A stretch of DNA of 64,000 nucleotides from Pantoea allii (GTDB lineage Bacteria; Pseudomonadota; Gammaproteobacteria; Enterobacterales; Enterobacteriaceae), in the NCBI RefSeq assembly GCF_002307475.1, contig NZ_NTMH01000052.1, forward strand, positions 34,364 through 98,363, read 5' to 3'. This document shows, piece by piece, positions 1 through 64,000 of this stretch. The position numbers and the translations under genes were made by a program. Position 1 is the stretch's first letter; every line of letters starts with the position of its first letter. The notes beneath the pieces were generated by a model. It was not told where the DNA came from and made no database searches. It saw only the letters and a list, made by a program, of their open reading frames with translations.

Positions 1-2
1 CG

Positions 3-101
3 GGAGAACGCTGCAGCAACCCGCCGCGACTTCATGCCACAGGCGACACCGCCCAGCAGGTCGCGTGCTGGTATCCACAACAGGAGACGCGTCATGTCTG
101 A
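3..101 (+). CDS. Dipeptide/oligopeptide ABC transporter ATP-binding protein, C-terminal end only (DppD/OppD type)
   Basis: Only the last 32 codons lie in the window; the gene begins upstream and stops at TGA 99-101. The visible tail has an early ERC..PP pattern and ends [15 protein letters not shown], the usual close of the C-terminal oligo_HPY region of DppD/OppD ATPases. The stop overlaps the start of the next ATPase gene by eight bases, so the two are probably translationally coupled, as dppD and dppF are. The substrate cannot be told from this fragment. Position on the cytoplasmic face of an inner-membrane peptide importer is inferred from the family. Confidence 0.75.
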   Translation, partial: GERCSNPPRLHATGDTAQQVACWYPQQETRHV

Positions 102-1044
102 TGCTCTGCTTACGCTGCAAAACGTGCATGTCACCTTCCCTGCCAAAAAGAACTGGCGCGGCAAAGTGACGGAACGGGTTCATGCGCTGAATGGCCTGGA
201 TATTCAGGTCCGACAGGGCGAAACACTGGGGATTGTAGGCGAATCCGGCTGTGGGAAAAGCACCCTGGCGAAACTGTTGATGGGCATGCTGAGTCCGACC
301 TCAGGCCAGCTTGAACTGGCAACGGCACCCGCCGGTCATCGGGGACGTCGTATGCAGATGGTGTTTCAGGACCCCCTCTCTTCCCTTGATCCTCGCCTGC
401 CCGTCTGGCGCATCATCACCGAGCCGGTCTGGATTCAGTCGCGTCCGTCAGAAAAAGCGCGGCGGGCGTTGGCGGAATCACTGGCAAACCAGGTCGGTAT
501 TCGTCCCGAATACCTGGACCGGCCGCCGCATGCGTTTTCCGGCGGGCAGCGTCAGCGCATCGCCATCGCCCGGGCCCTGTCATCCGAGCCTGATATTATC
601 GTCCTGGATGAACCGACCTCCGCGCTGGATATTTCTGTTCAGGCGCAGATTCTGAATCTGCTGGTGGACCTGCAAAAACAGCAAAACCTCACCTACATCC
701 TGATCTCGCATAACGTGTCGGTGGTGCGCCATATGAGCGATCGCGTCGCGGTCATGTATCTGGGGCAGATTGTGGAGCTGGGCGAAACACAGCGCGTTCT
801 GGATGCGCCCCAGCATCCTTATACCCAGTTACTGATGGAGTCGGTACCGCGCATCGGCGCGGCGCTGGACGGCGCGCCGGTCAACACCGAGCTACCGGGT
901 AACCGTCACCTGCCGACGGGATGCTATTTTCGCGATCGCTGTCCACAGGCAACACGCGGCTGCGAGGCGCCCCAGCCACTGTTATTACAGGAAAAAGGCA
1001 GTGCGGTGAGATGTTGGCAGGCGCAAAACCCCATCCAGGCCTAA
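94..1044 (+). CDS. Dipeptide/oligopeptide ABC transporter ATP-binding protein (DppF/OppF type)
   Basis: A 316-residue ABC ATPase energising import of short peptides. Walker [10 protein letters not shown] is at residues 49-57, the signature FSGGQ at about 148-152, and Walker B IIVLDEP around 168-174 followed by SALD. The C-terminus has the oligo_HPY cysteine pattern ([11 protein letters not shown]...GC) typical of peptide and nickel importers. The ATG at 94 is preferred to the in-frame one at 34 because it follows an AGGAG at 82-86 and aligns with the family start. The upstream gene overlaps it by eight bases. An oxidoreductase of D-amino acids follows 73 bases later on the same strand, which hints at peptides carrying D-residues, but this is inference. 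Confidence 0.9.
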
Positions 1045-1117
1045 GCCATACCGAACACAGACCGCGCGGACAACGTCCGCGTGGTTGAGCGATAACGCGT
1101 TCAGGATAAATATCAAG

Positions 1118-2368
1118 ATGAAAATTATTGTACTCGGTAGTGGTGTCGTGGGCGTGACAACCGCCTGGTATCTGCAGCAGGCCGGGCATCAGGTGACCGT
1201 GATTGAAAAAGAAGCCGGTCCGGCATTAGGCACCAGCGCCGCCAATGCCGGGCAGATCTCCCCTGGCTACGCCGCGCCCTGGGCCGCGCCGGGTGTTCCC
1301 TTAAAGGCGGTGAAGTGGATGGTGCAACGCCACGCGCCCCTTTCCGTGCGTCCGGACGGCTCCCGCTTTCAGCTCGCCTGGATGATGCAAATGCTGAAAA
1401 ACTGCAATCCGCAAAGCTATGCCGAAAATAAGGCCAGGATGGTCAGGCTGGCAGAGTACAGCCGCGACTGCATCAAGGCACTGCGGGCCAGCACGGGCAT
1501 TGAATATGAAGGACGTCAGGGAGGTACGCTGCAGCTGTTTCGCACCGCTCAGCAGTTTGACAATGCGGCACGCGATATCGCCGTGTTGCAAGACGCCGGC
1601 GTTCCTTATCAACTGCTGGAAGCCTCACAACTGGCCGAAGTTGAACCGGCGCTGGCGGCGGTTAAGCATAAGCTGACCGGCGGGCTGCGACTGCCTAATG
1701 ACGAAACCGGAGATTGCCAGTTATTTACCCAGCAGCTTGCGGCGAGGGCGCACAAGGCTGGCGTCGACTTCCGTTATCACACCAACGTCGATGCGCTGCT
1801 GACACAGGGAGACAGGATAAGCGGGATTGTCTGTGGCGCTGAAACGCTGACGGCGGACGGATACGTCATGGCTTTGGGCTCATACTCCACGCAATTGCTC
1901 CGGCCGCTGCTGTCTGTTCCGGTTTACCCACTAAAAGGCTATTCACTGACGATTCCGATTGTCGATGCGTCCGGCGCGCCGGTATCCACGGTGCTGGATG
2001 AAACCTATAAAATTGCCATTACGCGTTTTGATAATCGTATTCGCGTGGGCGGTATGGCGGAAATCGTGGGATACAGCAAAACCCTGCTGCCCGCCCGGCG
2101 GCAAACGCTGGAGATGGTTGTCAACGATCTCTTTCCAGATGGCGGACAGGTGAGTCAGGCAACCTTCTGGACCGGATTACGCCCAATGACGCCGGACGGC
2201 ACGCCCATCGTTGGCCCGACGCATTTCACCAACCTGTGGCTGAATACCGGGCACGGCACGCTGGGCTGGACGATGGCCTGCGGCTCCGGCCAGCTGTTGA
2301 GTGATGTAATTTCAGGCAAACCGCCGGCGATTGCCCATGCAGACTATGCCGTGTCGCGCTATGCCTGA
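1118..2368 (+). CDS. FAD-dependent D-amino acid dehydrogenase, DadA-like
   Basis: A 416-residue flavoprotein of the DAO/DadA family, close in length to E. coli DadA (432). Such enzymes oxidise D-amino acids to 2-oxo acids and pass electrons to the quinone pool at the inner membrane. The N-terminus [13 protein letters not shown] is the FAD-binding GxGxxG fold, followed by a conserved EKE segment; the C-terminal GTPIVGPT and [16 protein letters not shown] are typical DadA motifs. The ATG at 1118 is chosen over an upstream TTG at 1085 because it starts exactly at the dinucleotide-binding fold. It lies directly behind the peptide-importer ATPases and is probably cotranscribed. The exact substrate (D-Ala or another D-amino acid) is not certain. 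Confidence 0.85.
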
Positions 2369-2472
2369 GCCATACAGTGCAAATAATCCGGATGTTCTAA
2401 AGCAGGAAGCCCTAAAAAAGATTAATTTTCAGGCAGGATCACATAGAGATCATTGTTGTAAACGTTGATATT

Positions 2473-2494
2473 CTGGTCCGCACTCACGGACCAG
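2473..2494. repeat. Short perfect inverted repeat just before the Eag chaperone gene
   Basis: CTGGTCCG at 2473-2480 and CGGACCAG at 2487-2494 form a perfect eight-base inverted repeat with a six-base loop. It ends eleven bases before the ATG at 2506, next to the AGAGAG ribosome-binding region. It could be an operator or an RNA hairpin that modulates translation; there is no T-run, so it is not a plain terminator. Confidence 0.4.
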
Positions 2495-2505
2495 AGAGAC
2501 TTTAC

Positions 2506-3039
2506 ATGTCTGAATATACCCTGCAGGACTGCAACATAACGGTGCCCGATGTATTTCGCGATCGCACCATGAACCTCTTTACGCTCAGCCATACGAATGC
2601 CAATGAATTCACCTTCGTGATTTCACGTGCAACAGCGGCTGCAGAAGACACGCTTCAGTCAGTATCCCAGAGGCTGTCATCCGAACTGCAGGCTACTCTG
2701 CAGGACCTCTCACTCAACCATGCCCGGCTCACTGAGCTAAGCGGAAGGCAGGCTCTGGAACTGTTTTACAGTTTCAAAGCCGGGGAAAGAATTATCTTTC
2801 AGAAGCAAAGGGTGGTGCTGACATCTGAAAACAGTACGGGAAAAAAGCTCCTCTGTTTCATTGGCACCTGCCCGGATGCGTTTGACGATTACCATAGCCG
2901 GATTTATGACAGCATCACGGACAGCATTACGTTTCCGGACGATACACTCGGTTCGCCCGCACGGGGCAGCCAGATTCCCGCCGACAGTCATGAAATCTTC
3001 TTCAGCTTTGGTTGGGTTACCGCGCTTAATGGGCAATGA
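2506..3039 (+). CDS. Eag-type (DUF1795/DcrB-like) type VI secretion effector chaperone
   Basis: A 177-residue protein whose first about 145 residues follow the DUF1795 pattern: N-terminal strand with DRTMNLFTL, then VISRA, QRLSSELQ, a central QRVVL strand and a final IYDSITDSITF segment. DUF1795 proteins of the Eag group (EagT6, EagR) are cytoplasmic chaperones that hold transmembrane regions of PAAR/Rhs effectors before type VI secretion. The family usually stops near residue 145-150. Here about 30 unrelated residues follow, which suggests the 3' end was joined to other sequence. No VgrG, PAAR or Rhs gene is nearby. A 27-codon stub and a small putative immunity gene follow at once, so this looks like the survivor of an effector module. 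Confidence 0.7.
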   Translation: MSEYTLQDCNITVPDVFRDRTMNLFTLSHTNANEFTFVISRATAAAEDTLQSVSQRLSSELQATLQDLSLNHARLTELSGRQALELFYSFKAGERIIFQKQRVVLTSENSTGKKLLCFIGTCPDAFDDYHSRIYDSITDSITFPDDTLGSPARGSQIPADSHEIFFSFGWVTALNGQ

Positions 3040-3112
3040 TAAAGTCACTAAAATTACGACAATTGATCCGATGACTCAGTCCGAAAAAGTCATTTTTGTG
3101 AGGGATAACTGA
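3029..3112 (+). pseudogene. Short coding stub, possible C-terminal tail of a lost effector
   Basis: A frame beginning at ATG 3029 gives 27 residues (MGNDKVTKITTIDPMTQSEK, then VIFVRDN) and stops one base before the next gene's ATG. It overlaps the chaperone 3' end in another frame. The regular, hydrophilic sequence and its place between an Eag chaperone and a small putative immunity gene fit the last residues of a polymorphic-toxin effector whose main body has been deleted. It could also be a chance frame. No function is claimed. Confidence 0.35.
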
Positions 3113-3113
3113 T

Positions 3114-3338
3114 ATGAAAGTCTCAGGCACCAGTTCGCATGTGTACCTTGATATGGATGGCCAGATAATCAAGGCCGAGGGTGAAATGATTGTGGGTGGA
3201 TTCGTCGCTTACAAAAGCACGATGAAATTCGAGCCTCCCTATGAAAATGAACCGGTTACTGAAGCAATCCGTCAGAAATACATTGATGAAGCGTTAAGAG
3301 AAACAAAAGACTCATATATGAAGCTGGAATTCGAATAA
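3114..3338 (+). CDS. Small putative immunity protein (Imm74-like)
   Basis: A 74-residue acidic protein, MKVSGTSSHVYLDMDGQI at the N-terminus, then GEMIVGGFVAYKSTM and FEPPYENEP. The pattern of short beta strands followed by a W/F-EPPY turn and a C-terminal helix resembles the Imm74 family of polymorphic-toxin immunity proteins; this is from memory of the family and needs a profile search. The ATG follows GGATAAC with one base between it and the stub's stop. Its place two positions behind an Eag chaperone supports an immunity role. With no toxin gene left it would be an orphan immunity gene. Confidence 0.5.
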   Translation: MKVSGTSSHVYLDMDGQIIKAEGEMIVGGFVAYKSTMKFEPPYENEPVTEAIRQKYIDEALRETKDSYMKLEFE

Positions 3339-3549
3339 TTTACCAGGTCCTCAATTTAACATCCCCCTGAAAAGAAAAAACAAAATAAGTCAGACGACCA
3401 GGGATATTCCAGGGAACAGGTCACTCCAGTTTTCGAAATCCTGAAATGACCCATGACCCCATCATTGGCGACATGGCAGAGTCTAATCAGTGTACAAACT
3501 TTTTATGCAATCTGGCTCTTATGTACAAAGGTATATTATTCCAGAACAG

Positions 3550-4734
3550 TTACAGAGCCTGGGCGCAAGCCCAGGCCGAACTCCAGGCCCACTGGAAATT
3601 GTATCCCCCCAGCCAGCCGGTCACATCGACCACCTCGCCGATGAAATAGAGCCCCGGCACGTCGCGCGCTTCCATGGTTTTGGATGAAAGCTGAGTTGTG
3701 TCAACGCCGCCGAGGGTGACTTCGGCGGTGCGGTAACCTTCCGTGCCGTTAGGCTGCACCTGCCAGCCGTGCAGCGTCTGCACCAGTTCTGTCTGCTGTT
3801 TGCTATTGAGTTGCTTCAGCGTGACATCCGGCACGACTTTCATTTCCTGCAAGACTTCGACCAGGCGCTTAGGCAGAATTTTGGCCAGGCTGTTTTTCAG
3901 GCTCAGATTCGGATGCGCCTCTCGCTGAATCGACAAAAAATCATCCAGACGGGTGGCCGGAGAGAGATCCACCGTGAGGAACTCGCCGGGCTGCCAGTAG
4001 CTGGAAATCTGCAACACCGCCGGGCCGGACAGACCGCGATGGGTGAACAGCATCGCCTCTTTAAATAGCGTGCCGTCCTTTGCCGCAATGGTCGTATCCA
4101 GCGCGACGCCAGACAGCGTCTGCAGTTGGTCTAATAGCGGTTTGTGCAGGGTAAAAGGCACCAACGCCGCGCGCGTTGGCAACACACTAAGCCCAAACTG
4201 CTCAGCAATTTTATAGCCGAACGGCGATGCGCCCAGGCCCGGCATGGAAAGCCCGCCGCTGGCAATCACCAGTTTCTCTGCCTGCACCGCGCTGCCGTTG
4301 AGCTGCAGATGGTAGCCCGCGTCATCCCGGGATACGCTCAGAATGTCGCTGCGCAGGCGAACGGTGACGCCACCGTTGTCACACTCGGCCATTAATAAAT
4401 CCACCATCTGCTGGGCAGAATCATCGCAGAACAGCTGTCCCAGGGTTTTCTCATGCCAGGCAATGCCGTGACGATTCACCAGATCGATAAAATCCCATTG
4501 GGTATAGCGCGCAAGGGCCGACTTACAAAAGTGGGGATTATTCGACAGATAGGCGGCGGGTTCAGTGTAGAGATTGGTGAAATTGCAGCGTCCGCCGCCG
4601 GACATCAAAATCTTGCGGCCCGGCTTCTTGCCGTTATCCAGCAGTAATACACGGCGACCACGCTGTCCTGCCTGCGCAGCACAAAAAAGCCCGGCAGCGC
4701 CTGCCCCAATTACGATAACGTCAAACTGTTCCAC
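3550..4734 (-). CDS. yhiN: YhiN-family NAD(P)/FAD-dependent oxidoreductase
   Basis: A 394-residue flavoprotein of the HI0933/BaiN family. The N-terminal FDVIVIGAGAAGLFCAAQAG is the FAD-binding fold, followed by the family marker GRKILMSGGGRCNFTN; the C-terminal GLYFIGEVVDVTGWLGGYN closes the second FAD-contact region. Length and motifs match E. coli YhiN. The physiological substrate of this family in enterobacteria is not settled. The gene is divergent from pitA, as in E. coli, which marks the start of conserved backbone after the small type VI remnant. Confidence 0.92.
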   Translation of the reverse strand: MEQFDVIVIGAGAAGLFCAAQAGQRGRRVLLLDNGKKPGRKILMSGGGRCNFTNLYTEPAAYLSNNPHFCKSALARYTQWDFIDLVNRHGIAWHEKTLGQLFCDDSAQQMVDLLMAECDNGGVTVRLRSDILSVSRDDAGYHLQLNGSAVQAEKLVIASGGLSMPGLGASPFGYKIAEQFGLSVLPTRAALVPFTLHKPLLDQLQTLSGVALDTTIAAKDGTLFKEAMLFTHRGLSGPAVLQISSYWQPGEFLTVDLSPATRLDDFLSIQREAHPNLSLKNSLAKILPKRLVEVLQEMKVVPDVTLKQLNSKQQTELVQTLHGWQVQPNGTEGYRTAEVTLGGVDTTQLSSKTMEARDVPGLYFIGEVVDVTGWLGGYNFQWAWSSAWACAQAL

Positions 4735-4872
4735 TGCAATTGCCCACCTGGTAAGAGAGGGGCAGATTGTAGTGATCTGCTCCTGTGGATGCCAGTGTCA
4801 AAATTTTGCCGTAAATATGTCACAATGTAACTGGTTAATTTATATAGACTTTGTACCTGTTAACCGGGTTAA

Positions 4873-4904
4873 TTGACATTTTTAGTCCAAATCATGACTA
4901 TATT
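4873..4904 (+). promoter_or_regulatory. Candidate sigma-70 promoter of pitA
   Basis: TTGACA at 4873-4878 is a perfect -35 hexamer. A -10-like TGACTATATT stretch lies at 4895-4904; the best register gives GACTAT 17 bases downstream. It sits about 75 bases before the pitA start, inside the yhiN-pitA divergent region. Only the -35 element is strong. Confidence 0.4.
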
Positions 4905-4975
4905 TTCCTTTCCCAGACCGCATGTTGTCGCGGATAATGCGCCGCGTTCATGTCCTCCAAAATGGCGTAACGTCT

Positions 4976-6478
4976 ATGCTACATCTGTTTGCTGGTCTAG
5001 ATCTTAGCACCGGCCTGTTACTGATACTTGCTCTGCTGTTTGTATTGTTTTACGAAGCAATTAACGGCTTTCATGATACGGCCAACGCGGTTGCGACGGT
5101 CATCTACACCCGTGCCATGCGTGCTCAGCTTGCCGTTTTGATGGCGGGGGTTTTCAACTTCTTTGGTGTATTGCTCGGCGGATTAAGCGTGGCTTACGCT
5201 ATCGTGCATATGCTGCCTACCGATCTGCTGCTGAATGTTGGCTCGGCTCACGGTCTCGCCATGGTGTTTTCCATGCTGCTGGCGGCGATTATCTGGAACC
5301 TGGGCACCTGGTATTTGGGGCTTCCGGCTTCCAGTTCCCACACGTTAATCGGCGCGATTATCGGCATCGGCCTGACCAATGCATTAATGAACGGCACCTC
5401 GGTCGTCGATGCGCTTAACATTCCTAAAGTGCTGAATATCTTCCTGTCTCTGATCCTTTCTCCCATCGTCGGCCTGGTGATTGCGGGCAGCTTAATCTTT
5501 CTTCTTCGCCGTTACTGGAGTAACACCAAGAAGCGTGCGCGTATTCATATGACGCCCGCAGACCGGGAGAAAATTGATGGCAAGAAAAAGCCGCCTTTCT
5601 GGACGCGTACCGCCCTGATTATCTCCGCCATTGGCGTCAGCTATTCACACGGTGCAAACGACGGGCAAAAGGGGATTGGCCTGATCATGCTGGTTCTGAT
5701 TGGCGTTGCGCCAGCAGGCTTTGTGGTCAATATGAATTCATCGGGTTACGACATCACGCGCACGCGCGATGCGGTTAACCACCTTGAGCAATATTACCAA
5801 CAGCATCAGGCGTCATTGACCCATATCATCCAGATGGCTCCGCCTAAACTGCCCACGCCAGAAGAAGTCGCCCCGGCAACGTCAACCGAGTTTCATTGCG
5901 ACAGCGCGCGTGCGCTGCAGGCCGTGCAGCGTGCTCAGGTGTTGCTGAACAATCTGCAAAGCTATGGCGATCTGTCCGTCGATCAGCGTAGTCAGATGCG
6001 CCGCCTGTTGCTGTGTATTTCCGATACCGCCGATAAAGCGGCGAAGCTGCCGGAAACCTCCGCTGACGATAAACGCTTCCTTGGCAAGCTCAAAGGCGAT
6101 CTACTGAACACCGTTGAGTACGCACCGGTATGGATTATCATGGCGGTTGCGCTGGCTTTAGGCATCGGCACCATGATTGGCTGGCGTCGTGTTGCCACCA
6201 CCATCGGTGAGAAAATTGGTAAGAAAGGCATGACCTATGCGCAGGGCATGTCCGCACAGGTAACGGCCGCCGTATCGATAGGCATTGCCAGCTACACCGG
6301 CATGCCGGTCTCCACCACGCATATCCTGTCCTCTTCCGTTGCCGGTACAATGCTGGTAGACGGCGGTGGATTGCAGAGCAAAACCATCAAAAACATCGCC
6401 ATGGCGTGGGTATTTACGCTGCCGGTCTGTATTTTGTTGTCGGGTTCGCTCTACTGGATCGCGCTCAAGCTCATCTGA
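4976..6478 (+). CDS. pitA: Low-affinity inorganic phosphate transporter PitA
   Basis: A 500-residue inner-membrane symporter that imports phosphate as a metal-phosphate complex with protons. The repeated PiT signature is present twice: [20 protein letters not shown] near the N-terminus and [15 protein letters not shown] in the middle, with [12 protein letters not shown] and [13 protein letters not shown] in the matching halves. Long hydrophobic segments flank a hydrophilic central loop of roughly 100 residues. The ATG at 4976 gives [10 protein letters not shown], the same start as E. coli PitA, so the upstream in-frame ATG at 4922 is rejected. It sits between yhiN and uspB as in E. coli and ends in a strong terminator. 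Confidence 0.97.
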
Positions 6479-6492
6479 GACAGCGGCAAATC

Positions 6493-6516
6493 AGGGCGAC
6501 TTCGGTCGCCCTTTTT
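6493..6516 (+). terminator. Rho-independent terminator of pitA
   Basis: AGGGCGAC, loop TTCG, GTCGCCCT followed by TTTT. The eight-base stem starts 15 bases after the pitA stop. The T-run is on the plus strand only; the convergent uspB ends inside it. Confidence 0.9.
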
Positions 6517-6850
6517 AATGCCAGATGGCCAGCGCAATCAGGCTGATCACCACTAATCCGCACAGCGAACTGGCCAACATAAACAAGCCTCTCACCCGCT
6601 CACACCGGCGAATAAATTCGTCATCATGATGATCAAGATAGCGTCTTGCCCAGATATAGCGCACCAGCCTGACCTGCTTGCCGGGCTGACCATGGGCGGT
6701 GAAAAACCCTGCGCCGTCAACGTACTGATACAGCAACGGATCGCAGCCACGCAAAACCACCAACAGCGCACGCAACGAAGAGAAATAGCGCGCCATATTC
6801 ACAATACATACCACACAGAGAGCCCAAAAAAGCGCGATAGTGCTGATCAT
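6515..6850 (-). CDS. uspB: Universal stress protein B (UspB)
   Basis: A 111-residue inner-membrane protein almost colinear with E. coli UspB, beginning [20 protein letters not shown] (first membrane segment) and ending in a second one, [15 protein letters not shown]. In E. coli it is made in stationary phase under sigma-S and is needed for ethanol resistance; the mechanism is unknown. The central basic region ([20 protein letters not shown]) is conserved. It is divergent from uspA across about 420 bases and convergent with pitA, the same arrangement as in E. coli. Confidence 0.95.
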
Positions 6851-7273
6851 CTACCCCTCCTTACCGGTACTGCAGAAAAGTGCTGAACGCGCACCCTGCT
6901 GAACAGTCCCTGCAGAATTAGCCAACAACCCCATTAAATGATTTGTAGTTTTATTTTTGAAATATCTGAACAGACGCAGCAATGTGACGAAGGCTGCTTT
7001 TTCAGTTTAGGAGCAATGTTCAATTTTTTACCAGCAAGGATTTTCGTTTTATACGAGTAAAAATCGTTCATCATTGATCTTATTCACAACCCAGACGGCT
7101 TCAGACGCATTTGTTAACACAGATGACTATACTTTCAGGTATAACAACATTATCGCCTGTGCTGTACGTTAACCATTTCGGTGGCGCGCATCGCCCGTTC
7201 GCGCAATGGATTTCGCAGCTATGACGCGTCTGGAAACCGCTGCCATTCTGAATCTCGTGGAAGGAGTTATATC
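6851..7273. other. uspB-uspA divergent intergenic region
   Basis: About 420 bases without a credible gene. It must hold the promoters of both stress genes. A GTTAACACAGATGACTATACT stretch around 7113-7133 has a TATACT -10-like hexamer but no convincing -35, and AAGGAG at 7261-7266 is the uspA ribosome-binding site. An AT-rich tract at 6935-7080 may carry the uspB promoter. No operator could be assigned. Confidence 0.5.
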
Positions 7274-7711
7274 ATGGCTTACAAACATATCCTGATTGCA
7301 GTCGATCTTTCGCCAGAAAGCCAGTTGTTAGTCGATAAAGCTGTCTCGCTCGCGCGTCCTTATGACGCAAAAATTTCGTTGATTCATGTCGATGTGAATT
7401 ACTCTGATCTCTATACTGGCCTGATTGATGTCAACCTGGGCGATATGCAAAAGCGGATTTCTGAAGAGACACATCAGGCGCTTAAAAGCCTGTCGGATGC
7501 CGCGGGCTATCCTATCACCGAAACCCTGAGCGGCAGTGGCGATCTCGGTCAGGTGCTGGTGGATGCGATTAAGAAATACGATGTGGACATGGTGGTGTGC
7601 GGTCATCATCAGGACTTCTGGAGCAAACTGATGTCGTCTGCCCGCCAGTTGATCAATACGGTGCATATCGACATGCTGATTGTGCCGCTGCGCGACGAAG
7701 AGGAAGAATAA
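7274..7711 (+). CDS. uspA: Universal stress protein A
   Basis: A 145-residue cytoplasmic Usp-fold protein (E. coli UspA 144). It begins [16 protein letters not shown], the first strand of the fold with the conserved aspartate, and carries [12 protein letters not shown] near the nucleotide-binding-like loop; UspA itself lacks the ATP-binding G-2x-G-9x-G(S/T) motif. It is induced by growth arrest and many stresses and aids survival. The ATG at 7274 follows AAGGAG at the right distance, so the upstream in-frame GTG at 7181 is rejected. Neighbours uspB and rsmJ match the E. coli order except that the peptide transporter dtpB is absent here. Confidence 0.96.
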
Positions 7712-7723
7712 TTCGCCTGCGTT

Positions 7724-7754
7724 AAGCCGGTGCGGCTGACGTGCCCACCGGCTT
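7724..7754. terminator. Hairpin between convergent uspA and rsmJ
   Basis: AAGCCGGTG at 7724-7732 pairs with CACCGGCTT at 7746-7754 across a 13-base loop. It lies between two convergent stops. There is no clear T-run on either strand, so it is a weak or Rho-assisted terminator at best. Confidence 0.45.
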
Positions 7755-7765
7755 CACAAACCCCG

Positions 7766-8518
7766 CTACTCAGCCAGTGGCGGATAGATATCGAAGCGGT
7801 GGCTTTTGGTAAGCACCGCAGACTGCGTAACAACCCCTGCCAGCGGTGGCGCGTAATCCGGGCGTTTCACCACGATACGTTTCTTTGCCAGACGGCGAGC
7901 CGGTGCCAGCAGAGCATCAGCGTCCTCATCCGCCCCAACCAGCGACTGAAAGACCCGCATCTCTTTTTTCACCATGGCGCTTTTTTGCCGATGGGGATAC
8001 ATCGGGTCGAGATAAACCACATCCGGCTGCGGGGTGATATCGGTTAAGGCCTGAACGCTGGAGGCATGAATCAGCGTCAGGCGCTCACGCAGCCAGTCGC
8101 CAATCTCTGCATCCTGATAACCGCGCGTCAGCCCATCATCCAGCAGTGCGGCGACCACCGGATGACGCTCCAGCATCCGTACCCGGCAACCGAGCGCGGC
8201 CAGCACAAAAGCATCCCGGCCTAATCCGGCGGTGGCATCCACGACATCGGGCAGATAATCGCCTTTGATCCCGACCGCTTTGGCTACCGCTTCCCCACGA
8301 CCGCCACCAAAACGGCGACGGTGCGCCATCGCGCCAGAGACAAAATCCACGAAGATACCGCCCAGTTTAGGCTCATCCCGTTTACGCAGTTCAAGATGTG
8401 TGGCGGTTTTGACCAGCGCCAGCGTCGCGTCTTCACAGTGTGTCAGTTGCCAGCGCCCGGCTAAAACAGTTAAGGCGCCGTCACCGGCGCCTGTCTCATC
8501 AAGCAAACAGATTTTCAC
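7766..8518 (-). CDS. rsmJ: 16S rRNA m2G1516 methyltransferase RsmJ
   Basis: A 250-residue SAM-dependent methyltransferase (E. coli RsmJ is 250) that methylates G1516 of 16S rRNA. Motif [19 protein letters not shown] is the SAM-binding glycine loop, and [17 protein letters not shown] holds the catalytic DPMxP. The start is GTG at 8518, giving [20 protein letters not shown] which aligns with the E. coli N-terminus; the longer in-frame ATG at 8575 lies inside prlC. It starts seven bases after the prlC stop, so the two are almost certainly cotranscribed. Confidence 0.95.
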
Positions 8519-8525
8519 GTACGGC

Positions 8526-10568
8526 TTATCCCTGAATACCGTAGTGTTCCAGCATGGCATCCAGCTGTGGTTCACGACCGCGGAAGCGTTTAAACAGTTC
8601 CATCGGCTCTTCTGAACCGCCGCGCGTCAGAATGTTGTCGAGGAAGGACTGCCCGGTTTCCCGGTTGAAAATCCCTTCTTCTTCAAAGCGCGAATAGGCA
8701 TCCGCCGCCAGCACGTCGGCCCACAGGTAGCTGTAATAGCCTGCCGCATAACCTCCGGCAAAGATATGGCTGAAGGCATGAGGGAAGCGGCCCCATTCCG
8801 GGCTGGGCACGACGGCCACTTTGCTTTTCACCTCACGCAGGGTTTCCAGAATCTGTGCACCTTTTTCCGGGTTGAACTCGGTATGCAGGCGGAAGTCGAA
8901 CAGGCCGAACTCCAGCTGACGCAGAATAAACAGCGCCGCCTGGTAGTTTTTCGCCGCCAGCATTTTATCCAGCAGCGCTTTTGGCAGCGGCTCACCGGTT
9001 TCGTAGTGACCCGAAATAAACGCCAGCGCTTCTGGCTCCCAGCACCAGTTTTCCATGAACTGGCTTGGCAGCTCAACGGCATCCCAGGGCACACCGTTGA
9101 TGCCGGAAACGCCTGCCGCTTCAATGCGCGTCAGCATATGGTGCAGGCCGTGACCGAACTCATGGAACAGCGTGATCACTTCGTCATGCGTAAACAGCGC
9201 AGGCTTACCACTTACCGGACGATTGAAGTTACAGGTGAGGTAAGCCACCGGTTTTTGCAGGCTGCCGTCCGCTTTACGCATTTGCCCAACGCAGTCGTCC
9301 ATCCATGCACCGCCGCGTTTGTGCTCGCGAGCATAGAGGTCGAGGTAGAAACTGCCACGAAGCTCGCCGCTTTCATCGAACAGATCAAAGAAGCGGACAT
9401 CCGGATGGTAAACATCGACGTCAGTGCGCTCTTTGGCGGTAATACCGTAAATGCGCTTCACCACTTCAAACAGGCCGGACACTGCACGAGATTCGGGGAA
9501 GTAAGGGCGCAGCTGCTCATCGCTGATGGTATAAAGATGCTGCTTCTGCTTTTCGCCGTAGTAGCTGAGATCCCATGGGTTCATGGTTTCTACGCCAAAC
9601 GCTTTTTGCGCAAAAGCGCGCAGCTGAGCCAGCTCTTTCTCACCCTGTGGACGGGCGCGATCGGCCAGATCGTTCAGAAAATCGATCACCTGTGCCGGGC
9701 TCTGTGCCATCTTGGTGGCCAGGGATTTATCCGCGAAGGAGTCGAAGCCCAGCAGTTGCGCCAGCTCGTGTCGCAGCGCCAGCTCTTCCGCCATAATCGG
9801 ACCGTTATCCCATTTACCCGCGTTAGGGCCTTGATCGGAGGCACGGGTCGAATAGGCGCGGTACATCTCTTCACGCAGAGCGGCATTATCGCAGTAGGTC
9901 ATCACCGGCAGATAGCTCGGGATATCCAGCGTCAGCAACCAGCCTTCCTGCCCTTTAGCTTCCGCCTGGGCTTTGGCTGCGGCCAGCGCGCTTTCCGGCA
10001 TGCCGGCCAGCTCGCTTTCGTCCGTAATCAGCTTGCTCCAGCCCATTGTGGCATCAAGCACGTTGTTACTGTAGGCCGAACCCAGCTCGGAAAGGCGGGC
10101 CGCAATTTCGCCGTAGCGTTTCTGCTTGTCTTTTTCCAGACCAATACCGGAAAGCTCAAAATCACGCAGGGCGTTATCGACGGCTTTCTGCTTTGCCTGA
10201 TCCAGCGAAGCATAGTGACTGCCTTCTTTCAGATTGCGGTAGGCCTGATAAAGACCTTCGTGCTGGCCAACCCAGGTGCTGTATTCAGAAAGCAGCGGCA
10301 ACGTTTGTTCATAGGCTTCGCGCAGTTCCGGGCTGTTTTTGACCGAGTTCAGATGGCTGACCGGCGAAAAAATCCGGCTCAGGCGATCGTCGGTCTCCGC
10401 CAGTGGCTGTACCAGATTGTCCCAGGTGTAAGGTGCGCCTTGCGCCACTACTTTTTCCACCATTGCACGGCATTCATTCAAAACGTCGGTCACGGCGGGC
10501 ACCACATGTTCAGGCTTAATCGCTGAAAACGGGGGAAGTGTGAACGAGGTGAGTAACGGATTGGTCAT
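8526..10568 (-). CDS. prlC: Oligopeptidase A
   Basis: A 680-residue cytoplasmic zinc metallopeptidase of family M3, the same length as E. coli PrlC. The zinc site [14 protein letters not shown] is near residue 470, with the downstream glutamate ligand in [15 protein letters not shown]. It degrades signal peptides and other short peptides after proteolysis. The ATG at 10568 gives [14 protein letters not shown], matching the family; an ATG further upstream at 10622 is rejected. The rsmJ gene follows directly. In E. coli this operon belongs to the heat-shock regulon. Confidence 0.97.
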
Positions 10569-10941
10569 AGCGCAGTCCTTTAACAATGTGTGGGGCGCGA
10601 TGAGTCGCGCAACGCAATTCAATTAACATGCGGTCGGATACCGCGAAAATCAATGGCGCGACTTGTCGTGATGTAAACAATGGCGCGGATTATGATCCTA
10701 CAGACGATGAGATCAAGCATAGCTGAGGACAACGCAGGCTATCACTTTCCTGTCGCGGCATGGTTAACAGATGTTAACAGCCTGTGTCAGCCTCCTGATT
10801 AGCGTGTAAAGCGGACTGAACAGCGCAGGCAGGATGCCCGGACCACGGCTGCGCGCGAAATGCCAGCAATTATTCCTGTCTGTCGTTATAATCGGGCCAA
10901 CGTTATCATTTTTAGCTTCAACCGCGGACATCCCCTTTTTT
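10569..10941. other. prlC-rlmJ divergent intergenic region
   Basis: About 370 bases without a gene. On the minus strand CTTGAT with a downstream GGATCATAAT (plus 10692-10720) loosely resembles a heat-shock sigma-32 promoter of prlC, in line with the E. coli homologue; the match is weak. The plus strand has GTTATAATCGGG around 10884-10895, a fair -10 for rlmJ. Nothing else was recognised. Confidence 0.35.
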
Positions 10942-11784
10942 ATGCTGAGTTATCGCCACAGTTTTCACGCCGGCAACCATGCCGATGTGCTTAAGCACAC
11001 CGTACAAAGCCTCATCATCACCGCCCTGAAAGAGAAAGAAAAACCCTTTCTCTATCTTGATACCCATGCCGGTGCAGGCCGTTATCAACTGAGCGGCGAG
11101 CATGCAGAGCGTACCGGCGAATATCTGGAAGGCATTGGCCGCGTCTGGCAGCAGCCGGATGCGCCCGCATTGCTGCAACCTTATTTTGATGCCATTCATG
11201 CCCTGAACCGGAGCGGTACGCTGCGTTACTATCCGGGCTCGCCGCTGATCGCCCGTCATTTGCTGCGTCCAGAGGATAAGCTTCAGCTTACCGAACTGCA
11301 CTCCAGTGATTACCCCCTGCTGCGAACCGAATTCAGTAAAGACAGCCGCGCGCGCGTTGAAAAGGCCGATGGTTATCAGCAGTTAAAGTCAAAGCTGCCG
11401 CCGTTGTCACGTCGTGGTCTGGTACTGATCGATCCCCCATACGAAATGAAGAGCGATTATCAGGCGGTCGTCAAAGGCATTCAGGAAGGCCACAAGCGCT
11501 TTGGCACGGGCGTTTTTGCCCTGTGGTATCCGGTGGTTATGCGTCAGCAAATCAAACATATGCTGCGCGATCTGCAGGCAACCAACATTCGTAATATCCT
11601 GCAAATTGAGCTGGCCGTGCGTCCTGACAGCGATCAGCGCGGTATGACGGCTTCCGGGATGATTGTGATCAATCCACCGTGGAAACTGGCCGATCAGATG
11701 AATACATTGCTGCCGTGGTTGCACCAGAAACTGGTGCCAACCGGTACAGGCCATTTCAGCGTAAACCAGATCGTACCGGAATAA
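10942..11784 (+). CDS. rlmJ: 23S rRNA m6A2030 methyltransferase RlmJ
   Basis: A 280-residue SAM-dependent methyltransferase (E. coli RlmJ 280) that modifies A2030 of 23S rRNA. It starts MLSYRHSFHAGNHADVLKHT, a segment characteristic of RlmJ, then FLYLDTHAGAGRYQL (SAM motif) and GLVLIDPPYEMKSDYQ with the catalytic DPPY. The C-terminal GMIVINPPWKL is conserved too. The ATG at 10942 matches the E. coli start; the longer frame from 10834 has no ribosome-binding site. It lies between prlC and gor as in E. coli, with the CPBP and rbn genes inserted after it. Confidence 0.96.
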   Translation: MLSYRHSFHAGNHADVLKHTVQSLIITALKEKEKPFLYLDTHAGAGRYQLSGEHAERTGEYLEGIGRVWQQPDAPALLQPYFDAIHALNRSGTLRYYPGSPLIARHLLRPEDKLQLTELHSSDYPLLRTEFSKDSRARVEKADGYQQLKSKLPPLSRRGLVLIDPPYEMKSDYQAVVKGIQEGHKRFGTGVFALWYPVVMRQQIKHMLRDLQATNIRNILQIELAVRPDSDQRGMTASGMIVINPPWKLADQMNTLLPWLHQKLVPTGTGHFSVNQIVPE

Positions 11785-11846
11785 CGCCCTTCTCAGATTA
11801 GCGCCACCGCGTCTGGTGCGGCGGCGTTATACCTCAGGTCATTTTT

Positions 11847-12662
11847 ATGTGGATCATCCTGGCAGGTGCACTGGCTGCCCTGCAACCGGCGAAACGCCTC
11901 TCACTGTTATTACTGGCACTGGCAACGGCGCTGGGGGTTTACCAGAACGTTCTCGACTGGCCTGTTACCCTCGTTTTTGCTGCTGTTGCCGCACTGGTCG
12001 CGTTTCGTATTTACGACCGTCGGAGCCAAGTGTGGCAGAGCATCAGCGAGGCGCTTCTGGTGTTGATTGCCCTCGCGCTAATGCTGCATCTTATTCCTGG
12101 CTTCAACAACCCACGCCAGATTGATGCCGTTCGGGCTGGCGCGCACAGCCTGCCCTTCTCTTTTTCATTTAATTTCGATAAAGCCCTGATTCCTTTCTTG
12201 CTGCTGGCCTGTATGCCGACGCTGTTTAAAGCCGAGGCGCACCCACCGCGCATGCCTGTGTTATGGCTGCTGCCCGTAGCGGCGATTCCACTGCTGTTAG
12301 TCAGCGCGGTATGGCTGGGTGGCCTGGCGTTTGAGCGACACGTTCCTGACTGGCTGGGGGCCTTTGCCCTGGCAAACCTGTTTTTTGTCTCGCTGGCTGA
12401 AGAAGCATTTTTCCGCGGCTACCTGCAGCAGCGCCTGCGCCAGAAATGGGGCAGCACAGTTGCCCTGCTGGTCACCGCCTTGTTGTTTGGCCTGGCGCAT
12501 GCGCCAGGCGGCGTGCTGCTGATGGTCTTTGCCGGACTGGCCGGGCTGATTTATGGCCTGGTCTGGCACTGGAGTGGTCGCTTATGGCTGGCCACGGCGT
12601 GCCATTTTGCGCTCAATATGGTCCACCTGCTGTTTTTTACCTATCCGGCACTGGCGCACTGA
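11847..12662 (+). CDS. CPBP-family intramembrane glutamic endopeptidase (CAAX/Abi)
   Basis: A 271-residue polytopic membrane protein with about eight hydrophobic segments. The three CPBP/Abi catalytic motifs are present in order: EEAFFRGYL with E185-E186, FGLAHAPGG with H218, and a late HFALN. Family members cleave membrane substrates, and bacterial ones have been linked to self-immunity against bacteriocins and to protein secretion; the substrate here is unknown. It begins 62 bases after rlmJ and meets rbn tail to tail three bases apart. The gene is not at this position in E. coli, so it is an Erwiniaceae-type or local insertion. Confidence 0.85.
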   Translation: MWIILAGALAALQPAKRLSLLLLALATALGVYQNVLDWPVTLVFAAVAALVAFRIYDRRSQVWQSISEALLVLIALALMLHLIPGFNNPRQIDAVRAGAHSLPFSFSFNFDKALIPFLLLACMPTLFKAEAHPPRMPVLWLLPVAAIPLLLVSAVWLGGLAFERHVPDWLGAFALANLFFVSLAEEAFFRGYLQQRLRQKWGSTVALLVTALLFGLAHAPGGVLLMVFAGLAGLIYGLVWHWSGRLWLATACHFALNMVHLLFFTYPALAH

Positions 12663-12665
12663 CCA

Positions 12666-13577
12666 TCACAGCCTGAATACCGCCAGGTCCTGGGCCATCT
12701 CCGTTTCAGGGAAGATGGCCTGGCACTCGGCCAGTAAACGGGCCATATCTCGGGCAAGATAGCGCGAACTGAAATGGGTGGCGATCATCCGTTTTGCACC
12801 GGCCTGCTTTGCCACTTTTGCGGCCTGCACGGTGGTTGAGTGACCGCGTCCGTTGGCTTTTTCAGCCAGTGCATCCTCCAGCGTGGTTTCATGTACCATC
12901 ACATCCACATTCGCGGCCAGCTGTAACGCCACCTCGGTAGGCGCGGTATCGCCAAAAATCGCCAGCGTTTTGCCTTTGGTGGGCGGCCCTAAATACTCAG
13001 CACCATGAACCGTGCGACCATCCTCCAGCGTGATGCTGTCCCCCAGCTTTAGCTGTTGATACCACGGGCCACGCGGCACACCTTCTGCCTTCAGACGTGC
13101 GGCATCCAGAAAGCCGGGCTTGTCTCGCTGTTCAATACGATAGCCAAAGCAGGCAATGGTGTGATTCATCGGCCAGGCCGTAACACGAAACTCGCCATCA
13201 TCCAGCACCTCGCCCGCCTCGATTTCAATCACCTCCAGCGGATAATCGGTGTACGAGCTGGACAGAGACAGAGCGTTATCGACAAAGGCTTTCAGGCCTT
13301 TGGGGCCATAAACCGTCATCGGCGTGGTAAGTCCCGCCATTGAACGGCTGGTAAGCAGGCCGGGCAGACCAAAAATATGGTCACCGTGCAGATGCGTAAT
13401 AAAGATTTTATCGAGCTTGCCGGGTTTAAGATCGGAGCGCATAAACTGAAGCTGTGTCCCTTCACCGCAGTCAAACAGCCAGGTGTCGCCACTGTCTGCA
13501 TGGGTAAAGGCAATGGCAGTGACGTTACGCTGCAAGCTCGGCGCGCCACCGCCCGTGCCAAGAAAAGTCAGGTGCAT
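12666..13577 (-). CDS. rbn: Ribonuclease BN/Z (ElaC)
   Basis: A 303-residue metallo-beta-lactamase-fold RNase that trims tRNA 3' ends. The zinc motif THLHGDHIFGLPG has HLHGDH at residues 62-67; NHTIACFGYRIE, FGDTAP and GHSTTVQAAKVA carry the other ligands and the ElaC exosite/HST region. E. coli Rbn is 305 residues. The ATG at 13577 (MHLTFLGTGGGAPS) is the family start; an upstream ATG at 13682 lies in the spacer before gor. It is divergent from gor by about 125 bases. Confidence 0.95.
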   Translation of the reverse strand: MHLTFLGTGGGAPSLQRNVTAIAFTHADSGDTWLFDCGEGTQLQFMRSDLKPGKLDKIFITHLHGDHIFGLPGLLTSRSMAGLTTPMTVYGPKGLKAFVDNALSLSSSYTDYPLEVIEIEAGEVLDDGEFRVTAWPMNHTIACFGYRIEQRDKPGFLDAARLKAEGVPRGPWYQQLKLGDSITLEDGRTVHGAEYLGPPTKGKTLAIFGDTAPTEVALQLAANVDVMVHETTLEDALAEKANGRGHSTTVQAAKVAKQAGAKRMIATHFSSRYLARDMARLLAECQAIFPETEMAQDLAVFRL

Positions 13578-13701
13578 GCTATGCTTCTCTGTAAGTAGTG
13601 GAAAACAATGGCCTGTTACAATCATAGGCGCAATTTTTGCGACACCCTGCCCTGCGGCGTTACACTCTATGTCAATTTCCATGTAACCGGATGATACTTC
13701 A

Positions 13702-15054
13702 ATGACCCGACATTATGACTATCTCGCCATCGGCGGCGGCAGCGGCGGTATTGCCTCGATTAACCGTGCAGCAAGCTATGGCCAGAAATGTGCCCTGATA
13801 GAAGCCAAAGCACTGGGCGGAACCTGCGTCAACGTGGGCTGTGTGCCGAAAAAAGTCATGTGGCATGCCGCGCAAATCGCCGAGGCGATTCATCTTTACG
13901 GCCCCGATTATGGTTTTGACACCACGGTAAACCGCTTCGACTGGGGCACGCTGGTCAAAAACCGTAGCGCCTATATCGACCGTATTCACCAATCATACGA
14001 CAATGTGCTGGGGAAAAATAAGGTCGATGTCATCCACGGCTTTGCCCGTTTTATTGATGCGCATACCGTTGAAGTCAATGGCGAAACCATTACGGCCGAC
14101 CATATTTTGATCGCCACCGGTGGACGTCCAGGCCATCCCTCTGTCCCCGGTGCGGAATACGGAATTGATTCAGACGGTTTCTTTGAACTGGACGCGCTGC
14201 CAAAACGCACCGCGGTGATTGGCGCCGGTTATATCGCCGTCGAACTGGCGGGCGTGGTGAACGCACTCGGCTCCGAAACCCATTTATTCGTCCGTAAACA
14301 TGCCCCGCTGCGCAGCTTTGATCCGCTGATCACCGAGACGCTGGTTGAAGTCATGAACGCGGAAGGCCCGACGCTGCACACTCAGGCGACGCCAAAAGCG
14401 GTGGTAAAAAATGCCGACGGCAGTCTGACGTTACAGCTGGAAGATGGCAGCGACTACACCGTCGATTGCCTGGTTTGGGCCATTGGTCGTGTACCGGAAA
14501 CCGACAGCCTGAATATCCAGGCGGCAGGCGTTACGCTGGATGAGAAAGGTTATATCAAGGTCGATAAATTCCAGAACACCAATGTGTCAGGCGTTTATGC
14601 CGTAGGCGATAACACCGGTGCCGTTGAGCTGACCCCGGTGGCCGTGGCAGCAGGTCGTCGCCTGTCTGAGCGTTTGTTTAATAACAAACCGGATGAGCAT
14701 CTGGATTACAGCAACATTCCTACCGTGGTATTCAGCCATCCGCCGATCGGCACCGTGGGCCTGACGGAACCGCAGGCGCGCGAACAGTACGGTGATGATC
14801 AGGTTAAAGTCTACAAGTCGTCCTTTACCGCGATGTACACCGCAGTCACCCAACATCGCCAGCCGTGCCGCATGAAATTAGTCTGCGTCGGCCCGGAGGA
14901 GAAGATTGTCGGTATTCACGGCATTGGTGGTGGAATGGACGAGATGCTGCAGGGCTTTGCGGTGGCGTTGAAAATGGGCGCAACCAAAAAAGACTTCGAT
15001 AACACCGTGGCGATTCACCCGACCGCAGCGGAAGAGTTTGTGACGATGCGTTAA
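13702..15054 (+). CDS. gor: Glutathione reductase
   Basis: A 450-residue cytoplasmic flavoenzyme, the same length as E. coli Gor, that reduces glutathione disulfide with NADPH. The N-terminal [15 protein letters not shown] binds FAD, and [13 protein letters not shown] carries the redox pair C42/C47. [12 protein letters not shown] is the NADPH fold and the C-terminal [10 protein letters not shown] holds the base His-Glu. In E. coli the gene is controlled by OxyR; no clear OxyR site was identified here. It is the last backbone gene before the accessory island. Confidence 0.97.
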
Positions 15055-15090
15055 TGTAGAAAAAACACACCTACATCTTTCACTTATCTG

Positions 15091-15118
15091 AAACTGGCCC
15101 TTATGCGGCCAGTTTTTT
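15091..15118 (+). terminator. Rho-independent terminator of gor
   Basis: AAACTGGCC at 15091-15099, seven-base loop, GGCCAGTTT at 15107-15115, continuing into a run of six T. It ends 64 bases after gor and marks the left edge of the accessory island. Confidence 0.9.
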
Positions 15119-15257
15119 ATGCAATTAAGAATATTTTGATTACGCTCTCCAGTTTTTCATTCGATAGAATATGCTCAGCAATACCGCAGGTTTCTGGGGC
15201 ATACTTATGGGCATAAATAATATTGACCTGCTCCCCGTTGATTAGTACACCCCGATA
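15117..15257 (-). pseudogene. C-terminal open frame of an unidentified gene, remnant
   Basis: On the minus strand a frame opens after a stop at 15258-15260 and runs 46 codons to TAA at 15117-15119. It reads YRGVLINGEQVNIIYAHKYA, then PETCGIAEHILSNEKLESVI and KIFLIA. The composition looks protein-like but there is no start codon with a ribosome-binding site, and the frame ends exactly in the gor terminator T-run. It may be the 3' end of a gene cut by the neighbouring IS110 fragment. I do not recognise it. Confidence 0.3.
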
Positions 15258-15289
15258 TTAGTAATGTCTTCATAAGCCACATGAGGACA

Positions 15290-15545
15290 TCCCCATGACG
15301 AAGCTTTTTTCCAATGAACACATTGCCATCGTTTTTCTGCCAGCGAAGAAATGGCTTAACATACTGGGGACTGATCACTTTTACTTTATGCCCCAGTTTT
15401 TCAAATTCCCTATGCCAGTAAAATGCTCTCGTGCATGCTTCAATGCCAATCAGGTAGGCGGGTATAATGACCAGTTTCTAAAGTAATATTTTTCGCTCAA
15501 CACGTCGGGTATAAACCGGCTTGCCTGCTGGATGAATTATGTTCA
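15290..15545 (-). pseudogene. IS110-family transposase fragment
   Basis: Read on the minus strand this gives PAGKPVYTRRVERKILL, a stop (TAG at 15478-15480), then KLVIIPAYLIGIEACTRAFY and WHREFEKLGHKVKVISPQYV followed by KPFLRWQKNDG. GIEAC...HYW-type, LGHxVxxISPQYVKPF and the QKND aspartate are hallmarks of the N-terminal RuvC-like DEDD domain of IS110/IS1111 transposases. Both ends are missing and one internal stop is present, so it is dead. The plus-strand 63-codon frame over it is an antisense artefact. Confidence 0.75.
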
Positions 15546-15583
15546 GTTAAGCGTAGAGGGAAGTAGTAGTCCATCCCATTACC

Positions 15584-16582
15584 TGGCGCAAGAAGTTTGG
15601 TGGAATGGAAGTGCCTGGGGTGAAGCGTCTAAAGTCGCCTGAAGAGGAGAACGCCCGCCTCATGAAGCTGCTTGCTGAAGCCATGCTTAATAAGGAGGTG
15701 CTTTAGGTGGCTCTCAGGCGAAAGTAATGACAACAGACCAGAAGCGGGAAGCTGTGGTATTGATGTGTTATGCGATCTGTCGCAACTTCGTACCTGCAGG
15801 CTACAGGTTTTTCCCTGTCAACCTGCCGTTATGATGCTCAGCGTCTATCTGCTGATTCACATTTATCAAGGCGTATCACTGAGATGGTGCTTGAGCGCAG
15901 ACGTTTTGGTTACCGGCGCATCTGGCAGCTATTGCGTCGGAATGGCCTTCACGTCAATCACAAACGGGTATACCGCATTTACCACCTTAACGGACTGAGC
16001 GTAAAACACAGACAACGCCTTAAAGGGCTGGCGACCGGACAGTTTCCGCTTCTGCGTCCGGATGCTCCCAACCTGACTTGGTCGATGGATTTCGTTATGG
16101 ACGTACTGGCCAGCGATCGCAGGATCAAGTGCCTGACTTGTGTGGATGATTTCACGAAGGAGTGTCTAACAATTACCGTCGCATTCGGGATATCAGGCGT
16201 ACAAGTTACGTGTATTCTGAACAGTATTGCGCTATTTCGTGGTTATCCGGCCACGATAAGAATCGATCAGGGGCCTGAATTCACCTGCCGCGCGCTTGAT
16301 CAGTAGGCCTTTGAGCATGGCGTGGAACTGCGTCTTATCCAGCCAGGCAAACCGACTCAGAACGGATTTATTGAGAGTTTTAACGGACGATTTAGAGATA
16401 AATGCCTGAACGAGCACAGGTTCAGCAATATTGTTCATGCCAGGAAAACGATTAATGGTTGGTGGCAGGATTATAACGAGTGCCGTCCACATTCATCACT
16501 GAATCACCAAACTCCAGTTGAATTTGCTGCGGACTGGCGAAACGGGAAATATGAAGAAAAACCAACAGAAACTACTAACTGA
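15584..16582 (+). mobile_element. Degenerate IS3-family element (IS51/IS407-like group)
   Basis: Remnant of an insertion sequence with overlapping orfA and orfB. The 3' half of orfA reads WRKKFGGMEVPGVKRLKSPE then EENARLMKLLAEAMLNKEVL, followed by TAG at 15704-15706 in place of a sense codon, then VALRRK and TAA at 15725-15727 overlapping the orfB ATG. The first part of orfA is missing. orfB follows with a frameshift and a stop. Terminal inverted repeats were not found, consistent with decay. Confidence 0.8.
15727..16582 (+). pseudogene. IS3-family transposase OrfB, broken
   Basis: The frame starts MTTDQKREAVVLMC at ATG 15727, shifts near 15780-15800, and continues as FSLSTCRYDAQRL, ERRRFGYRRIWQLLRRNGL and LTWSMDFVMDVL with the first catalytic Asp. 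DQGPEFTCRALDQ holds the second, then TAG at 16304-16306 replaces the usual Trp codon; the same frame goes on as [20 protein letters not shown] and [17 protein letters not shown] with the catalytic Glu, to TAA at 16582. One frameshift and one nonsense codon make the protein inactive. Confidence 0.85.
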
Positions 16583-16661
16583 AAAGTTGTATCTGATTCT
16601 TAGGGCAGGTAACTTAAGCTTTAAATTACCATAAACCTTTATATTTCAACCAGTCACCCTT

Positions 16662-16973
16662 ATGAAGGCGGTTTATCCCCTGAAAACGCTGGGTCATTTG
16701 CGCACTGTGTTAATTGGTTTTCGCAAAGCTAACGGATGGACGCAAAAAGAACTGTCAAAACTGTTGGGGGTAACTCAGCAAACGTATGCTCGCCTTGAAG
16801 CAAATCCCGCGAGCGCCAGCTTTGATCGTTTATTCAAAGTATTTAGCATATAGGGTGTTGAAATTGAAGTATTTTTGCGAGAGCCTTTACCACAGGCGAA
16901 ACCAGAATTAACGACACAACAATATTCATCGTTACCCGCAAGGCAGGAAAATTGTAAGGACCTAAAAATATAA
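16662..16973 (+). pseudogene. XRE-family (HipB-like) regulator interrupted by one stop codon
   Basis: MKAVYPLKTLGHLRTVLIGF starts a frame with a clear helix-turn-helix: RKANGWTQKELSKLLGVTQQ then TYARLEANP. TAG at 16851-16853 stops it after 63 codons, but the same frame goes on at once as GVEIEVFLREPLPQAKPELT and ends at TAA 16971-16973. HipB-like antitoxins read LG(V)EI here, so the TAG most simply comes from a TTG leucine codon. The 63-residue product would keep the whole HTH. No hipA-like partner was found downstream; only short disconnected frames follow. Confidence 0.7.
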
Positions 16974-17706
16974 ATATTGATGATAAAGTTTTTCCTCACC
17001 TATTTAACAGATACGTCATTATCTACATTGGTTTCCTATGCATATCTGCATCAGCTTCATTCTGAATTTCCGCGAGATGCACTAGCATTGACAATGTCTC
17101 GTGAATCAATGTTATTGCAATGAACTGCTTCAGTATTGTCTCTGTGTCTATTTATTTTTTTACATTTAAAAAATAGAGCATATATTCCTTATGACTGAAT
17201 TGAATCGTCGATAAAATAGCAGAGTTTAATTTACCCTCTGGCTTCAAACTGTACCTGCCACTGTTTGCTGATATTCTCTTCACATTCACATGTTTTTGTC
17301 GAAAGTCATGTTGTCAAAACGATCACGCTTTGACCTCATACTGGCTCTACCATAGTCGTTTCTCAGAATCGGCGTTTCATATTATTGTATGTTTTACTTG
17401 AAATTATCGATCCTGATTTTCATCGCATATAAACATTTTCGGAGCAACAGCTGTATCTTGGCTTCGTTCGTAATCTGAATGCGCTGTCAACTTTACTGAG
17501 CAATGAGCTCATCATTCCTGCGATCCCAGACTGCGTACACACTCTCAAACAACCCATTTGTACTGCGCTAATTACGGAGCACTAAATCGACGTCATACAC
17601 TCATATTGACAGGCTAATTAACTTGCCAAAATCATCAAATTTGATAGATTTTTCTTCATTTTTTTGTTAACTTAATTGTAAATAAATCAATGTTAATTTA
17701 TTGTTC
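16974..17706. other. AT-rich non-coding stretch in the island
   Basis: About 730 bases with stops in all frames. A 31-codon open stretch at about 17020-17117 (LVSYAYLHQLHSEFPRDALA, then LTMSRESMLLQ) looks protein-like and may be the tail of a lost gene. The last 100 bases before the recombinase (TTGACAGGCTAATTAACTTG near 17607 and several T-runs) probably carry its promoter. No repeat, tRNA or attachment core was recognised. Confidence 0.4.
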
Positions 17707-18270
17707 ATGAATCAAAAAATTGGCTATTCGAGAGTCTCTTCGATAAACATTAAAACGAGCAGTCAGTGTGAAAGCCTGAAAGCCGCAGGCTGTGATTTGA
17801 TTATCGTAGATGAAGAAAAAGAACCTCAGCCATTCAGTTTATGCCTGGAGATTCTCAAACCCGGAGATGTGCTGGTGGTAACGAGCCTTGAAATGTTGGG
17901 ACGTAACCTTGCCGGTGTACTTAAGGCCATAACGTCCATCAATGAGCGGGGTGCATCCCTGATCAGTCTCAGTGAAGGCCTTGACTCAGCCAGTGAATCA
18001 GGGGAACCGCTGGTAAGAATGTGCCATTTACTTATGGGGTGTCAGCAAGCCTTCGTTCGTGAAAAAAACCAGAAAGGACTTACGGCCAGCAGGGCGAGAG
18101 GCCGTCTTGGTGGGCGAAAAAAGAAATTGAGTCAGAAAGATATTATTCAAATCAAAGAATTATTAAGCCGCCCCGAAAGTAGTGTGAGTGATGTTGCAAA
18201 AAAGTACGGCGTTTCCAGAACGACCATCTACAAATATGTCGGGGTTATCGTTCCAGAACATGCGCTTTAG
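17707..18270 (+). CDS. Serine recombinase (resolvase/invertase family), probably catalytically impaired
   Basis: A 187-residue protein with the resolvase layout: IGYSRVSS at the N-terminus with nucleophile S11, LKPGDVLVV, a long E helix (SLEMLGRNLAGVLKAI), and a C-terminal DNA-binding part after GRLGGRKKKL with the helix-turn-helix VSDVAKKYGVSRTTIYKYVG at about 160-179. Two active-site arginines of the family are not where expected: the usual LDRLGR reads LEMLGR (residues 61-66), so Asp-Arg becomes Glu-Met, and the Arg before the D helix (xRPxL) is absent in EPQPFSL (39-45). R66 is kept. It may bind DNA without recombining it. It lies 66 bases before ietA. Confidence 0.8.
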   Translation: MNQKIGYSRVSSINIKTSSQCESLKAAGCDLIIVDEEKEPQPFSLCLEILKPGDVLVVTSLEMLGRNLAGVLKAITSINERGASLISLSEGLDSASESGEPLVRMCHLLMGCQQAFVREKNQKGLTASRARGRLGGRKKKLSQKDIIQIKELLSRPESSVSDVAKKYGVSRTTIYKYVGVIVPEHAL

Positions 18271-18336
18271 ACCACATTTCATCGTGCATTTAAGAACTAA
18301 TATTTATACTATCAACGCACCAAAGGAGAGTTGATA

Positions 18337-19338
18337 ATGGCAACCGCAGAACAGTTTAAAGCGCTTTTAAAGAGCCACGCTGACGGTGATGAAGCGCGTT
18401 TTTACTCTATTGCTCTCCAAGTAGCAGCTAAAGAAGCACGTCAGGGTCACAGTAAGCTCGCAAATGACATCAAGCAAATCGTTGAAAAATCGCAAAAAAA
18501 TGATGAAAAAATGAGTCATTTGACGACAGCAAAAACGCTTCAATTTGTTCATCAGCCAAAAAGCGAACTTCAGGGCTTGCTTGAACTGACGCCCAGTGAT
18601 GTGCATGTTGAGGAGTTAGTATTATCTGCTGATGTCAAAGAGCGACTGGAGAAAGTCGTTACTGAGCAACGACAGTCAGATAAGTTAAAACGCTTCGGAT
18701 TATTGCCACGGCGTAAACTCCTCTTTACCGGACCACCCGGAACAGGTAAAACGATGTCAGCTCTCATGCTGGCTACTGAACTTCGTTTGCCGCTTTATAC
18801 CATAGTCTTGGATAGCCTTATTACACGTTATATGGGAGAAACTGCGGCAAAATTACGTCTTATCTTTGATCACATAAGACAGACCCGGGCGGTCTATCTG
18901 TTCGATGAATTTGACGCGATTGGCACACAACGTGGTGCATCAAATGATGTGGGCGAAATCAGAAGAGTATTGAATTCCTTTCTGATATTTGTAGAGCAGG
19001 ATTATTCAGAAAGCGTAATCGTTGCAGCAACAAACCACCCGGAACTACTTGACCAGGCTCTTTATCGCCGTTTCGACGATATTATTCAGTTCGAGAGGCC
19101 ACAAGAAGCACAGATTGTCATGTTGATGAAAAATCGACTTTCCTTGTTCGATATTAACCATCTTAACTGGGAAGCAATCATAACAGAGGCTCTGGGCCTG
19201 AGTTCTGCCGAAATTACGCGCTCCTGTGATGATGCTGCAAAAGATGCCGTTATATATTTTGACGGAAAACTTGAAACGTCGGTGATCATCAAAGCCCTCG
19301 CCAGAAGACATAAAGGCGGTGGCGCAAACCGGGAATAA
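18337..19338 (+). CDS. ietA: IetA-like AAA ATPase (antitoxin/regulatory partner of the subtilase)
   Basis: A 333-residue AAA ATPase. Walker A GPPGTGKT is at residues 132-139, Walker B VYLFDEFDAIG with DE at 190-191, sensor-1 VAATNHPELLD, and an RRFDD arginine-finger stretch, preceded by a 120-residue helical N-terminus. The gene directly precedes a subtilisin-like protease gene. That pair is the IetAS architecture: on the Agrobacterium plasmid pTiC58 IetA acts as antitoxin to the protease IetS and stabilises the plasmid, and ietAS pairs have also been reported as anti-phage systems. The ATG at 18337 follows AAAGGAGAG at 18321-18329. Assignment rests on architecture and motifs, not on a database match. 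Confidence 0.8.
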   Translation: MATAEQFKALLKSHADGDEARFYSIALQVAAKEARQGHSKLANDIKQIVEKSQKNDEKMSHLTTAKTLQFVHQPKSELQGLLELTPSDVHVEELVLSADVKERLEKVVTEQRQSDKLKRFGLLPRRKLLFTGPPGTGKTMSALMLATELRLPLYTIVLDSLITRYMGETAAKLRLIFDHIRQTRAVYLFDEFDAIGTQRGASNDVGEIRRVLNSFLIFVEQDYSESVIVAATNHPELLDQALYRRFDDIIQFERPQEAQIVMLMKNRLSLFDINHLNWEAIITEALGLSSAEITRSCDDAAKDAVIYFDGKLETSVIIKALARRHKGGGANRE

Positions 19339-19354
19339 CATAGCAGAGGACATA

Positions 19355-21868
19355 ATGGCAAATGACAGGATGCATTTGAATGTCAGGCAGTTTGTTACGA
19401 GTGAAAGATTTAGGTCAAGAAATACAGCAAGAAGTATTCAAATCGCTCCCCGGGACAGACAAACTCATGGCGAAGGACTGAGGCTGCAATATCAGGAAAT
19501 ATTAGACCGGTATGATGGTATGGCAGCCAATCGGGAAACACCTGTAACAGATGATATTGGTATTTATATTGAGGTCATTGGTCAGGAAAGAATCAAGCTA
19601 CCCCTGGAAAAGCTGGATAATACTGATTTCAAACTTTGCCTTCTTAAGACAGAAGGGCACCGTGAAGTCGCAACCCTATTTATCCCCGAAGCCAGGCGCG
19701 GGGCCTTTCTACGAAAAGTAAATCAGTATTTGGACCCTGACAAAGACCGCTATAAAGAAAGTGAAGATACATATTACCCTGCAAATCATGCTTTGATTGC
19801 AAGTATTGCCGAAGTAAGGTTTGCACGGATTCGTTCTTTCTGGACAGATGAACCAAGCCTTTTCCCTGATGATCCCGAAAGACAGTTTTGGTGGGAGCTT
19901 TGGCTCAAAAAGGAGCAAAACAGCGATCCTCTCCTGATTGGCAGACAGTTAGCAGAAAGACTTAATGCTGAGATGGGAAGCTCTTCTCTAAATTTCTTTA
20001 AATCTGTTGTTCTATTAATCAAATGTTCCCTTAACCAGCTTGAACGCGCTCCTGAACTGATAGCGAATCTCGAAGAGCTCAGGAGAGCAAAAGATACCCC
20101 GTTCCCTATTGTTTACTCTTCCCCTTTCGATCAAGCTCAGTGGGTCGATGATATTTCCCAACGTTTCGTGCCTAATACCGATGCTAATTGCGCAGTTACA
20201 ATACTTGATACTGGGATAAATTATCATCATCGACTTCTGCAACATGTCACTGCAGGCAGCTACTCAGAATGCTGGCTCCCTCAGTGGCCGCACTACTCTA
20301 TTCCGGGCGGCATTGAAGTCCAGCATGGTTCTATGCAGGCAGGTCTGGTTGCCTTTGGCAATCTGCTTGATGTCAGCCAGAGTAGCTCATCTGTACATAC
20401 GCCATTCGTTATCGAATCAGGGAGAATCATCCCTCCTACAGGAATAAATCCTCCTGAGCTCTACGGCGATATTACTGTGAGCACAGCTTACAAACATGAA
20501 ACTGAACGGCCAGAGTATAACCGGGTCTTTAGCCTGGCGATTACTTCACCTGAAAGTTCTGTAAGCGGGATGCCATCTTCCTGGTCTGCAGAAATCGACC
20601 GTTTTACATGTGGTGTTGACGAAGATATCAGTAGGTTATTCGTTATATCCGCTGGTAACAACCGTGATGTAAGACATGACTCAGATTACTGGGATCAGGT
20701 AGCCCTTTCGCCCATCGAAGATCCTGCGCAATCCTGGAATGCGCTTACCGTTGGTGCTTACACAGAGTTGTCTACAATTGATGACCCGGTTTTTGATGGC
20801 TGGACAGCATTTGCGATGCCTGGAGACGTTTCTCCATCAAGCCGATCTTCTGTGAACTGGTCATGGCGAAAACAGGCTCCTCATAAACCTGATGTCGTTG
20901 CCGAGGGTGGAAACCATGTTATTTCTCCCGACAGGACTGCGGTTGATAACTGCTCTGATGTATCTTTGCTTACCACATCGGGAAAAACGACAGGTTCTGC
21001 TTTTGAAAGTCATGGGGACACAAGTTCTGCATGTGCGCTGATATCCAGAGATGCAGCTCTTCTGCGCACACAATACCCTGAGCTATGGCCTGAGACTATT
21101 CGAGGCTTGATCGTTCATTCAGCAGAATGGACACCCCGGATGATGATGCGTTTTGAACAGCTATGCAGACAGCATTCTCCGAGTGTGGCAAAAGATTGCC
21201 TGCTGCGTACTGTAGGCCACGGTGTTCCTGATATTAATCGGGCAAGATACAGCGCTGATCACGCTCTGACATTGATAGCTGAAAGCGAGCTACAGCCGTT
21301 CATCAAAGAGACCAATGCGGCTGCATCGGCTGATCCAAAAAACAACATGATGAATCTGCATCAATTACCATGGCCTGTAGCTGCTTTACAATTACTTCCT
21401 CCGGAAACTCCGGTGAAAATGCGGGTTACGCTTTCATACTTCATCGAACCTAATCCAGGCCGTCGTGGGTATCGGTCAAGATACAGCTACCAGTCTCATG
21501 GGCTGCGATTTACGACCATACGTCCAGGACAGACCCTAGAAAACTTTCGATCAATGGTTAATGGATTGGCGTTAACAGACGATTATACCGGTCCGGAGGG
21601 CGATAATGAGGGATGGTTCCTCGGTACACAATTAAGAACCAGAGGCTCTGTGCACTCTGACCGGTGGAATGGTTCGGTGGCTGAACTTCTCGACATGCAT
21701 ACTATTGCTGTCTTCCCGGTAAGTGGATGGTGGAAGTACCGCTCAGGAGAAGAGCGCTGGAGAAATAAAGTTAAGTATTCTTTATTGATTAGCATTGAAG
21801 TACCTGACGAAACTGTAAATATCTACACTGAAGTTGAAAATGTAGTCGATATCTCGGTCTCTATTTAA
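19355..21868 (+). CDS. ietS: IetS-like subtilisin-family serine protease (toxin/effector)
   Basis: An 837-residue S8-type protease without a signal peptide, so cytoplasmic. The catalytic triad is intact: D285 in ILDTGINYHH, H324 in VQHGSMQAGLVAF, S557 in HGDTSSACAL, with oxyanion Asn435 in ISAGNNRD. An N-terminal domain of about 270 residues precedes the protease, and about 250 residues follow it. The ATG at 19355 has AGAGG upstream; a GTG at 19319 that overlaps ietA is a less likely start. It is 16 bases behind ietA, so both come from one transcript. In the known systems this is the toxic partner restrained by the ATPase. A hairpin follows the stop. Confidence 0.8.
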   Translation: MANDRMHLNVRQFVTSERFRSRNTARSIQIAPRDRQTHGEGLRLQYQEILDRYDGMAANRETPVTDDIGIYIEVIGQERIKLPLEKLDNTDFKLCLLKTEGHREVATLFIPEARRGAFLRKVNQYLDPDKDRYKESEDTYYPANHALIASIAEVRFARIRSFWTDEPSLFPDDPERQFWWELWLKKEQNSDPLLIGRQLAERLNAEMGSSSLNFFKSVVLLIKCSLNQLERAPELIANLEELRRAKDTPFPIVYSSPFDQAQWVDDISQRFVPNTDANCAVTILDTGINYHHRLLQHVTAGSYSECWLPQWPHYSIPGGIEVQHGSMQAGLVAFGNLLDVSQSSSSVHTPFVIESGRIIPPTGINPPELYGDITVSTAYKHETERPEYNRVFSLAITSPESSVSGMPSSWSAEIDRFTCGVDEDISRLFVISAGNNRDVRHDSDYWDQVALSPIEDPAQSWNALTVGAYTELSTIDDPVFDGWTAFAMPGDVSPSSRSSVNWSWRKQAPHKPDVVAEGGNHVISPDRTAVDNCSDVSLLTTSGKTTGSAFESHGDTSSACALISRDAALLRTQYPELWPETIRGLIVHSAEWTPRMMMRFEQLCRQHSPSVAKDCLLRTVGHGVPDINRARYSADHALTLIAESELQPFIKETNAAASADPKNNMMNLHQLPWPVAALQLLPPETPVKMRVTLSYFIEPNPGRRGYRSRYSYQSHGLRFTTIRPGQTLENFRSMVNGLALTDDYTGPEGDNEGWFLGTQLRTRGSVHSDRWNGSVAELLDMHTIAVFPVSGWWKYRSGEERWRNKVKYSLLISIEVPDETVNIYTEVENVVDISVSI

Positions 21869-21876
21869 GATCTGAT

Positions 21877-21902
21877 AAGACTGCGGGTTTTTCCGCAGTC
21901 TT
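21877..21902 (+). terminator. Hairpin terminator after ietS
   Basis: AAGACTGCGG at 21877-21886, loop GTTTTT, CCGCAGTCTT at 21893-21902. The ten-base stem is perfect and starts eight bases after the ietS stop. The T-run is in the loop, not after the stem, so termination may be partial. Confidence 0.65.
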
Positions 21903-21908
21903 GACTAA

Positions 21909-22099
21909 CAGACTCAGCAACACGTGTGGCCTCGCCAGCCACTCTTCCAGCGTCAGCATGCCGTTCTCTGGCATAAAACGCCTGTCAGCGAGGCAGTTAA
22001 ATTGTTCCGGAAAGAGTGTTTATATCTGAATGTCACCCGCCACGCCGGTAAAATGCCCAGCGCCAGATCCACTTCCCCGAGATCAGTCAGGCCAGCATG
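21909..22099 (-). pseudogene. Remnant of a LysR-type regulator, effector-binding domain
   Basis: On the minus strand from 22099 the frame reads HAGLTDLGEVDLALGILP, the typical start of the second LysR substrate-domain strand (GEVDLALG). After frameshifts the sequence continues FPEQFNCLADRRF-like and ends LTLEEWLARPHVLLSL at 21956-21909, again LysR-like (LTLExWLxxPHVLVS). No helix-turn-helix part remains and there are at least two frame changes. The right end is exactly at a 17-base palindrome, which may be the junction where the rest was lost. Confidence 0.55.
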
Positions 22100-22123
22100 A
22101 TCTCTCTGCTGGCCTGACTGATC
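22081..22123. repeat. 17-base perfect palindrome at a gene-remnant edge
   Basis: GATCAGTCAGGCCAGCA at 22081-22097 and its reverse complement at 22107-22123 are separated by nine bases. The left arm is part of the LysR remnant's coding sequence, so the right arm is an inverted copy of it. That points to a rearrangement junction. In the transcript it would form a very stable hairpin, about 85 bases before the next gene. Confidence 0.75.
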
Positions 22124-22206
22124 TAGGAATATAAGATAGCGTCCGGGATTTTCTCGCCGTTATCGCTATCATGTCTGCATACATTCACATCAAACAAGGT
22201 ACTGAA

Positions 22207-23613
22207 ATGACAGTTAATACTAAAGCTACAAAGTTCGCTCCGGATACGCTGTTCTTTGGGCAAAAGCCGCTTTTGAACGATGGGGCAATTCTGGATAAAG
22301 CTAACGAATTATTAGAGGAACTTAAACCTCAGTTTCCTAGGTGTGAAGCCAATACAAAAGTCACTGATACGAAAAATGCGCGGAAGACTGTGAAGGAAAT
22401 GATGAGCTTTGGGATAGGCGAACAACAATATCCTGCGTTTGTTAAGACAGAATCCTATAAGCAGTTAGTGGCATTGGTTGGCGCATTAAACCTGCTCGCC
22501 CCAAAATGGAAACTTCAAATTAAGCCCTACCAGGATGAGCGCGATCTGACACTGGGATTCTATGATTACCTGGATGACAGGTATCACCCCAGTCGGCTCG
22601 CTGGCGAGATTTTAAAAAGCTATTTTTATTGCCTTGGCCAATTTAACGCATCGGCCGCTGTTCGTCTTAGTACAACTGAAAATCATATCATTGAAATCAT
22701 GCGTATGAGACCCCGCGTTAAAGAGGACCTTTTTAGCAAGGATTTTGATTACAAAACTGGAACAGCAGAAGCCCGTGGGTGGTTGAACAGTATCATTGAC
22801 CCCTTGCTCCTCCGTTATCCAGAAACACAGCACGATACGCAGGCAGAAAGTTTAACGCTCGCGTTTCACAGGCACATCAGCAAGAACATGGTGTTAAATG
22901 ATTTCATTAATAGTGGTCATTATCACCAATCGGAAAGTGAGCAGCTCACCGGCGTGATCAATGCTTTCAATCAATGGACTGAAGCAGAAGACCTGTCCGC
23001 AGTGCCGGCAGCGGATGAGGCAGATTTACATATTGCTTTGACTTTTGCGGTCATCCACGCGGTGGATCGCCCCAGTGGTTTCGACTGGCAGTCTCAAATC
23101 CAGAATAATCTTCAGGATAAATACATCAGTCGCTTGCTGAAATTTGTGCGTTACGTTCGGTACGCCAAAAAAGAGCAAAACAAAAAGATTTCCCTGCGAC
23201 TAATACGTCGCGGCAGTACCAACCGAGACCTGATGCTCTACCCGGCTCTGCTCGAACTCAGTGATGAAATCCACGACCCGAATTATCAAGTAATGTGCAG
23301 GAATGCCACTAAATTACTCACTAACATGAAAATCAATGCCGAGCTGACAAAGTTCATGGGCAATATTTTTGGCGCACTATGCTGCTATGAGGGGGATGAA
23401 ACTGACCTCAATATACAGATGTTTTCCTACTGCGAAAACCGCAAAGAATTATGGGATTACCGGACAAACTTTATGCGTAAGCTCCTGCGACTGGATTACG
23501 ACCAGATGGAATCCTTCCTAGATAAACTGGACGCAATCTTGGCACCCGAACGTGACATTCTTCAGTCGAGGCTTAACCAAAAAATTGACCTTTACCAGAG
23601 GGGGTATGTATGA
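22207..23613 (+). CDS. Unknown 468-residue mostly helical protein, first gene of a two-gene operon
   Basis: I do not recognise this protein. It is soluble, has no signal peptide, no membrane segment, and no nucleotide-binding or nuclease motif that I can see. The sequence is rich in predicted helix: an N-terminal acidic part (ILDKANELLEELKPQF), a middle with repeated charged helices (WLNSIIDPLLLRYPETQ; GVINAFNQWTEAEDL), and a basic segment (KFVRYVRYAKKEQNKKISLR; RLIRRGSTNRD) before a Cys-containing helix GNIFGALCCYEGDETD. The ATG at 22207 follows AAGG at a usable distance; ATG 22171 has no ribosome-binding site. Its stop overlaps the next start by four bases. It is beside ietAS in the island, so a defence or plasmid-type role is possible but unproven. 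Confidence 0.75.
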   Translation: MTVNTKATKFAPDTLFFGQKPLLNDGAILDKANELLEELKPQFPRCEANTKVTDTKNARKTVKEMMSFGIGEQQYPAFVKTESYKQLVALVGALNLLAPKWKLQIKPYQDERDLTLGFYDYLDDRYHPSRLAGEILKSYFYCLGQFNASAAVRLSTTENHIIEIMRMRPRVKEDLFSKDFDYKTGTAEARGWLNSIIDPLLLRYPETQHDTQAESLTLAFHRHISKNMVLNDFINSGHYHQSESEQLTGVINAFNQWTEAEDLSAVPAADEADLHIALTFAVIHAVDRPSGFDWQSQIQNNLQDKYISRLLKFVRYVRYAKKEQNKKISLRLIRRGSTNRDLMLYPALLELSDEIHDPNYQVMCRNATKLLTNMKINAELTKFMGNIFGALCCYEGDETDLNIQMFSYCENRKELWDYRTNFMRKLLRLDYDQMESFLDKLDAILAPERDILQSRLNQKIDLYQRGYV

Positions 23614-23945
23614 ATCTTTCAGGAAGCGTGACCATTGAAGTCTGTCACAAAAATGGCGAAGAGGTTGAGGTCTTTGACATTAGTGCCTCTGAGTTCGGCC
23701 TTGAGGAATCAGGAACTCGCAACTATGACGGAGAGCGTGCCTACCGTGGGCTGTACATCTACTTCAACAGTGAGTATGGCTTCGATGTGCTGGCAGAAGC
23801 CGAGGAAATGAACCACTCCATTACTGATTTTGACATCAACCTGCGCCAGCACAGCAGTATGTATGAGATTAATATCGATACGGATAATCTTTACGCAAAC
23901 TCAACAGACGCTGACGTTGAATACAACGAAGACGACTGGCGGTGA
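23610..23945 (+). CDS. Unknown 111-residue acidic protein, second gene of the operon
   Basis: No family recognised. The protein is strongly acidic and looks like alternating beta strands: SGSVTIEVCHKNGEEVEVFD, AYRGLYIYFNSEYGFDVLAE, then ITDFDINLRQHSSMYEINID, ending DADVEYNEDDWR. Start and preceding stop overlap as ATGA, so translation is coupled to the 468-residue partner and the two products probably act together. Small size and high acidity would fit an antitoxin, inhibitor or DNA-mimic type partner of the basic-patch protein before it; this is speculation. A hairpin follows twelve bases after the stop. Confidence 0.7.
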   Translation: MNLSGSVTIEVCHKNGEEVEVFDISASEFGLEESGTRNYDGERAYRGLYIYFNSEYGFDVLAEAEEMNHSITDFDINLRQHSSMYEINIDTDNLYANSTDADVEYNEDDWR

Positions 23946-23957
23946 TCCTGATAGTAA

Positions 23958-23985
23958 ATACCCGGCTAGCGTCATGGCCGGGTAT
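23958..23985 (+). terminator. Hairpin after the unknown two-gene operon
   Basis: ATACCCGGC at 23958-23966 and GCCGGGTAT at 23977-23985, ten-base loop. Placed right after the operon stop, but without a following T-run. Confidence 0.5.
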
Positions 23986-24390
23986 CTGAAAACTTAAGTA
24001 GGATGTCAGTTTCATCAGATGGATTGAAAAAGGTACTTTTTTGTATCGACCCACACTTGTCTTCATGACTCAAGTTCAAAACCTATCGACGACCTACACA
24101 ATTATCGTGAAAGAAGCCTATTGCCCCGAAAAGCTTTATTTTTAGCATATAAACTCTGTCGTTATATGACCTGAATGAGCAATCTGAGATGTTACAATCC
24201 CTTGATACATGACGATGAAAGCCAGCGTAGAGGTGCTTCCATCACTTACATCTGAAAAAATAATTTTTCTGAAAACAATTAAATGGTTATTAATATTTTT
24301 TTATCAATTTTCATAATTTCACGTTTTAAAATTGTATGGGTATTGTGTGAAGATGCGTTAACAGGGCAATCCTGATTCGTTCGCGACTTA
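23986..24390. other. Right end of the accessory island, non-coding
   Basis: About 400 AT-rich bases with stops in every frame. It contains long A/T tracts (24255-24335). Nothing protein-like, no tRNA and no clear attachment-type repeat was seen. The composition changes back to backbone-like at the ROK gene. Confidence 0.4.
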
Positions 24391-24428
24391 CCCTGACTCA
24401 CTGACCCAAAACGGGCAGTGAGTCAGGG
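24391..24428. terminator. Long inverted repeat at the 3' end of the ROK gene
   Basis: CCCTGACTCACTG at 24391-24403 pairs perfectly with CAGTGAGTCAGGG at 24416-24428, and CCC/GGG inside the loop can extend it. It begins three bases past the ROK stop. There is no T-run, so it may be a Rho-independent-like block or an mRNA-stabilising hairpin. Confidence 0.55.
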
Positions 24429-24430
24429 CC

Positions 24431-25603
24431 TTAATTAAAATAGGTTTCCCGCAACGGCGTTAACGCCGCGCCCAGCGCCGAACTGTCCCCTTCGATCTCG
24501 CTCAGCAGGATATCCGGATATTCCGCAGAAATGTCCCAGCGTTTACCCGAACTCACCCGCGGCATGGCTAAAAACATCTCGCCCAGCTTACGCGGGATTT
24601 CCCCGCCTAATATGATGGCGCCGGGATCGATGACCGCATTCAACGCATCCATTGCCCGATGCAGGTTTGGCGTTACCTCTTCCACCCACTGCTGAGCGAT
24701 CGGCCATGCCGGATCGAATTGATGATTGAGATCGCGAATATCTTTAATTTCAATGCCGCCGCTGCGTAGTCGATCGATCAAGATCCCCAATGCAGGACGC
24801 AGCTTGCCCTCTTCCGGCGTAAAAATACGGCTGATCTCCCCCGCATTACCAAAAGCCCCCTGAAACGGTTTACCGTTGATCACGATGCCGCCGCCAAAAC
24901 CGTAATTAAAGGAGAGGTAGCCAAACGTACCGTATTTCAGCCCGGCACCTAAAAAAGCCTCAGCGTGTGCCGCCGTGGTGGCGTTATTTTCAATCCATAC
25001 CGGGCGGTCAAATAACCCCGTAATTTCACGACGCAGATCGATGCCCATCCAGCTTTTTAATGGTTCAGGCGGATTAAAATATTTACGCGAGTCATAAAGA
25101 AAGCCCGCCATGCTGTATCCAACACCGCACACTTTTTCTGGCGAAATACCCTGTTGCTTTAAGGTATCCAGATAGTGGTGTTTGATATCCAGTAAGGTAC
25201 GGGCAGGATCGCGGGGATGCGTATCCAGCACGCTGTATTCAGTGATACCGCCACGAAAATTAATCAGGCTGGCGGCAACGCTGTCTGAATTAATTGAAAT
25301 TCCATAGCCGTAACGTGCATCCGCATTAAGCGATAATGACGGGCTGGGCTTGCCTCTTCCCTGGGACGGCGATTCCCCCAGGCTGAGAAAGCCATTTTCG
25401 GTTAGCGTATCAACAATGCGGTGCACAGAAGACTGATTCAGAATCGTTTGTGAAACCAGAGAGGAGCGAGAAATCCCATCGTTACGGCGGACAAGTTCAA
25501 GAATAAGTTTTTCACTGCGATTAAGTTCTACTTCATGATGACCTGAATTTCCATGAACCACAGCATTGTCCTCACCGTATTTAATAATGGGTTCTGTTAA
25601 CAC
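24431..25603 (-). CDS. ROK-family transcriptional regulator
   Basis: A 390-residue protein of the NagC/Mlc/XylR type. Residues about 28-80 form a winged helix (LNRSEKLILELVRRNDGIS; SLVSQTILNQSSVHRIVDTL). The rest is a sugar-kinase-like ROK domain with PVWIENNATTAAHAEAFLGA and the GFGGGIVINGKPFQGAFGNA glycine loop. The zinc-binding CGCxGCxE motif of true kinases and Mlc is absent; the corresponding region reads NAGEISRIFTPEEGKLRPAL. The start is GTG at 25603. It is divergent from the IMPase/ABC/GDPD locus, so it is the probable local repressor, responding to a sugar-, inositol- or sugar-phosphate-like ligand. Confidence 0.85.
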   Translation of the reverse strand: MLTEPIIKYGEDNAVVHGNSGHHEVELNRSEKLILELVRRNDGISRSSLVSQTILNQSSVHRIVDTLTENGFLSLGESPSQGRGKPSPSLSLNADARYGYGISINSDSVAASLINFRGGITEYSVLDTHPRDPARTLLDIKHHYLDTLKQQGISPEKVCGVGYSMAGFLYDSRKYFNPPEPLKSWMGIDLRREITGLFDRPVWIENNATTAAHAEAFLGAGLKYGTFGYLSFNYGFGGGIVINGKPFQGAFGNAGEISRIFTPEEGKLRPALGILIDRLRSGGIEIKDIRDLNHQFDPAWPIAQQWVEEVTPNLHRAMDALNAVIDPGAIILGGEIPRKLGEMFLAMPRVSSGKRWDISAEYPDILLSEIEGDSSALGAALTPLRETYFN

Positions 25604-25649
25604 CCTAGCATGCTTTTATGCATCACGAATAGTAAAGGGAATGGCCTTT

Positions 25650-25666
25650 ACGTTTTAATAAAATGT
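25650..25666. promoter_or_regulatory. Candidate operator of the ROK regulator
   Basis: ACGTTTTA-A-TAAAATGT is a 17-base palindrome with one mismatch, in the ROK/IMPase divergent region 47 bases upstream of the ROK start codon. ROK repressors such as NagC bind AT-rich palindromes of this kind. Only one copy was noticed. Confidence 0.4.
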
Positions 25667-25865
25667 GCTGAATGGCGGCTTATTCTGACTGACATGCCTC
25701 GATCATAAAATCGTCATAATAGTGAAACTTAACAGAGAGACACTCTAATATCATGCAGTAAGCATTATATTAAAGGCGATGCCTTATGTGGCGTATTTAT
25801 GCTCATGCTACATAAACGGATGGGTCGCACATCCCCTTCTTCTTTCTCTTTGCATCAGGTAAACA

Positions 25866-26639
25866 ATGGATACGCGCTTAAAAGTTGCTGAACGCATCGC
25901 ACAAGAAGCTGCACTACTGGCCCTGGATTATTTCAGGCAGCTGAGTGAATTAGCGATCTGCGAAAAAAGGCCACAGGATGTCTTCAGTGAGGCAGACCGG
26001 GAAGTGGAAAATCGTATACGCCAGCGTCTGGAACAGCATTTCCCCCAGGATCGTGTTATCGGTGAAGAACAGGGAGGCGAACTCAGCGCCAGCTACTGGT
26101 CAGTCGACCCTATTGACGGTACGAGCAATTTTTTACGCGGCTCGTCATTGTGGGGCATTTCTATTGGTTATGTGCATAACGGCGAGCCGCTAATCGGCGT
26201 CATCATCCATCCAGCATTAAATATCATGGTGAGCGGCGGTAAAGAGGCGGGCGTTTATCTGAATGGCGAGCCTTTTGAACGGCCCGTGATCGCTGAGGCG
26301 CTTAAAACCGTCGCCATTGGCGACAGTCCTTCATGGGATTTTACTCACCAGCTCTGCATTGAGAAAGCCTACCGGGATGATGGCTGGAATGTGGTGCGCT
26401 ATCGTTGCGCCACGATCGGTTTAACCTTTAGCGTGCTCGGTTATGTGGACGGTTATCAGGAATGTTTTAGCAGCATGTGGGACGTTTCTGCGGGCTATGC
26501 GCTCTGTAAAGCGGCAGGCCTGGAAGCGCACCTTGCCGGTACACAGGAAAAAAGCATGACGCATGTCAGTGTCGGAACCGCAGAAATGAACCGCCTTTCT
26601 GCCCAGTTTATCCCCCATCCCCGCTTTACCCCTGCCTGA
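25866..26639 (+). CDS. Inositol-monophosphatase family phosphatase
   Basis: A 257-residue Mg-dependent phosphatase of the IMPase/FIG superfamily. Metal-site motifs are in place: GEEQGGE near residue 66, WSVDPIDGTSNFLRG at 78-92 with D81 and D84, and the late MWDVSAGYALCKAAGLEA holding the final aspartate. Such enzymes remove phosphate from inositol phosphates and related sugar phosphates in the cytoplasm. The ATG follows an AGGTAAACA stretch. It is divergent from the ROK regulator and in front of an ABC importer and a glycerophosphodiesterase, but ends in its own terminator. The context suggests it finishes the breakdown of an imported phosphodiester. Confidence 0.88.
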   Translation: MDTRLKVAERIAQEAALLALDYFRQLSELAICEKRPQDVFSEADREVENRIRQRLEQHFPQDRVIGEEQGGELSASYWSVDPIDGTSNFLRGSSLWGISIGYVHNGEPLIGVIIHPALNIMVSGGKEAGVYLNGEPFERPVIAEALKTVAIGDSPSWDFTHQLCIEKAYRDDGWNVVRYRCATIGLTFSVLGYVDGYQECFSSMWDVSAGYALCKAAGLEAHLAGTQEKSMTHVSVGTAEMNRLSAQFIPHPRFTPA

Positions 26640-26679
26640 AAAACAGACTGCCTACGGCTTATCTCATCACTGCACGTTC

Positions 26680-26716
26680 AGGACAGCGTTTCGGCGCTGT
26701 CCTGCCCTCTTTTTTA
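26680..26716 (+). terminator. Rho-independent terminator after the IMPase gene
   Basis: AGGACAGCG at 26680-26688, loop TTTCGG, CGCTGTCCT at 26695-26703, then GCCCTC and six T. It separates IMPase from the ABC operon, which therefore needs its own promoter in the roughly 200 AT-rich bases that follow. Confidence 0.8.
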
Positions 26717-26931
26717 ATTTTGCCACTCAGCCATACCTCACTGCCTCTGCGCTCAATATTATCCACTACGCATTAAAATAGTTAGCACGTTAAATGTAAG
26801 AACTCAAAGCATTAATCTATCTCAATGTTAAATATGGGTTTTAAAAACTTAATGAATTCTTAACCTGCCTGAAATTGCTTAAATTAACATCCGACAATTA
26901 TTATGCACATCGCATTAATTGCAAGGCACAC

Positions 26932-28041
26932 ATGCAGACTAAGACGGGGCAGCCATACGTGAACACACTCGAGATCCATAATGCCATGCTGACGTTCGAC
27001 GATTTTGTCGCACTGAACGGCATTTCACTTCAGGCCAAAAAAGGGCAGTTTGTCTCCCTGCTTGGCCCATCTGGATGTGGCAAAACCACGCTGCTTAAAG
27101 TTATTGCCGGCTTTCACAGTCTTGATAGTGGCGACGTGCTGATCCATCAACAGGACATGCATCATGTTAAGCCTGAACATCGCGACACAGCGATGTGCTT
27201 TCAGTCCTATGCGCTTTTTCCTCACCTTTCCGTTGCTGAAAATATCGGTTTTGGCCTGAAGCAGATGAAGATGGCAAAAACGGACATCCAGCAGCGCGTG
27301 GCGCAAACCGCCTCTCAGGTATCGCTGAATGCGCATTTGCCTAAGTTGCCTGCCCAGCTATCCGGCGGTCAGCAGCAGCGCGTTGCGCTGGCCAGAGCGC
27401 TGGCCGTGCGGCCGGAAATCGTTCTGTTTGATGAGCCACTGTCGAATCTGGATGCCAAATTACGCGACAGCGTTCGGTTGGAGATCCGACAGCTACAGCG
27501 TTCACATGGCTTTACCGCTATCTATGTCACGCACGATCGTGCCGAAGCCCTGTCGATGTCTGACGTCGTGGTGGTCATGAATGCGGGAAAGATTGAGCAA
27601 ACCGGCACCCCTGACGATATCTATTATTCGCCAGTAAACCGCTTTGTCGCGGGGTTTGTCGGTCAGGCTAACTTCATGAAAGCCCGCGTACTGGACGGGG
27701 ACAGCAGCACGGGTATTTATCGTATTGCGTGTGTCATGGGCGAAATGGAAATACACAGTCACCAGCCGCCCGTCTCAGACTCTGTCTATACCTTCTGGCG
27801 TCCTGAGGATGCCCTGCTGAGCGAACACAGCACGGGGAAAAACACCCGCGCTTTCGAGATCGGTGCAGTGAGTTTTCTTGGCAATATTTCTGAACTCCAG
27901 GTCCATCCGATTGGGCATGAAGAAACGGAATATCAGTGGTGTATCCAGTTGGTCGGCAAAAACCACATACAGGAAGGTGACCGGGTTAACTTCTCCATTG
28001 CGCCTGACAGAATCCGTTTTTTACAGGAAAGCTGTTCATGA
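26932..28041 (+). CDS. ABC importer ATP-binding protein (iron/polyamine/phosphonate-type family)
   Basis: A 369-residue ATPase of the PotA/FbpC group. Walker A GPSGCGKT is at 45-52, signature LSGGQ at 143-147, Walker B VLFDEP at 164-169, H-loop VTHDRAEAL. A C-terminal TOBE-like domain of about 120 residues follows (FWRPEDALL...SFLGNISELQV). The ATG at 26932 is chosen because GCAAGG precedes it at the proper distance; the open frame extends upstream without a ribosome-binding site. Its stop overlaps the permease start by four bases. With two permeases and a periplasmic protein it makes a complete importer, for which the neighbouring GDPD and IMPase suggest a glycerophosphodiester substrate. 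Confidence 0.9.
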   Translation: MQTKTGQPYVNTLEIHNAMLTFDDFVALNGISLQAKKGQFVSLLGPSGCGKTTLLKVIAGFHSLDSGDVLIHQQDMHHVKPEHRDTAMCFQSYALFPHLSVAENIGFGLKQMKMAKTDIQQRVAQTASQVSLNAHLPKLPAQLSGGQQQRVALARALAVRPEIVLFDEPLSNLDAKLRDSVRLEIRQLQRSHGFTAIYVTHDRAEALSMSDVVVVMNAGKIEQTGTPDDIYYSPVNRFVAGFVGQANFMKARVLDGDSSTGIYRIACVMGEMEIHSHQPPVSDSVYTFWRPEDALLSEHSTGKNTRAFEIGAVSFLGNISELQVHPIGHEETEYQWCIQLVGKNHIQEGDRVNFSIAPDRIRFLQESCS

Positions 28042-28904
28042 AAACACGCAACCGGAACAGGCTGTGTTGGCTGTTGGTTCTGCCTGCCGTCGCGCCGGTG
28101 GTGCTCACGCTGGTGCTGATTGTCATCATGGCGTTGGCCCAGTCCGTTGGCCTGTTTAATTTTGGCGCTCCGGCCCACTTCACGCTTCAGTACTGGCAAA
28201 CCATCCTGAACGACAGTCAGCTGTGGCGCGCGACAGGCTATTCACTCAAGATTGGCGTCATCAGTGCCGTTCTGTCCGTCGCGCTGGCGCTCCCGTTGGC
28301 GTTGTGGCTGAGAAAGCCCTTTCCCGGCTCAATGCTGATGGGCGGCTTGCTGAAAGCCCCGCTGATGGTGCACGGACTGGTCGCCGCGCTGCTGTTCATC
28401 AATCTGATCTCCTGGCAGGGCTTTATTAACCTGGGGTTACTTAAACTGGGGATCATCTCTCACCCCATCAGGATGCAGAATGACCGCTGGGGAATTGGCG
28501 TGATTATTTTGCAGGTCTGGAAACAGCTTCCCTATGCCTTGCTGATTATTACCGGCAGCCTGCGCGCCATTGGCGATGAACTCTTTGATGCCGCGCGAGA
28601 TTTGGGTGCCGGCAACGCTGCCCGGCTGTTACAGATCATTCTGCCTTTATCCATTAAATCCGTTCAGGTGTCGCTGGTGCTGATTTTCATCGGCGCATTG
28701 GGTGACTTTTCATTTCAGGTGGTTGCAGGGCCGACCAGCGTCTTTTCCCTGTCGCAATACATGCTGCGTTTCCCCGAAATCAGCGCCCAGGGCTGGAATC
28801 TTGCGGCGGTTGTCGCGGTTATTTTAATGCTGGCGGCTTTTGTCGGTGCGGTCGTGCTTGCCGGTCTGGCGAAATGGCTACAACAAGCCGGAGAAAACAA
28901 ATAA
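28038..28904 (+). CDS. ABC importer permease, first subunit
   Basis: A 288-residue inner-membrane permease of the binding-protein-dependent type with about six hydrophobic segments. The cytoplasmic EAA-like loop is GDELFDAARDLGAGNAARLL. It starts MKTRNRNRLCWLLVLPAVAP, with a basic end followed by the first membrane helix. Start and stop are overlapped with the ATPase gene (ATGA) and the second permease gene (TAATG), showing a tightly coupled operon. It resembles PotB/PhnU-type permeases. Confidence 0.9.
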   Translation: MKTRNRNRLCWLLVLPAVAPVVLTLVLIVIMALAQSVGLFNFGAPAHFTLQYWQTILNDSQLWRATGYSLKIGVISAVLSVALALPLALWLRKPFPGSMLMGGLLKAPLMVHGLVAALLFINLISWQGFINLGLLKLGIISHPIRMQNDRWGIGVIILQVWKQLPYALLIITGSLRAIGDELFDAARDLGAGNAARLLQIILPLSIKSVQVSLVLIFIGALGDFSFQVVAGPTSVFSLSQYMLRFPEISAQGWNLAAVVAVILMLAAFVGAVVLAGLAKWLQQAGENK

Positions 28905-29740
28905 TGCAAGCCAGAGAGACCTTGTCCCCGCTGCGGGTCATCATGATGATCCTGATCACCGCCCTGTTTATGCTGTGGCTGGTTATTCCCTTTATGTTGA
29001 CCGTACTGTGGTCACTCGTCGACAAAACCCATCCCTGGGCATGGCCAGATGCCCTGCCGCCCGTTCTCTCGCTGGGCCGTTGGGTCGAGGTATGGACCAC
29101 GACCGCGCTACCTCAGGCACTCAGGAACAGCTATCTACTGGCGGCAACCGTGTCCATCTGCACCCTGGTGCTGGCCCTGCCTGCGGCGTGGGCGTTCGGC
29201 AGAATGTCATTCTCCGGCAAGCACCTGTTACAGAATGCGATTTTACTGCCGCTGATCGTACCAGGGTTTGTCGTCGCGCTGTTTTTTTCCATGCTGTTGA
29301 ACGTCGCGGGCATCCACACCCGATTTGGCGGCATTTTGCTGGGACATACCATTATATTAATGCCCTACGCCGTGCGAATTCTGACCATCTCTTTCTCTCA
29401 AATACGCCAGGACACGCTCGATGCGGCACGCGATATGGGCGCCTCTGTTATTAATCGTTTTATTGTGGCTTGTTTACCCACCATCCGGCCCGGAATATTT
29501 GCCGCATTAATTATTGTCTTTACGTTATCAATAGAAGAATTCGCGATAAGTTTTATTGTCGGCTCACCCGATTTTATTACCGTGCCGACCATTCTGTATT
29601 CCTATCTGGGTTACAACTTTATCCGACCCAATGCGGCGGTTATTTCTTTAATGCTGGTTGTGCCAAATGTCATTTTAATGTTGATAGCAGAAAAATTACT
29701 GACTAAAAACCCTGTTGCCTCCTTTGCAGGAAAAGGCTGA
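28904..29740 (+). CDS. ABC importer permease, second subunit
   Basis: A 278-residue permease, PotC/PhnV-like, with about six membrane segments and the EAA loop DTLDAARDMGASVINRFIVA. It starts MQARETLSPLRVIMMILITA at ATG 28904, sharing one base with the stop of the first permease; an ATG 30 bases upstream in the same frame lies inside that gene and is rejected. It forms the heterodimeric channel with the previous gene product. Confidence 0.9.
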   Translation: MQARETLSPLRVIMMILITALFMLWLVIPFMLTVLWSLVDKTHPWAWPDALPPVLSLGRWVEVWTTTALPQALRNSYLLAATVSICTLVLALPAAWAFGRMSFSGKHLLQNAILLPLIVPGFVVALFFSMLLNVAGIHTRFGGILLGHTIILMPYAVRILTISFSQIRQDTLDAARDMGASVINRFIVACLPTIRPGIFAALIIVFTLSIEEFAISFIVGSPDFITVPTILYSYLGYNFIRPNAAVISLMLVVPNVILMLIAEKLLTKNPVASFAGKG

Positions 29741-29771
29741 CAGCCATTATCACTCGTTATTGGGGACTATT

Positions 29772-30875
29772 ATGTTCAGACTATTTGCCGCAATGTTATT
29801 GCTGGCCGGGGCTTTCTGTAGCCAGGCTCAGGATCTGACCACGATGAACTGGCAACAGATTGTCGAGCAGGCTAAGAAAGAAGGGACATTAACCTGGTAT
29901 CACTGGTATTACCAGGATCGTTTAAAAGAACAGGTCAGCCTGTTTGAAAAACAGTATGGCATTAAGGTCACGCTCTCTGAAGGCCCACTGCAGGGCAATA
30001 TTAATAAACTCATGGCTGACCGTGGACGTGAAGCGGGCGATATCGATCTGTTTTCCATTGGCGGTGGCGCCTTCGGTACGGTATCACCACAGCAGACATT
30101 TTTTGGTCCGATTAATACATTACTTCCTGAAGGTAAAACCCTAAATTATTCGATTGAGGGAACCGACAGCAAAGGCTATGGCGTGGCGTTTTGGGGCAAC
30201 CAGACGGGCCTGGCTTATGATTCCCGTCGCATGAAAGAAAGCGAGCTGCCCAGAACCCTGCCGCAGATAACGGCCTTCCTGCAAAGTCATCCACAGGAAT
30301 TTGGTTTTAACGTCGAAAACGGTGGGTCGGGTCCGGCGTTTATTGAGTCAGTCACTCGCACGCTGGTGCCGGGTTTTGATTTTACCAAAGGCGATGCCGA
30401 TGTAAAAAGCCTGACGGCGCTCCAGCCCGCCTGGAACTGGTTCAAACAGCAACGTCCCAATTACATCATTACCGCGTCTAACGCCGACAGCGTTACCCGA
30501 CTGGTCAGCGGCGAGTTTCTGCTGGTGCCGGCCTGGGAAGATTATCTGGTGGGCTTAGAAAACCACGGTGAAGTCCCTAAAACCATCAAACTTTATATTC
30601 CTGACTTCGGCATGCCCGGCGGCGGAAATATGGTGGCCATTCCTAAAAACGCACAACACAAAGCCGCAGCCTTGCTGTTTATACACTGGCTGACGCTGCC
30701 CACCACCCAACGGCTGTTTCAGCAGGTTTATGGCATCACGCCGCAAAATAAAGAAGTGAATCGCGATGCCGGGCTAATCAACAGCAAAGAGCGCATTCAT
30801 GGTACCCAGTTCATGCCTAAGCCGCTGGGTGATGAAGTCAGAACAGAATTTTCTAATCAGGTCTTACTCAAGTAG
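29772..30875 (+). CDS. ABC importer periplasmic substrate-binding protein (family 1)
   Basis: A 367-residue exported protein. The signal peptide MFRLFAAMLLLAGAFCSQAQ is cut around SQA/Q-D. The mature part starts with IVEQAKKEGTLTWYHWYY and has the family-1 binding-protein layout with SIGGGAFGTVSPQQTFFG and an aromatic-rich cleft, ending with IPDFGMPGGGNMVAIPKNAQ and a TLPTTQRLFQQVYG helix. It is similar in type to AfuA/PotD/PhnS-like proteins. The ATG at 29772 is preferred to that at 29715, as it opens the signal peptide. The substrate is inferred from neighbours, not from binding residues. Confidence 0.88.
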   Translation: MFRLFAAMLLLAGAFCSQAQDLTTMNWQQIVEQAKKEGTLTWYHWYYQDRLKEQVSLFEKQYGIKVTLSEGPLQGNINKLMADRGREAGDIDLFSIGGGAFGTVSPQQTFFGPINTLLPEGKTLNYSIEGTDSKGYGVAFWGNQTGLAYDSRRMKESELPRTLPQITAFLQSHPQEFGFNVENGGSGPAFIESVTRTLVPGFDFTKGDADVKSLTALQPAWNWFKQQRPNYIITASNADSVTRLVSGEFLLVPAWEDYLVGLENHGEVPKTIKLYIPDFGMPGGGNMVAIPKNAQHKAAALLFIHWLTLPTTQRLFQQVYGITPQNKEVNRDAGLINSKERIHGTQFMPKPLGDEVRTEFSNQVLLK

Positions 30876-30912
30876 ATCGGCGATACACCCATAACAGAAG
30901 GTAAAGCGAAGA

Positions 30913-31659
30913 ATGTCGAAGAAAAAACATCCTGTGCGCGTGGTGAACTCGCACCTGATTGCCCACCGTGGCGCGCCCCTGTTAGCGCCAGAAAACACGC
31001 TGCCTTCGTTTCAGGCGGCCGTTGAACACGGGGCAACGTGGATAGAGGTGGATGTCAAACTGACCAAAGATATGCACCCGGTGATTATTCATGATGATGC
31101 TGTCGACCGGACCACCAATGGTAAAGGCTATGTGGCGAACTTAACGCTGGATGAGATCCGCTCGCTGGATGCTGGCGTGCGTTACGGTCACATCTTTAAA
31201 GGCGTCAAAGTGCCCACGCTGGCTGAAACAGTGGGCTTTGTGCTGGATAAAGGCATCGGGCTGCAGCTGGAAATTAAGCCGACCTCAGGACAGGAAATTG
31301 AAACGGCGGAGATTGCGATTACCCAGTTGAAGTCGCTGTGGCCCGCAGGCGAGAAAAAGTTATTTATTAGCAGCTTCTCTGAACTCTCGTTACAGGTTGC
31401 CGCAAAAATTATGCCGGACGTCCCACGTGGACTGGCGGTGTGCGTGCCGCCGAAAGATCCTGCAGCGCTGCTCGCCAGAACAGATTGCCAGATCCTGCAT
31501 TTCCTGGGCGACTTCGCCACGGACGATGACCTGCAGCGCCTGTCCCATTCAGGGATTGAGTTCGCGATTGCCACCATTAATGACCCGGCACTGGCCCGCA
31601 AATATATCGACGCGGGCGCGCAAACGGTGTTAAGCGATATACCCGACTTAGCATTTTAA
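30913..31659 (+). CDS. Glycerophosphodiester phosphodiesterase (UgpQ type)
   Basis: A 248-residue cytoplasmic phosphodiesterase (E. coli UgpQ 247) that splits glycerophosphodiesters into glycerol-3-phosphate and an alcohol. The catalytic HRGA is at 18-21 with PENT at 26-29, then WIEVDVKLTKD and VIIHDDAVDRTTNGKG; GLQLEIKPTSG holds the later metal-site Glu and Lys. No signal peptide is present, so the substrate must be imported, most simply by the ABC system whose binding protein ends 37 bases before it. The IMPase gene upstream suggests glycerophosphoinositol, which would give inositol phosphate or inositol plus glycerol phosphate. Confidence 0.93.
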   Translation: MSKKKHPVRVVNSHLIAHRGAPLLAPENTLPSFQAAVEHGATWIEVDVKLTKDMHPVIIHDDAVDRTTNGKGYVANLTLDEIRSLDAGVRYGHIFKGVKVPTLAETVGFVLDKGIGLQLEIKPTSGQEIETAEIAITQLKSLWPAGEKKLFISSFSELSLQVAAKIMPDVPRGLAVCVPPKDPAALLARTDCQILHFLGDFATDDDLQRLSHSGIEFAIATINDPALARKYIDAGAQTVLSDIPDLAF

Positions 31660-31737
31660 TAAAAAGTATTTTAATAAAAAACCATCAGGGCATTACCTGC
31701 CTGAAGGGCTGGCACCAGGGAAAAGCATTATAAAAAA

Positions 31738-31758
31738 TGGCCATATTATTTATGGCCA
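31738..31758. terminator. Hairpin between GDPD and porin genes
   Basis: TGGCCATA at 31738-31745 pairs with TATGGCCA at 31751-31758 over a five-base loop; the following sequence is AT-rich (GATAATTGATTTTATTG) and an A-run precedes it, so it could act on either strand. It separates the ABC operon from the porin. Confidence 0.5.
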
Positions 31759-31870
31759 GATAATTGATTTTATTGTTTCGCTATTCGACAAAACGAATGT
31801 GACGTTGAAATAAATGCCGCCCTGCGCGGTTACATCCTCACGCTTCAATGACTAGATAAGGGTAGATGAT

Positions 31871-32950
31871 ATGCACAACAAAATAAAAACAGTCGCGCCG
31901 TATGCAATATGTTTTCTGGTTTCATTTTCTGCATGCTCCGCCGAAATTTATAATAAAGACGGTAATAAACTCGACCTCTACGGTAAAGTCGATGCACGCC
32001 ATGTGTTTTCCGATAATATCGCGGAAGATGGTGACAACTCTTATGCACGTCTGGGCTTTAAAGGTCAGACGCAAATTAACGATAAGCTTACCGGCTATGG
32101 TCAATGGGAATATAATTTCCAGTTGAATCACAGTGAAGGCGCCACCGACGCCCAAACAGGTAATGCCACGCGGTTGGGGTTTGCCGGTCTGAAGCTGGAT
32201 GACTTCGGTTCATTCGATTATGGTCGCAGCTTTGGCGCACTGTATATTGCCTCTGCCTACACAGACATGGCGCCAATCTACGGTTCTGGCACCATGACCA
32301 CCAACGATAACTTCCTGTCAAAACGCTCGACCGGTCTTGCGACCTGGCACTCCCCGGACTGGGGCGGATTAAAGTTAACCCTGCAGTACCAAGGGAAAAA
32401 TGATCGTTCAACCGCCAAACTGGCGAACGGGGATGGCTACGGTGCCGGTCTGACCTACAGCATCACCGATGGCCTGAGCATTGCCGCCGCGGGCATGAAA
32501 GCAAAACGTACCCTGACTCAGCAAGCTGACGGCCAGGGAGACGAGGCGACCGCCTGGGTAACGGCGGCGAAATATGATGCCAACCAAATCTATCTGGCCG
32601 CCATGTACGGTGAAGCCAACGATGTGACGCCTTATGGACAGCTGGCACAGGTCGCCGATAAAACCCATAACTTTGAGGCGATTGCGCAATACCAGTTCCT
32701 GAACGGCTTGCGTCCCTCTGTTGGGTTTGTGACACAGCGTGGCGAAAACCTGCAGGGCGCAGGGAATTTTGCCGGTGGCAGCCAGACTATGCAGAAATAT
32801 ATTGCGGTGGGCACCTACTACTATTTCAACAAGAACATGCTGACCTATGTGGATTACCGCATTAACTTGCTGAAAGAAAATGACTTTACGCGTGCAACCG
32901 GCATTACGACAAAAAACAGTATCGGTATGGGCCTGACTTATCAGTTTTAA
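31871..32950 (+). CDS. OmpC/OmpF-family trimeric porin
   Basis: A 359-residue outer-membrane beta-barrel. A signal peptide of about 24 residues ends CSA before EIYNKDGNKLDLYGKVDARH, the classical mature porin start. Barrel strands follow (SYARLGFKGQTQI; GYGQWEYNFQ; GLKLDDFGSFDYGRSFGALY with the constriction-loop region), ending GMGLTYQF with the C-terminal Phe for outer-membrane assembly. It does not correspond exactly to OmpC or OmpF; the lone position directly behind the ABC/GDPD operon suggests it admits the same substrate. A strong terminator follows. Confidence 0.92.
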   Translation: MHNKIKTVAPYAICFLVSFSACSAEIYNKDGNKLDLYGKVDARHVFSDNIAEDGDNSYARLGFKGQTQINDKLTGYGQWEYNFQLNHSEGATDAQTGNATRLGFAGLKLDDFGSFDYGRSFGALYIASAYTDMAPIYGSGTMTTNDNFLSKRSTGLATWHSPDWGGLKLTLQYQGKNDRSTAKLANGDGYGAGLTYSITDGLSIAAAGMKAKRTLTQQADGQGDEATAWVTAAKYDANQIYLAAMYGEANDVTPYGQLAQVADKTHNFEAIAQYQFLNGLRPSVGFVTQRGENLQGAGNFAGGSQTMQKYIAVGTYYYFNKNMLTYVDYRINLLKENDFTRATGITTKNSIGMGLTYQF

Positions 32951-33021
32951 CAGGCGGCTCCTGCCTGCACACGTGCTTTAACCTGTATCGCTTCAATCCT
33001 GAGAATCGCTACTGTCGCGAG

Positions 33022-33044
33022 GCCGGCGAATGCCGGCTTTTTTT
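33022..33044 (+). terminator. Rho-independent terminator of the porin gene
   Basis: GCCGGC, loop GAAT, GCCGGC, then seven T (33038-33044). Confidence 0.92.
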
Positions 33045-33067
33045 ACGTCAGTCCGCAAAGAAAATGG

Positions 33068-34006
33068 CTAAAGGGCGGAGGTGGCAGCGTGCCTGACGGG
33101 TGACGTGCCCTGACCCAGGTTTTCCAGCCATTTCACGTAAGCCTGATCCCACAGGGCGGCAGGCGTACCGGCTTTACCCAGTCCAAAACCATGTCCACCG
33201 CTGGAAAGCTGGATCAGCTGTACTGGCACACGATTGCGACGGCAGGTGTCACGCATTAACTGGGTATTAAAGGGTTTTGAGGTGTGATCGTCGCCGGCCT
33301 GGGCCAGAAATGTGGGCGGATACAGATTCGTCACGTAGTTTTGTACGGACCAACTGGCTTCTTCCTGCGGGCTGGCGTCGTTGCCCACCATCATCAGGTG
33401 AGTATTGGTATGTTGATACGGCGCTTCCAGCGTAATCACCGGATAAATCAGCCCTACGCTGTCGGCTTTTGGCACTTCCTGATCCAGCCTGTCAACGGGC
33501 GTGTATGACTGAAACTCCGGGCGCGCCGCCGCCATGCCCAGTAAATGCCCACCGGCTGAAAAGCCTAAGACATGCACTTTACGTTCAAACGATCGTATCA
33601 GGCGCAGGGCACGCTGTGCATCCTGCAAGGGCGCAAGATTGCCCGCCTGCCATTTCTCGCGCGGCAAACGATAGCTCAGCACGTAGGCGGTATAACCATT
33701 GGCATTTAACCAATGCGCGACGGGCCAGGCTTCGCGGCCCATCCCAATCCAGCGATAACCGCCACCGGCCGCGATTAATACCGCTTCGCCGTTGGGATTT
33801 TCTGGCCTGAAACGTTGAATCGCCGGGCTGACAATATTGGACCATGAACCCCATGCATCAACATGCAGGGTGCCAGACGGACCGCCGCCGCCGGGCGGTT
33901 CGTCCGGCCAGAGGGGAATAATATCATCGCGGGCAAACAGTTTGCTGGTAGCCAGTGAAAGCGCAAGCGCTCCTGTGCCGAAAATAAAGCGTCGACGCGT
34001 AATCAT
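33068..34006 (-). CDS. Tat-exported alpha/beta-hydrolase, carbohydrate-esterase type
   Basis: A 312-residue hydrolase. MITRRRFIFGTGALALSL is a twin-arginine-type signal (R-R-R-F), so a periplasmic location is likely. The fold has an oxyanion loop AAGGGYRWIG, the nucleophile elbow GFSAGGHLLG, the acid in QAGDDHTS and the histidine in SGGHGFGLG. Homologues include acetyl-xylan and rhamnogalacturonan-type esterases, which remove acetyl groups from plant polysaccharides. PDEPPGGGG after the signal is common in this group. It is transcribed toward the porin, from its own promoter region. Confidence 0.82.
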   Translation of the reverse strand: MITRRRFIFGTGALALSLATSKLFARDDIIPLWPDEPPGGGGPSGTLHVDAWGSWSNIVSPAIQRFRPENPNGEAVLIAAGGGYRWIGMGREAWPVAHWLNANGYTAYVLSYRLPREKWQAGNLAPLQDAQRALRLIRSFERKVHVLGFSAGGHLLGMAAARPEFQSYTPVDRLDQEVPKADSVGLIYPVITLEAPYQHTNTHLMMVGNDASPQEEASWSVQNYVTNLYPPTFLAQAGDDHTSKPFNTQLMRDTCRRNRVPVQLIQLSSGGHGFGLGKAGTPAALWDQAYVKWLENLGQGTSPVRHAATSAL

Positions 34007-34130
34007 GATGCCTGTTAAATCAATGCCATAAAGGTTAGCCGACCTTTTCGGCCCGCTGCGTTGTTATTATGTATCGCACATTTGGTTAAGACGCTGGCGA
34101 TTATGTACGCAATCGGTAGTGAAAATCCAT

Positions 34131-34157
34131 TAAAAAACGCGCCATTTTAGCGCGTTT
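34131..34157 (-). terminator. Terminator of the small exported protein gene
   Basis: On the minus strand AAACGCG, nine-base loop, CGCGTTT runs on into a T-stretch (plus 34131-34141 A-run). It ends about 20-45 bases after the stop at 34177. Confidence 0.8.
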
Positions 34158-34176
34158 ATTGACGATTTAACGGCGG

Positions 34177-34515
34177 TTAATCTTCTTGCTGAAACTGCGT
34201 CATTACCGTTTGCTCACACTGCTGCGAATTGGTACGCAGTTTGGCGCGTTCTTCATCGCCCAGTTGTAGCCATGCACTCGCCACTTCGTTTGCCAGCTCT
34301 TCGTCAAATTCAGGCTTACTGACGGCAGAGGAGGACTGCGATCCTGCCACGCTGGCTTTCATTTTTTCGACATACTGGTCAGCTGTCGAAACGCTTTTTT
34401 CACTGCTGACAATATGGCACAGCTGGCTGGCATACACGCTTTCTTCACTGTTCTCTGCCGCCAGTGCACTGCCAGAAGCCAGCATGCTCAGCAACAGTAT
34501 CTGAGATATCTTCAT
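34177..34515 (-). CDS. Small exported protein with two cysteines, unknown function
   Basis: A 112-residue protein. MKISQILLLSMLASGSALAA is a clear signal peptide cut after ALA. The mature part of about 93 residues is helical and acidic with exactly two cysteines (in ASQLCHIVSSEKS and TNSQQCEQTVM), likely joined by a disulfide in the periplasm. The second of two adjacent ATG codons is chosen because AGGAG then lies six bases away. I do not recognise a family; size and the disulfide recall HdeA-like acid-stress proteins, but the sequence does not match them clearly. Flanked by a CPA1 antiporter gene in the same direction, 27 bases upstream. Confidence 0.75.
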   Translation of the reverse strand: MKISQILLLSMLASGSALAAENSEESVYASQLCHIVSSEKSVSTADQYVEKMKASVAGSQSSSAVSKPEFDEELANEVASAWLQLGDEERAKLRTNSQQCEQTVMTQFQQED

Positions 34516-34545
34516 CATCTACTCCTGTTATCAGTTAACTCACTC

Positions 34546-35889
34546 TCATGACTGGCGCTGTTTCGCCTCCAGTCGCGCCTGGCGCCAGTTGAGCAGCGGC
34601 GTCACAGAAATACCGTGGACCACGATGCTGCACACCACCAGCGTCAGCGCCATATCAACCATTATCTTTGCCTCTGCCCCGACCATGCCATGGACCCAGG
34701 CAAACGCAATATAGTTAAGACTACCAATACCACGGATACCCAGCCAGCCAATCAGCAACCGCTGAGGAACCGGCATGCCAGTGCGCAGGGTCACCAGCCA
34801 GACGGCAAGCGGTCGCACCACCGCAAACAGCAACAGCCCAAGCAGGACGCCCTGCATGTTCCAGTGGTGCGCCATGGTCACGCCAAGTACCACCATCATC
34901 ATGGCAGCCAACAGGCGTTCGATAGTATCGCCAAAAGAGAGCGCATCGCCTACCACTAAACCGACCGATTTCACCATGCCACTGCTACGTTGCTGTAACC
35001 GTTTGTTGGGATTCACCAGCGCCTCGGCAGGCAGCAGCCGATCGTCATCGGGCATATCGTCTGGTTGGTAGCGTTTAAAGACGCCCAGCTCCGCACGGCG
35101 CAGGCCCAGACCAGCCGCAAAGGTGGCCAGAAAGCCCGAGGCACCGACCCATTCGGCCAGTGCATAGCTGAGCGCGATCAGCGCCAGCGCGAGGAAGTCA
35201 TTGGGTGCCACATCGCCGTGGGCATTGCGCAGCCGGGTGGCCAGCAGACCGACCAGGCGACCCAGTCCAAATCCCAACAGGATACCGCCGCCAATGGCCC
35301 ACACGACATCGACAGCAGCCCAGTGCGCCACCATGCCCGTGCCCAGGCTTTCGCCGTTAAACAGCAGCAGCGCCAGAATCAGTAAGGGCAGTGCGGAACC
35401 ATCGTTCATGCCCGCCTCACTGGAAATGGCTACGCGCAGGGCATCATCATCCTGAGCATCGCTCACGGAGATCAGGCTCGCCAGCACGGGATCGGTGGGC
35501 GCAACAATCGCGCCAAACGCCAGGGCAATGGGCCACGACAGCCCCACCAGCCAGTGAGACAGCAGCGTCATGGCCGCGACCGTCATCAACATCGCCGGGA
35601 ACGCCAGTAAGCCGCCAGCGCGCCAGCTCCGGGCCTTAAGCGGCAGGCGCAGCTTTAGGCCGGTAATGAACAACGACGCGGCCATGGTGATTTCAGTAAT
35701 GTGCGTGACGAGTTCCGCATGGCGAAGGATATCGATTTCGATAACATCAAATACCCACGGCCCGCAGGCTATCCCGGCTAACAAGAAAAGACCAAAAGAG
35801 GTCACCGGGCCACGGTGTATCCACCCTGACGCCAGCGACATTAATAACAGAAGACAGCCCGTCGCAGCTGTCCAGGCAATAAAGTTCAT
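34546..35889 (-). CDS. CPA1-family sodium (or potassium)/proton antiporter
   Basis: A 447-residue inner-membrane protein with about 12 hydrophobic segments. The antiporter core is visible: FGAIVAPTDPVLASLISVSD and ISSEAGMNDGSALPLLILAL, which contain the ND-type ion-binding residues, and WLGIRGIGSLNYIAFAW. It exchanges monovalent cations for protons, protecting against salt or alkali. It lies upstream of and in the same direction as the small exported protein. No regulatory RNA-binding C-terminal domain is present; the protein stops soon after the last helix. Confidence 0.87.
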   Translation of the reverse strand: MNFIAWTAATGCLLLLMSLASGWIHRGPVTSFGLFLLAGIACGPWVFDVIEIDILRHAELVTHITEITMAASLFITGLKLRLPLKARSWRAGGLLAFPAMLMTVAAMTLLSHWLVGLSWPIALAFGAIVAPTDPVLASLISVSDAQDDDALRVAISSEAGMNDGSALPLLILALLLFNGESLGTGMVAHWAAVDVVWAIGGGILLGFGLGRLVGLLATRLRNAHGDVAPNDFLALALIALSYALAEWVGASGFLATFAAGLGLRRAELGVFKRYQPDDMPDDDRLLPAEALVNPNKRLQQRSSGMVKSVGLVVGDALSFGDTIERLLAAMMMVVLGVTMAHHWNMQGVLLGLLLFAVVRPLAVWLVTLRTGMPVPQRLLIGWLGIRGIGSLNYIAFAWVHGMVGAEAKIMVDMALTLVVCSIVVHGISVTPLLNWRQARLEAKQRQS

Positions 35890-35950
35890 AACGCACCGTT
35901 TTAATTGAGTTTATGACTAAGCCTGGCACATTTGCTGACGGGCGGAAGGA

Positions 35951-37159
35951 TCAGTCCTTGAGGTGGCGACTGGCGAGACGCACGATCAGGCTGACAGCCG
36001 CGGCCAGCGTCGACAAGACCACAACGCCATTCCAGCCCCAGTGAGCAAGCGCCAGACTGCCCAGCGCCGCACCGCTCGCCATGCCGATAAATACGATGGT
36101 AAACAGCAGGGCATTCAGTCGGCTGCGCGCGTCGGGCACCAGGCCATAAATCAGGGTTTGATGCGCGACCAGCGTGGCTTGCACGCCTAAATCGAAGCCA
36201 ATGGTGCAGATAATGATTAATACCAGCTGACCGGGGAGCGGCAGCAGCGGCAACAAAAACATCAGGGCGAAAGAGAACGTGACCAGAGCGGCACCAAACT
36301 GGGTGACGCGCGCCGGGCCGATACGATCGGCGACGTTACCTGCCAGCGGCGCGGCCAGTGCACCTGCTGCCCCCGCCAGGCCAAAGGCACCGGCGATAGC
36401 ACTGTCAAAGTGAAAACGTTCGCTGAGCATGATCGCCAGTGTGGACCAGAAGGCGCTGAAGCTCACAGAGAGCAGCCCCTGAGCCAGCGCGGCACGTCGC
36501 AGGGTTTGATGTTCACGCCACAGCTGCACCAGTGATAAAAGCAGACGGGGATAGCTCACTGACGTGCCGGGCGTAAAGCGTGGTAACACGCGCCACAAGG
36601 TCAGGCTGATCAGCAATACGGCAATAGCCGCTATCATGTACATCGTGCGCCAGCCAAAATACTCCGCCACCACGCCGCTCACGACCCGGGATAATAAAAT
36701 CCCCACCAGTAACCCCGTCATTACCGTGCCAACGATTTTACCCCGACGTTGTGCCGGAGCCAGCGCGGCCGAGGCCGGAACAATGTCCTGCGCCACGGTC
36801 GCCGTCAGCCCGGTCACAAAGCTGGCGATAAGCAGCGCGCTGATGCCGCCGGAGAACCCACACAACAGCAGCGCCATCACCAGCAGCAATCCCTTGACCA
36901 AAATGATGGTGCGCCGATCGTGGCGATCGCCAAGCGGGGCCAGCAACAGAATGCCTAAGGCATAACCGGCCTGCGTTAACATCGGCACCATGCCAACAGT
37001 ACCAACGCTGATCTGGAACTGCTTACTGATGATATCCAGCATCGGCTGGCTGTAGTAAATCGAGGCGACGCTCAGGCCCGCGCCGGCAGCCAGCGTAAAG
37101 ACCAGGGGCGCGGGCAGACGTTCGGTGGCAGGTGGGGTGATATTGTTTACCGCTGACAT
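35951..37159 (-). CDS. MFS transporter (YnfM/AraJ-like exporter)
   Basis: A 402-residue 12-helix major facilitator protein. The motif between helices 2 and 3 is LLAPLGDRHDRRTIILVKGL, and the helix 4 region contains QDIVPASAALAPAQRRGK. The C-terminal half repeats the pattern with APLAGNVADRIGPARVTQFG. Members efflux drugs or metabolites. It is divergent from a LysR regulator 93 bases away, the usual arrangement of an inducible exporter with its regulator. Substrate unknown. Confidence 0.88.
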   Translation of the reverse strand: MSAVNNITPPATERLPAPLVFTLAAGAGLSVASIYYSQPMLDIISKQFQISVGTVGMVPMLTQAGYALGILLLAPLGDRHDRRTIILVKGLLLVMALLLCGFSGGISALLIASFVTGLTATVAQDIVPASAALAPAQRRGKIVGTVMTGLLVGILLSRVVSGVVAEYFGWRTMYMIAAIAVLLISLTLWRVLPRFTPGTSVSYPRLLLSLVQLWREHQTLRRAALAQGLLSVSFSAFWSTLAIMLSERFHFDSAIAGAFGLAGAAGALAAPLAGNVADRIGPARVTQFGAALVTFSFALMFLLPLLPLPGQLVLIIICTIGFDLGVQATLVAHQTLIYGLVPDARSRLNALLFTIVFIGMASGAALGSLALAHWGWNGVVVLSTLAAAVSLIVRLASRHLKD

Positions 37160-37252
37160 GGTGGCATCCTCAAAAAATAGTGTGACAAGTAAAGCCTGTT
37201 TTTGACATACGCGGTAGACTCATAAAAGACAAAACGGTTATACGTGGGACGC

Positions 37253-38185
37253 ATGAGAAATTTCAACAACAGCGATCGTATCGAATTGATGCACACTTTT
37301 ATTCGCATTGTCGAGAGCGGCAGTTTGACCGCAGCCGCGTTACAACTGGGCATTACGCAACCGACAATCAGCCGCCGCTTGCAGTCCCTTGAGCAGGGGC
37401 TTGGGCTGAAGCTGATACTGCGCACCACGCATGCGCTGAAGCTCACCGATGATGGGGAACGTTGCTATGCTCAGGCCCGGCAGCTCATGGCGACCTGGCA
37501 CGCGCTGGAGGATGAACTGACCGGCGCAGGCAGTGATCCGGTCGGGATATTGCGAGTGCGGGCGCCTCATGCATTCGGTCAGGATCAACTGGTCGCACCG
37601 CTGGTGACTTTTATGCGCCGCTATCCCCGTTTACGCATTGAATGGATGCTGAACGACAGGACGCCGGACTTCGTCGCCGAGAACGTGGACTGTGCGATTC
37701 AGGTTGGCGCACCGACCGATCCTTCTGTGGTGGCTGTGCTGCTGGCTGAAGTGCCACGCATTGTCGTTGCCGCGCCCGCGCTACTCTTGCAGCATCCGCC
37801 GGTCAGGCAGGTGGAACAGCTGGGGGATTTGCCCTGGCTGGCGTTGACCAGCTTCTACCGTAACGAGATAGCGTTACAGAATCAGGACAGGGATGAGCCG
37901 GTGAATCTGCCCATCGTTCCCGTGCTCAGTAGCGACAGCCTGTATGCCGTGCGCAAGGCCGCCCTGGCGGGCCTGGGTGCGGCTATTATGTCGACATGGG
38001 TCATACAGGAGGATTTGGCGCAGGGCAATCTGGTTCAGTTGATGCCGGAATGGCAGGCTCCCCCGTTGCCGGTGTGGCTGACCTATCCCTGGGCAAGCTA
38101 CTATCCTGCCAGGCTGACCGCGTTTTTTGCCATGATCAAAGCGGTATTTCCGCACCTGACGGGCGCGCGCCCCGCGTCAGGCTGA
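37253..38185 (+). CDS. LysR-family transcriptional regulator
   Basis: A 310-residue regulator with an N-terminal winged helix: FIRIVESGSLTAAALQLGIT then QPTISRRLQSLEQGLGLKL, and a C-terminal effector domain (VGILRVRAPHAFGQDQLVAP). ATG 37253 is preferred to GTG 37244 because it begins closer to the HTH, but both are possible. It lacks cysteines suggestive of redox sensing. Its divergent partner is the MFS exporter, which it probably controls together with its own gene. Confidence 0.9.
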   Translation: MRNFNNSDRIELMHTFIRIVESGSLTAAALQLGITQPTISRRLQSLEQGLGLKLILRTTHALKLTDDGERCYAQARQLMATWHALEDELTGAGSDPVGILRVRAPHAFGQDQLVAPLVTFMRRYPRLRIEWMLNDRTPDFVAENVDCAIQVGAPTDPSVVAVLLAEVPRIVVAAPALLLQHPPVRQVEQLGDLPWLALTSFYRNEIALQNQDRDEPVNLPIVPVLSSDSLYAVRKAALAGLGAAIMSTWVIQEDLAQGNLVQLMPEWQAPPLPVWLTYPWASYYPARLTAFFAMIKAVFPHLTGARPASG

Positions 38186-38247
38186 ACCGGGCTTCCCCCA
38201 CAAGGGAAGCCGTATAACCGGACGGCGTTCGGCGATGTTGCGGTTGG

Positions 38248-38751
38248 TCAGACGTTTTTCTTTTCCGCTCGCGACATGTTGTCCAGCCAGCCCATCACGA
38301 AGGCCGACAGGACAAAGGTCAGATGGATGATGACGTACCACATCAGCTTGTCGTTTTCGACATTGCGCGCATCCATAAATACCCGCAGCAGGTGGATGGA
38401 GGAAATCGCCACAATCGAGGCCGCGACTTTATTTTTCAGCGAGCCGGAATCCATTTTACCCAGCCAGCTCAGCTTCTCTTTGCCCTCGTCAATGTCGAGT
38501 TTGGACACAAAGTTTTCATAGCCTGATAGCATGACCATCACCAGCAGCCCGCCCACCAGCGTCATATCCACCAGCGACAGCAGCAGCAAAATCAGATCGT
38601 TTTCTGCGATGCTAAAAATGTTGGGCAACAGGTGAAAAATTTCCTGGAAAAATTTGACGGTGAGCGCCAGCAATCCCAGCGAAAGTCCAATGTAAACCGG
38701 AGCCAACAACCAGCGCGATGCATACATCAGGTTTTCGGTAAAACGTTCCAT
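38248..38751 (-). CDS. yqhA: YqhA (UPF0114) inner-membrane protein
   Basis: A 167-residue protein with three or four membrane helices, closely matching E. coli YqhA (164): [20 protein letters not shown] at the start and [20 protein letters not shown] in the middle. Function unknown. The ATG at 38751 aligns with the E. coli start; an ATG 33 bases upstream extends the frame without support. It ends up directly behind kdpD in the same direction, the place where kdpE is found in E. coli. Confidence 0.93.
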
Positions 38752-38805
38752 AATTTCCCAATCATAATCAGTAAGGTCGCGCATTATAACCGATCATCTG
38801 TGAAG

Positions 38806-41481
38806 TTATTTCAAGCCTTCAGGAGAAATTTCAGGAACCGGTGGCAGCGGTAAAGAGAGACGGAAGCAGGCACCGCCTTCCGGGCGATTTTCCGCCCAGA
38901 TCTGGCCGCCATGGCTCTCGATAATCGTTTTACAGATCGCCAGCCCCAGGCCGACGCCCGGCACCGCCGATTCTTTATCCCCGCGCGAAAATTTGTCGAA
39001 AATTCGCGTCAGGTCATTGTCGGCTATGCCTGGGCCACCATCCCAGATGGCGATTTCCAGCCGCGTATTTTCACACCAGGCCCGAATGCCACGAGGCGCG
39101 CAGTTGCCTGCGTACTTCAGGCTGTTTTCAATCAGGTTGGTAAATACCCGCTCCAGGAGCGTGCTGTCGCCTTTAATCAGAACGATATCCGTAGGCAGAT
39201 CGAGCTCAACCTCCCGTCCCTTGAGCGACGGAGCCATGCTGCTGAGCGCGCCGCCAATCACCTCTTCCAGCGCCAGCCACTCTTCGCGTAAATTCAGACC
39301 ACCCGACTGGATACGCGCCATATCCAGCATGTTACTGACCAGCCGAATGGTACTCAGGGTTTGTTCACGAATCTGGCTGGCCTGCGGTACATACTTTGAG
39401 TCATCACTGGCCAGGTCCAGCATCAGCATTTCGGCCTGACCAAACAGCACCGTCAGCGGCGTGCGTAAATCATGGGACAGGGCTGACAACAAGGCATTGC
39501 GCAGCTGTTCCCGTTCCGCAGACAGTCGCGAAGCCGCCTCACTTTGCGACAGCGCCATCCGCTCCAGGGCGTTGGCAATCAGCACGGTGAAGGTTTCCAG
39601 CAGCCGCTGCTGTTCCGGCACCATCAGCTGACGCACATTTTGCGGTTCAACGACCAGCAATCCGCGACACAGATCGCCCACTTTTAACGGAAGAATTTGG
39701 TAAGGCACCGCCGGTAAGGTATCCGTGCCTGCACCAGCAGGCTGGCCCTTACTGAAGCTCCATTTCGCAATTGCCCGATCCGGTTCATTGCCCGGCAGCG
39801 CATTGCCCAGGGTTTGCAGTTCACCCTGTTCATCGGGCAACAGCAGCAGGCAGCGCGCCTGTAACGTCGCCTCCAGCACCCGCTGGCTGGTTGCGGCGAT
39901 ATCTTCGGGCGTCAGGCCGCTTCCCAGTGACTTAGCCATTTCGTACAGATGCCGCGTGCGCTGCTCACGGTAACGGGCAACCCGCGCCTGATAGCGGACA
40001 CCGGCCGTCAGATTACCCACAATCACCCCCACCGCCAGCATGACGCCAAAGGTCACTAAATATTGCAGATCCGACACCGCGACCGTGCCGGTTGGCGCGA
40101 CGAAAAACAGGTCAAAGGCAATGATGTTCATCACCGTGGCAATGACCGACGGCCAGCGCCCATAGCGCAACGCGACGATCACCACCGCCAGCAGGTAGAT
40201 CATCACGCAGTTGGCCGGATCGAAGCTGATCAGCACCGACTGCCCTGCGGCGGTGACCAGAATACACAGCACCAGCGCCATCAGGACGCCGCGCAGCTGC
40301 AGCCGCCATTTATCGCTGTTAACCCGATCCTCGGCTAACGGATGGGGCGCATCCTGAATCGGCTCATTCAGCGCCACCACCAGCAGATCCAGATCGGGCC
40401 CCAGTTGCCCCAGACGTTCAGCAAAGCTGTCACGCCGCCAGCGCCGCACCGGGCGTCGCCCCGTCACGATCTTACCGAGGTTGTGTTCACGTGCGTAACG
40501 CAGGACCGCCTGCGCCTCATCCGGGTCGGAGAGCGTCGCCGTTTCCGCTCCCATATCCTGCGCCAGCTTCAGCGTGCGTAAAATAGCCCGACGCCGCGCT
40601 TCCGGCAGCCGGTTGAGGCGAGGCGTTTCCACGTAAACCGCATGCCATTCACTGCCCAGTCTGGCGGCCAGCCGTGCCGCCGTCCGCACCAGCTTTTCAC
40701 TGCCGGTGTCATCACCAATACACAGCAGAATGGCATCACGCGTATGCCAGACACGATCCCGTCCCTGGCTGTCGCGCCAGGCGCGCATCTGGTCATCCAC
40801 CCGATCGGCCGTGCGGCGCAGCGCCAGTTCACGCAGGGCAAACAGATTGCCTTTACGAAAGAAATTTTCGATGGCCCGTTCGGCACGATCGCCAATGTAC
40901 ACCTTGCCCTCTTTCAGGCGTTGGCGGAGGTCGTCGGGGGGAAGGTCGACCAGCACCACTTCGTCGGCACCGTCGAAAAAGGGATCGGGTACGGTTTCGC
41001 GTACCTGAATGCCGGTGACGCCACCGACAACATCATTCAGGCTTTCCAGATGCTGAACGTTCACTGTAGTCAGGACATCAATGCCGGCCTCCAGCAGTTC
41101 TTCAATATCCTGCCAGCGTTTGGGATGACGTGATCCTTTCACGTTGGTGTGCGCCAGCTCATCCATCAGAATGACCGCCGGATGGCGTGCCAGCGCGGCA
41201 TCAAGGTCGAACTCTGCGTGCCGCGAACGGCCAGTGGCGCGGCGCGGCAACAGCACCAGTCCATTAAGAAGCTGGGCCGTTTCCGGGCGATCGTGCGTTT
41301 CCACCACGCCCACCAGCACATCCAGTCCCTGGGCACGCAGCCGCTGCGCTTCCTGCAACATGGCATAGGTTTTCCCTACGCCCGCGCAGGCACCAAAATA
41401 GATTTTCAGTTTGCCGCGATGGCTGTCACTGCTGGCCTGCAGCAGGGCATCCGGATCGGGGCGCAGCGGTTCGTGGTTCAT
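38806..41481 (-). CDS. kdpD: Osmosensitive potassium-channel histidine kinase KdpD
   Basis: An 891-residue sensor kinase (E. coli KdpD 894). Domains in order: N-terminal KdpD domain with Walker A YFGACAGVGKTYAML and ILMDELAHTN, a Usp-like domain at about 245-370, four close membrane helices at about 400-500, a GAF-like part, then the kinase with phospho-acceptor H670 in ALSHDLRTPLT and ATP site GVGLGLAICKTI. It senses low potassium or high osmolarity and phosphorylates KdpE. The ATG at 41481 follows AAGGAAG; its start is 13 bases after kdpC. No kdpE is found behind it. Confidence 0.96.
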   Translation of the reverse strand: MNHEPLRPDPDALLQASSDSHRGKLKIYFGACAGVGKTYAMLQEAQRLRAQGLDVLVGVVETHDRPETAQLLNGLVLLPRRATGRSRHAEFDLDAALARHPAVILMDELAHTNVKGSRHPKRWQDIEELLEAGIDVLTTVNVQHLESLNDVVGGVTGIQVRETVPDPFFDGADEVVLVDLPPDDLRQRLKEGKVYIGDRAERAIENFFRKGNLFALRELALRRTADRVDDQMRAWRDSQGRDRVWHTRDAILLCIGDDTGSEKLVRTAARLAARLGSEWHAVYVETPRLNRLPEARRRAILRTLKLAQDMGAETATLSDPDEAQAVLRYAREHNLGKIVTGRRPVRRWRRDSFAERLGQLGPDLDLLVVALNEPIQDAPHPLAEDRVNSDKWRLQLRGVLMALVLCILVTAAGQSVLISFDPANCVMIYLLAVVIVALRYGRWPSVIATVMNIIAFDLFFVAPTGTVAVSDLQYLVTFGVMLAVGVIVGNLTAGVRYQARVARYREQRTRHLYEMAKSLGSGLTPEDIAATSQRVLEATLQARCLLLLPDEQGELQTLGNALPGNEPDRAIAKWSFSKGQPAGAGTDTLPAVPYQILPLKVGDLCRGLLVVEPQNVRQLMVPEQQRLLETFTVLIANALERMALSQSEAASRLSAEREQLRNALLSALSHDLRTPLTVLFGQAEMLMLDLASDDSKYVPQASQIREQTLSTIRLVSNMLDMARIQSGGLNLREEWLALEEVIGGALSSMAPSLKGREVELDLPTDIVLIKGDSTLLERVFTNLIENSLKYAGNCAPRGIRAWCENTRLEIAIWDGGPGIADNDLTRIFDKFSRGDKESAVPGVGLGLAICKTIIESHGGQIWAENRPEGGACFRLSLPLPPVPEISPEGLK

Positions 41482-41494
41482 AGCTTCCTTAGAC

Positions 41495-42064
41495 TTATTT
41501 GAGGTCATTCAGCGCCAGGTTAAGCTGCAGCACGTTCACAGTAGGTTCACCGATGAAGGGCAACAGCGGACGCTGCGTCATGCTGTCTACCAGTGCGTCA
41601 ACTTTCGCCAGCGGTAACTGACGTGCTGCCGCAATGCGCGGGGCCTGCCACAGCGCGGCTTCAGGCGAAATCTCCGGGTCCAGCCCACTGGCGGATGTGG
41701 TAACCAGTTCCACGGGTACCGCGCCGTTGGCCTGCGGATTCGCCGCCCGTAACGCCGCTACGCGTTCTGCCACCGCTTTATCCAGCGCCGGATTGCTGGC
41801 GGCCAGATTACTGCCGCTGGATGCCAGCGGATTGTAAGGTTTATCACCGGTTGCAGAAGGCCGCCCCCAGAAATTACCGGGTTGGCTAAAATTCTGACCA
41901 ATCAGCGCAGAACCCCGTTCTTCGCCATCCACTTTCAACAACGACCCGTTAGCCTGCCAGGGAAACAGCCACTGCGACAGGCCAGTGGTGAGCAAAGGAT
42001 AAACCACGCCGCACACAATCGTTAGCAACAAAAGCAGGAAAACCGCCGGACGTAACTGACTCAT
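41495..42064 (-). CDS. kdpC: KdpC, small subunit of the high-affinity K+-ATPase
   Basis: A 189-residue protein (E. coli 190) with one N-terminal membrane helix ([20 protein letters not shown]) and a periplasmic domain containing [20 protein letters not shown]. KdpC stabilises the complex and helps couple KdpA and KdpB. The start MSQLRP at 42064 lies ten bases after the kdpB stop. The sequence [20 protein letters not shown] is a conserved signature. Confidence 0.96.
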
Positions 42065-42074
42065 TTTATTCTCC

Positions 42075-44120
42075 TCAGGCCATACCAGACAGCACGAGCA
42101 ACATATCAATCGCCTTGATGCCCACAAACGGCACCAGCAGCCCACCTAATCCATAAATCAGTAAATTACGGCGCAACAGCGACGCGGCACTCAAGGGGCG
42201 ATAGCTGACACCTTTAAGCGCTAAAGGGATCAGGAACACAATCACCAGGGCGTTAAAGATAACGGCCGACAGGATGGCTGATGCGGGTGAGTGCAGATGC
42301 ATCACATTGAGCATATTTAACTGTGGATAGGTCGCCGCAAACGCCGCCGGGATGATGGCGAAATATTTGGCGACGTCATTAGCGATACTGAAGGTGGTCA
42401 GAGAACCGCGCGTCATCAGCATCTGTTTACCAATGTGTACCACTTCCAGCAGTTTGGTGGGGTTCGAGTCCAGATCGACCATGTTCCCCGCTTCTTTAGC
42501 CGCCTGAGTACCGGAGTTCATGGCAACCGCCACATCCGCCTGTGCCAGTGCCGGCGCATCATTGGTGCCGTCGCCGGTCATCGCGACCAGGCGCCCTTCC
42601 GCCTGATACTGACGAATCAGCGCCAGCTTGGCTTCCGGCGTCGCTTCTGACAAAAAGTCATCCACGCCCGCCTCTGCCGCAATGGCGGCCGCCGTTAGTG
42701 GGTTATCACCGGTGATCATCACGGTTTTAATGCCCATCTTGCGCAGTTCTGCGAAACGCTCTTTGATACCGCCTTTCACAATGTCTTTCAGCGCAACCAC
42801 GCCCAGCACTTTTGCGCCCTCGGCCACCACCAGCGGTGTGCCACCGGCCCGCGCCACCTCTTCAACCCGGGCGTTTACTTCTGCCGGAAAGGCACCGTGG
42901 CTGGCTTCAATATGACGACGCACCGCATCGACCGCACCTTTACGGATCAGACGGTCCTGTACGTTGACGCCGCTCATGCGGGTTTGGGCAGAGAAGGGAA
43001 TAAAGCTGGCGCCCATGCTGCTCAGATCGCGTTCACGCAGGTTAAACTTTTGCTTTGCCAGTACCACAATACTGCGCCCTTCCGGGGTTTCATCCGCCAG
43101 TGACGCCAGTTGCGCAGCATCTGCCAGTTGCTCTTCCGTTACGCCGGGTGCCGGTAAAAACTGCGTTGCCTGACGGTTACCCAGGGTGATGGTGCCGGTT
43201 TTATCCAGCATCAGCACATCTACGTCCCCTGCGGCTTCGACTGCCCGGCCACTGGTGGCAATCACGTTAGCGCCCAGCATACGGCTCATCCCGGCCACAC
43301 CGATGGCGGACAGCAGGCCGCCAATGGTAGTTGGGATCAGGCACACCAGCAACGCCACCAGCACCGTGATGGTAACCGGCGTGCCGCCCCAGGCTGAAAA
43401 AGGCCACAGCGTGACAGTGGCTAACAGAAACACGATGGTGAGCGACACCAGCAGAATAGTCAGGGCAATCTCGTTCGGGGTTTTACGGCGCTGCGCGCCT
43501 TCGACCATGGCGATCATCCGGTCCAGGAAGGTTTCCCCTGGGTTGGCGCTACAGGTGATGACCAGCCAGTCGGACAGAATGCGTGTCCCGCCAGTCACCG
43601 AGGCAAAATCCCCCCCCGACTCACGGATCACCGGTGCCGATTCGCCGGTGATCGCGCTTTCGTCCACCGATGCGCCCCCTTCAACGACCTCGCCATCACA
43701 GGGGATGACATCACCGGCTTCCACCAGCACCGCGTCACCTTTGCGCAGTTGGTCAGCCGCAACCTGCTGCCATTTTGCGCCGTAGTGCGCAGCCGACAGT
43801 TTTTTGGCGAAGCTGGTCTTTTTAACCCCTTTCAGGCTGTTTGCCTGGGCTTTACTGCGCCCTTCCGCCAGCGCTTCTGCCATGTTGGCAAACAGCACGG
43901 TGAACCATAACCACAGGGCAATGGCACCGGTAAAGCTGGCGCTGCCGCTCTGGTGTCCGGTAAACATCAGTAAGGCCAGAATCGTAGTCAGGATGCTGCC
44001 CAGGTAAACCACAAACATGACCGGATTGCGAAACTGCACGCGGGGATCGAGTTTTTTTACAGCATCGATCGCTGAGGCACGTAACAGCGCTGCGTCAAAC
44101 ACCTGTTGTTGACGACTCAT
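42075..44120 (-). CDS. kdpB: KdpB, catalytic P-type ATPase subunit
   Basis: A 681-residue P-type ATPase (E. coli 682). The phosphorylation site [17 protein letters not shown] is around residue 306, TGES appears in the actuator domain ([15 protein letters not shown]), and [20 protein letters not shown] closes the P domain. It hydrolyses ATP to drive potassium uptake through KdpA. Start overlaps the kdpA stop by four bases (ATGA). Confidence 0.97.
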
Positions 44121-45805
44121 GATGATTGTCCCTGAATAAGTTGCAGATGCTCGGCCACCGGACCCAGCGCCAGAGCAGGAATAAAGGTCAGCGCGCCGAC
44201 CAGCAAGACGGTACCGATTAACAGGGCGATAAACAGAGGCCCGTGCGTAGGCAGCGTACCGTTACCGACCGGTTGCACTTTTTTCACCGCCATGGCACCG
44301 GCAATCGCCATGACCGGAATGATGATGCCGAAGCGTCCCAGCAGCATGCACACCGCCAGCAGCAGGTTCCAGAACGGCGTATTGGCGCTCAGGCCCGCAA
44401 AGGCGCTACCGTTGTTATTGGCAGCCGACGAGACGGCGTACAGCACTTCACTAAAGCCATGCGTTCCCGGGTTTGCCATGCCGGCGCGTCCGGCATCGGT
44501 CATCATCGCGATCGCCGTGCCAATCAGCACCAGCGCGGGGGTGACCAGAATCGCCAGGGCGGTCATTTTCATTTCCCACACGTCGATTTTCTTGCCGAGA
44601 AACTCTGGCGTGCGGCCAATCATCAACCCGGCAATAAACACCGCCAGCAAGACAAACAGCAGCATGCCGTACAGACCGGCACCGACTCCGCCAAACACCA
44701 CTTCGCCCAGTTGCATCAGCAACATGGGCACCATGCCGCCCAGTGCGGTAAACGAGTCGTGCATGGCGTTCACTGCGCCACAGGAGGCCGCCGTCGTAAT
44801 CACCGCATACAGGCTGGAGTTAAGGATGCCGAAGCGCGTCTCTTTGCCTTCCATATTGATAGCGCTGTCAGCGCCGAGCGTCAGGAAGTGCGGATTACCA
44901 TGCAGTTCGGCCCACATCACCAGCGCCGCGGCCACCACGAACATCAGCGTCATTGACCACAGCAACATATTTCCCTGACGACGATCTTTGACGCTTTCGC
45001 CAAAGGCAAAGCAGAGCGCCGCCGGAATCAGGAAGATACTTAGCATCTGGACAAAATTGGTGAGTGCGGTGGGATTCTCAAACGGATGGGCGGAGTTGAC
45101 GTTGAAGAAACCGCCGCCGTTGGTCCCCAGCATTTTGATTGCTTCCTGAGAGGCAACCGGCCCCATTGCCAGCGTTTGCTGCGCCCCTTCCAGACTGGTG
45201 AGGTTGTGATAAGGCAGGAAGTTCTGGATGCTGCCCTGGCTGACAAAAAACAGCGCCATCAGCAGGCTAATCGGCAGCAGAACGTAGAGCGTCACGCGCG
45301 TCAAATCACGCCAGGCGTTGCCCAGCGTGGCGATAGATCGATTCGCAAAACCGCGAATCAATGCAAACGCGATGGCAATACCGGTGGCAGCGGACACGAA
45401 GTTCTGCACCGTCAGTCCGACCATCTGACTGAAATAGCTTAAGGTGCTTTCGCCCGCATACGACTGCCAGTTGGTGTTGGTGACAAAACTGATGGACGTG
45501 TTCAGCGCCAGATCCCAGCTCAGTCCGGGCAGATGCTGCGGATTAAGGGGCAACTGTCCCTGAAACATCAGCATGGCCAACAGCACAGCCATACCCAGCA
45601 GATTGAACACCAGGATCGCCAGCAAGTATTGCTGCCAGCGCATATCGCCTTGTTGGGTTCCTGAGATGCGCCACAGAAAGGCTTCTGCACGCGTAAACAG
45701 GGGCTTGTCCGCGACTAACGCGGCCAGCCCGCGCCCCAGCGGCTGCGCCATCACCATCAGTAACAGCAGATAAACCGCTATCAGTAAAAACGCATTGGCC
45801 GCCAT
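44117..45805 (-). CDS. kdpA: KdpA, potassium-channel-like subunit
   Basis: A 562-residue membrane protein (E. coli 557) with about ten hydrophobic segments and four degenerate selectivity-filter loops, for example [32 protein letters not shown] and [14 protein letters not shown]. It binds and passes K+ in the KdpFABC complex. The ATG overlaps the kdpF stop by one base, and its own stop overlaps kdpB. Confidence 0.97.
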
Positions 45806-45894
45806 CAGAAGGCCTCCGCATTTAACAGGGCATAAATCAGATAGCCCAGTAACAACACCACCAGCACAATGCCGGTTATTACGCCTGCACTCAC
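45805..45894 (-). CDS. kdpF: KdpF, 29-residue accessory subunit
   Basis: A 29-residue single-helix peptide. The product starts (GTG at 45894) as [20 protein letters not shown] and ends YALLNAEAF, almost the same as E. coli KdpF (MSAGVITGVLLVFLLLGYLV...NAEAF). GGAGG lies seven bases upstream of the GTG. Its stop TGA overlaps the kdpA ATG. KdpF stabilises the KdpABC complex in the membrane. The gene is short and is easily missed by automatic methods. Confidence 0.95.
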
Positions 45895-45961
45895 AGCAAC
45901 CTCCAGAGGATTGGATTTGCTGAGTAGCTTGCGCCTGGGCACATAAAGAAAGGGTTAAAAA

Positions 45962-45993
45962 GCGGGTCGGGGATATAAAAAATGTATAAAAAT
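45962..45993 (-). promoter_or_regulatory. KdpE-type binding box upstream of kdpF
   Basis: Read on the minus strand: TTTTTATACATTTTTTATAT followed by CCCCGACCCGC. This follows the E. coli kdpFABC KdpE site (a TTTATACTTTTTTTACACCCC-type box) very closely in both the T-rich part and the CCCCGnCCG part. It is about 70-100 bases before the kdpF start, in the right place for activation. It implies that a KdpE-like regulator acts in this cell. Confidence 0.75.
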
Positions 45994-46003
45994 AGCCGTA
46001 CTA

Positions 46004-47170
46004 TCAGGCGACTTCCAACTGCCAGATGCGGCTCAGATCCACGCCGTCCCAGCCACCGTTATCTTCGGCACAGACAATACTGTCAGTACAGAAACTGTCG
46101 CCCAGATCCAGTACCTCAGGTTTAATTTCCCGCTGCGCATGCAGTGACCAGAAAACATGCACCTTGGGTCGCTGTAATGACTTATCGCCGCCCTTCACCA
46201 CCAACGCGATGCGGCCTGATGCCAGGCGGACCAGCGAACCGACAGGATACAGACCGATGGTACTGACAAAAGCGTGCAGTAAGGTGGTGTCAAAATGCCC
46301 CTGCCAGCTCAACATCATCTGCAGCGTTTTGGCGGGCGTCCAGCCTTTACGGTAGGGCCGCGTTGAGGTCAGCGCATCGTAAACGTCGCAGATGGTCGTC
46401 ATGCGGGAATACACGCTAATCTCATGGCCCTTCAGGCCATAGGGATAGCCAGTGCCGTCATATTTTTCATGATGATGCAGCGCTATATCGACCAGATCGT
46501 CGCCCGCATGGGCATCCATCAGCATCTGCGCACCGGCAATCGGATGTTCACACATCACCTGAAACTCATCGTCGCTGAGCTTATCGGGTTTATTGAGAAT
46601 AGAGAGCGGCACCGCCGCCTTACCCAAATCATGCAGTAATCCGCCCATGCCGACCCGTTGCAGTTGCTGAGCATCCAGCCCCAGCTTTTTACCCAAGGCG
46701 ATCATGAGCCCACATACCGCCATAGAGTGCAGATAGGTGTAATTGTCATGATCTTTAAGCTGCGCCACACGTAACAGCGCCGAAGGCTCACGTTCGATGG
46801 AACCGGCAATCTGATCGACAATCGCAATCATATCGCTGAGATTCAGGCCATAGCCCAGGCGTGCCTCGTTGAACATGGCCAGCACCTTTGGCTTGCCCTG
46901 TTCAAAAATATGCTGAGCCTGCTCCATTTCCTGAGAGAACGGCGCGCGGATGCCTGAATCGACTTTTTTCGGCGCAGATGGCGTCAATGAAATCGATTTC
47001 TCCATATCGATCCATAAACGCGTTATGCCTTCATGACGAAACATCAAAACCTGACGTTGATCGGTGATCAACATCTGGTTGCGAATGCGTTTGTCTTTAA
47101 ACCACCAGACTTCGAGTTTGTGGACGAACATACCCGGTTTCAGTTCGTCGATTGTTATGAGTTTAATCAC
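46004..47170 (-). CDS. HD-GYP domain protein, probable cyclic-di-GMP phosphodiesterase
   Basis: A 388-residue cytoplasmic protein. The first about 140 residues match DUF3391 (IKLITIDELKPGMFVHKLEV). The HD-GYP domain follows with GGLLHDLGKAAVPLSILNKP and ALHHHEKYDGTGYPYGLKGH, so the HD and GYP signature residues are present, then TTICDVYDALTSTRPYRKGW. Such enzymes hydrolyse cyclic-di-GMP and promote motility over biofilm. The start is GTG at 47170 behind a strong GGAGGGAGA; the longer frame from 47299 is not supported. It ends beside the kdp promoter. Confidence 0.88.
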   Translation of the reverse strand: MIKLITIDELKPGMFVHKLEVWWFKDKRIRNQMLITDQRQVLMFRHEGITRLWIDMEKSISLTPSAPKKVDSGIRAPFSQEMEQAQHIFEQGKPKVLAMFNEARLGYGLNLSDMIAIVDQIAGSIEREPSALLRVAQLKDHDNYTYLHSMAVCGLMIALGKKLGLDAQQLQRVGMGGLLHDLGKAAVPLSILNKPDKLSDDEFQVMCEHPIAGAQMLMDAHAGDDLVDIALHHHEKYDGTGYPYGLKGHEISVYSRMTTICDVYDALTSTRPYRKGWTPAKTLQMMLSWQGHFDTTLLHAFVSTIGLYPVGSLVRLASGRIALVVKGGDKSLQRPKVHVFWSLHAQREIKPEVLDLGDSFCTDSIVCAEDNGGWDGVDLSRIWQLEVA

Positions 47171-47321
47171 AATCTCCCTCCAGAGTATCAGCGGGTGATA
47201 TCGTGATATCGGCAGGCACTCGGTTTTATGCAGGTCATTTTGTGCGAACGGTGGTGCAGCACAAATTTTAGACGCCAGAGGGAGAGTTTTCCCGTTCACC
47301 GGTAAAAGAAAACGGGCGTGG

Positions 47322-47825
47322 TTACGCTTTCTCAGTGAGCAATATTGCCATCATCACCACATCGTGAAGTTTACCTTCACGCAGCGATGCCTGACGACGG
47401 ACGCCCTCACGCTCAAAGCCCAGTCGTTCATAGAGCGCTAACGCCCGATGATTATCGTGGAACACTTCCAGCTCCATGCGGGTGATGCCCAGCCAGTTAC
47501 GGGCATAATCCATGGCGTTACGAATTAAATGCGCGCCGATGCCGCGACCGGAAAAGGCAGGATTGACGCCAATACCGAAACTGATGCAGTGCCGGGTACG
47601 CGGATTATGATGAGTGAACAGCGTGAGTTCGCCCACCATTTCACCGTCAACTTCGGCGATAAAATTGATAAAGCCTTCCGCATCCATCTTTGCAAACTTC
47701 TTCTCCCAGGTGGCTACGCTGGGAAAAGGCAACTGTAGCGTCCAGGGATAAACGTCCGGATGACCGTAAAGACGTTGATAAGCCGCCGCATCGTGCGGCT
47801 CACGGCCGCGCAGAGTGATATCCAT
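47322..47825 (-). CDS. GNAT acetyltransferase, AaaT/YhhY-like
   Basis: A 167-residue N-acetyltransferase. Motif A reads GVNPAFSGRGIGAHLIRNAM with the acetyl-CoA loop, followed by ELEVFHDNHRALALYERLGF (motif B), and MSxF-like ISFGIGVNP before it. Similar in length and layout to E. coli YhhY (AaaT), which acetylates amino acids such as phenylalanine and methionine. AGGATTAAAT precedes the ATG. Divergent from the ABC exporter. Substrate not certain. Confidence 0.82.
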   Translation of the reverse strand: MDITLRGREPHDAAAYQRLYGHPDVYPWTLQLPFPSVATWEKKFAKMDAEGFINFIAEVDGEMVGELTLFTHHNPRTRHCISFGIGVNPAFSGRGIGAHLIRNAMDYARNWLGITRMELEVFHDNHRALALYERLGFEREGVRRQASLREGKLHDVVMMAILLTEKA

Positions 47826-47896
47826 ATTTAATCCTTTTTAATCGGGCATACACATGCACTAAGCTGTAACTCTTATCGAACGGAAAGAGTGACTCT

Positions 47897-49729
47897 ATGT
47901 TGTATCGTCGTTTCGAACGTTTTATCAATATTTTTCAGGATGCACCGACCGACATGCCGCCCTCGCGGGTTTGGCCGTTTTATTTTTACTATCTGCGCCA
48001 GGTATGGCCGAGCTTTGCCGCGTTGCTGGTGGTGGGATTAATCGGCGCGCTGATTGAGGTAGCGCTGTTCAGTTATCTGAGCCGCATTATTGATTTGGTG
48101 AACCACTCTACGCCGGCCACGTTGTTCCGGGATAACTGGCAAACGTTGTTGTGGATGGGCTGTGTTGCGCTGATACTGCGGCCGGTTTTTATTGCGCTGC
48201 ACGATATGCTGGTTCATCAGAGCATCAACCCCGGCATGACCAGTATGATCCGCTGGCAGCATCATAATTATGTCCTGCGGCAGAGCATGAACTTTTTTCA
48301 GAACGACTTTGCCGGGCGGATTGCGCAACGTATTTTGCAAACCGGTAACTCGTTGCGCGACTCTGCGGTGCAACTGGTGGATGCGATCTGGCATGTGCTG
48401 ATCTATGCCGCAACGGCGCTGGTACTGTTTGCAGAAGCCGACTGGCGCCTGATGATTCCATTGATTATCTGGATTGTGGCCTATGTTGCCGCGCTGCGCT
48501 ATTTCGTGCCACGGGTTAAAGCCCGTTCGGTGGTGTCGTCAGAGGCCCGTTCGAAGCTGATGGGCACCATTGTTGACGGCTATACCAACATCGCCACCAT
48601 TAAGCTGTTCGCGCACAGCGATCTGGAACGTCAGTACGCCCGCGAAGCGATTCAGGAGCAGACGGATAAGACGCAGCAGGCTAACCGGATGGTGACCAGC
48701 ATGGATCTGACGCTGTCGACGCTGAACGGGATGTTGATTGTCTCAACCTCTGGCCTGGCACTGTGGCTGTGGAGCGAATCGCTGATTAGCGTAGGGGCGA
48801 TTGCCCTGGCAACCGGCCTTGTGATCCGCCTGGTCAACATGTCCGGCTGGGTGATGTGGGTCGTCAACGGTATTTTTGAAAACATCGGCATGGTGCAGGA
48901 CGGACTCAACACCATTTCACAGCCGCTCAGCGTGCAGGACGCTCCCAAAGCAACCCAGCTGAAGGTGGCGCAAGGTGAGATTCGTTTTCAGGACATCCGT
49001 TTTGACTACGGTGGGGGCCGTCCGGTCATTGATGGCCTGAATCTGACCATCAAACCCGGTGAAAAGATTGGCCTGATTGGGCCTTCCGGTGCGGGTAAAT
49101 CCACCCTGGTGAACCTGTTGCTGCGCCTGTACGACCTCAACGGCGGTCGTATCCTGATTGACGGTCAGAATATTTCTGAGGTGACGCAGGAGAGCCTGCG
49201 CAGCCAGATCGGGATGATCACCCAGGATACCTCACTGCTGCACCGTTCCATCCGCGAAAACCTGCTGTACGGACGACCAAATGCCAGTGAAGAGGCGCTT
49301 CAGTTAGCCATCCAGCGCGCCCGCGCCGATGAGTTTATCCCCTTGCTGTCCGATTCACAGGGCCGTTTTGGCCTGGATGCCCATGTGGGCGAACGCGGCG
49401 TGAAACTGTCAGGCGGTCAGCGCCAGCGCGTGGCCATCGCCCGTGTGCTGCTGAAAGATGCGCCGATCCTGATTATGGATGAAGCGACGTCCGCCCTCGA
49501 CTCGGAAGTGGAAGCCGCGATTCAGGAAAGCCTGGAATCCTTGATGAAGGGTAAAACCGTGATTGCCATTGCCCACCGTCTGTCCACCATCGCCAAAATG
49601 GATCGTCTGGTGGTGCTGGAAAAAGGCCAGATTGTGGAAATCGGTAGCCATCATGCGCTACTGGCACAAAACGGCCTTTATGCCCGTCTGTGGCAGCACC
49701 AGACGGGGGGATTTGTGGGCGCAGATTAA
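47897..49729 (+). CDS. ABC exporter, fused membrane and ATPase domains
   Basis: A 610-residue half-transporter. The membrane domain (residues about 30-330) has six hydrophobic segments; the ATPase has Walker A GPSGAGKST, signature LSGGQRQRVAIARVL, and Walker B PILIMDEATSALDSEVEA. It works as a homodimer, expelling drugs, peptides or lipids. An 18-residue start of MLYRRFERFINIFQDAPT is unlike MsbA, and no protease domain is present. Its stop overlaps the convergent gene by four bases. Substrate unknown. Confidence 0.88.
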   Translation: MLYRRFERFINIFQDAPTDMPPSRVWPFYFYYLRQVWPSFAALLVVGLIGALIEVALFSYLSRIIDLVNHSTPATLFRDNWQTLLWMGCVALILRPVFIALHDMLVHQSINPGMTSMIRWQHHNYVLRQSMNFFQNDFAGRIAQRILQTGNSLRDSAVQLVDAIWHVLIYAATALVLFAEADWRLMIPLIIWIVAYVAALRYFVPRVKARSVVSSEARSKLMGTIVDGYTNIATIKLFAHSDLERQYAREAIQEQTDKTQQANRMVTSMDLTLSTLNGMLIVSTSGLALWLWSESLISVGAIALATGLVIRLVNMSGWVMWVVNGIFENIGMVQDGLNTISQPLSVQDAPKATQLKVAQGEIRFQDIRFDYGGGRPVIDGLNLTIKPGEKIGLIGPSGAGKSTLVNLLLRLYDLNGGRILIDGQNISEVTQESLRSQIGMITQDTSLLHRSIRENLLYGRPNASEEALQLAIQRARADEFIPLLSDSQGRFGLDAHVGERGVKLSGGQRQRVAIARVLLKDAPILIMDEATSALDSEVEAAIQESLESLMKGKTVIAIAHRLSTIAKMDRLVVLEKGQIVEIGSHHALLAQNGLYARLWQHQTGGFVGAD

Positions 49730-50850
49730 TCGCCGCGTCGATAGGGCAAGGCGTCACGGGCTTCATCGGCCCACAGGTGAACGCCTTGCCGCTCCTGCTG
49801 CAAAAAATCCTCCACGGCGGCACGCAGACCGGGATGGCACAGATAGTGCCAGGAGTGGGTAATCTGGGGTTCAAAACCCCGCACCAGTTTGTGCTCGCCC
49901 TGCGCGCCAGCATCAAAGCGTTGCAGCCCTTCCGCTATAGCGAAATCCATCCCCTGATAAAAGCAGGTTTCAAAGTGGAGCCGGTCAAATTCCGCCAGGC
50001 ATCCCCAGTAGCGGCCATACAGGCTTTCGCCATCTTTAAGATAGAAGGCCATCGCCGCAGGTTGCTGCTGTAAACGGGCGATCACGACGCGAATATTGTC
50101 CGGCATCCTCTCAGCCAGCAGGCTGAAGAAGGCACGGGTCAGATAGGGACGCTGACCGCGCACCGCATACGTATTGGCATAGCAGGTATAGACAAAATCC
50201 CACTGATCCTCACGCAGTTGATCGCCGCGATACCAGTCAAATGCAAAACCGCTCTGTACGACCTGCTCGCGCTCTTTACGCAACTGTTTGCGTTTCCGCG
50301 ACATCAGCGTATCCAGAAAGTCCTGAAAGTCGCGATAGCCCCGATTGTGCCAGTGATACTGGCAGCCCAGTCGTGCCAGCCAGTCAGGTTGCGCCGCCAG
50401 CAAGACGTTCGCTTGCGGATCGGTGAAGTTGATATGCGCACCACTTAACCCCTGCTCCGCCAGCGCGTCCGGTAACGCAGCAAGAAGCCGGGCGGCGGCA
50501 TCCGGTGCACCAAGCACGCGTGCGCCAGTAACCGGGCTGAAAGGAATCGCGCCCAGCCATTTTGGGTAGTAAGGAATGCCGGCACGCTGGCAGGCATCGG
50601 CCCAGGCGTGATCGAACACGTATTCACCCTGAGAATGGAATTTTTGATAGCCGGGAAGGACGGCGCGAAGCTCGCCTGCCTCACGCCAGAGGAGATGATC
50701 GGACTGCCAGCCCCTTTCTGGCCTGACGCTGCCGCTTTCCTCCAGGCTCAGTAAAAATGCGTGACGTAAAAAGGGCTGTTGATCGGTCAACAGGGCATCC
50801 CATTCAGCGGCAGGAATGTCTGAAAGCGAACTCAGGTGAAACAACGACAT
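49726..50850 (-). CDS. GNAT-fold FemAB-like protein (DUF482/peptidogalycan family)
   Basis: A 374-residue protein of the DUF482 group (PF04339-type). Markers: FDHAWADACQRAGIPYYPKW near the first third, RDFQDFLDTLMSRKRKQLRK in the middle, and LYGRYWGCLAEFDRLHFETC toward the end. The fold is related to GNAT/FemX aminoacyl transferases; its role in cells is not established. GGAG lies upstream of the ATG. It is convergent with the ABC exporter, overlapping by four bases. Confidence 0.85.
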   Translation of the reverse strand: MSLFHLSSLSDIPAAEWDALLTDQQPFLRHAFLLSLEESGSVRPERGWQSDHLLWREAGELRAVLPGYQKFHSQGEYVFDHAWADACQRAGIPYYPKWLGAIPFSPVTGARVLGAPDAAARLLAALPDALAEQGLSGAHINFTDPQANVLLAAQPDWLARLGCQYHWHNRGYRDFQDFLDTLMSRKRKQLRKEREQVVQSGFAFDWYRGDQLREDQWDFVYTCYANTYAVRGQRPYLTRAFFSLLAERMPDNIRVVIARLQQQPAAMAFYLKDGESLYGRYWGCLAEFDRLHFETCFYQGMDFAIAEGLQRFDAGAQGEHKLVRGFEPQITHSWHYLCHPGLRAAVEDFLQQERQGVHLWADEARDALPYRRGD

Positions 50851-51048
50851 GCATAACTCCAGACGGCAACCGGTGACACAGTAGTCAAGCAGGTTTTAGG
50901 TTTCAGGGAAAGAAGGAGGGCACGGAATGCTTCATGCAGACCCTGCTCAGGCGCACGCGCTACCTGAAGCGTAGTTTGGTTTTGACGTTAATCCCGTCAC
51001 CTGTTCAAATGCCTGCAGAATCTGACAAAAAACAGCGAAGGAACGGGC

Positions 51049-51654
51049 ATGGCTAAAGCATTGGTGATCTTTCTACACGGCGTGGGCAGTAACGGAGACG
51101 ATCTGGCCCCGATTGGCGACTACTGGACCACCCTGCTCCCGGATGTCGCCTTTGCGTCACCGGATGCGCCTTACGCCTTTGAACATGGCGCGGGCTATCA
51201 GTGGTTCAGCCTGGCCGATATTACGCCAGAAAATCGTCCGGGTCGGGTGCGTGAGGCCCGCGAGGCCTTTGACAGCGTTATCCGTCATCTGATGTCTCAG
51301 AACGGGATGGCAGACCGCTGGGAAAACGTCATCCTGGTGGGCTTTTCCCAGGGGTCAATTATGGCGCTGGACCTGCTGGCTTCCGGGCGTTATCCCCTGG
51401 CGGGCGTGGTGGCGTTTTCGGGGCGACTGGCCTTTGACGGCCCGATCACGCCACAGGCTCACACGCCAGCCCTGTTGATTCACGGCCGGGCTGATACGGT
51501 GATACCGGCCAGTGAAAGTGAGTCGGCGGCGACTCGCCTGAAAGCGGTGGGCGTCCCGGTCGAAGCGGTGTTTGAACCTCAGACCGGCCACACCATCTCA
51601 GCCCAGGGTGCAATGCATGCCGCCGGGTTTATTGCCCAGTGCTTACAGGACTAA
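51049..51654 (+). CDS. Carboxylesterase/phospholipase-family hydrolase (YpfH type)
   Basis: A 201-residue alpha/beta hydrolase. The nucleophile elbow GFSQGSIMALDLL is typical of the acyl-protein-thioesterase/carboxylesterase group; the acid is in LIHGRADTVIPASES and the histidine in FEPQTGHTIS. GLHGVGSNG-type oxyanion start reads FLHGVGSNGDDLAPI. No signal peptide, so cytoplasmic. The ATG has GAAGGAACG upstream. Substrates of this family in enterobacteria are poorly known. Confidence 0.87.
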   Translation: MAKALVIFLHGVGSNGDDLAPIGDYWTTLLPDVAFASPDAPYAFEHGAGYQWFSLADITPENRPGRVREAREAFDSVIRHLMSQNGMADRWENVILVGFSQGSIMALDLLASGRYPLAGVVAFSGRLAFDGPITPQAHTPALLIHGRADTVIPASESESAATRLKAVGVPVEAVFEPQTGHTISAQGAMHAAGFIAQCLQD

Positions 51655-51696
51655 ACACGCTTTCACCACCGCAGGCAGGCCGGTTTCGCCGCTGCG

Positions 51697-52074
51697 TTAG
51701 CCCAACAGGTTAACGAGCGCGAAACCGGCAAAGCACATCAGCAATGAGCCAATGACATGGACCAGTGCACTGCTCATTGCCCACAGGTATTTGCCAGACT
51801 GCAACAATGTCATTAACTCCGCCGAAAACGTCGAGAACGTGGTGAGTCCGCCACATAAGCCGGTGGTAATTAATAATTTCCAGGCCGGGTCGAGCTGGGG
51901 ATGCCTGACGAACCAGGCCATGGCACCGCCAATCACAAATCCACCAATCAGGTTCACTAACAGCGTGCCCGGCGGCAGATTGGGAAATAACGCGTTAAAC
52001 CGCATGGCGAACCACCAGCGCAACACACAGCCAATACTGCCGCCCAGAATCACAGCGAATAGCGGTTTTAACAT
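51697..52074 (-). CDS. crcB: Fluoride ion channel CrcB (Fluc)
   Basis: A 125-residue membrane protein with four helices (E. coli CrcB 127). Family motifs: ILGGSIGCVLRWWFAMRFN at the start, PPGTLLVNLIGGFVIGGAMA and TGLCGGLTTFSTFSAELM in the middle, with the Phe/Ser residues of the pore. Dimers export F-. ATG 52074 with GGAGTCTGTG upstream is the start; the longer frame to 52182 runs through the riboswitch leader and is rejected. The gene is controlled by a fluoride riboswitch. Confidence 0.96.
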   Translation of the reverse strand: MLKPLFAVILGGSIGCVLRWWFAMRFNALFPNLPPGTLLVNLIGGFVIGGAMAWFVRHPQLDPAWKLLITTGLCGGLTTFSTFSAELMTLLQSGKYLWAMSSALVHVIGSLLMCFAGFALVNLLG

Positions 52075-52120
52075 CACAGACTCCATTTCAGGATTGGCGC
52101 AGAAGACGGTGGAGGGCAAG

Positions 52121-52176
52121 AAAAAGCATACACCTGACACACCGACTCCCGCGGAAGGATTAAGGATAATGTCAGG
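52121..52176 (-). terminator. Expression platform of the crcB riboswitch
   Basis: On the minus strand the riboswitch 3' strand CCTGAC (plus 52171-52176) can pair with GTCAGG (plus 52133-52138), followed by TGTATGC and a five-T run. That is an alternative terminator hairpin in which the last riboswitch strand is taken. Fluoride binding would keep the aptamer closed and let transcription go on. Confidence 0.6.
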
Positions 52177-52236
52177 CGTCATCAGCCGCAGGTTACGCCT
52201 GCAGGCGGTTGGGAAAGGTGGAACGCCATCACCTTA
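52171..52236 (-). promoter_or_regulatory. Fluoride riboswitch (crcB motif)
   Basis: On the minus strand the leader reads GGTGATGGCGTTCCACC, AACCGCCTGCAGGCG in the variable stem, and GGCTGATGACGCCTGAC. This matches the crcB RNA motif consensus (GGxGAUGGxGUUCxCC ... CUGAUGACGCCUxC), including the GATGGCGTTC pseudoknot partner and the terminal CTGATGACGCC. It lies about 100 bases before crcB, directly behind a good promoter. Confidence 0.9.
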
Positions 52237-52244
52237 TGCGGGCC

Positions 52245-52273
52245 ATCATACGATGCCTGTTTCTGGCTGGCAA
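52245..52273 (-). promoter_or_regulatory. Sigma-70 promoter of crcB
   Basis: On the minus strand TTGCCA, a 17-base spacer, and TATGAT. Transcription would start about seven bases later, at the 5' edge of the fluoride riboswitch. Confidence 0.75.
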
Positions 52274-52478
52274 CCGTGGTTGAGCGGAGAGAATCGTTAC
52301 GTGAACTGACGTCAGCGCAGCACCTTGTGCCGCCGCAAAGCAGAAGGTCCAGGCGGGCATGATTCAGGTTTCCCCGGTTGCCGTTTTGCGCTTAAATGTT
52401 TATCCGGCAGCGGCGTTGTAGAGCCGTTGAATGCCTTTCGCCAGCGGCGAAGGGGTAAACTCTCTTCTGGAGCGGCCT

Positions 52479-53396
52479 GTGCGAACTGTCATTTTTGATA
52501 CTGATATCGGTGTAGACGATGCCTTTGCCCTGGCTTATGCCGCCCGCACCCAACATTTGCTGGGCATTACCACCGTATTTGGCAACGTTGCCGTCGGACA
52601 GGCCGTGAGAAACGCCAGGCTGTTTTGCCAGAAAATGGCGATTGATGTGCCGGTTTACCGTGGCTGTTCACGTCCGCTGGCCGAGGCACCCAGTGCGCCC
52701 GCCCGACTGCACGGCGAAGATGGCCTGGGCGATGCCTTTGATAATCCCTTCAGCGACGAGGCACCCGGTGCGGTGCAGTTTATTATCGACAGCGTGCGGG
52801 CCAACCCAGGTGCGGTCACCCTTGTCGCCATTGGTCCGCTGACCAATATCGCCAGCGCAATCAATCAGGCACCCGATATCATTCCGTTGGTAAAAGAGTT
52901 AGTCGTGATGGGCGGCGCATTTGGCACGGACGGGCACTGCGGAAATGTGACGCCCTTTAGCGAATTTAATATCTGGAAAGATCCGCACGCTGCCGATCAG
53001 GTTTTTTCCTCCGCCTTACCGATCGTGGTGATCCCGCTTGATGTGACCCATAAAGTATTGATCCACAGTGAAGAGGTGGATCGGCTTAATCAGCCGGTGC
53101 TGCGTGCTATCTGTCGCCCTTATCTGGCCTACAGTCTTGAGAAAGAAGGATTTTCTGGCATGGCGCTGCATGACACGCTGACCCTCTCCTGGCTCTGCCT
53201 GCCAGAGGCGTTCACGCTGGTGGAAAGCCCGCTTCGGGTCATTACGGAAGGCATTGCCCGCGGTCAGACGGTGCGTCAACAGAGTACGCTGGCTTCCCGG
53301 CATAATCCCTTCCGCGATCTTCCCCGGCAGCGCATCGCATTAGGCGTCGACGCGGAGGCGGTGCGACAACACTTTTTTCAGGTGCTCAGTCGATAA
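52479..53396 (+). CDS. Nucleoside hydrolase (Rih/IUNH family)
   Basis: A 305-residue enzyme that splits ribonucleosides into base and ribose. The family metal site FDTDIGVDDAFAL is right at the N-terminus; VYRGCSRPL, LHGEDGLGD and PEFNIWKDPHAAD-like EFNIWKDPHAADQVF follow, then a late His-Asp (ALHDTLTL). GTG at 52479 with GGAG seven bases upstream is preferred because the metal site then lies at residue 6-13 as in the family; ATG 52431 would add 16 residues. Closest subgroup (RihA, RihB or RihC) cannot be fixed. It is convergent with the dehydrogenase gene. Confidence 0.87.
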   Translation: MRTVIFDTDIGVDDAFALAYAARTQHLLGITTVFGNVAVGQAVRNARLFCQKMAIDVPVYRGCSRPLAEAPSAPARLHGEDGLGDAFDNPFSDEAPGAVQFIIDSVRANPGAVTLVAIGPLTNIASAINQAPDIIPLVKELVVMGGAFGTDGHCGNVTPFSEFNIWKDPHAADQVFSSALPIVVIPLDVTHKVLIHSEEVDRLNQPVLRAICRPYLAYSLEKEGFSGMALHDTLTLSWLCLPEAFTLVESPLRVITEGIARGQTVRQQSTLASRHNPFRDLPRQRIALGVDAEAVRQHFFQVLSR

Positions 53397-53411
53397 ACCT
53401 GGCGGCCACCG

Positions 53412-54440
53412 TTAGCGATCAAAATCGATAACGCCTTTAATCAACTCACGATTGTTAATGACCGCTTCCTCAAACTGCTCTGCCAGCGTCGAGAAGGCGA
53501 AACGCCGGTTGAGCATCATTTCTGCACGCAGTTTCCCTGCGGCCATGAGTTCACGCACCCGGTCAAAATCTTCGCGCGTGGCATTCCGGCTGCCCATTAG
53601 CGTGCTCTCTTTTTTGTGGAATTCGCTGTCAGGGATGACCAAATCGCCTTTATGCAGGCCCACATAAACCACCGTGCCGCCGTGACGAATCAGGCTAACC
53701 GCCGCGTTCATCGCTGCCGGATTACCTGTGGCATCGATCACGGTTAACGCCAGTTGCCCGTTAAACCCGGCACGCAGTGCGGCAATAAAATCAGCTTCCG
53801 CCGGATTCAGCGCAAGGAGGCCGAGCTGCTGACTGACGTGCTGGCGACGGTAATCACTGGTGTCGGCCACGATCACCTGCGCGCCATTGGCTGCGGCGAT
53901 AGCCGCTGCACCCAGGCCAATGGGACCGGCGCCCACCACCAGCACCTGATCGCCCTGTGCCACCGCTGCACGCCGTACCGCATGGGCGCTGATCGCAAAG
54001 GGTTCGATCAATGCTGCCGCCTCGGGTGCCAACTCATCCACCGCCAGCAGGTTTGCGGCGGGCACGCTGAGATAGTCGCAAAAGCCGCCATCCTGATGCA
54101 CGCCAATCACCGAAATGTTTTCACAGCAGTTGGTTTTACCGCTTTGGCAGGCATCGCACTCATAGCAGGAGAGGTAAGGAATCAGCGCCACCCGCTGACC
54201 GACGGCAAAACCCTGCACGGCGCTGCCCGTTTCAACAATGTCTGCACAGAGTTCATGCCCGAGTACGCGTGGATAGCTAAAAAAAGGTTGGTTTCCTGCC
54301 CAGGCGTGGATATCGGTGCCGCAAATGCCGGCACTGACGAGTTTAATCAGCGCCTCCGCAGGCGCAGGACGGGGGACGTCGCGCGTGGTCCAGACCATGT
54401 TGCGTGGTTCGGTGATGACTACTGCTCTCATTGTTGTCAT
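53412..54440 (-). CDS. Zinc-dependent alcohol dehydrogenase (RspB/IdnD-like)
   Basis: A 342-residue medium-chain dehydrogenase. The catalytic zinc site is GICGTDIH with C40 and VLGHE; the structural zinc cysteines are in SCYECDACQSGKTNCC. The NAD-binding fold is VLVVGAGPIGLGAAAI. Similar in layout to RspB, L-idonate and threonine dehydrogenases, which oxidise a sugar-acid or polyol hydroxyl. It is divergent from a GntR regulator followed by an anion-type MFS transporter, which suggests one catabolic unit for a sugar acid. Confidence 0.88.
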   Translation of the reverse strand: MTTMRAVVITEPRNMVWTTRDVPRPAPAEALIKLVSAGICGTDIHAWAGNQPFFSYPRVLGHELCADIVETGSAVQGFAVGQRVALIPYLSCYECDACQSGKTNCCENISVIGVHQDGGFCDYLSVPAANLLAVDELAPEAAALIEPFAISAHAVRRAAVAQGDQVLVVGAGPIGLGAAAIAAANGAQVIVADTSDYRRQHVSQQLGLLALNPAEADFIAALRAGFNGQLALTVIDATGNPAAMNAAVSLIRHGGTVVYVGLHKGDLVIPDSEFHKKESTLMGSRNATREDFDRVRELMAAGKLRAEMMLNRRFAFSTLAEQFEEAVINNRELIKGVIDFDR

Positions 54441-54577
54441 GGTAATTCTCCCGTTAGCGTTAGCGCAGTTATGGCGAATCTTGCCGCAATAACGGTTTTC
54501 CTTTGCTCAATCTGTGAAGCGTGACGGTTTTTTTGGGACTTCAATGGTTTTTAATGCTTAAAAAACCGGAGCCGCTC

Positions 54578-55480
54578 ATGAGCCGTAGCCAGAATTTACG
54601 CCATAACGTGATTAACCATATGCTGGAGAGCATTGCCCAGGGCCATATCCAGTCGCCACTTCCGCCCCAGGCCGCGCTGGCTGAGATGTTCAACATCAGC
54701 CGTACCACGGTGCGCCATGCTTTGCGCTATCTGCATGAGCGTGGCGTTCTGGAAACAGTGAATGAGAGCTGGGTTATCGTACGCGAGCCTGAGGCAGAAG
54801 ACGGCCTCAGCGCCGTTGCGCCCGCCATTGAGCAGCAGGCCAGCCAGGTGGAAAAACGCTTTTTTGATATGATCAATCAGCGACTGCTGCAGCCCGGCGA
54901 TACCTTCAGTGAATTACAGCTGGCCAGGCAAGCCAACGTCAGCCCGGTGGCGGTTCGCGAATTCCTGCTGCATTTTATGCGCTATAACCTGCTGGAGCCG
55001 GTAAAACGTGGTCACTGGCAGATGAAAAAGTTTTCGCAAGAGTACGCTGAAAAGTTATTTGAACTGCGTGAAATGCTGGAAACCCATGCGCTTACCCGCT
55101 TCCTGAATTTGCCCAGGGAGGATGAGCGCTGGATTCAGGCGCGAGATCTGCTGGATCGGCACCGATCGATGCGCGAAACCATCGCCAGCAACTATCGCCA
55201 TTTTGCTGCACTGGATAAAGAGCTGCACTGGCTGATTCTGTCGGCCGCCAATAACCCCTTCTTTAATCAGTCGCTGGAGATTATTTCGGTGATTTTCCAT
55301 TCGCATTATCAGTGGGATGAAAGCGATCTTAAGCAGCGAAATATCGTCGCGCTGGAAGAGCATATGGCGATTCTGTCTGCTTTGATTGGCCGCCGGGATG
55401 TGGATGCGCTGTGCGCGTTGCATAACCATCTGGCGACCGCCAAGCGTTCAATGGTGCGGAGCATTAATCAGTACAATTAA
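54578..55480 (+). CDS. GntR-family regulator with two tandem winged-helix regions
   Basis: A 300-residue regulator. Residues about 8-65 contain a first GntR-type winged helix (PPQAALAEMFNISRTTVRHA then LRYLHERGVLE). A second one follows at about 90-150 (LQLARQANVSPVAVREFLLH then FMRYNLLEPVKRGHW), leading into an FCD-type helical sensor (LFELREMLETHALTRF; HWLILSAANNPFFNQSLE). Most FadR/GntR regulators have only one such DNA-binding domain. ATG 54578 has GGAG seven bases upstream; ATG 54554 is an alternative. Divergent dehydrogenase and downstream MFS genes are the probable targets. Confidence 0.85.
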   Translation: MSRSQNLRHNVINHMLESIAQGHIQSPLPPQAALAEMFNISRTTVRHALRYLHERGVLETVNESWVIVREPEAEDGLSAVAPAIEQQASQVEKRFFDMINQRLLQPGDTFSELQLARQANVSPVAVREFLLHFMRYNLLEPVKRGHWQMKKFSQEYAEKLFELREMLETHALTRFLNLPREDERWIQARDLLDRHRSMRETIASNYRHFAALDKELHWLILSAANNPFFNQSLEIISVIFHSHYQWDESDLKQRNIVALEEHMAILSALIGRRDVDALCALHNHLATAKRSMVRSINQYN

Positions 55481-55648
55481 AACCCGATTAAAAACCACAA
55501 AGCATTAGCTCCCGCACGATTTTGAAACAACTTTACAACATCTCGCTTTTATTCCTCTTACTCTCAGCGCAACGCACCGACGGCCCTGTGCCGTTGGGCG
55601 ACATTGCTACTCATCATAATGATAAATCGCCTGTCCAGGGAGATTGCC

Positions 55649-56998
55649 ATGGAACACAGATCGGTTGTTGATCACGCGAATCCGCCCGACACCTCGCCCG
55701 GCGAGGCGTTTGTGCCGTTGCGCAGTGATATCGTGCGCTCGCCGCGCATTCGTAAAGTCCAGATTACCGCCATGCTGCTACTGCTGTTTGCTGCCATCAT
55801 TAACTACCTGGATCGCAGCTCACTGTCTGTGGCCAACATGACCATTCGGGGTGAAATGGGACTCAGCGCCACCGAGATCGGCGTGCTGCTGTCGGCGTTC
55901 TCGCTGGCTTATGGGCTGGCGCAGCTGCCCGCAGGTGCCCTGCTGGATCGTAAAGGGCCGCGCATTATGCTGGCCCTGGGAATGTTTATCTGGTCGCTGT
56001 TCCAGGCCGCGTCCGGTCTGGTGCATAACTTTACCCAGTTTGTGCTGGTGCGAATTGGGTTGGGCATTGGTGAAGCCCCCATGAATCCTTGTGGGGTAAA
56101 GGTCATCAACGACTGGTTTAACATTAAAGATCGCGGTATGCCGATGGGGATGTTTAACGCCGCCTCCATGATTGGCTTATCCATCGCGCCGCCCATACTG
56201 GCTGCCATGATGCTGGTTCTGGGCTGGCGTGGCATGTTTGTCACCATCGGTATTCTGGGTGTGTTTCTTGCCCTCGGCTGGTACCTGGTTTACCGCGATC
56301 GCGATAACAAACAGCTAAGCGCTGAAGAGATCCACTACCTGCAGGCAGGCAGCGTGGCATCGCGTAAAGAGCCGATCAGTTTTCGCGAATGGCGCGGACT
56401 GTTTAAACAACGCACCATGTGGGGCATGATGATTGGCTTCAGCGGCATTAACTATACCGCCTGGCTGTACATTGCCTGGCTGCCGGGCTATCTGCAATCG
56501 ACGTATCATCTTGATTTGAAAAGCACCGGTTTACTGGCGGCGATTCCTTTCCTGTTTGGTGCTGCAGGCATGTTGCTAAACGGCTATGTGGTTGATGCGC
56601 TGGTCAGACGCGGTTGGGATGCGGTAAAAACCCGTAAAGCCTGCATTGCGAGCGGCATGATCCTGTCGGCAGGTTTTACCGCCATCGTGACGCGCGCCAC
56701 CGACACCACCAGCGCAGTGACGCTGATCGGTATGGCGCTGTTTTGTATCCACTTTGCCGGCACCTCCTGCTGGGGCTTGATCCATGCCAACGTCACCGCC
56801 CGCATGACGGCGTCCGTGGGCAGCATTCAAAACTTTGCCAGCTTTATCTTTGCCTCTTTTGCGCCAGTCATCACTGGTTGGGTGCTGGATACCACTAAAT
56901 CATTCAGCCTGGCGCTGATGATTTGTGCCTGTGTCACGCTGGTCGGTGCGCTGGCGTACCTGCTGCTGGTGCGCAACCCCATTACCGACGGCACCTGA
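55649..56998 (+). CDS. MFS transporter, anion:cation symporter (sugar-acid) family
   Basis: A 449-residue 12-helix transporter of the ACS group (GudP, DgoT, ExuT relatives). Markers are AIINYLDRSSLSVANMTI in helix 1, LPAGALLDRKGPRIMLALGM in the loop 2-3, and RIGLGIGEAPMNPCGVKVIN in helix 4. Members import hexonates, hexuronates or similar anions with protons. ATG 55649 follows AGGGAGATTGCC; the longer frame is not supported. It belongs to the dehydrogenase/GntR cluster. The precise sugar acid is not known. Confidence 0.88.
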   Translation: MEHRSVVDHANPPDTSPGEAFVPLRSDIVRSPRIRKVQITAMLLLLFAAIINYLDRSSLSVANMTIRGEMGLSATEIGVLLSAFSLAYGLAQLPAGALLDRKGPRIMLALGMFIWSLFQAASGLVHNFTQFVLVRIGLGIGEAPMNPCGVKVINDWFNIKDRGMPMGMFNAASMIGLSIAPPILAAMMLVLGWRGMFVTIGILGVFLALGWYLVYRDRDNKQLSAEEIHYLQAGSVASRKEPISFREWRGLFKQRTMWGMMIGFSGINYTAWLYIAWLPGYLQSTYHLDLKSTGLLAAIPFLFGAAGMLLNGYVVDALVRRGWDAVKTRKACIASGMILSAGFTAIVTRATDTTSAVTLIGMALFCIHFAGTSCWGLIHANVTARMTASVGSIQNFASFIFASFAPVITGWVLDTTKSFSLALMICACVTLVGALAYLLLVRNPITDGT

Positions 56999-56999
56999 T

Positions 57000-58391
57000 T
57001 CAGGTCAGCGCCTGGAGGGTGACGCCGTGGCGCGCACCGTAACGCTGAATCCCCGCAATCACGTTATCGACACTGAGTGGCGGCGGGACAGGCAGCAGCG
57101 GTGCGCGTTCCCGGAGCGCCGAATCGAACCGTGAAAAGGTGGAAAAATCGTGAGGGAAGCGCGTTTCATCTACCCCGACGAATGCCCCCTCTTCCCTGGC
57201 GAAGGCTAACAGCTGTTTCCAGCGATCGATGTCCGCCAGGCCGATACTGTCAGTGCCATGGGAATAGAGCATCATGTCGATATGGTTAAAAGGCGGCTGC
57301 TTCTCAAGAAAGCGTTGCAGTGCATCCGCCGACGGCACGGACGGAAACATCAGCCAGAAGGGAATCGCGTGCTGCTGCATGCTGCACCAGGGGTCCATCA
57401 GTAAAAAGCTGTCTACCGTCAGCCGGGCTGGCAGTATGCCCGCCGCCAGATACCAGTCACGGTAAATTTCGGCGACCACAAAACTCAGCGCCTCCGGGTC
57501 ATCGTAACGAATCTCCATCAGCGTCCAGCGCTGGGCTTCTGCCAGTTTTTTCAGCGGAGGAATCAGGTAGCCGTCCAGCCCCCACTCTGCCTCAGGGACA
57601 TGATCGGTGATGGCAGGTGGCTCCCAGCGCGCGCGATCCACGCCTGCCCGCGCCAGGTATTCAGCGACTCTCGGCCCGCCGCGCAAATACTCGTTTTCGG
57701 TTGCACCGCCGGGTGCGCCAAACTGGAAGAAAGAGCGGTCACTGGTACGCGTTACCGGCCACTGTCGCGTGCAGTGATTAATGAACAGCGTTGCTCCCGC
57801 CGGTAATCCGCCCAGCAGAAACTCATTGAAGGCCAGCGGCATGTCGCGCAGCTTAAGGCGGAAGTCGTGCATTTTCTCCAGCAGGAGGCGATCCTGACTC
57901 GGATCTTGCATGTGATGTACCGCCAGCTTCGGCCAGGTCGCCAGCAGTGCCGCCGCCACGGCCTTACCTTCCTCGAATCCTGACTGGGCATCATCCGGGT
58001 CGTTCTGCTGCATGCGTACCGGGCACAGAAAGGTTTGCGGCAGCCACGGCGTTCCCATCGCCGCAGCCAGGTGCACCAGGGCACCATTGGTGGCACCCAC
58101 AAACGCAGCCGGATAGTCGCGTTGAGGATAGGTGCTGACCATCCATTCGGCGATACCTTCTATATCCAGCTCGCTGGCCTGTTTATGACTGATGCCCTCG
58201 GCCAGACCGCTGACCGCATAGCCCCACTCACGCAACCGGGTCGGTAAGCGATCAAACGAAGGCAATAAGCGGTCTAACATCGGCGACTGGGTCGGGCTGG
58301 CAAAAGGCCGATCGTGAAGTGCATTCGCTAAGGTCAGCAACATTGTGGCGGCTGAATCAAACCGGGCGATGCCCTTGGGCGGTTTACTCAT
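57000..58391 (-). CDS. Unknown 463-residue protein with a hydrolase-like elbow (GATNG)
   Basis: I cannot name a family with certainty. The segment YPAAFVGATNGALVHLAAAM looks like the nucleophile elbow of an alpha/beta hydrolase (strand, G-x-x-x-G, helix), but the nucleophile position holds Thr instead of Ser. The remainder is soluble, rich in Trp and Pro (WPKLAVHHMQDPSQDRLLLE; RWEPPAITDHVPEAEWGLDG; DMMLYSHGTDSIGLADIDRW). No signal peptide. Its ATG overlaps the stop of the upstream hydrolase-like gene by eight bases, so the two are one operon. It is convergent with the MFS gene one base away. Confidence 0.6.
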   Translation of the reverse strand: MSKPPKGIARFDSAATMLLTLANALHDRPFASPTQSPMLDRLLPSFDRLPTRLREWGYAVSGLAEGISHKQASELDIEGIAEWMVSTYPQRDYPAAFVGATNGALVHLAAAMGTPWLPQTFLCPVRMQQNDPDDAQSGFEEGKAVAAALLATWPKLAVHHMQDPSQDRLLLEKMHDFRLKLRDMPLAFNEFLLGGLPAGATLFINHCTRQWPVTRTSDRSFFQFGAPGGATENEYLRGGPRVAEYLARAGVDRARWEPPAITDHVPEAEWGLDGYLIPPLKKLAEAQRWTLMEIRYDDPEALSFVVAEIYRDWYLAAGILPARLTVDSFLLMDPWCSMQQHAIPFWLMFPSVPSADALQRFLEKQPPFNHIDMMLYSHGTDSIGLADIDRWKQLLAFAREEGAFVGVDETRFPHDFSTFSRFDSALRERAPLLPVPPPLSVDNVIAGIQRYGARHGVTLQALT

Positions 58392-59331
58392 GCTGGCTCT
58401 CCTGCTGAATACGCGCTAAAAAAGGCCGGATGGCGTGGCAGAAACTCCACGGATAAACGTAGTGCAGTCTGTGCGTCCCGCCGCGTAAGGTGACTTTTTC
58501 GCTGTGCGGTAACAGCCCCGCCAGCTCATCCAGCCAGCGCGCCGGGCAGACCGGATCGCGTGAGCCTCTCAGCAGTAAGGTTGGTGCAGTGACATAGGTA
58601 AGATGGTGTTCGATGGGATCGTTCAGCATGGCTCGCATCGTGCCAAAGGCGCGCGGCAGGCCGGCTTTGGCCCAGTCGATCCGGGCCAGCGCGCCCGGCG
58701 AGCGATGCGCTTCCATCCGGCTGTTACGCCAGCCTCGCCACATCTGACGTACCAGGCTGCGCGCATGGCGATCGGCGGTGGGCCCCTGTAGCACCAGTCC
58801 CGCCACCGCTTCAGGGTATTTATCCGCCAGCGCCGCCAGTACCTGACAGCCAAAAGCGCTGCCCACCCAGATTGCTCGCTGAAAACCGTTGTGCTGCAAC
58901 CACTGCCACAGGATATCGGCCAGTTCATTAACCGACAGAACAGGGGCCGATGCGGGCAATGCGCTGCCGCCGAAGCCCGGCAGGTCGGGAACCAGGACGT
59001 GATAATCCCGTCCCAGCGCCAGTGCGAGCAGCTCCATTGAGCGCCCCGACATCACCAGGCCGTGGATTAGTACAACAGGCAAGCCGTGGGGTTCCTCAGG
59101 CGTCACGCGGGTAAACATGCGCCAGTCGCCGATCTGTTGATAGTAACCCGCTAATCCTGCGTGATGGCTGCGTGGTGAAACGGGTGGCGTTTGCTTCATT
59201 TGCTGCCAGCGTTTCGTGCCCCATACGACCGCCGCGACACCTAAACCAATCCCGGCGGCTAGCGCCATGCCCTGCCGCTTTTTACACTGGATGGTACGCC
59301 TCATCAGCTGCTCCTGTTCCTGGGTATCCAT
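58384..59331 (-). CDS. Membrane-anchored alpha/beta-hydrolase fold protein lacking the nucleophile Ser
   Basis: A 315-residue protein. Residues about 19-38 form one membrane helix (GMALAAGIGLGVAAVVWGTK). The fold then runs PVVLIHGLVMSGRSMELLAL, LVPDLPGFGGSALP, AIWVGSAFGCQVLAALADKY, with the acid in LLRGSRDPVCP and the histidine in RGGTHRLHYVYPW. The elbow should be G-x-S-x-G; here it is G-S-A-F-G, so Ala sits at the nucleophile position. The codons GGC AGC GCT TTT GGC are plain. It may be inactive or use another residue. Operon with the 463-residue protein, overlap eight bases. Confidence 0.75.
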   Translation of the reverse strand: MDTQEQEQLMRRTIQCKKRQGMALAAGIGLGVAAVVWGTKRWQQMKQTPPVSPRSHHAGLAGYYQQIGDWRMFTRVTPEEPHGLPVVLIHGLVMSGRSMELLALALGRDYHVLVPDLPGFGGSALPASAPVLSVNELADILWQWLQHNGFQRAIWVGSAFGCQVLAALADKYPEAVAGLVLQGPTADRHARSLVRQMWRGWRNSRMEAHRSPGALARIDWAKAGLPRAFGTMRAMLNDPIEHHLTYVTAPTLLLRGSRDPVCPARWLDELAGLLPHSEKVTLRGGTHRLHYVYPWSFCHAIRPFLARIQQESQHE

Positions 59332-59377
59332 TGAGTGTAGGACGGGAATCGCAGAGACAGGCGGTTAATGCATGCTG

Positions 59378-59725
59378 TCAGGCAATGGTGTTACGCAGGC
59401 GACCGATTTTTTCGATCTCCACTTCAATCACATCACCACTAAACATGAACAGCGGCGGCGTACGTTTTTTGCCCACGCCGCCCGGTGAACCGGTAATAAT
59501 GACATCCCCTGGCGACAGCGGACTAAAGGCGGAAATGTATTCAATAATTTTGGCGACCGGATGCACCATGTTGGCGGTGGTATCGTTTTGCACTTCCCGA
59601 CCATTCAGCACCGTTTTAATGGTTAACTGCTGTGGGTCAGGAATGTCGTCGGCGGTGGTCATCCAGGGCCCGAAGCCCCCGGTCTGCGGCCAGTTCTTGC
59701 CAGCGGTAAACCAAATAAACTGCAT
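59378..59725 (-). pseudogene. Truncated fumarylacetoacetate-hydrolase family gene
   Basis: 115 residues matching only the C-terminal half of the FAH/UGL superfamily: TAGKNWPQTGGFGPWMTTAD, a middle TVLNGREVQNDTTANMV, and the conserved DVIITGSPGGVG KKRTPP-type loop near the end, finishing EVEIEKIGRLRNTIA. About 150-170 N-terminal residues and the catalytic ExE/D region are missing; the sequence upstream has no FAH frame. It is a 5'-truncated remnant. The reader should not treat it as a functional hydrolase. Confidence 0.8.
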
Positions 59726-60001
59726 AGCTGCATTACTGCCTCGTCATGGCTACGGGTGATAACCCTATGTTTTAAAAGAAATCGGTGCGCAGCGTAGCAA
59801 AAAACGCGATAAAAATCGTACATCGATTGGCACAGTGGATATCCAGATGTATCACGTTATGTCAGCAGGAAGTGTGTGGATAAACGAAAGCTGAAAAAGT
59901 CGCCATTACGGCGCTATGCAATCAAAGCGGGGAAGCGAAAACGGGGGTGATAATCACCGGTCTGTCCCTGACCGCGACTATCGAGGGTATTCGGTGGGCG
60001 C

Positions 60002-60079
60002 TTAGTTAAGCGCGCCGGGCGGTACGTGTTTAAAGGTTTCAACATAAGCGTGGAACACGTACTTAAAAAAACGTTTCAT
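60002..60079 (-). CDS. azuC: AzuC-like small protein, 25 residues
   Basis: A 25-codon frame, MKRFFKYVFHAYVETF at the start and ending TFKHVPPGALN. E. coli AzuC (28 residues) ends YCKTFKDVPPGNMFR with the same Y..TFK-VPPG core and a basic, aromatic start. In E. coli AzuC is a membrane-associated peptide that binds glycerol-3-phosphate dehydrogenase GlpD, and its transcript AzuCR also acts as a small RNA. GCGCTTAACTAAGCGC at the stop could be an RNA hairpin. The start codon has only a weak GGATGA ribosome-binding sequence. The gene is far below normal gene-finder limits. Confidence 0.7.
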   Translation of the reverse strand: MKRFFKYVFHAYVETFKHVPPGALN

Positions 60080-60188
60080 ACATCATCCGGTTAAAATTTT
60101 GTTGAATAACTACAGGAAAAGTATAGCGCCTGCTGTTTTAATCAGCAATAAATTTTGAACCAGATCACAAAATTCACGTTTACACCCG

Positions 60189-60761
60189 TTACTGAAACAG
60201 GGCCAAATGCTCAATAAGGATGGTTGAACCGATAGCGATCAGAACCAGCCCGCCCAGGACTTCAGCCCATTTGCCTAAAACCGGCCCGATGAAACGGCCA
60301 ATCAGCACGCCCGTGGTCGCCATTACGGTGGTGGCGGCCCCGATAGTCAGCGCCGTGGTGACGATATTGACCTGCAGAAACGCCAGTCCGACCCCTACCG
60401 CCAGAGCATCAAGGCTGGTCGCGACTGCGGTGGTAGCCAGTACCATAAAGCCATGACTTTGCGGCGCTTCGCACGGTTCGGCGGCGGTTTTACGGAAGCC
60501 TTCCATCATCATACGCGCGCCCAGGAAGGCCAGCAGGAAAAAGGCGATCCAGTGATCCCATGCGGCAACATACTGGCTGGCAGCCAGACCCAGCGCCCAG
60601 CCGATAAGGGGCGTCAGAGCTTCAATACAACCGAAAATCAGACCGGTCCGCACGGCTTCTTTCAGGCCAGGGCGATGCAAGGCCGCACCTTTGCCCAGCG
60701 CGGCGGCAAATGCGTCCATTGACATTCCAAGAGCAAGAATAAGGGTGGCAATAAAGGTCAT
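60189..60761 (-). CDS. mntP: Manganese exporter MntP
   Basis: A 190-residue inner-membrane exporter (E. coli MntP 188) with six helices. The two conserved Asp motifs are [18 protein letters not shown] in helix 1 and [20 protein letters not shown] in helix 4, with [16 protein letters not shown] between. It removes excess Mn2+. ATG 60761 ([12 protein letters not shown]) is the start; a longer frame to 60815 covers the leader. The gene has an MntR box upstream at 60893-60914. A downstream AzuC-like gene follows in the same direction. Confidence 0.95.
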
Positions 60762-60892
60762 GATTTGTTCACTTGGGATGAAAAAGCACGACTTCATGCT
60801 GAATCCATCACACAAATTGCTCGGTAATTTAAAAAGTGCGCGCAGTCTACCACGCGATTATCGTTATAAAAAGACAATAAAATCAGGGATTT

Positions 60893-60914
60893 AAGTATAG
60901 CCAAGGCTATAACT
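60893..60914. promoter_or_regulatory. MntR-binding box upstream of mntP
   Basis: AAGTATAGCCAAGGCTATAACT is close to the enterobacterial MntR palindrome (AAACATAGCnnnGCTATGTTT type), with arms TATAGCC/GGCTATA. It lies about 130 bases before mntP. In E. coli mntP is activated by MntR with Mn2+ through a similar site. Confidence 0.75.
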
Positions 60915-61066
60915 CATAACATCCGCTATGAATGCAGCTAAGTTAATGTCATTTAAGCCTTTTCTGCGCTGTTTCGACATAACCATGACAGGCACAGACA
61001 TCCCGTCATTGAACCCTGGCACGGAATACCGGAAAATATCCGGCTGATAAACAGGGAACACTGCTC

Positions 61067-61309
61067 ATGAATAACCCTTTCGAATCCTTAATCCTTCCCG
61101 GCGGCATTTTGCTGCTGGGCTTTCTGTCTGCCCTGCTGCTGCCCGCACCGGCTTTTAGCCTGACGGTAGCGCAGCATTTGCAGCAGATGTTCCATTTGCA
61201 GGATCTCAGCCAGCTGTACACCCTGGTATTCTGTCTGTGGTTCTTGTTACTGGGCGCGCTTGAGTTCTTTGTGATCCGCTTTGTCTGGCGGCGCTGGTTC
61301 CGCGTGTGA
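61067..61309 (+). CDS. Small inner-membrane protein, DUF1158-like
   Basis: An 80-residue protein with two hydrophobic helices: LILPGGILLLGFLSALLLPA and LYTLVFCLWFLLLGALEFFV, ending in a basic tail FVIRFVWRRWFRV. This layout agrees with the DUF1158 family of enterobacterial membrane proteins, whose role is unknown; the assignment is by memory of the family. Basic end inside the cytoplasm is predicted. An ACAGGGAACA stretch precedes the ATG. It stands alone between mntP and mqo. Confidence 0.65.
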   Translation: MNNPFESLILPGGILLLGFLSALLLPAPAFSLTVAQHLQQMFHLQDLSQLYTLVFCLWFLLLGALEFFVIRFVWRRWFRV

Positions 61310-61934
61310 AGCTGACGCATCCCGGCACATCGGCCAGCTGAACCTGCGTTCTGGGGTTTAAGGCCCTGCGCTGTTTTCTCTTCTGAAGAAAATCTGAAAG
61401 TGGGATGAAAACCGCATGTCGTTCACCTCGGGACGTAACGGTATCGCGGCGTCGAGGCCGCGTCCTTAGGTCACAAAAATGTAACATTTGTTTTACACAG
61501 ACAGGCCCGTTTTGCCTGCAAGTACAAATTCATCGACAGGAATAAAATTAAATAAAGTCTATTTTTCATTAATTTAAATTATTCCTTCCGCCATGTGACA
61601 TTTTCAGCCTGCACCATTACAAAGCAATCCCGCAACATCTCATTTTATTTAACCTGCTAATCTACAAGGAAAAATCACTTATGGCGGACTTGCCATTATG
61701 ATTATTTCTTATGCTGAATCATTTCTGCATTTAAAAAATAAACAAATGTTTAAATCGGATGCGAGAATGTTATATTTGAGCAACAAAGCATAACGTTCAG
61801 TTAACTCGTTATCGTCGCTTTAACCCATACCTGAGTCTTAACCCGGAAGTAGCGCAACGCGCTCATCAGAAGCGTGACTATTTCGCCTGCAACACTGTTG
61901 AGCTTCAGGTCAACAGAAGAGGAGATGTCGCCTC
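61310..61934. other. Long leader region before mqo
   Basis: About 625 bases with no convincing gene. It includes an IR-like GCGGCGTCGAGGCCGC at 61451-61466, AT-rich tracts at 61540-61590 and 61725-61790, and a GTTCAGTTAACTCGTTA stretch near 61794 that recalls ArcA half-sites. A 31-codon frame at about 61698-61793 lacks a ribosome-binding site and is not accepted. The strong GAGGAG of mqo is at 61919-61924. Confidence 0.4.
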
Positions 61935-63548
61935 ATGTGCAAATCAGCTGTAAATCTTGCGCTCACAATGAGTGTTAGCGGAAAGGACACCACCAGGGCG
62001 CAGGAGCGTAAAGACGTTGATGTACTGCTTATTGGCGCAGGCGTCATGAGTGCTACGTTAGGAACCTGGCTTCAGGATCTTGAACCAGACTGGTCCATTG
62101 AAATGGTGGAGCGGTTGGGGCATGTGGCCGAAGAGTCCTCAAATGGCTGGAACAATGCAGGTACAGGCCATGCGGCGCTGGCCGAGTTGAACTATACGCC
62201 GCAGAAAACCGATGGCAGTATCGATATCGCGAAAGCGGTGGCGATCAATGAGTCATTTCAAATCTCTCGTCAGTTCTGGGCTTACCACGTTCAGAAAGGC
62301 AATCTGCACACACCAAAAAGCTTTATTCACAGCACGCCACATATGAGCTTTGTCTGGGGCGATGACAACGTGGCGTTTCTGCGTAAGCGCTTTAATGCCT
62401 TACAGAAAAGCACGCTATTCCGTGGCATGGCTTACTCTGAAGATCCGCAGCAAATCGCGCAGTGGATTCCACTGGTGATGAAAGGCCGGGCCGACAGTCA
62501 AAAAGTGGCGGCGACCTGGACAGACATGGGCACCGACGTGGATTTTGGTGAAGTGACGCGCCAGCTGATTAGCTCACTGGAGAAAAAAGCCAACTTCCGT
62601 TTGCGCATGAATCAGGAAGTCCGCGAAATCACTCGCCTTAACGATGGTCGTTGGCAGGTGACGCTTGTCTGCCTGACGGACGGGACGCGCCGCACGTTGA
62701 CGGCCGGTAAGATTTTTATTGGCGCAGGCGGGGCGGCGCTGCCGCTGCTGCAGAAGGCCGGTATTCCGGAGGCCAACGGTTACGCGGGCTTCCCGGTCGG
62801 CGGTTCCTTCCTGGTCACCGAGAATCCCGAGGTCGTGAAACAGCACATGGCGAAGGTGTACGGCAAAGCCAGCGTGGGCGCACCACCGATGTCTGTGCCT
62901 CACGTCGATACGCGCGTGCTGAACGGCAAGCAGGTTCTGCTGTTTGGTCCTTTTGCGACCTTCTCGACCAAATTCCTGAAGCAGGGCTCGCTGCTGGATA
63001 TGTTTGCCTCGCTCAACAGCACCAACGTGATGCCGATGATTAAAGTCGGGCTGAAAAGCTTTGACCTGGTGAAATATCTGATGGATCAGGTACTGCAAAG
63101 TGACCGTGATCGTATGGATGCGCTACGTGCTTATGTGCCGCAGGCGAAACAGGAAGACTGGCGCCTGGTGACGGCCGGACAGCGCGTACAGATCATCAAG
63201 AAAGATGAGAAAGAAGGCGCGGTGCTGCGTTTAGGTACGGAAGTGGTGTCATCCGAAGACGGCTCAGTCTCTGCGTTGCTGGGTGCTTCGCCAGGTGCCT
63301 CCACTGCGGCACCTATTATGCTGGAGTTGCTGCATAAGGTGTATCCAGAGCAGATGGCTTCGCCGGAGTGGCAAAATAAAATTCGTGCCGTGGTGCCGTC
63401 CTGGGGACGCAGGCTGAATGGTGATGTGGCCCTGACCGAAAAAGTGCTGGCAGAAACCAGCCGCATCCTGCAGCTTGAGTACACGCCGGTTACGCCAGTG
63501 GCCGCAAACGATGAGGGCCGTGAAACCGCCTTTGTTATCGGCAAATAA
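61935..63548 (+). CDS. mqo: Malate:quinone oxidoreductase
   Basis: A 537-residue FAD enzyme (E. coli Mqo 548) that oxidises malate to oxaloacetate and reduces quinone at the inner membrane. The FAD fold [20 protein letters not shown] is followed by [20 protein letters not shown], the family signature, then [17 protein letters not shown] and a C-terminal [17 protein letters not shown]. The protein has no typical export signal. ATG 61935 has GAGGAG ten bases upstream; an ATG at 61968 is possible. It ends in a strong terminator. Confidence 0.96.
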
Positions 63549-63564
63549 GCCGCCCTTGATACAG

Positions 63565-63591
63565 AAGGCCTCGCACTGCGAGGCCTTTTTG
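63565..63591 (+). terminator. Rho-independent terminator of mqo
   Basis: AAGGCCTCGC at 63565-63574, loop ACT, GCGAGGCCTT at 63578-63587, then TTTG. Confidence 0.92.
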
Positions 63592-63663
63592 TTTACCGCT
63601 TGCCTGGTTGACTGCCACATTCTCTATTAGGGTTAAATCTGCCTTAATGCAGGAGGACATGTC

Positions 63664-64000
63664 ATGGCCCAACCGAACACTGAACACGAACTCGCCTTGC
63701 TTGACCGCTACTGGCGCGCCGCTAACTATTTGTCTGTCGGGCAGATTTATTTAATGGATAATCCATTATTACGCGAGCCGTTAACACCACAGCATATTAA
63801 ACCGCGTTTACTGGGGCACTGGGGCACAACGCCCGGGCTTAATTTTATCTATGCCCATTTAAACCGCATCATTCGTCAGCGCGATCTAAACCTGATCTAT
63901 ATCTGTGGCCCCGGTCATGGCGGTCCGGGCATGGTGGCGAACACCTGGCTCGAAGGCAGCTACAGCGAAATCTATCCGCATATCAGTCAGGATGCCGCGG
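63664..64000 (+). CDS. Phosphoketolase (Xfp), N-terminal part
   Basis: The first 112 residues of a thiamine-diphosphate enzyme that cleaves xylulose-5-P or fructose-6-P to acetyl phosphate. Visible motifs are [20 protein letters not shown], the [20 protein letters not shown] segment and the substrate/ThDP loop [20 protein letters not shown] with SYSEIYP, all diagnostic of XFP. GGAGGACATGTC precedes the ATG. The gene runs off the window, so its length and completeness cannot be judged. It suggests a phosphoketolase shunt making acetyl phosphate. Confidence 0.93.

Follow-up and report, generated by a model that had tools for sequence, protein, structure and literature searches.

Two orphan genes, which we call A and B, form a real two-gene unit in an accessory island of Pantoea allii, and the copies of the pair in other bacteria show that it is a self-contained mobile module with sharp ends. 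The association is more than chance, because the two genes remain together in three further settings and purifying selection acts on them. From the neighbours and settings of the copies we infer that a role in defence is the likeliest single reading. A-B may be a self-contained mobile two-component cassette of the phage-defence type, acting by abortive infection or as a regulated effector, with an effector/restrainer mechanism; this proposal is tentative, and we stop short of calling it probable. Table 1 gives the features of the window, by which we mean the whole stretch of 64,000 nucleotides that was analysed.

Table 1. Coordinates of the features discussed, in window positions
Feature	Positions	Strand	Remarks
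Accessory island	15055..24361		9.3 kb between gor and ROK gene; gor 3' end repeated at right end
Left att-like direct repeat (gor 3' end)	15038..15054	+	
Right att-like direct repeat	24345..24361	+	15/17 identical; equalled in 0/300 base shuffles
IetA-like AAA ATPase	18331..19338	+	PADLOC IetA 4.6e-75
IetS-like subtilase	19319..21868	+	Pfam Peptidase_S8 2.1e-47; PADLOC IetS 4.9e-23
Conserved box GAATATAAG	22127..22135	+	Three lineages, fixed spacing
TATCAT, -10-like hexamer	22167..22172	+	31 bases after box
Gene A	22207..23613	+	468 aa; orphan family, probably helical
A basic patch, residues 301-340	23107..23226	+	Net charge positive in 5/5 sequences
A most conserved 50-residue block, residues 379-428	23341..23490	+	25 invariant of 50
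Gene B	23610..23945	+	111 aa; very acidic orphan family, better conserved than A
Hairpin	23958..23985	+	12 bases after B; 9-bp perfect stem, 10-base loop

Distribution and lineages

The copies fall into three lineages. The first comprises the window and a Pantoea stewartii contig (L008), whose B proteins are 85% identical; the second, Pantoea sp. alder81 (L009, the same as L002) and Providencia rettgeri (L010); the third, four E. coli records (L004-L007) that are at least 99.65% identical over A-B. Between lineages, identity is 34-43% for A and 56-65% for B. In all seven other loci read, B lies directly behind A or behind a remnant of A.

The pair is rare in every collection searched. Of 99 relatives, counting the window's own genome, three have gene A, one of them with residues 377-468 only. 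In profile scans of overlapping samples of 394 genomes of the order, 369 of the class, 398 of the phylum and 343 of the family, the window's own genome alone scored; another sample of 293 genomes from the family yielded none, but it contained no genome known to match and is therefore uninformative. A-B was found in 3 of 5,426 E. coli genomes and in 3 of 72,556 plasmid records, one of the latter lying outside the E. coli set, so that four E. coli records are known altogether. In contigs from GTDB, a scan with A as the only query detected no locus and one with the B profile detected three; these scans may miss relatives because they are based on short exact patterns. No credible match to A or B was found among 50,697 phage records, and two profile scans of IMG/VR gave no match. 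A Streptococcus phage match of the Providencia A (E 0.04, 65 residues) fell on a short ORF after an excisionase and was set down to chance, and a Sphingobium phage sigma-factor match of B (E 0.5) was dismissed in the same way.

The pair moves as a unit

The copies whose surroundings can be read lie on plasmids, in a conjugative element, near phage tail genes and in a chromosomal stretch with plasmid-type genes; the P. stewartii contig, too short to place, is outside this tally. Three of the E. coli records are plasmids, L004 (typed as conjugative), L005 and L006; the fourth, L007, is a chromosome with RepB and an integrase nearby. The L009 pair sits among the conjugation genes TraD, TraC and TIGR03749. 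In L010, umuC lies on one side of the pair and a 477-bp duplicate of its 3' end on the other, and beyond umuDC come tail genes (lambda-type), a TipJ-like one among them; the two copies of the duplicated segment (L010 3623-4099 and 10624-11097, 92%) flank A-B and are perhaps an insertion scar. A variable, accessory or mobile location is what these A-B copies have in common. The earlier note had asked whether the homologues might prove to be mostly core or housekeeping genes, and they are not: neither protein matches a family, and no readable copy has a core setting.

The clearest evidence of transfer comes from the second lineage. A single stretch of 2.0 kb (L009 8429-10426 and L010 8430-10426; 1,999 alignment columns, 94% identical) is common to the two loci and consists of about 170 bp before A, then A, B and the hairpin. 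The only other match between these 20.3-kb loci is a 29-bp inverted one within that hairpin. Because the 2.0-kb stretch is shared by DNA that is otherwise unrelated, we conclude that the pair moved as a unit.

In some copies A is damaged and B is intact. L008 retains only the last 88 residues of A, at a contig start that we take to resemble an IS903-type end, and L004 and L006, two of the four E. coli records, share the loss of one base in an A run of gene A (nucleotide 957). This frameshift could reflect phase variation, decay or sequencing error. The survival of B where A is broken or cut off fits the idea that A is the costly part; it is also unremarkable, because A is four times longer and a bigger target.

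Gene structure and conserved upstream element

Both reading frames lie where the earlier note had placed them, with the lengths it gave, and in the window a shared ATGA holds the stop codon of A and the start codon of B. This overlap, which the note had read as translational coupling, occurs in four of the six junctions read; in the other two a gap of 10-11 nt separates the genes. An alternative in-frame ATG at 22171 would give a 480-aa version of A; in the E. coli copy the frame opened at the equivalent ATG hits a stop ahead of A. We prefer 22207 as the start, because ATG 22171 sits inside the conserved TATCATG and the E. coli frame stops.

The pattern GAATATAAG-N31-TATMATG precedes A in the window, L009, L010 and L005, which represent three diverged lineages. 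Within the 150-bp upstream stretches, no 9-mer but the box is shared by the three lineages, and any common 9-mer at all arose in 1 of 3000 dinucleotide-shuffle sets. In a search of the window's genome and 59 others, the complete pattern turned up a single time, in the window's genome; in IMG/VR it matches at least 120 stretches, which from the size of that collection we judge to be chance level. We read the element as a putative -10 box with an activator site: a promoter scan called no consensus sigma-70 promoter there, and the lack of a recognised -35 box suggests that an activator may read GAATATAAG. Just ahead of the element, at 22080-22124, two 18-bp arms form a perfect inverted repeat around a 9-base loop; in the stretches before A in L009 and L005 no inverted repeat of 8 bp or more was found.

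A hairpin follows B at a distance of 12 bases in the window, 17 in L009 and 137 in L005. The window hairpin is a possible terminator, lacking a T run, and a terminator scan did not call it.

Family searches

Neither protein has a recognisable family, in agreement with the earlier note's statement that known motifs are absent: searches of Pfam, PADLOC, PHROGs and NCBIfam gave nothing above chance level. A and B matched zero families in Pfam and PADLOC-DB 2.0.0 (2023) at E up to 10, the PADLOC scan of B using the window sequence alone and a copy of the database that dates from 2023. Five members of A, taken one by one, also matched no PADLOC family, and the member-by-member scans as a whole, with Pfam run on both proteins, PADLOC on A and NCBIfam on B, had a best E of 0.026. 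Profile scans, Pfam and NCBIfam included, matched neither protein to a known toxin or antitoxin family.

The candidates that did appear were rejected as chance-level. For A these were a PHROG tail family (E 0.018), an NCBIfam model (E 0.25) and GH113 (E 0.07, in one of five members). For B they were a 54-position PHROG (E 0.016), four Pfam families (best E 0.026, each in one or two of six members) and one NCBIfam model (E 0.07, in one of six). Profiles run against PDB sequences gave none for A and two for B, at E 0.62 and 1.2. Six identifiers belonging to the homologues, namely protein accessions plus a single locus tag, appear in none of the papers searched, and description under other names is possible.

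Protein features and selection

B contains 26 D/E and 6 K/R residues in the window copy (pI 4.05), a net charge per residue of -0.18; of the 54 mechanical ORFs of at least 150 aa in the window, none falls below -0.045. The small, very acidic partner described in the earlier note recurs in all six sequences computed (pI 4.05-4.32).

The basic patch of A is likewise borne out, with a net charge of +11 in the window, +4 in L009 and L010, and +9 in L005 and L007; a +11 stretch is reached by 3 of the 54 window ORFs of at least 150 aa, A among them. Charge complementarity of the two whole proteins does not hold as a rule. The pI of whole A is 6.40 in the window and runs from 5.84 to 9.01 in the copies, so A is not consistently basic and complementarity is not conserved at the level of the whole proteins. 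The best conserved block of A contains 25 of the 117 invariant positions, a concentration equalled in 10 of 2000 shuffles.

B is better conserved than A (Fisher p 3.4e-5, 8.8e-5 and 2.6e-5 for three pairs; the sites are not independent and the values are guides only). B is under purifying selection. By the NG86 method, dN/dS between L009 and L010 is 0.27 for A and 0.24 for B, and for B it is 0.19 between the window and L008 and 0.15 between the window and L005 (dS 1.67). YN00 gives higher values for L009/L010 than NG86, 0.37 for A and 0.63 for B. All these figures are restricted to closer pairs, dS being incomputable for more distant ones.

AlphaFold2 models had a mean pLDDT of 38.8 for A (three sequences) and 45.4 for B (four sequences), and at these values they yield no more than mostly helix for A and mostly strand for B. 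A is thus probably helical, as the earlier note had it, although that description rests on a model of such low mean pLDDT, and B is probably beta-rich. Foldseek searches of these low-pLDDT models against the PDB gave no match at E 0.001 for either protein.

The island and its defence-type neighbours

The island looks like a site-specific integration at the gor 3' end. In at least 5 of 22 same-genus genomes searched (G010, G011, G015, G019 and G053) the end of gor and the ROK region are 54-77 bases apart, and the empty-site junctions were read in two of them. No integrase for insertion at the gor site was recognised.

An accessory island beside a defence-type pair was the setting proposed at the outset, and this 9.3-kb insertion with its IetAS-like genes is such a place. 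The further claim that the neighbours decay is true of part of the island: an IS1222-like element and the HipB-like and LysR-like fragments, both judged by eye, are decayed, but the frames of IetA, IetS and a serine resolvase upstream of A-B are open. The broken element, of IS3 type (15697-16550), carries the IS1222 frameshift element (Rfam, 99.3 bits), and one other Rfam match, to MEG8_1, was below threshold. The HipB-like helix-turn-helix fragment (16660-16870) has no recognised partner. Elsewhere in the window, the segment 35001-37000 has an AT skew of 0.27, at the top of the composition table, within a GC-rich stretch.

The IetA and IetS frames overlap. Their matches in PADLOC are significant and their NCBIfam scores (IteA 209.3 bits, IteS 52.8 bits) are far below the cut-offs, so this is a distant IetAS pair. 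Its linkage to A-B is not the rule: in tblastn searches, the window's IetA and IetS were absent from all seven other loci (L004-L010, 8.5-30.5 kb each), and the same test found A and B in all seven, with A partial in L008. IetAS accompanies the window copy only.

A second defence-type neighbour was found in L009. At L009:6477-7397, about 1.2 kb before A and separated from it by one 116-aa ORF, lies a gene that matches PADLOC PDC-S32 (3.9e-49) and Pfam AbiJ_NTD4 (37.7 bits against a cut-off of 34). It was the only defence gene among ten chosen neighbours scanned, four in L009, five in L010 and one in L005; for L004, L006 and L007 the assessment was based on annotation, and for the remaining neighbours on annotation or ORF list. 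In L010 we did not count as defence a methyltransferase with a mad2 match (5.9e-18) over its methyltransferase-like part, or a small helix-turn-helix protein with HTH_VI and RmrA matches. In the survey of neighbourhoods that the earlier note had suggested, the window and L009 have a defence-type neighbour, and none was found among the neighbours scanned in L010 and L005. The presence of two different neighbours of this type is suggestive. Defence genes are common on mobile DNA, however, and so few settings are known that the two may be coincidence.

Proposed function and alternatives

The absence of a family and the mobile settings give partial support to the candidate of the earlier note, a novel defence or toxin-antitoxin module, but constant linkage with IetAS, whole-protein charge complementarity and the ATGA overlap do not hold as a rule. 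In the defence cassette that we propose, A would be the effector, contacting nucleic acid through its basic patch, and the conserved C-terminal block may be its active or partner-binding part. B, perhaps a mimic of nucleic acid, would bind A and block its activity until infection displaced or altered B; the promoter would be switched on by an activator reading GAATATAAG. Several observations stand against this reading: in the PADLOC scans neither protein is homologous to any known defence protein, B is better conserved than A, unlike what is expected of a fast-evolving antitoxin, whole A is not consistently basic, and the YN00 values of dN/dS are higher. In its most specific form the proposal is of a new anti-phage system, made of two families without described relatives, a helical effector directed at nucleic acid and an acidic, mimic-like sensor, under an activator-dependent GAATATAAG promoter; that whole combination we regard as rather unlikely.

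An addiction-type toxin-antitoxin pair, with A the toxin and B the antitoxin, would stabilise its element and have no anti-phage role. The type II layout of close or overlapping genes on one strand is present in A-B, as a matter of gene layout only, and the small acidic partner, the residence on plasmids and a conjugative element, and the loci in which B outlasts A all agree with such a pair. Yet neither protein matches a toxin or antitoxin family, B is the more conserved of the two, and its survival alone is also expected by chance. A toxin-first order with a toxin of 468 aa is unusual, which also counts against it. We think this alternative unlikely.

The pair might instead be ordinary accessory cargo, with a regulatory, envelope or metabolic role for example, travelling on mobile DNA. 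Acquired DNA carries many orphan genes. Against this are the two defence neighbours, and the constant pairing, the conserved upstream element and the transfer of just the A-B unit argue for one selected function; cargo of this kind seems to us quite unlikely. An element-serving function (counter-defence, or help in transfer or lysogeny), with B an acidic mimic directed at a host enzyme and A a helper, agrees with the small, strongly acidic, highly conserved B and with repeated residence on mobile elements, but the near absence from plasmid records and the lack of credible phage or IMG/VR matches, together with a window copy that shares a chromosomal island with IetAS, make it improbable.

Should the cassette give protection from phage, it would represent a defence system of two undescribed families, 2.0 kb long and clonable whole; its natural limits are marked by the stretch that passed between a conjugative element of Pantoea and the chromosome of Providencia. 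If it is a toxin-antitoxin pair, it would contain a new toxin family.

Comparison with known systems

Among the closest known systems, IetAS is the neighbour in the window: it too is a two-gene cassette, lies in the same accessory island and ends 338 bases before A. It consists of an AAA ATPase and a subtilase, however, and A and B match neither. The PDC-S32/AbiJ_NTD4 gene is a defence candidate in the same conjugative element as the L009 pair, but A and B do not match those models.

Toxin-antitoxin and gop-beta modules resemble A-B in being mobile two-gene cassettes with a small partner. In the gop-beta case, a passage of one report describes gop as toxic without beta (PMC9122126). A-B differs from such modules in its large first protein and in having no family match, and neutralisation of A by B is only proposed. 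The acidic character of B has its own parallels. Nucleic-acid mimics such as Ocr, ArdA and similar proteins are small and strongly acidic, and B is both; it differs from them in matching no family, and mimicry is for B a proposal only.
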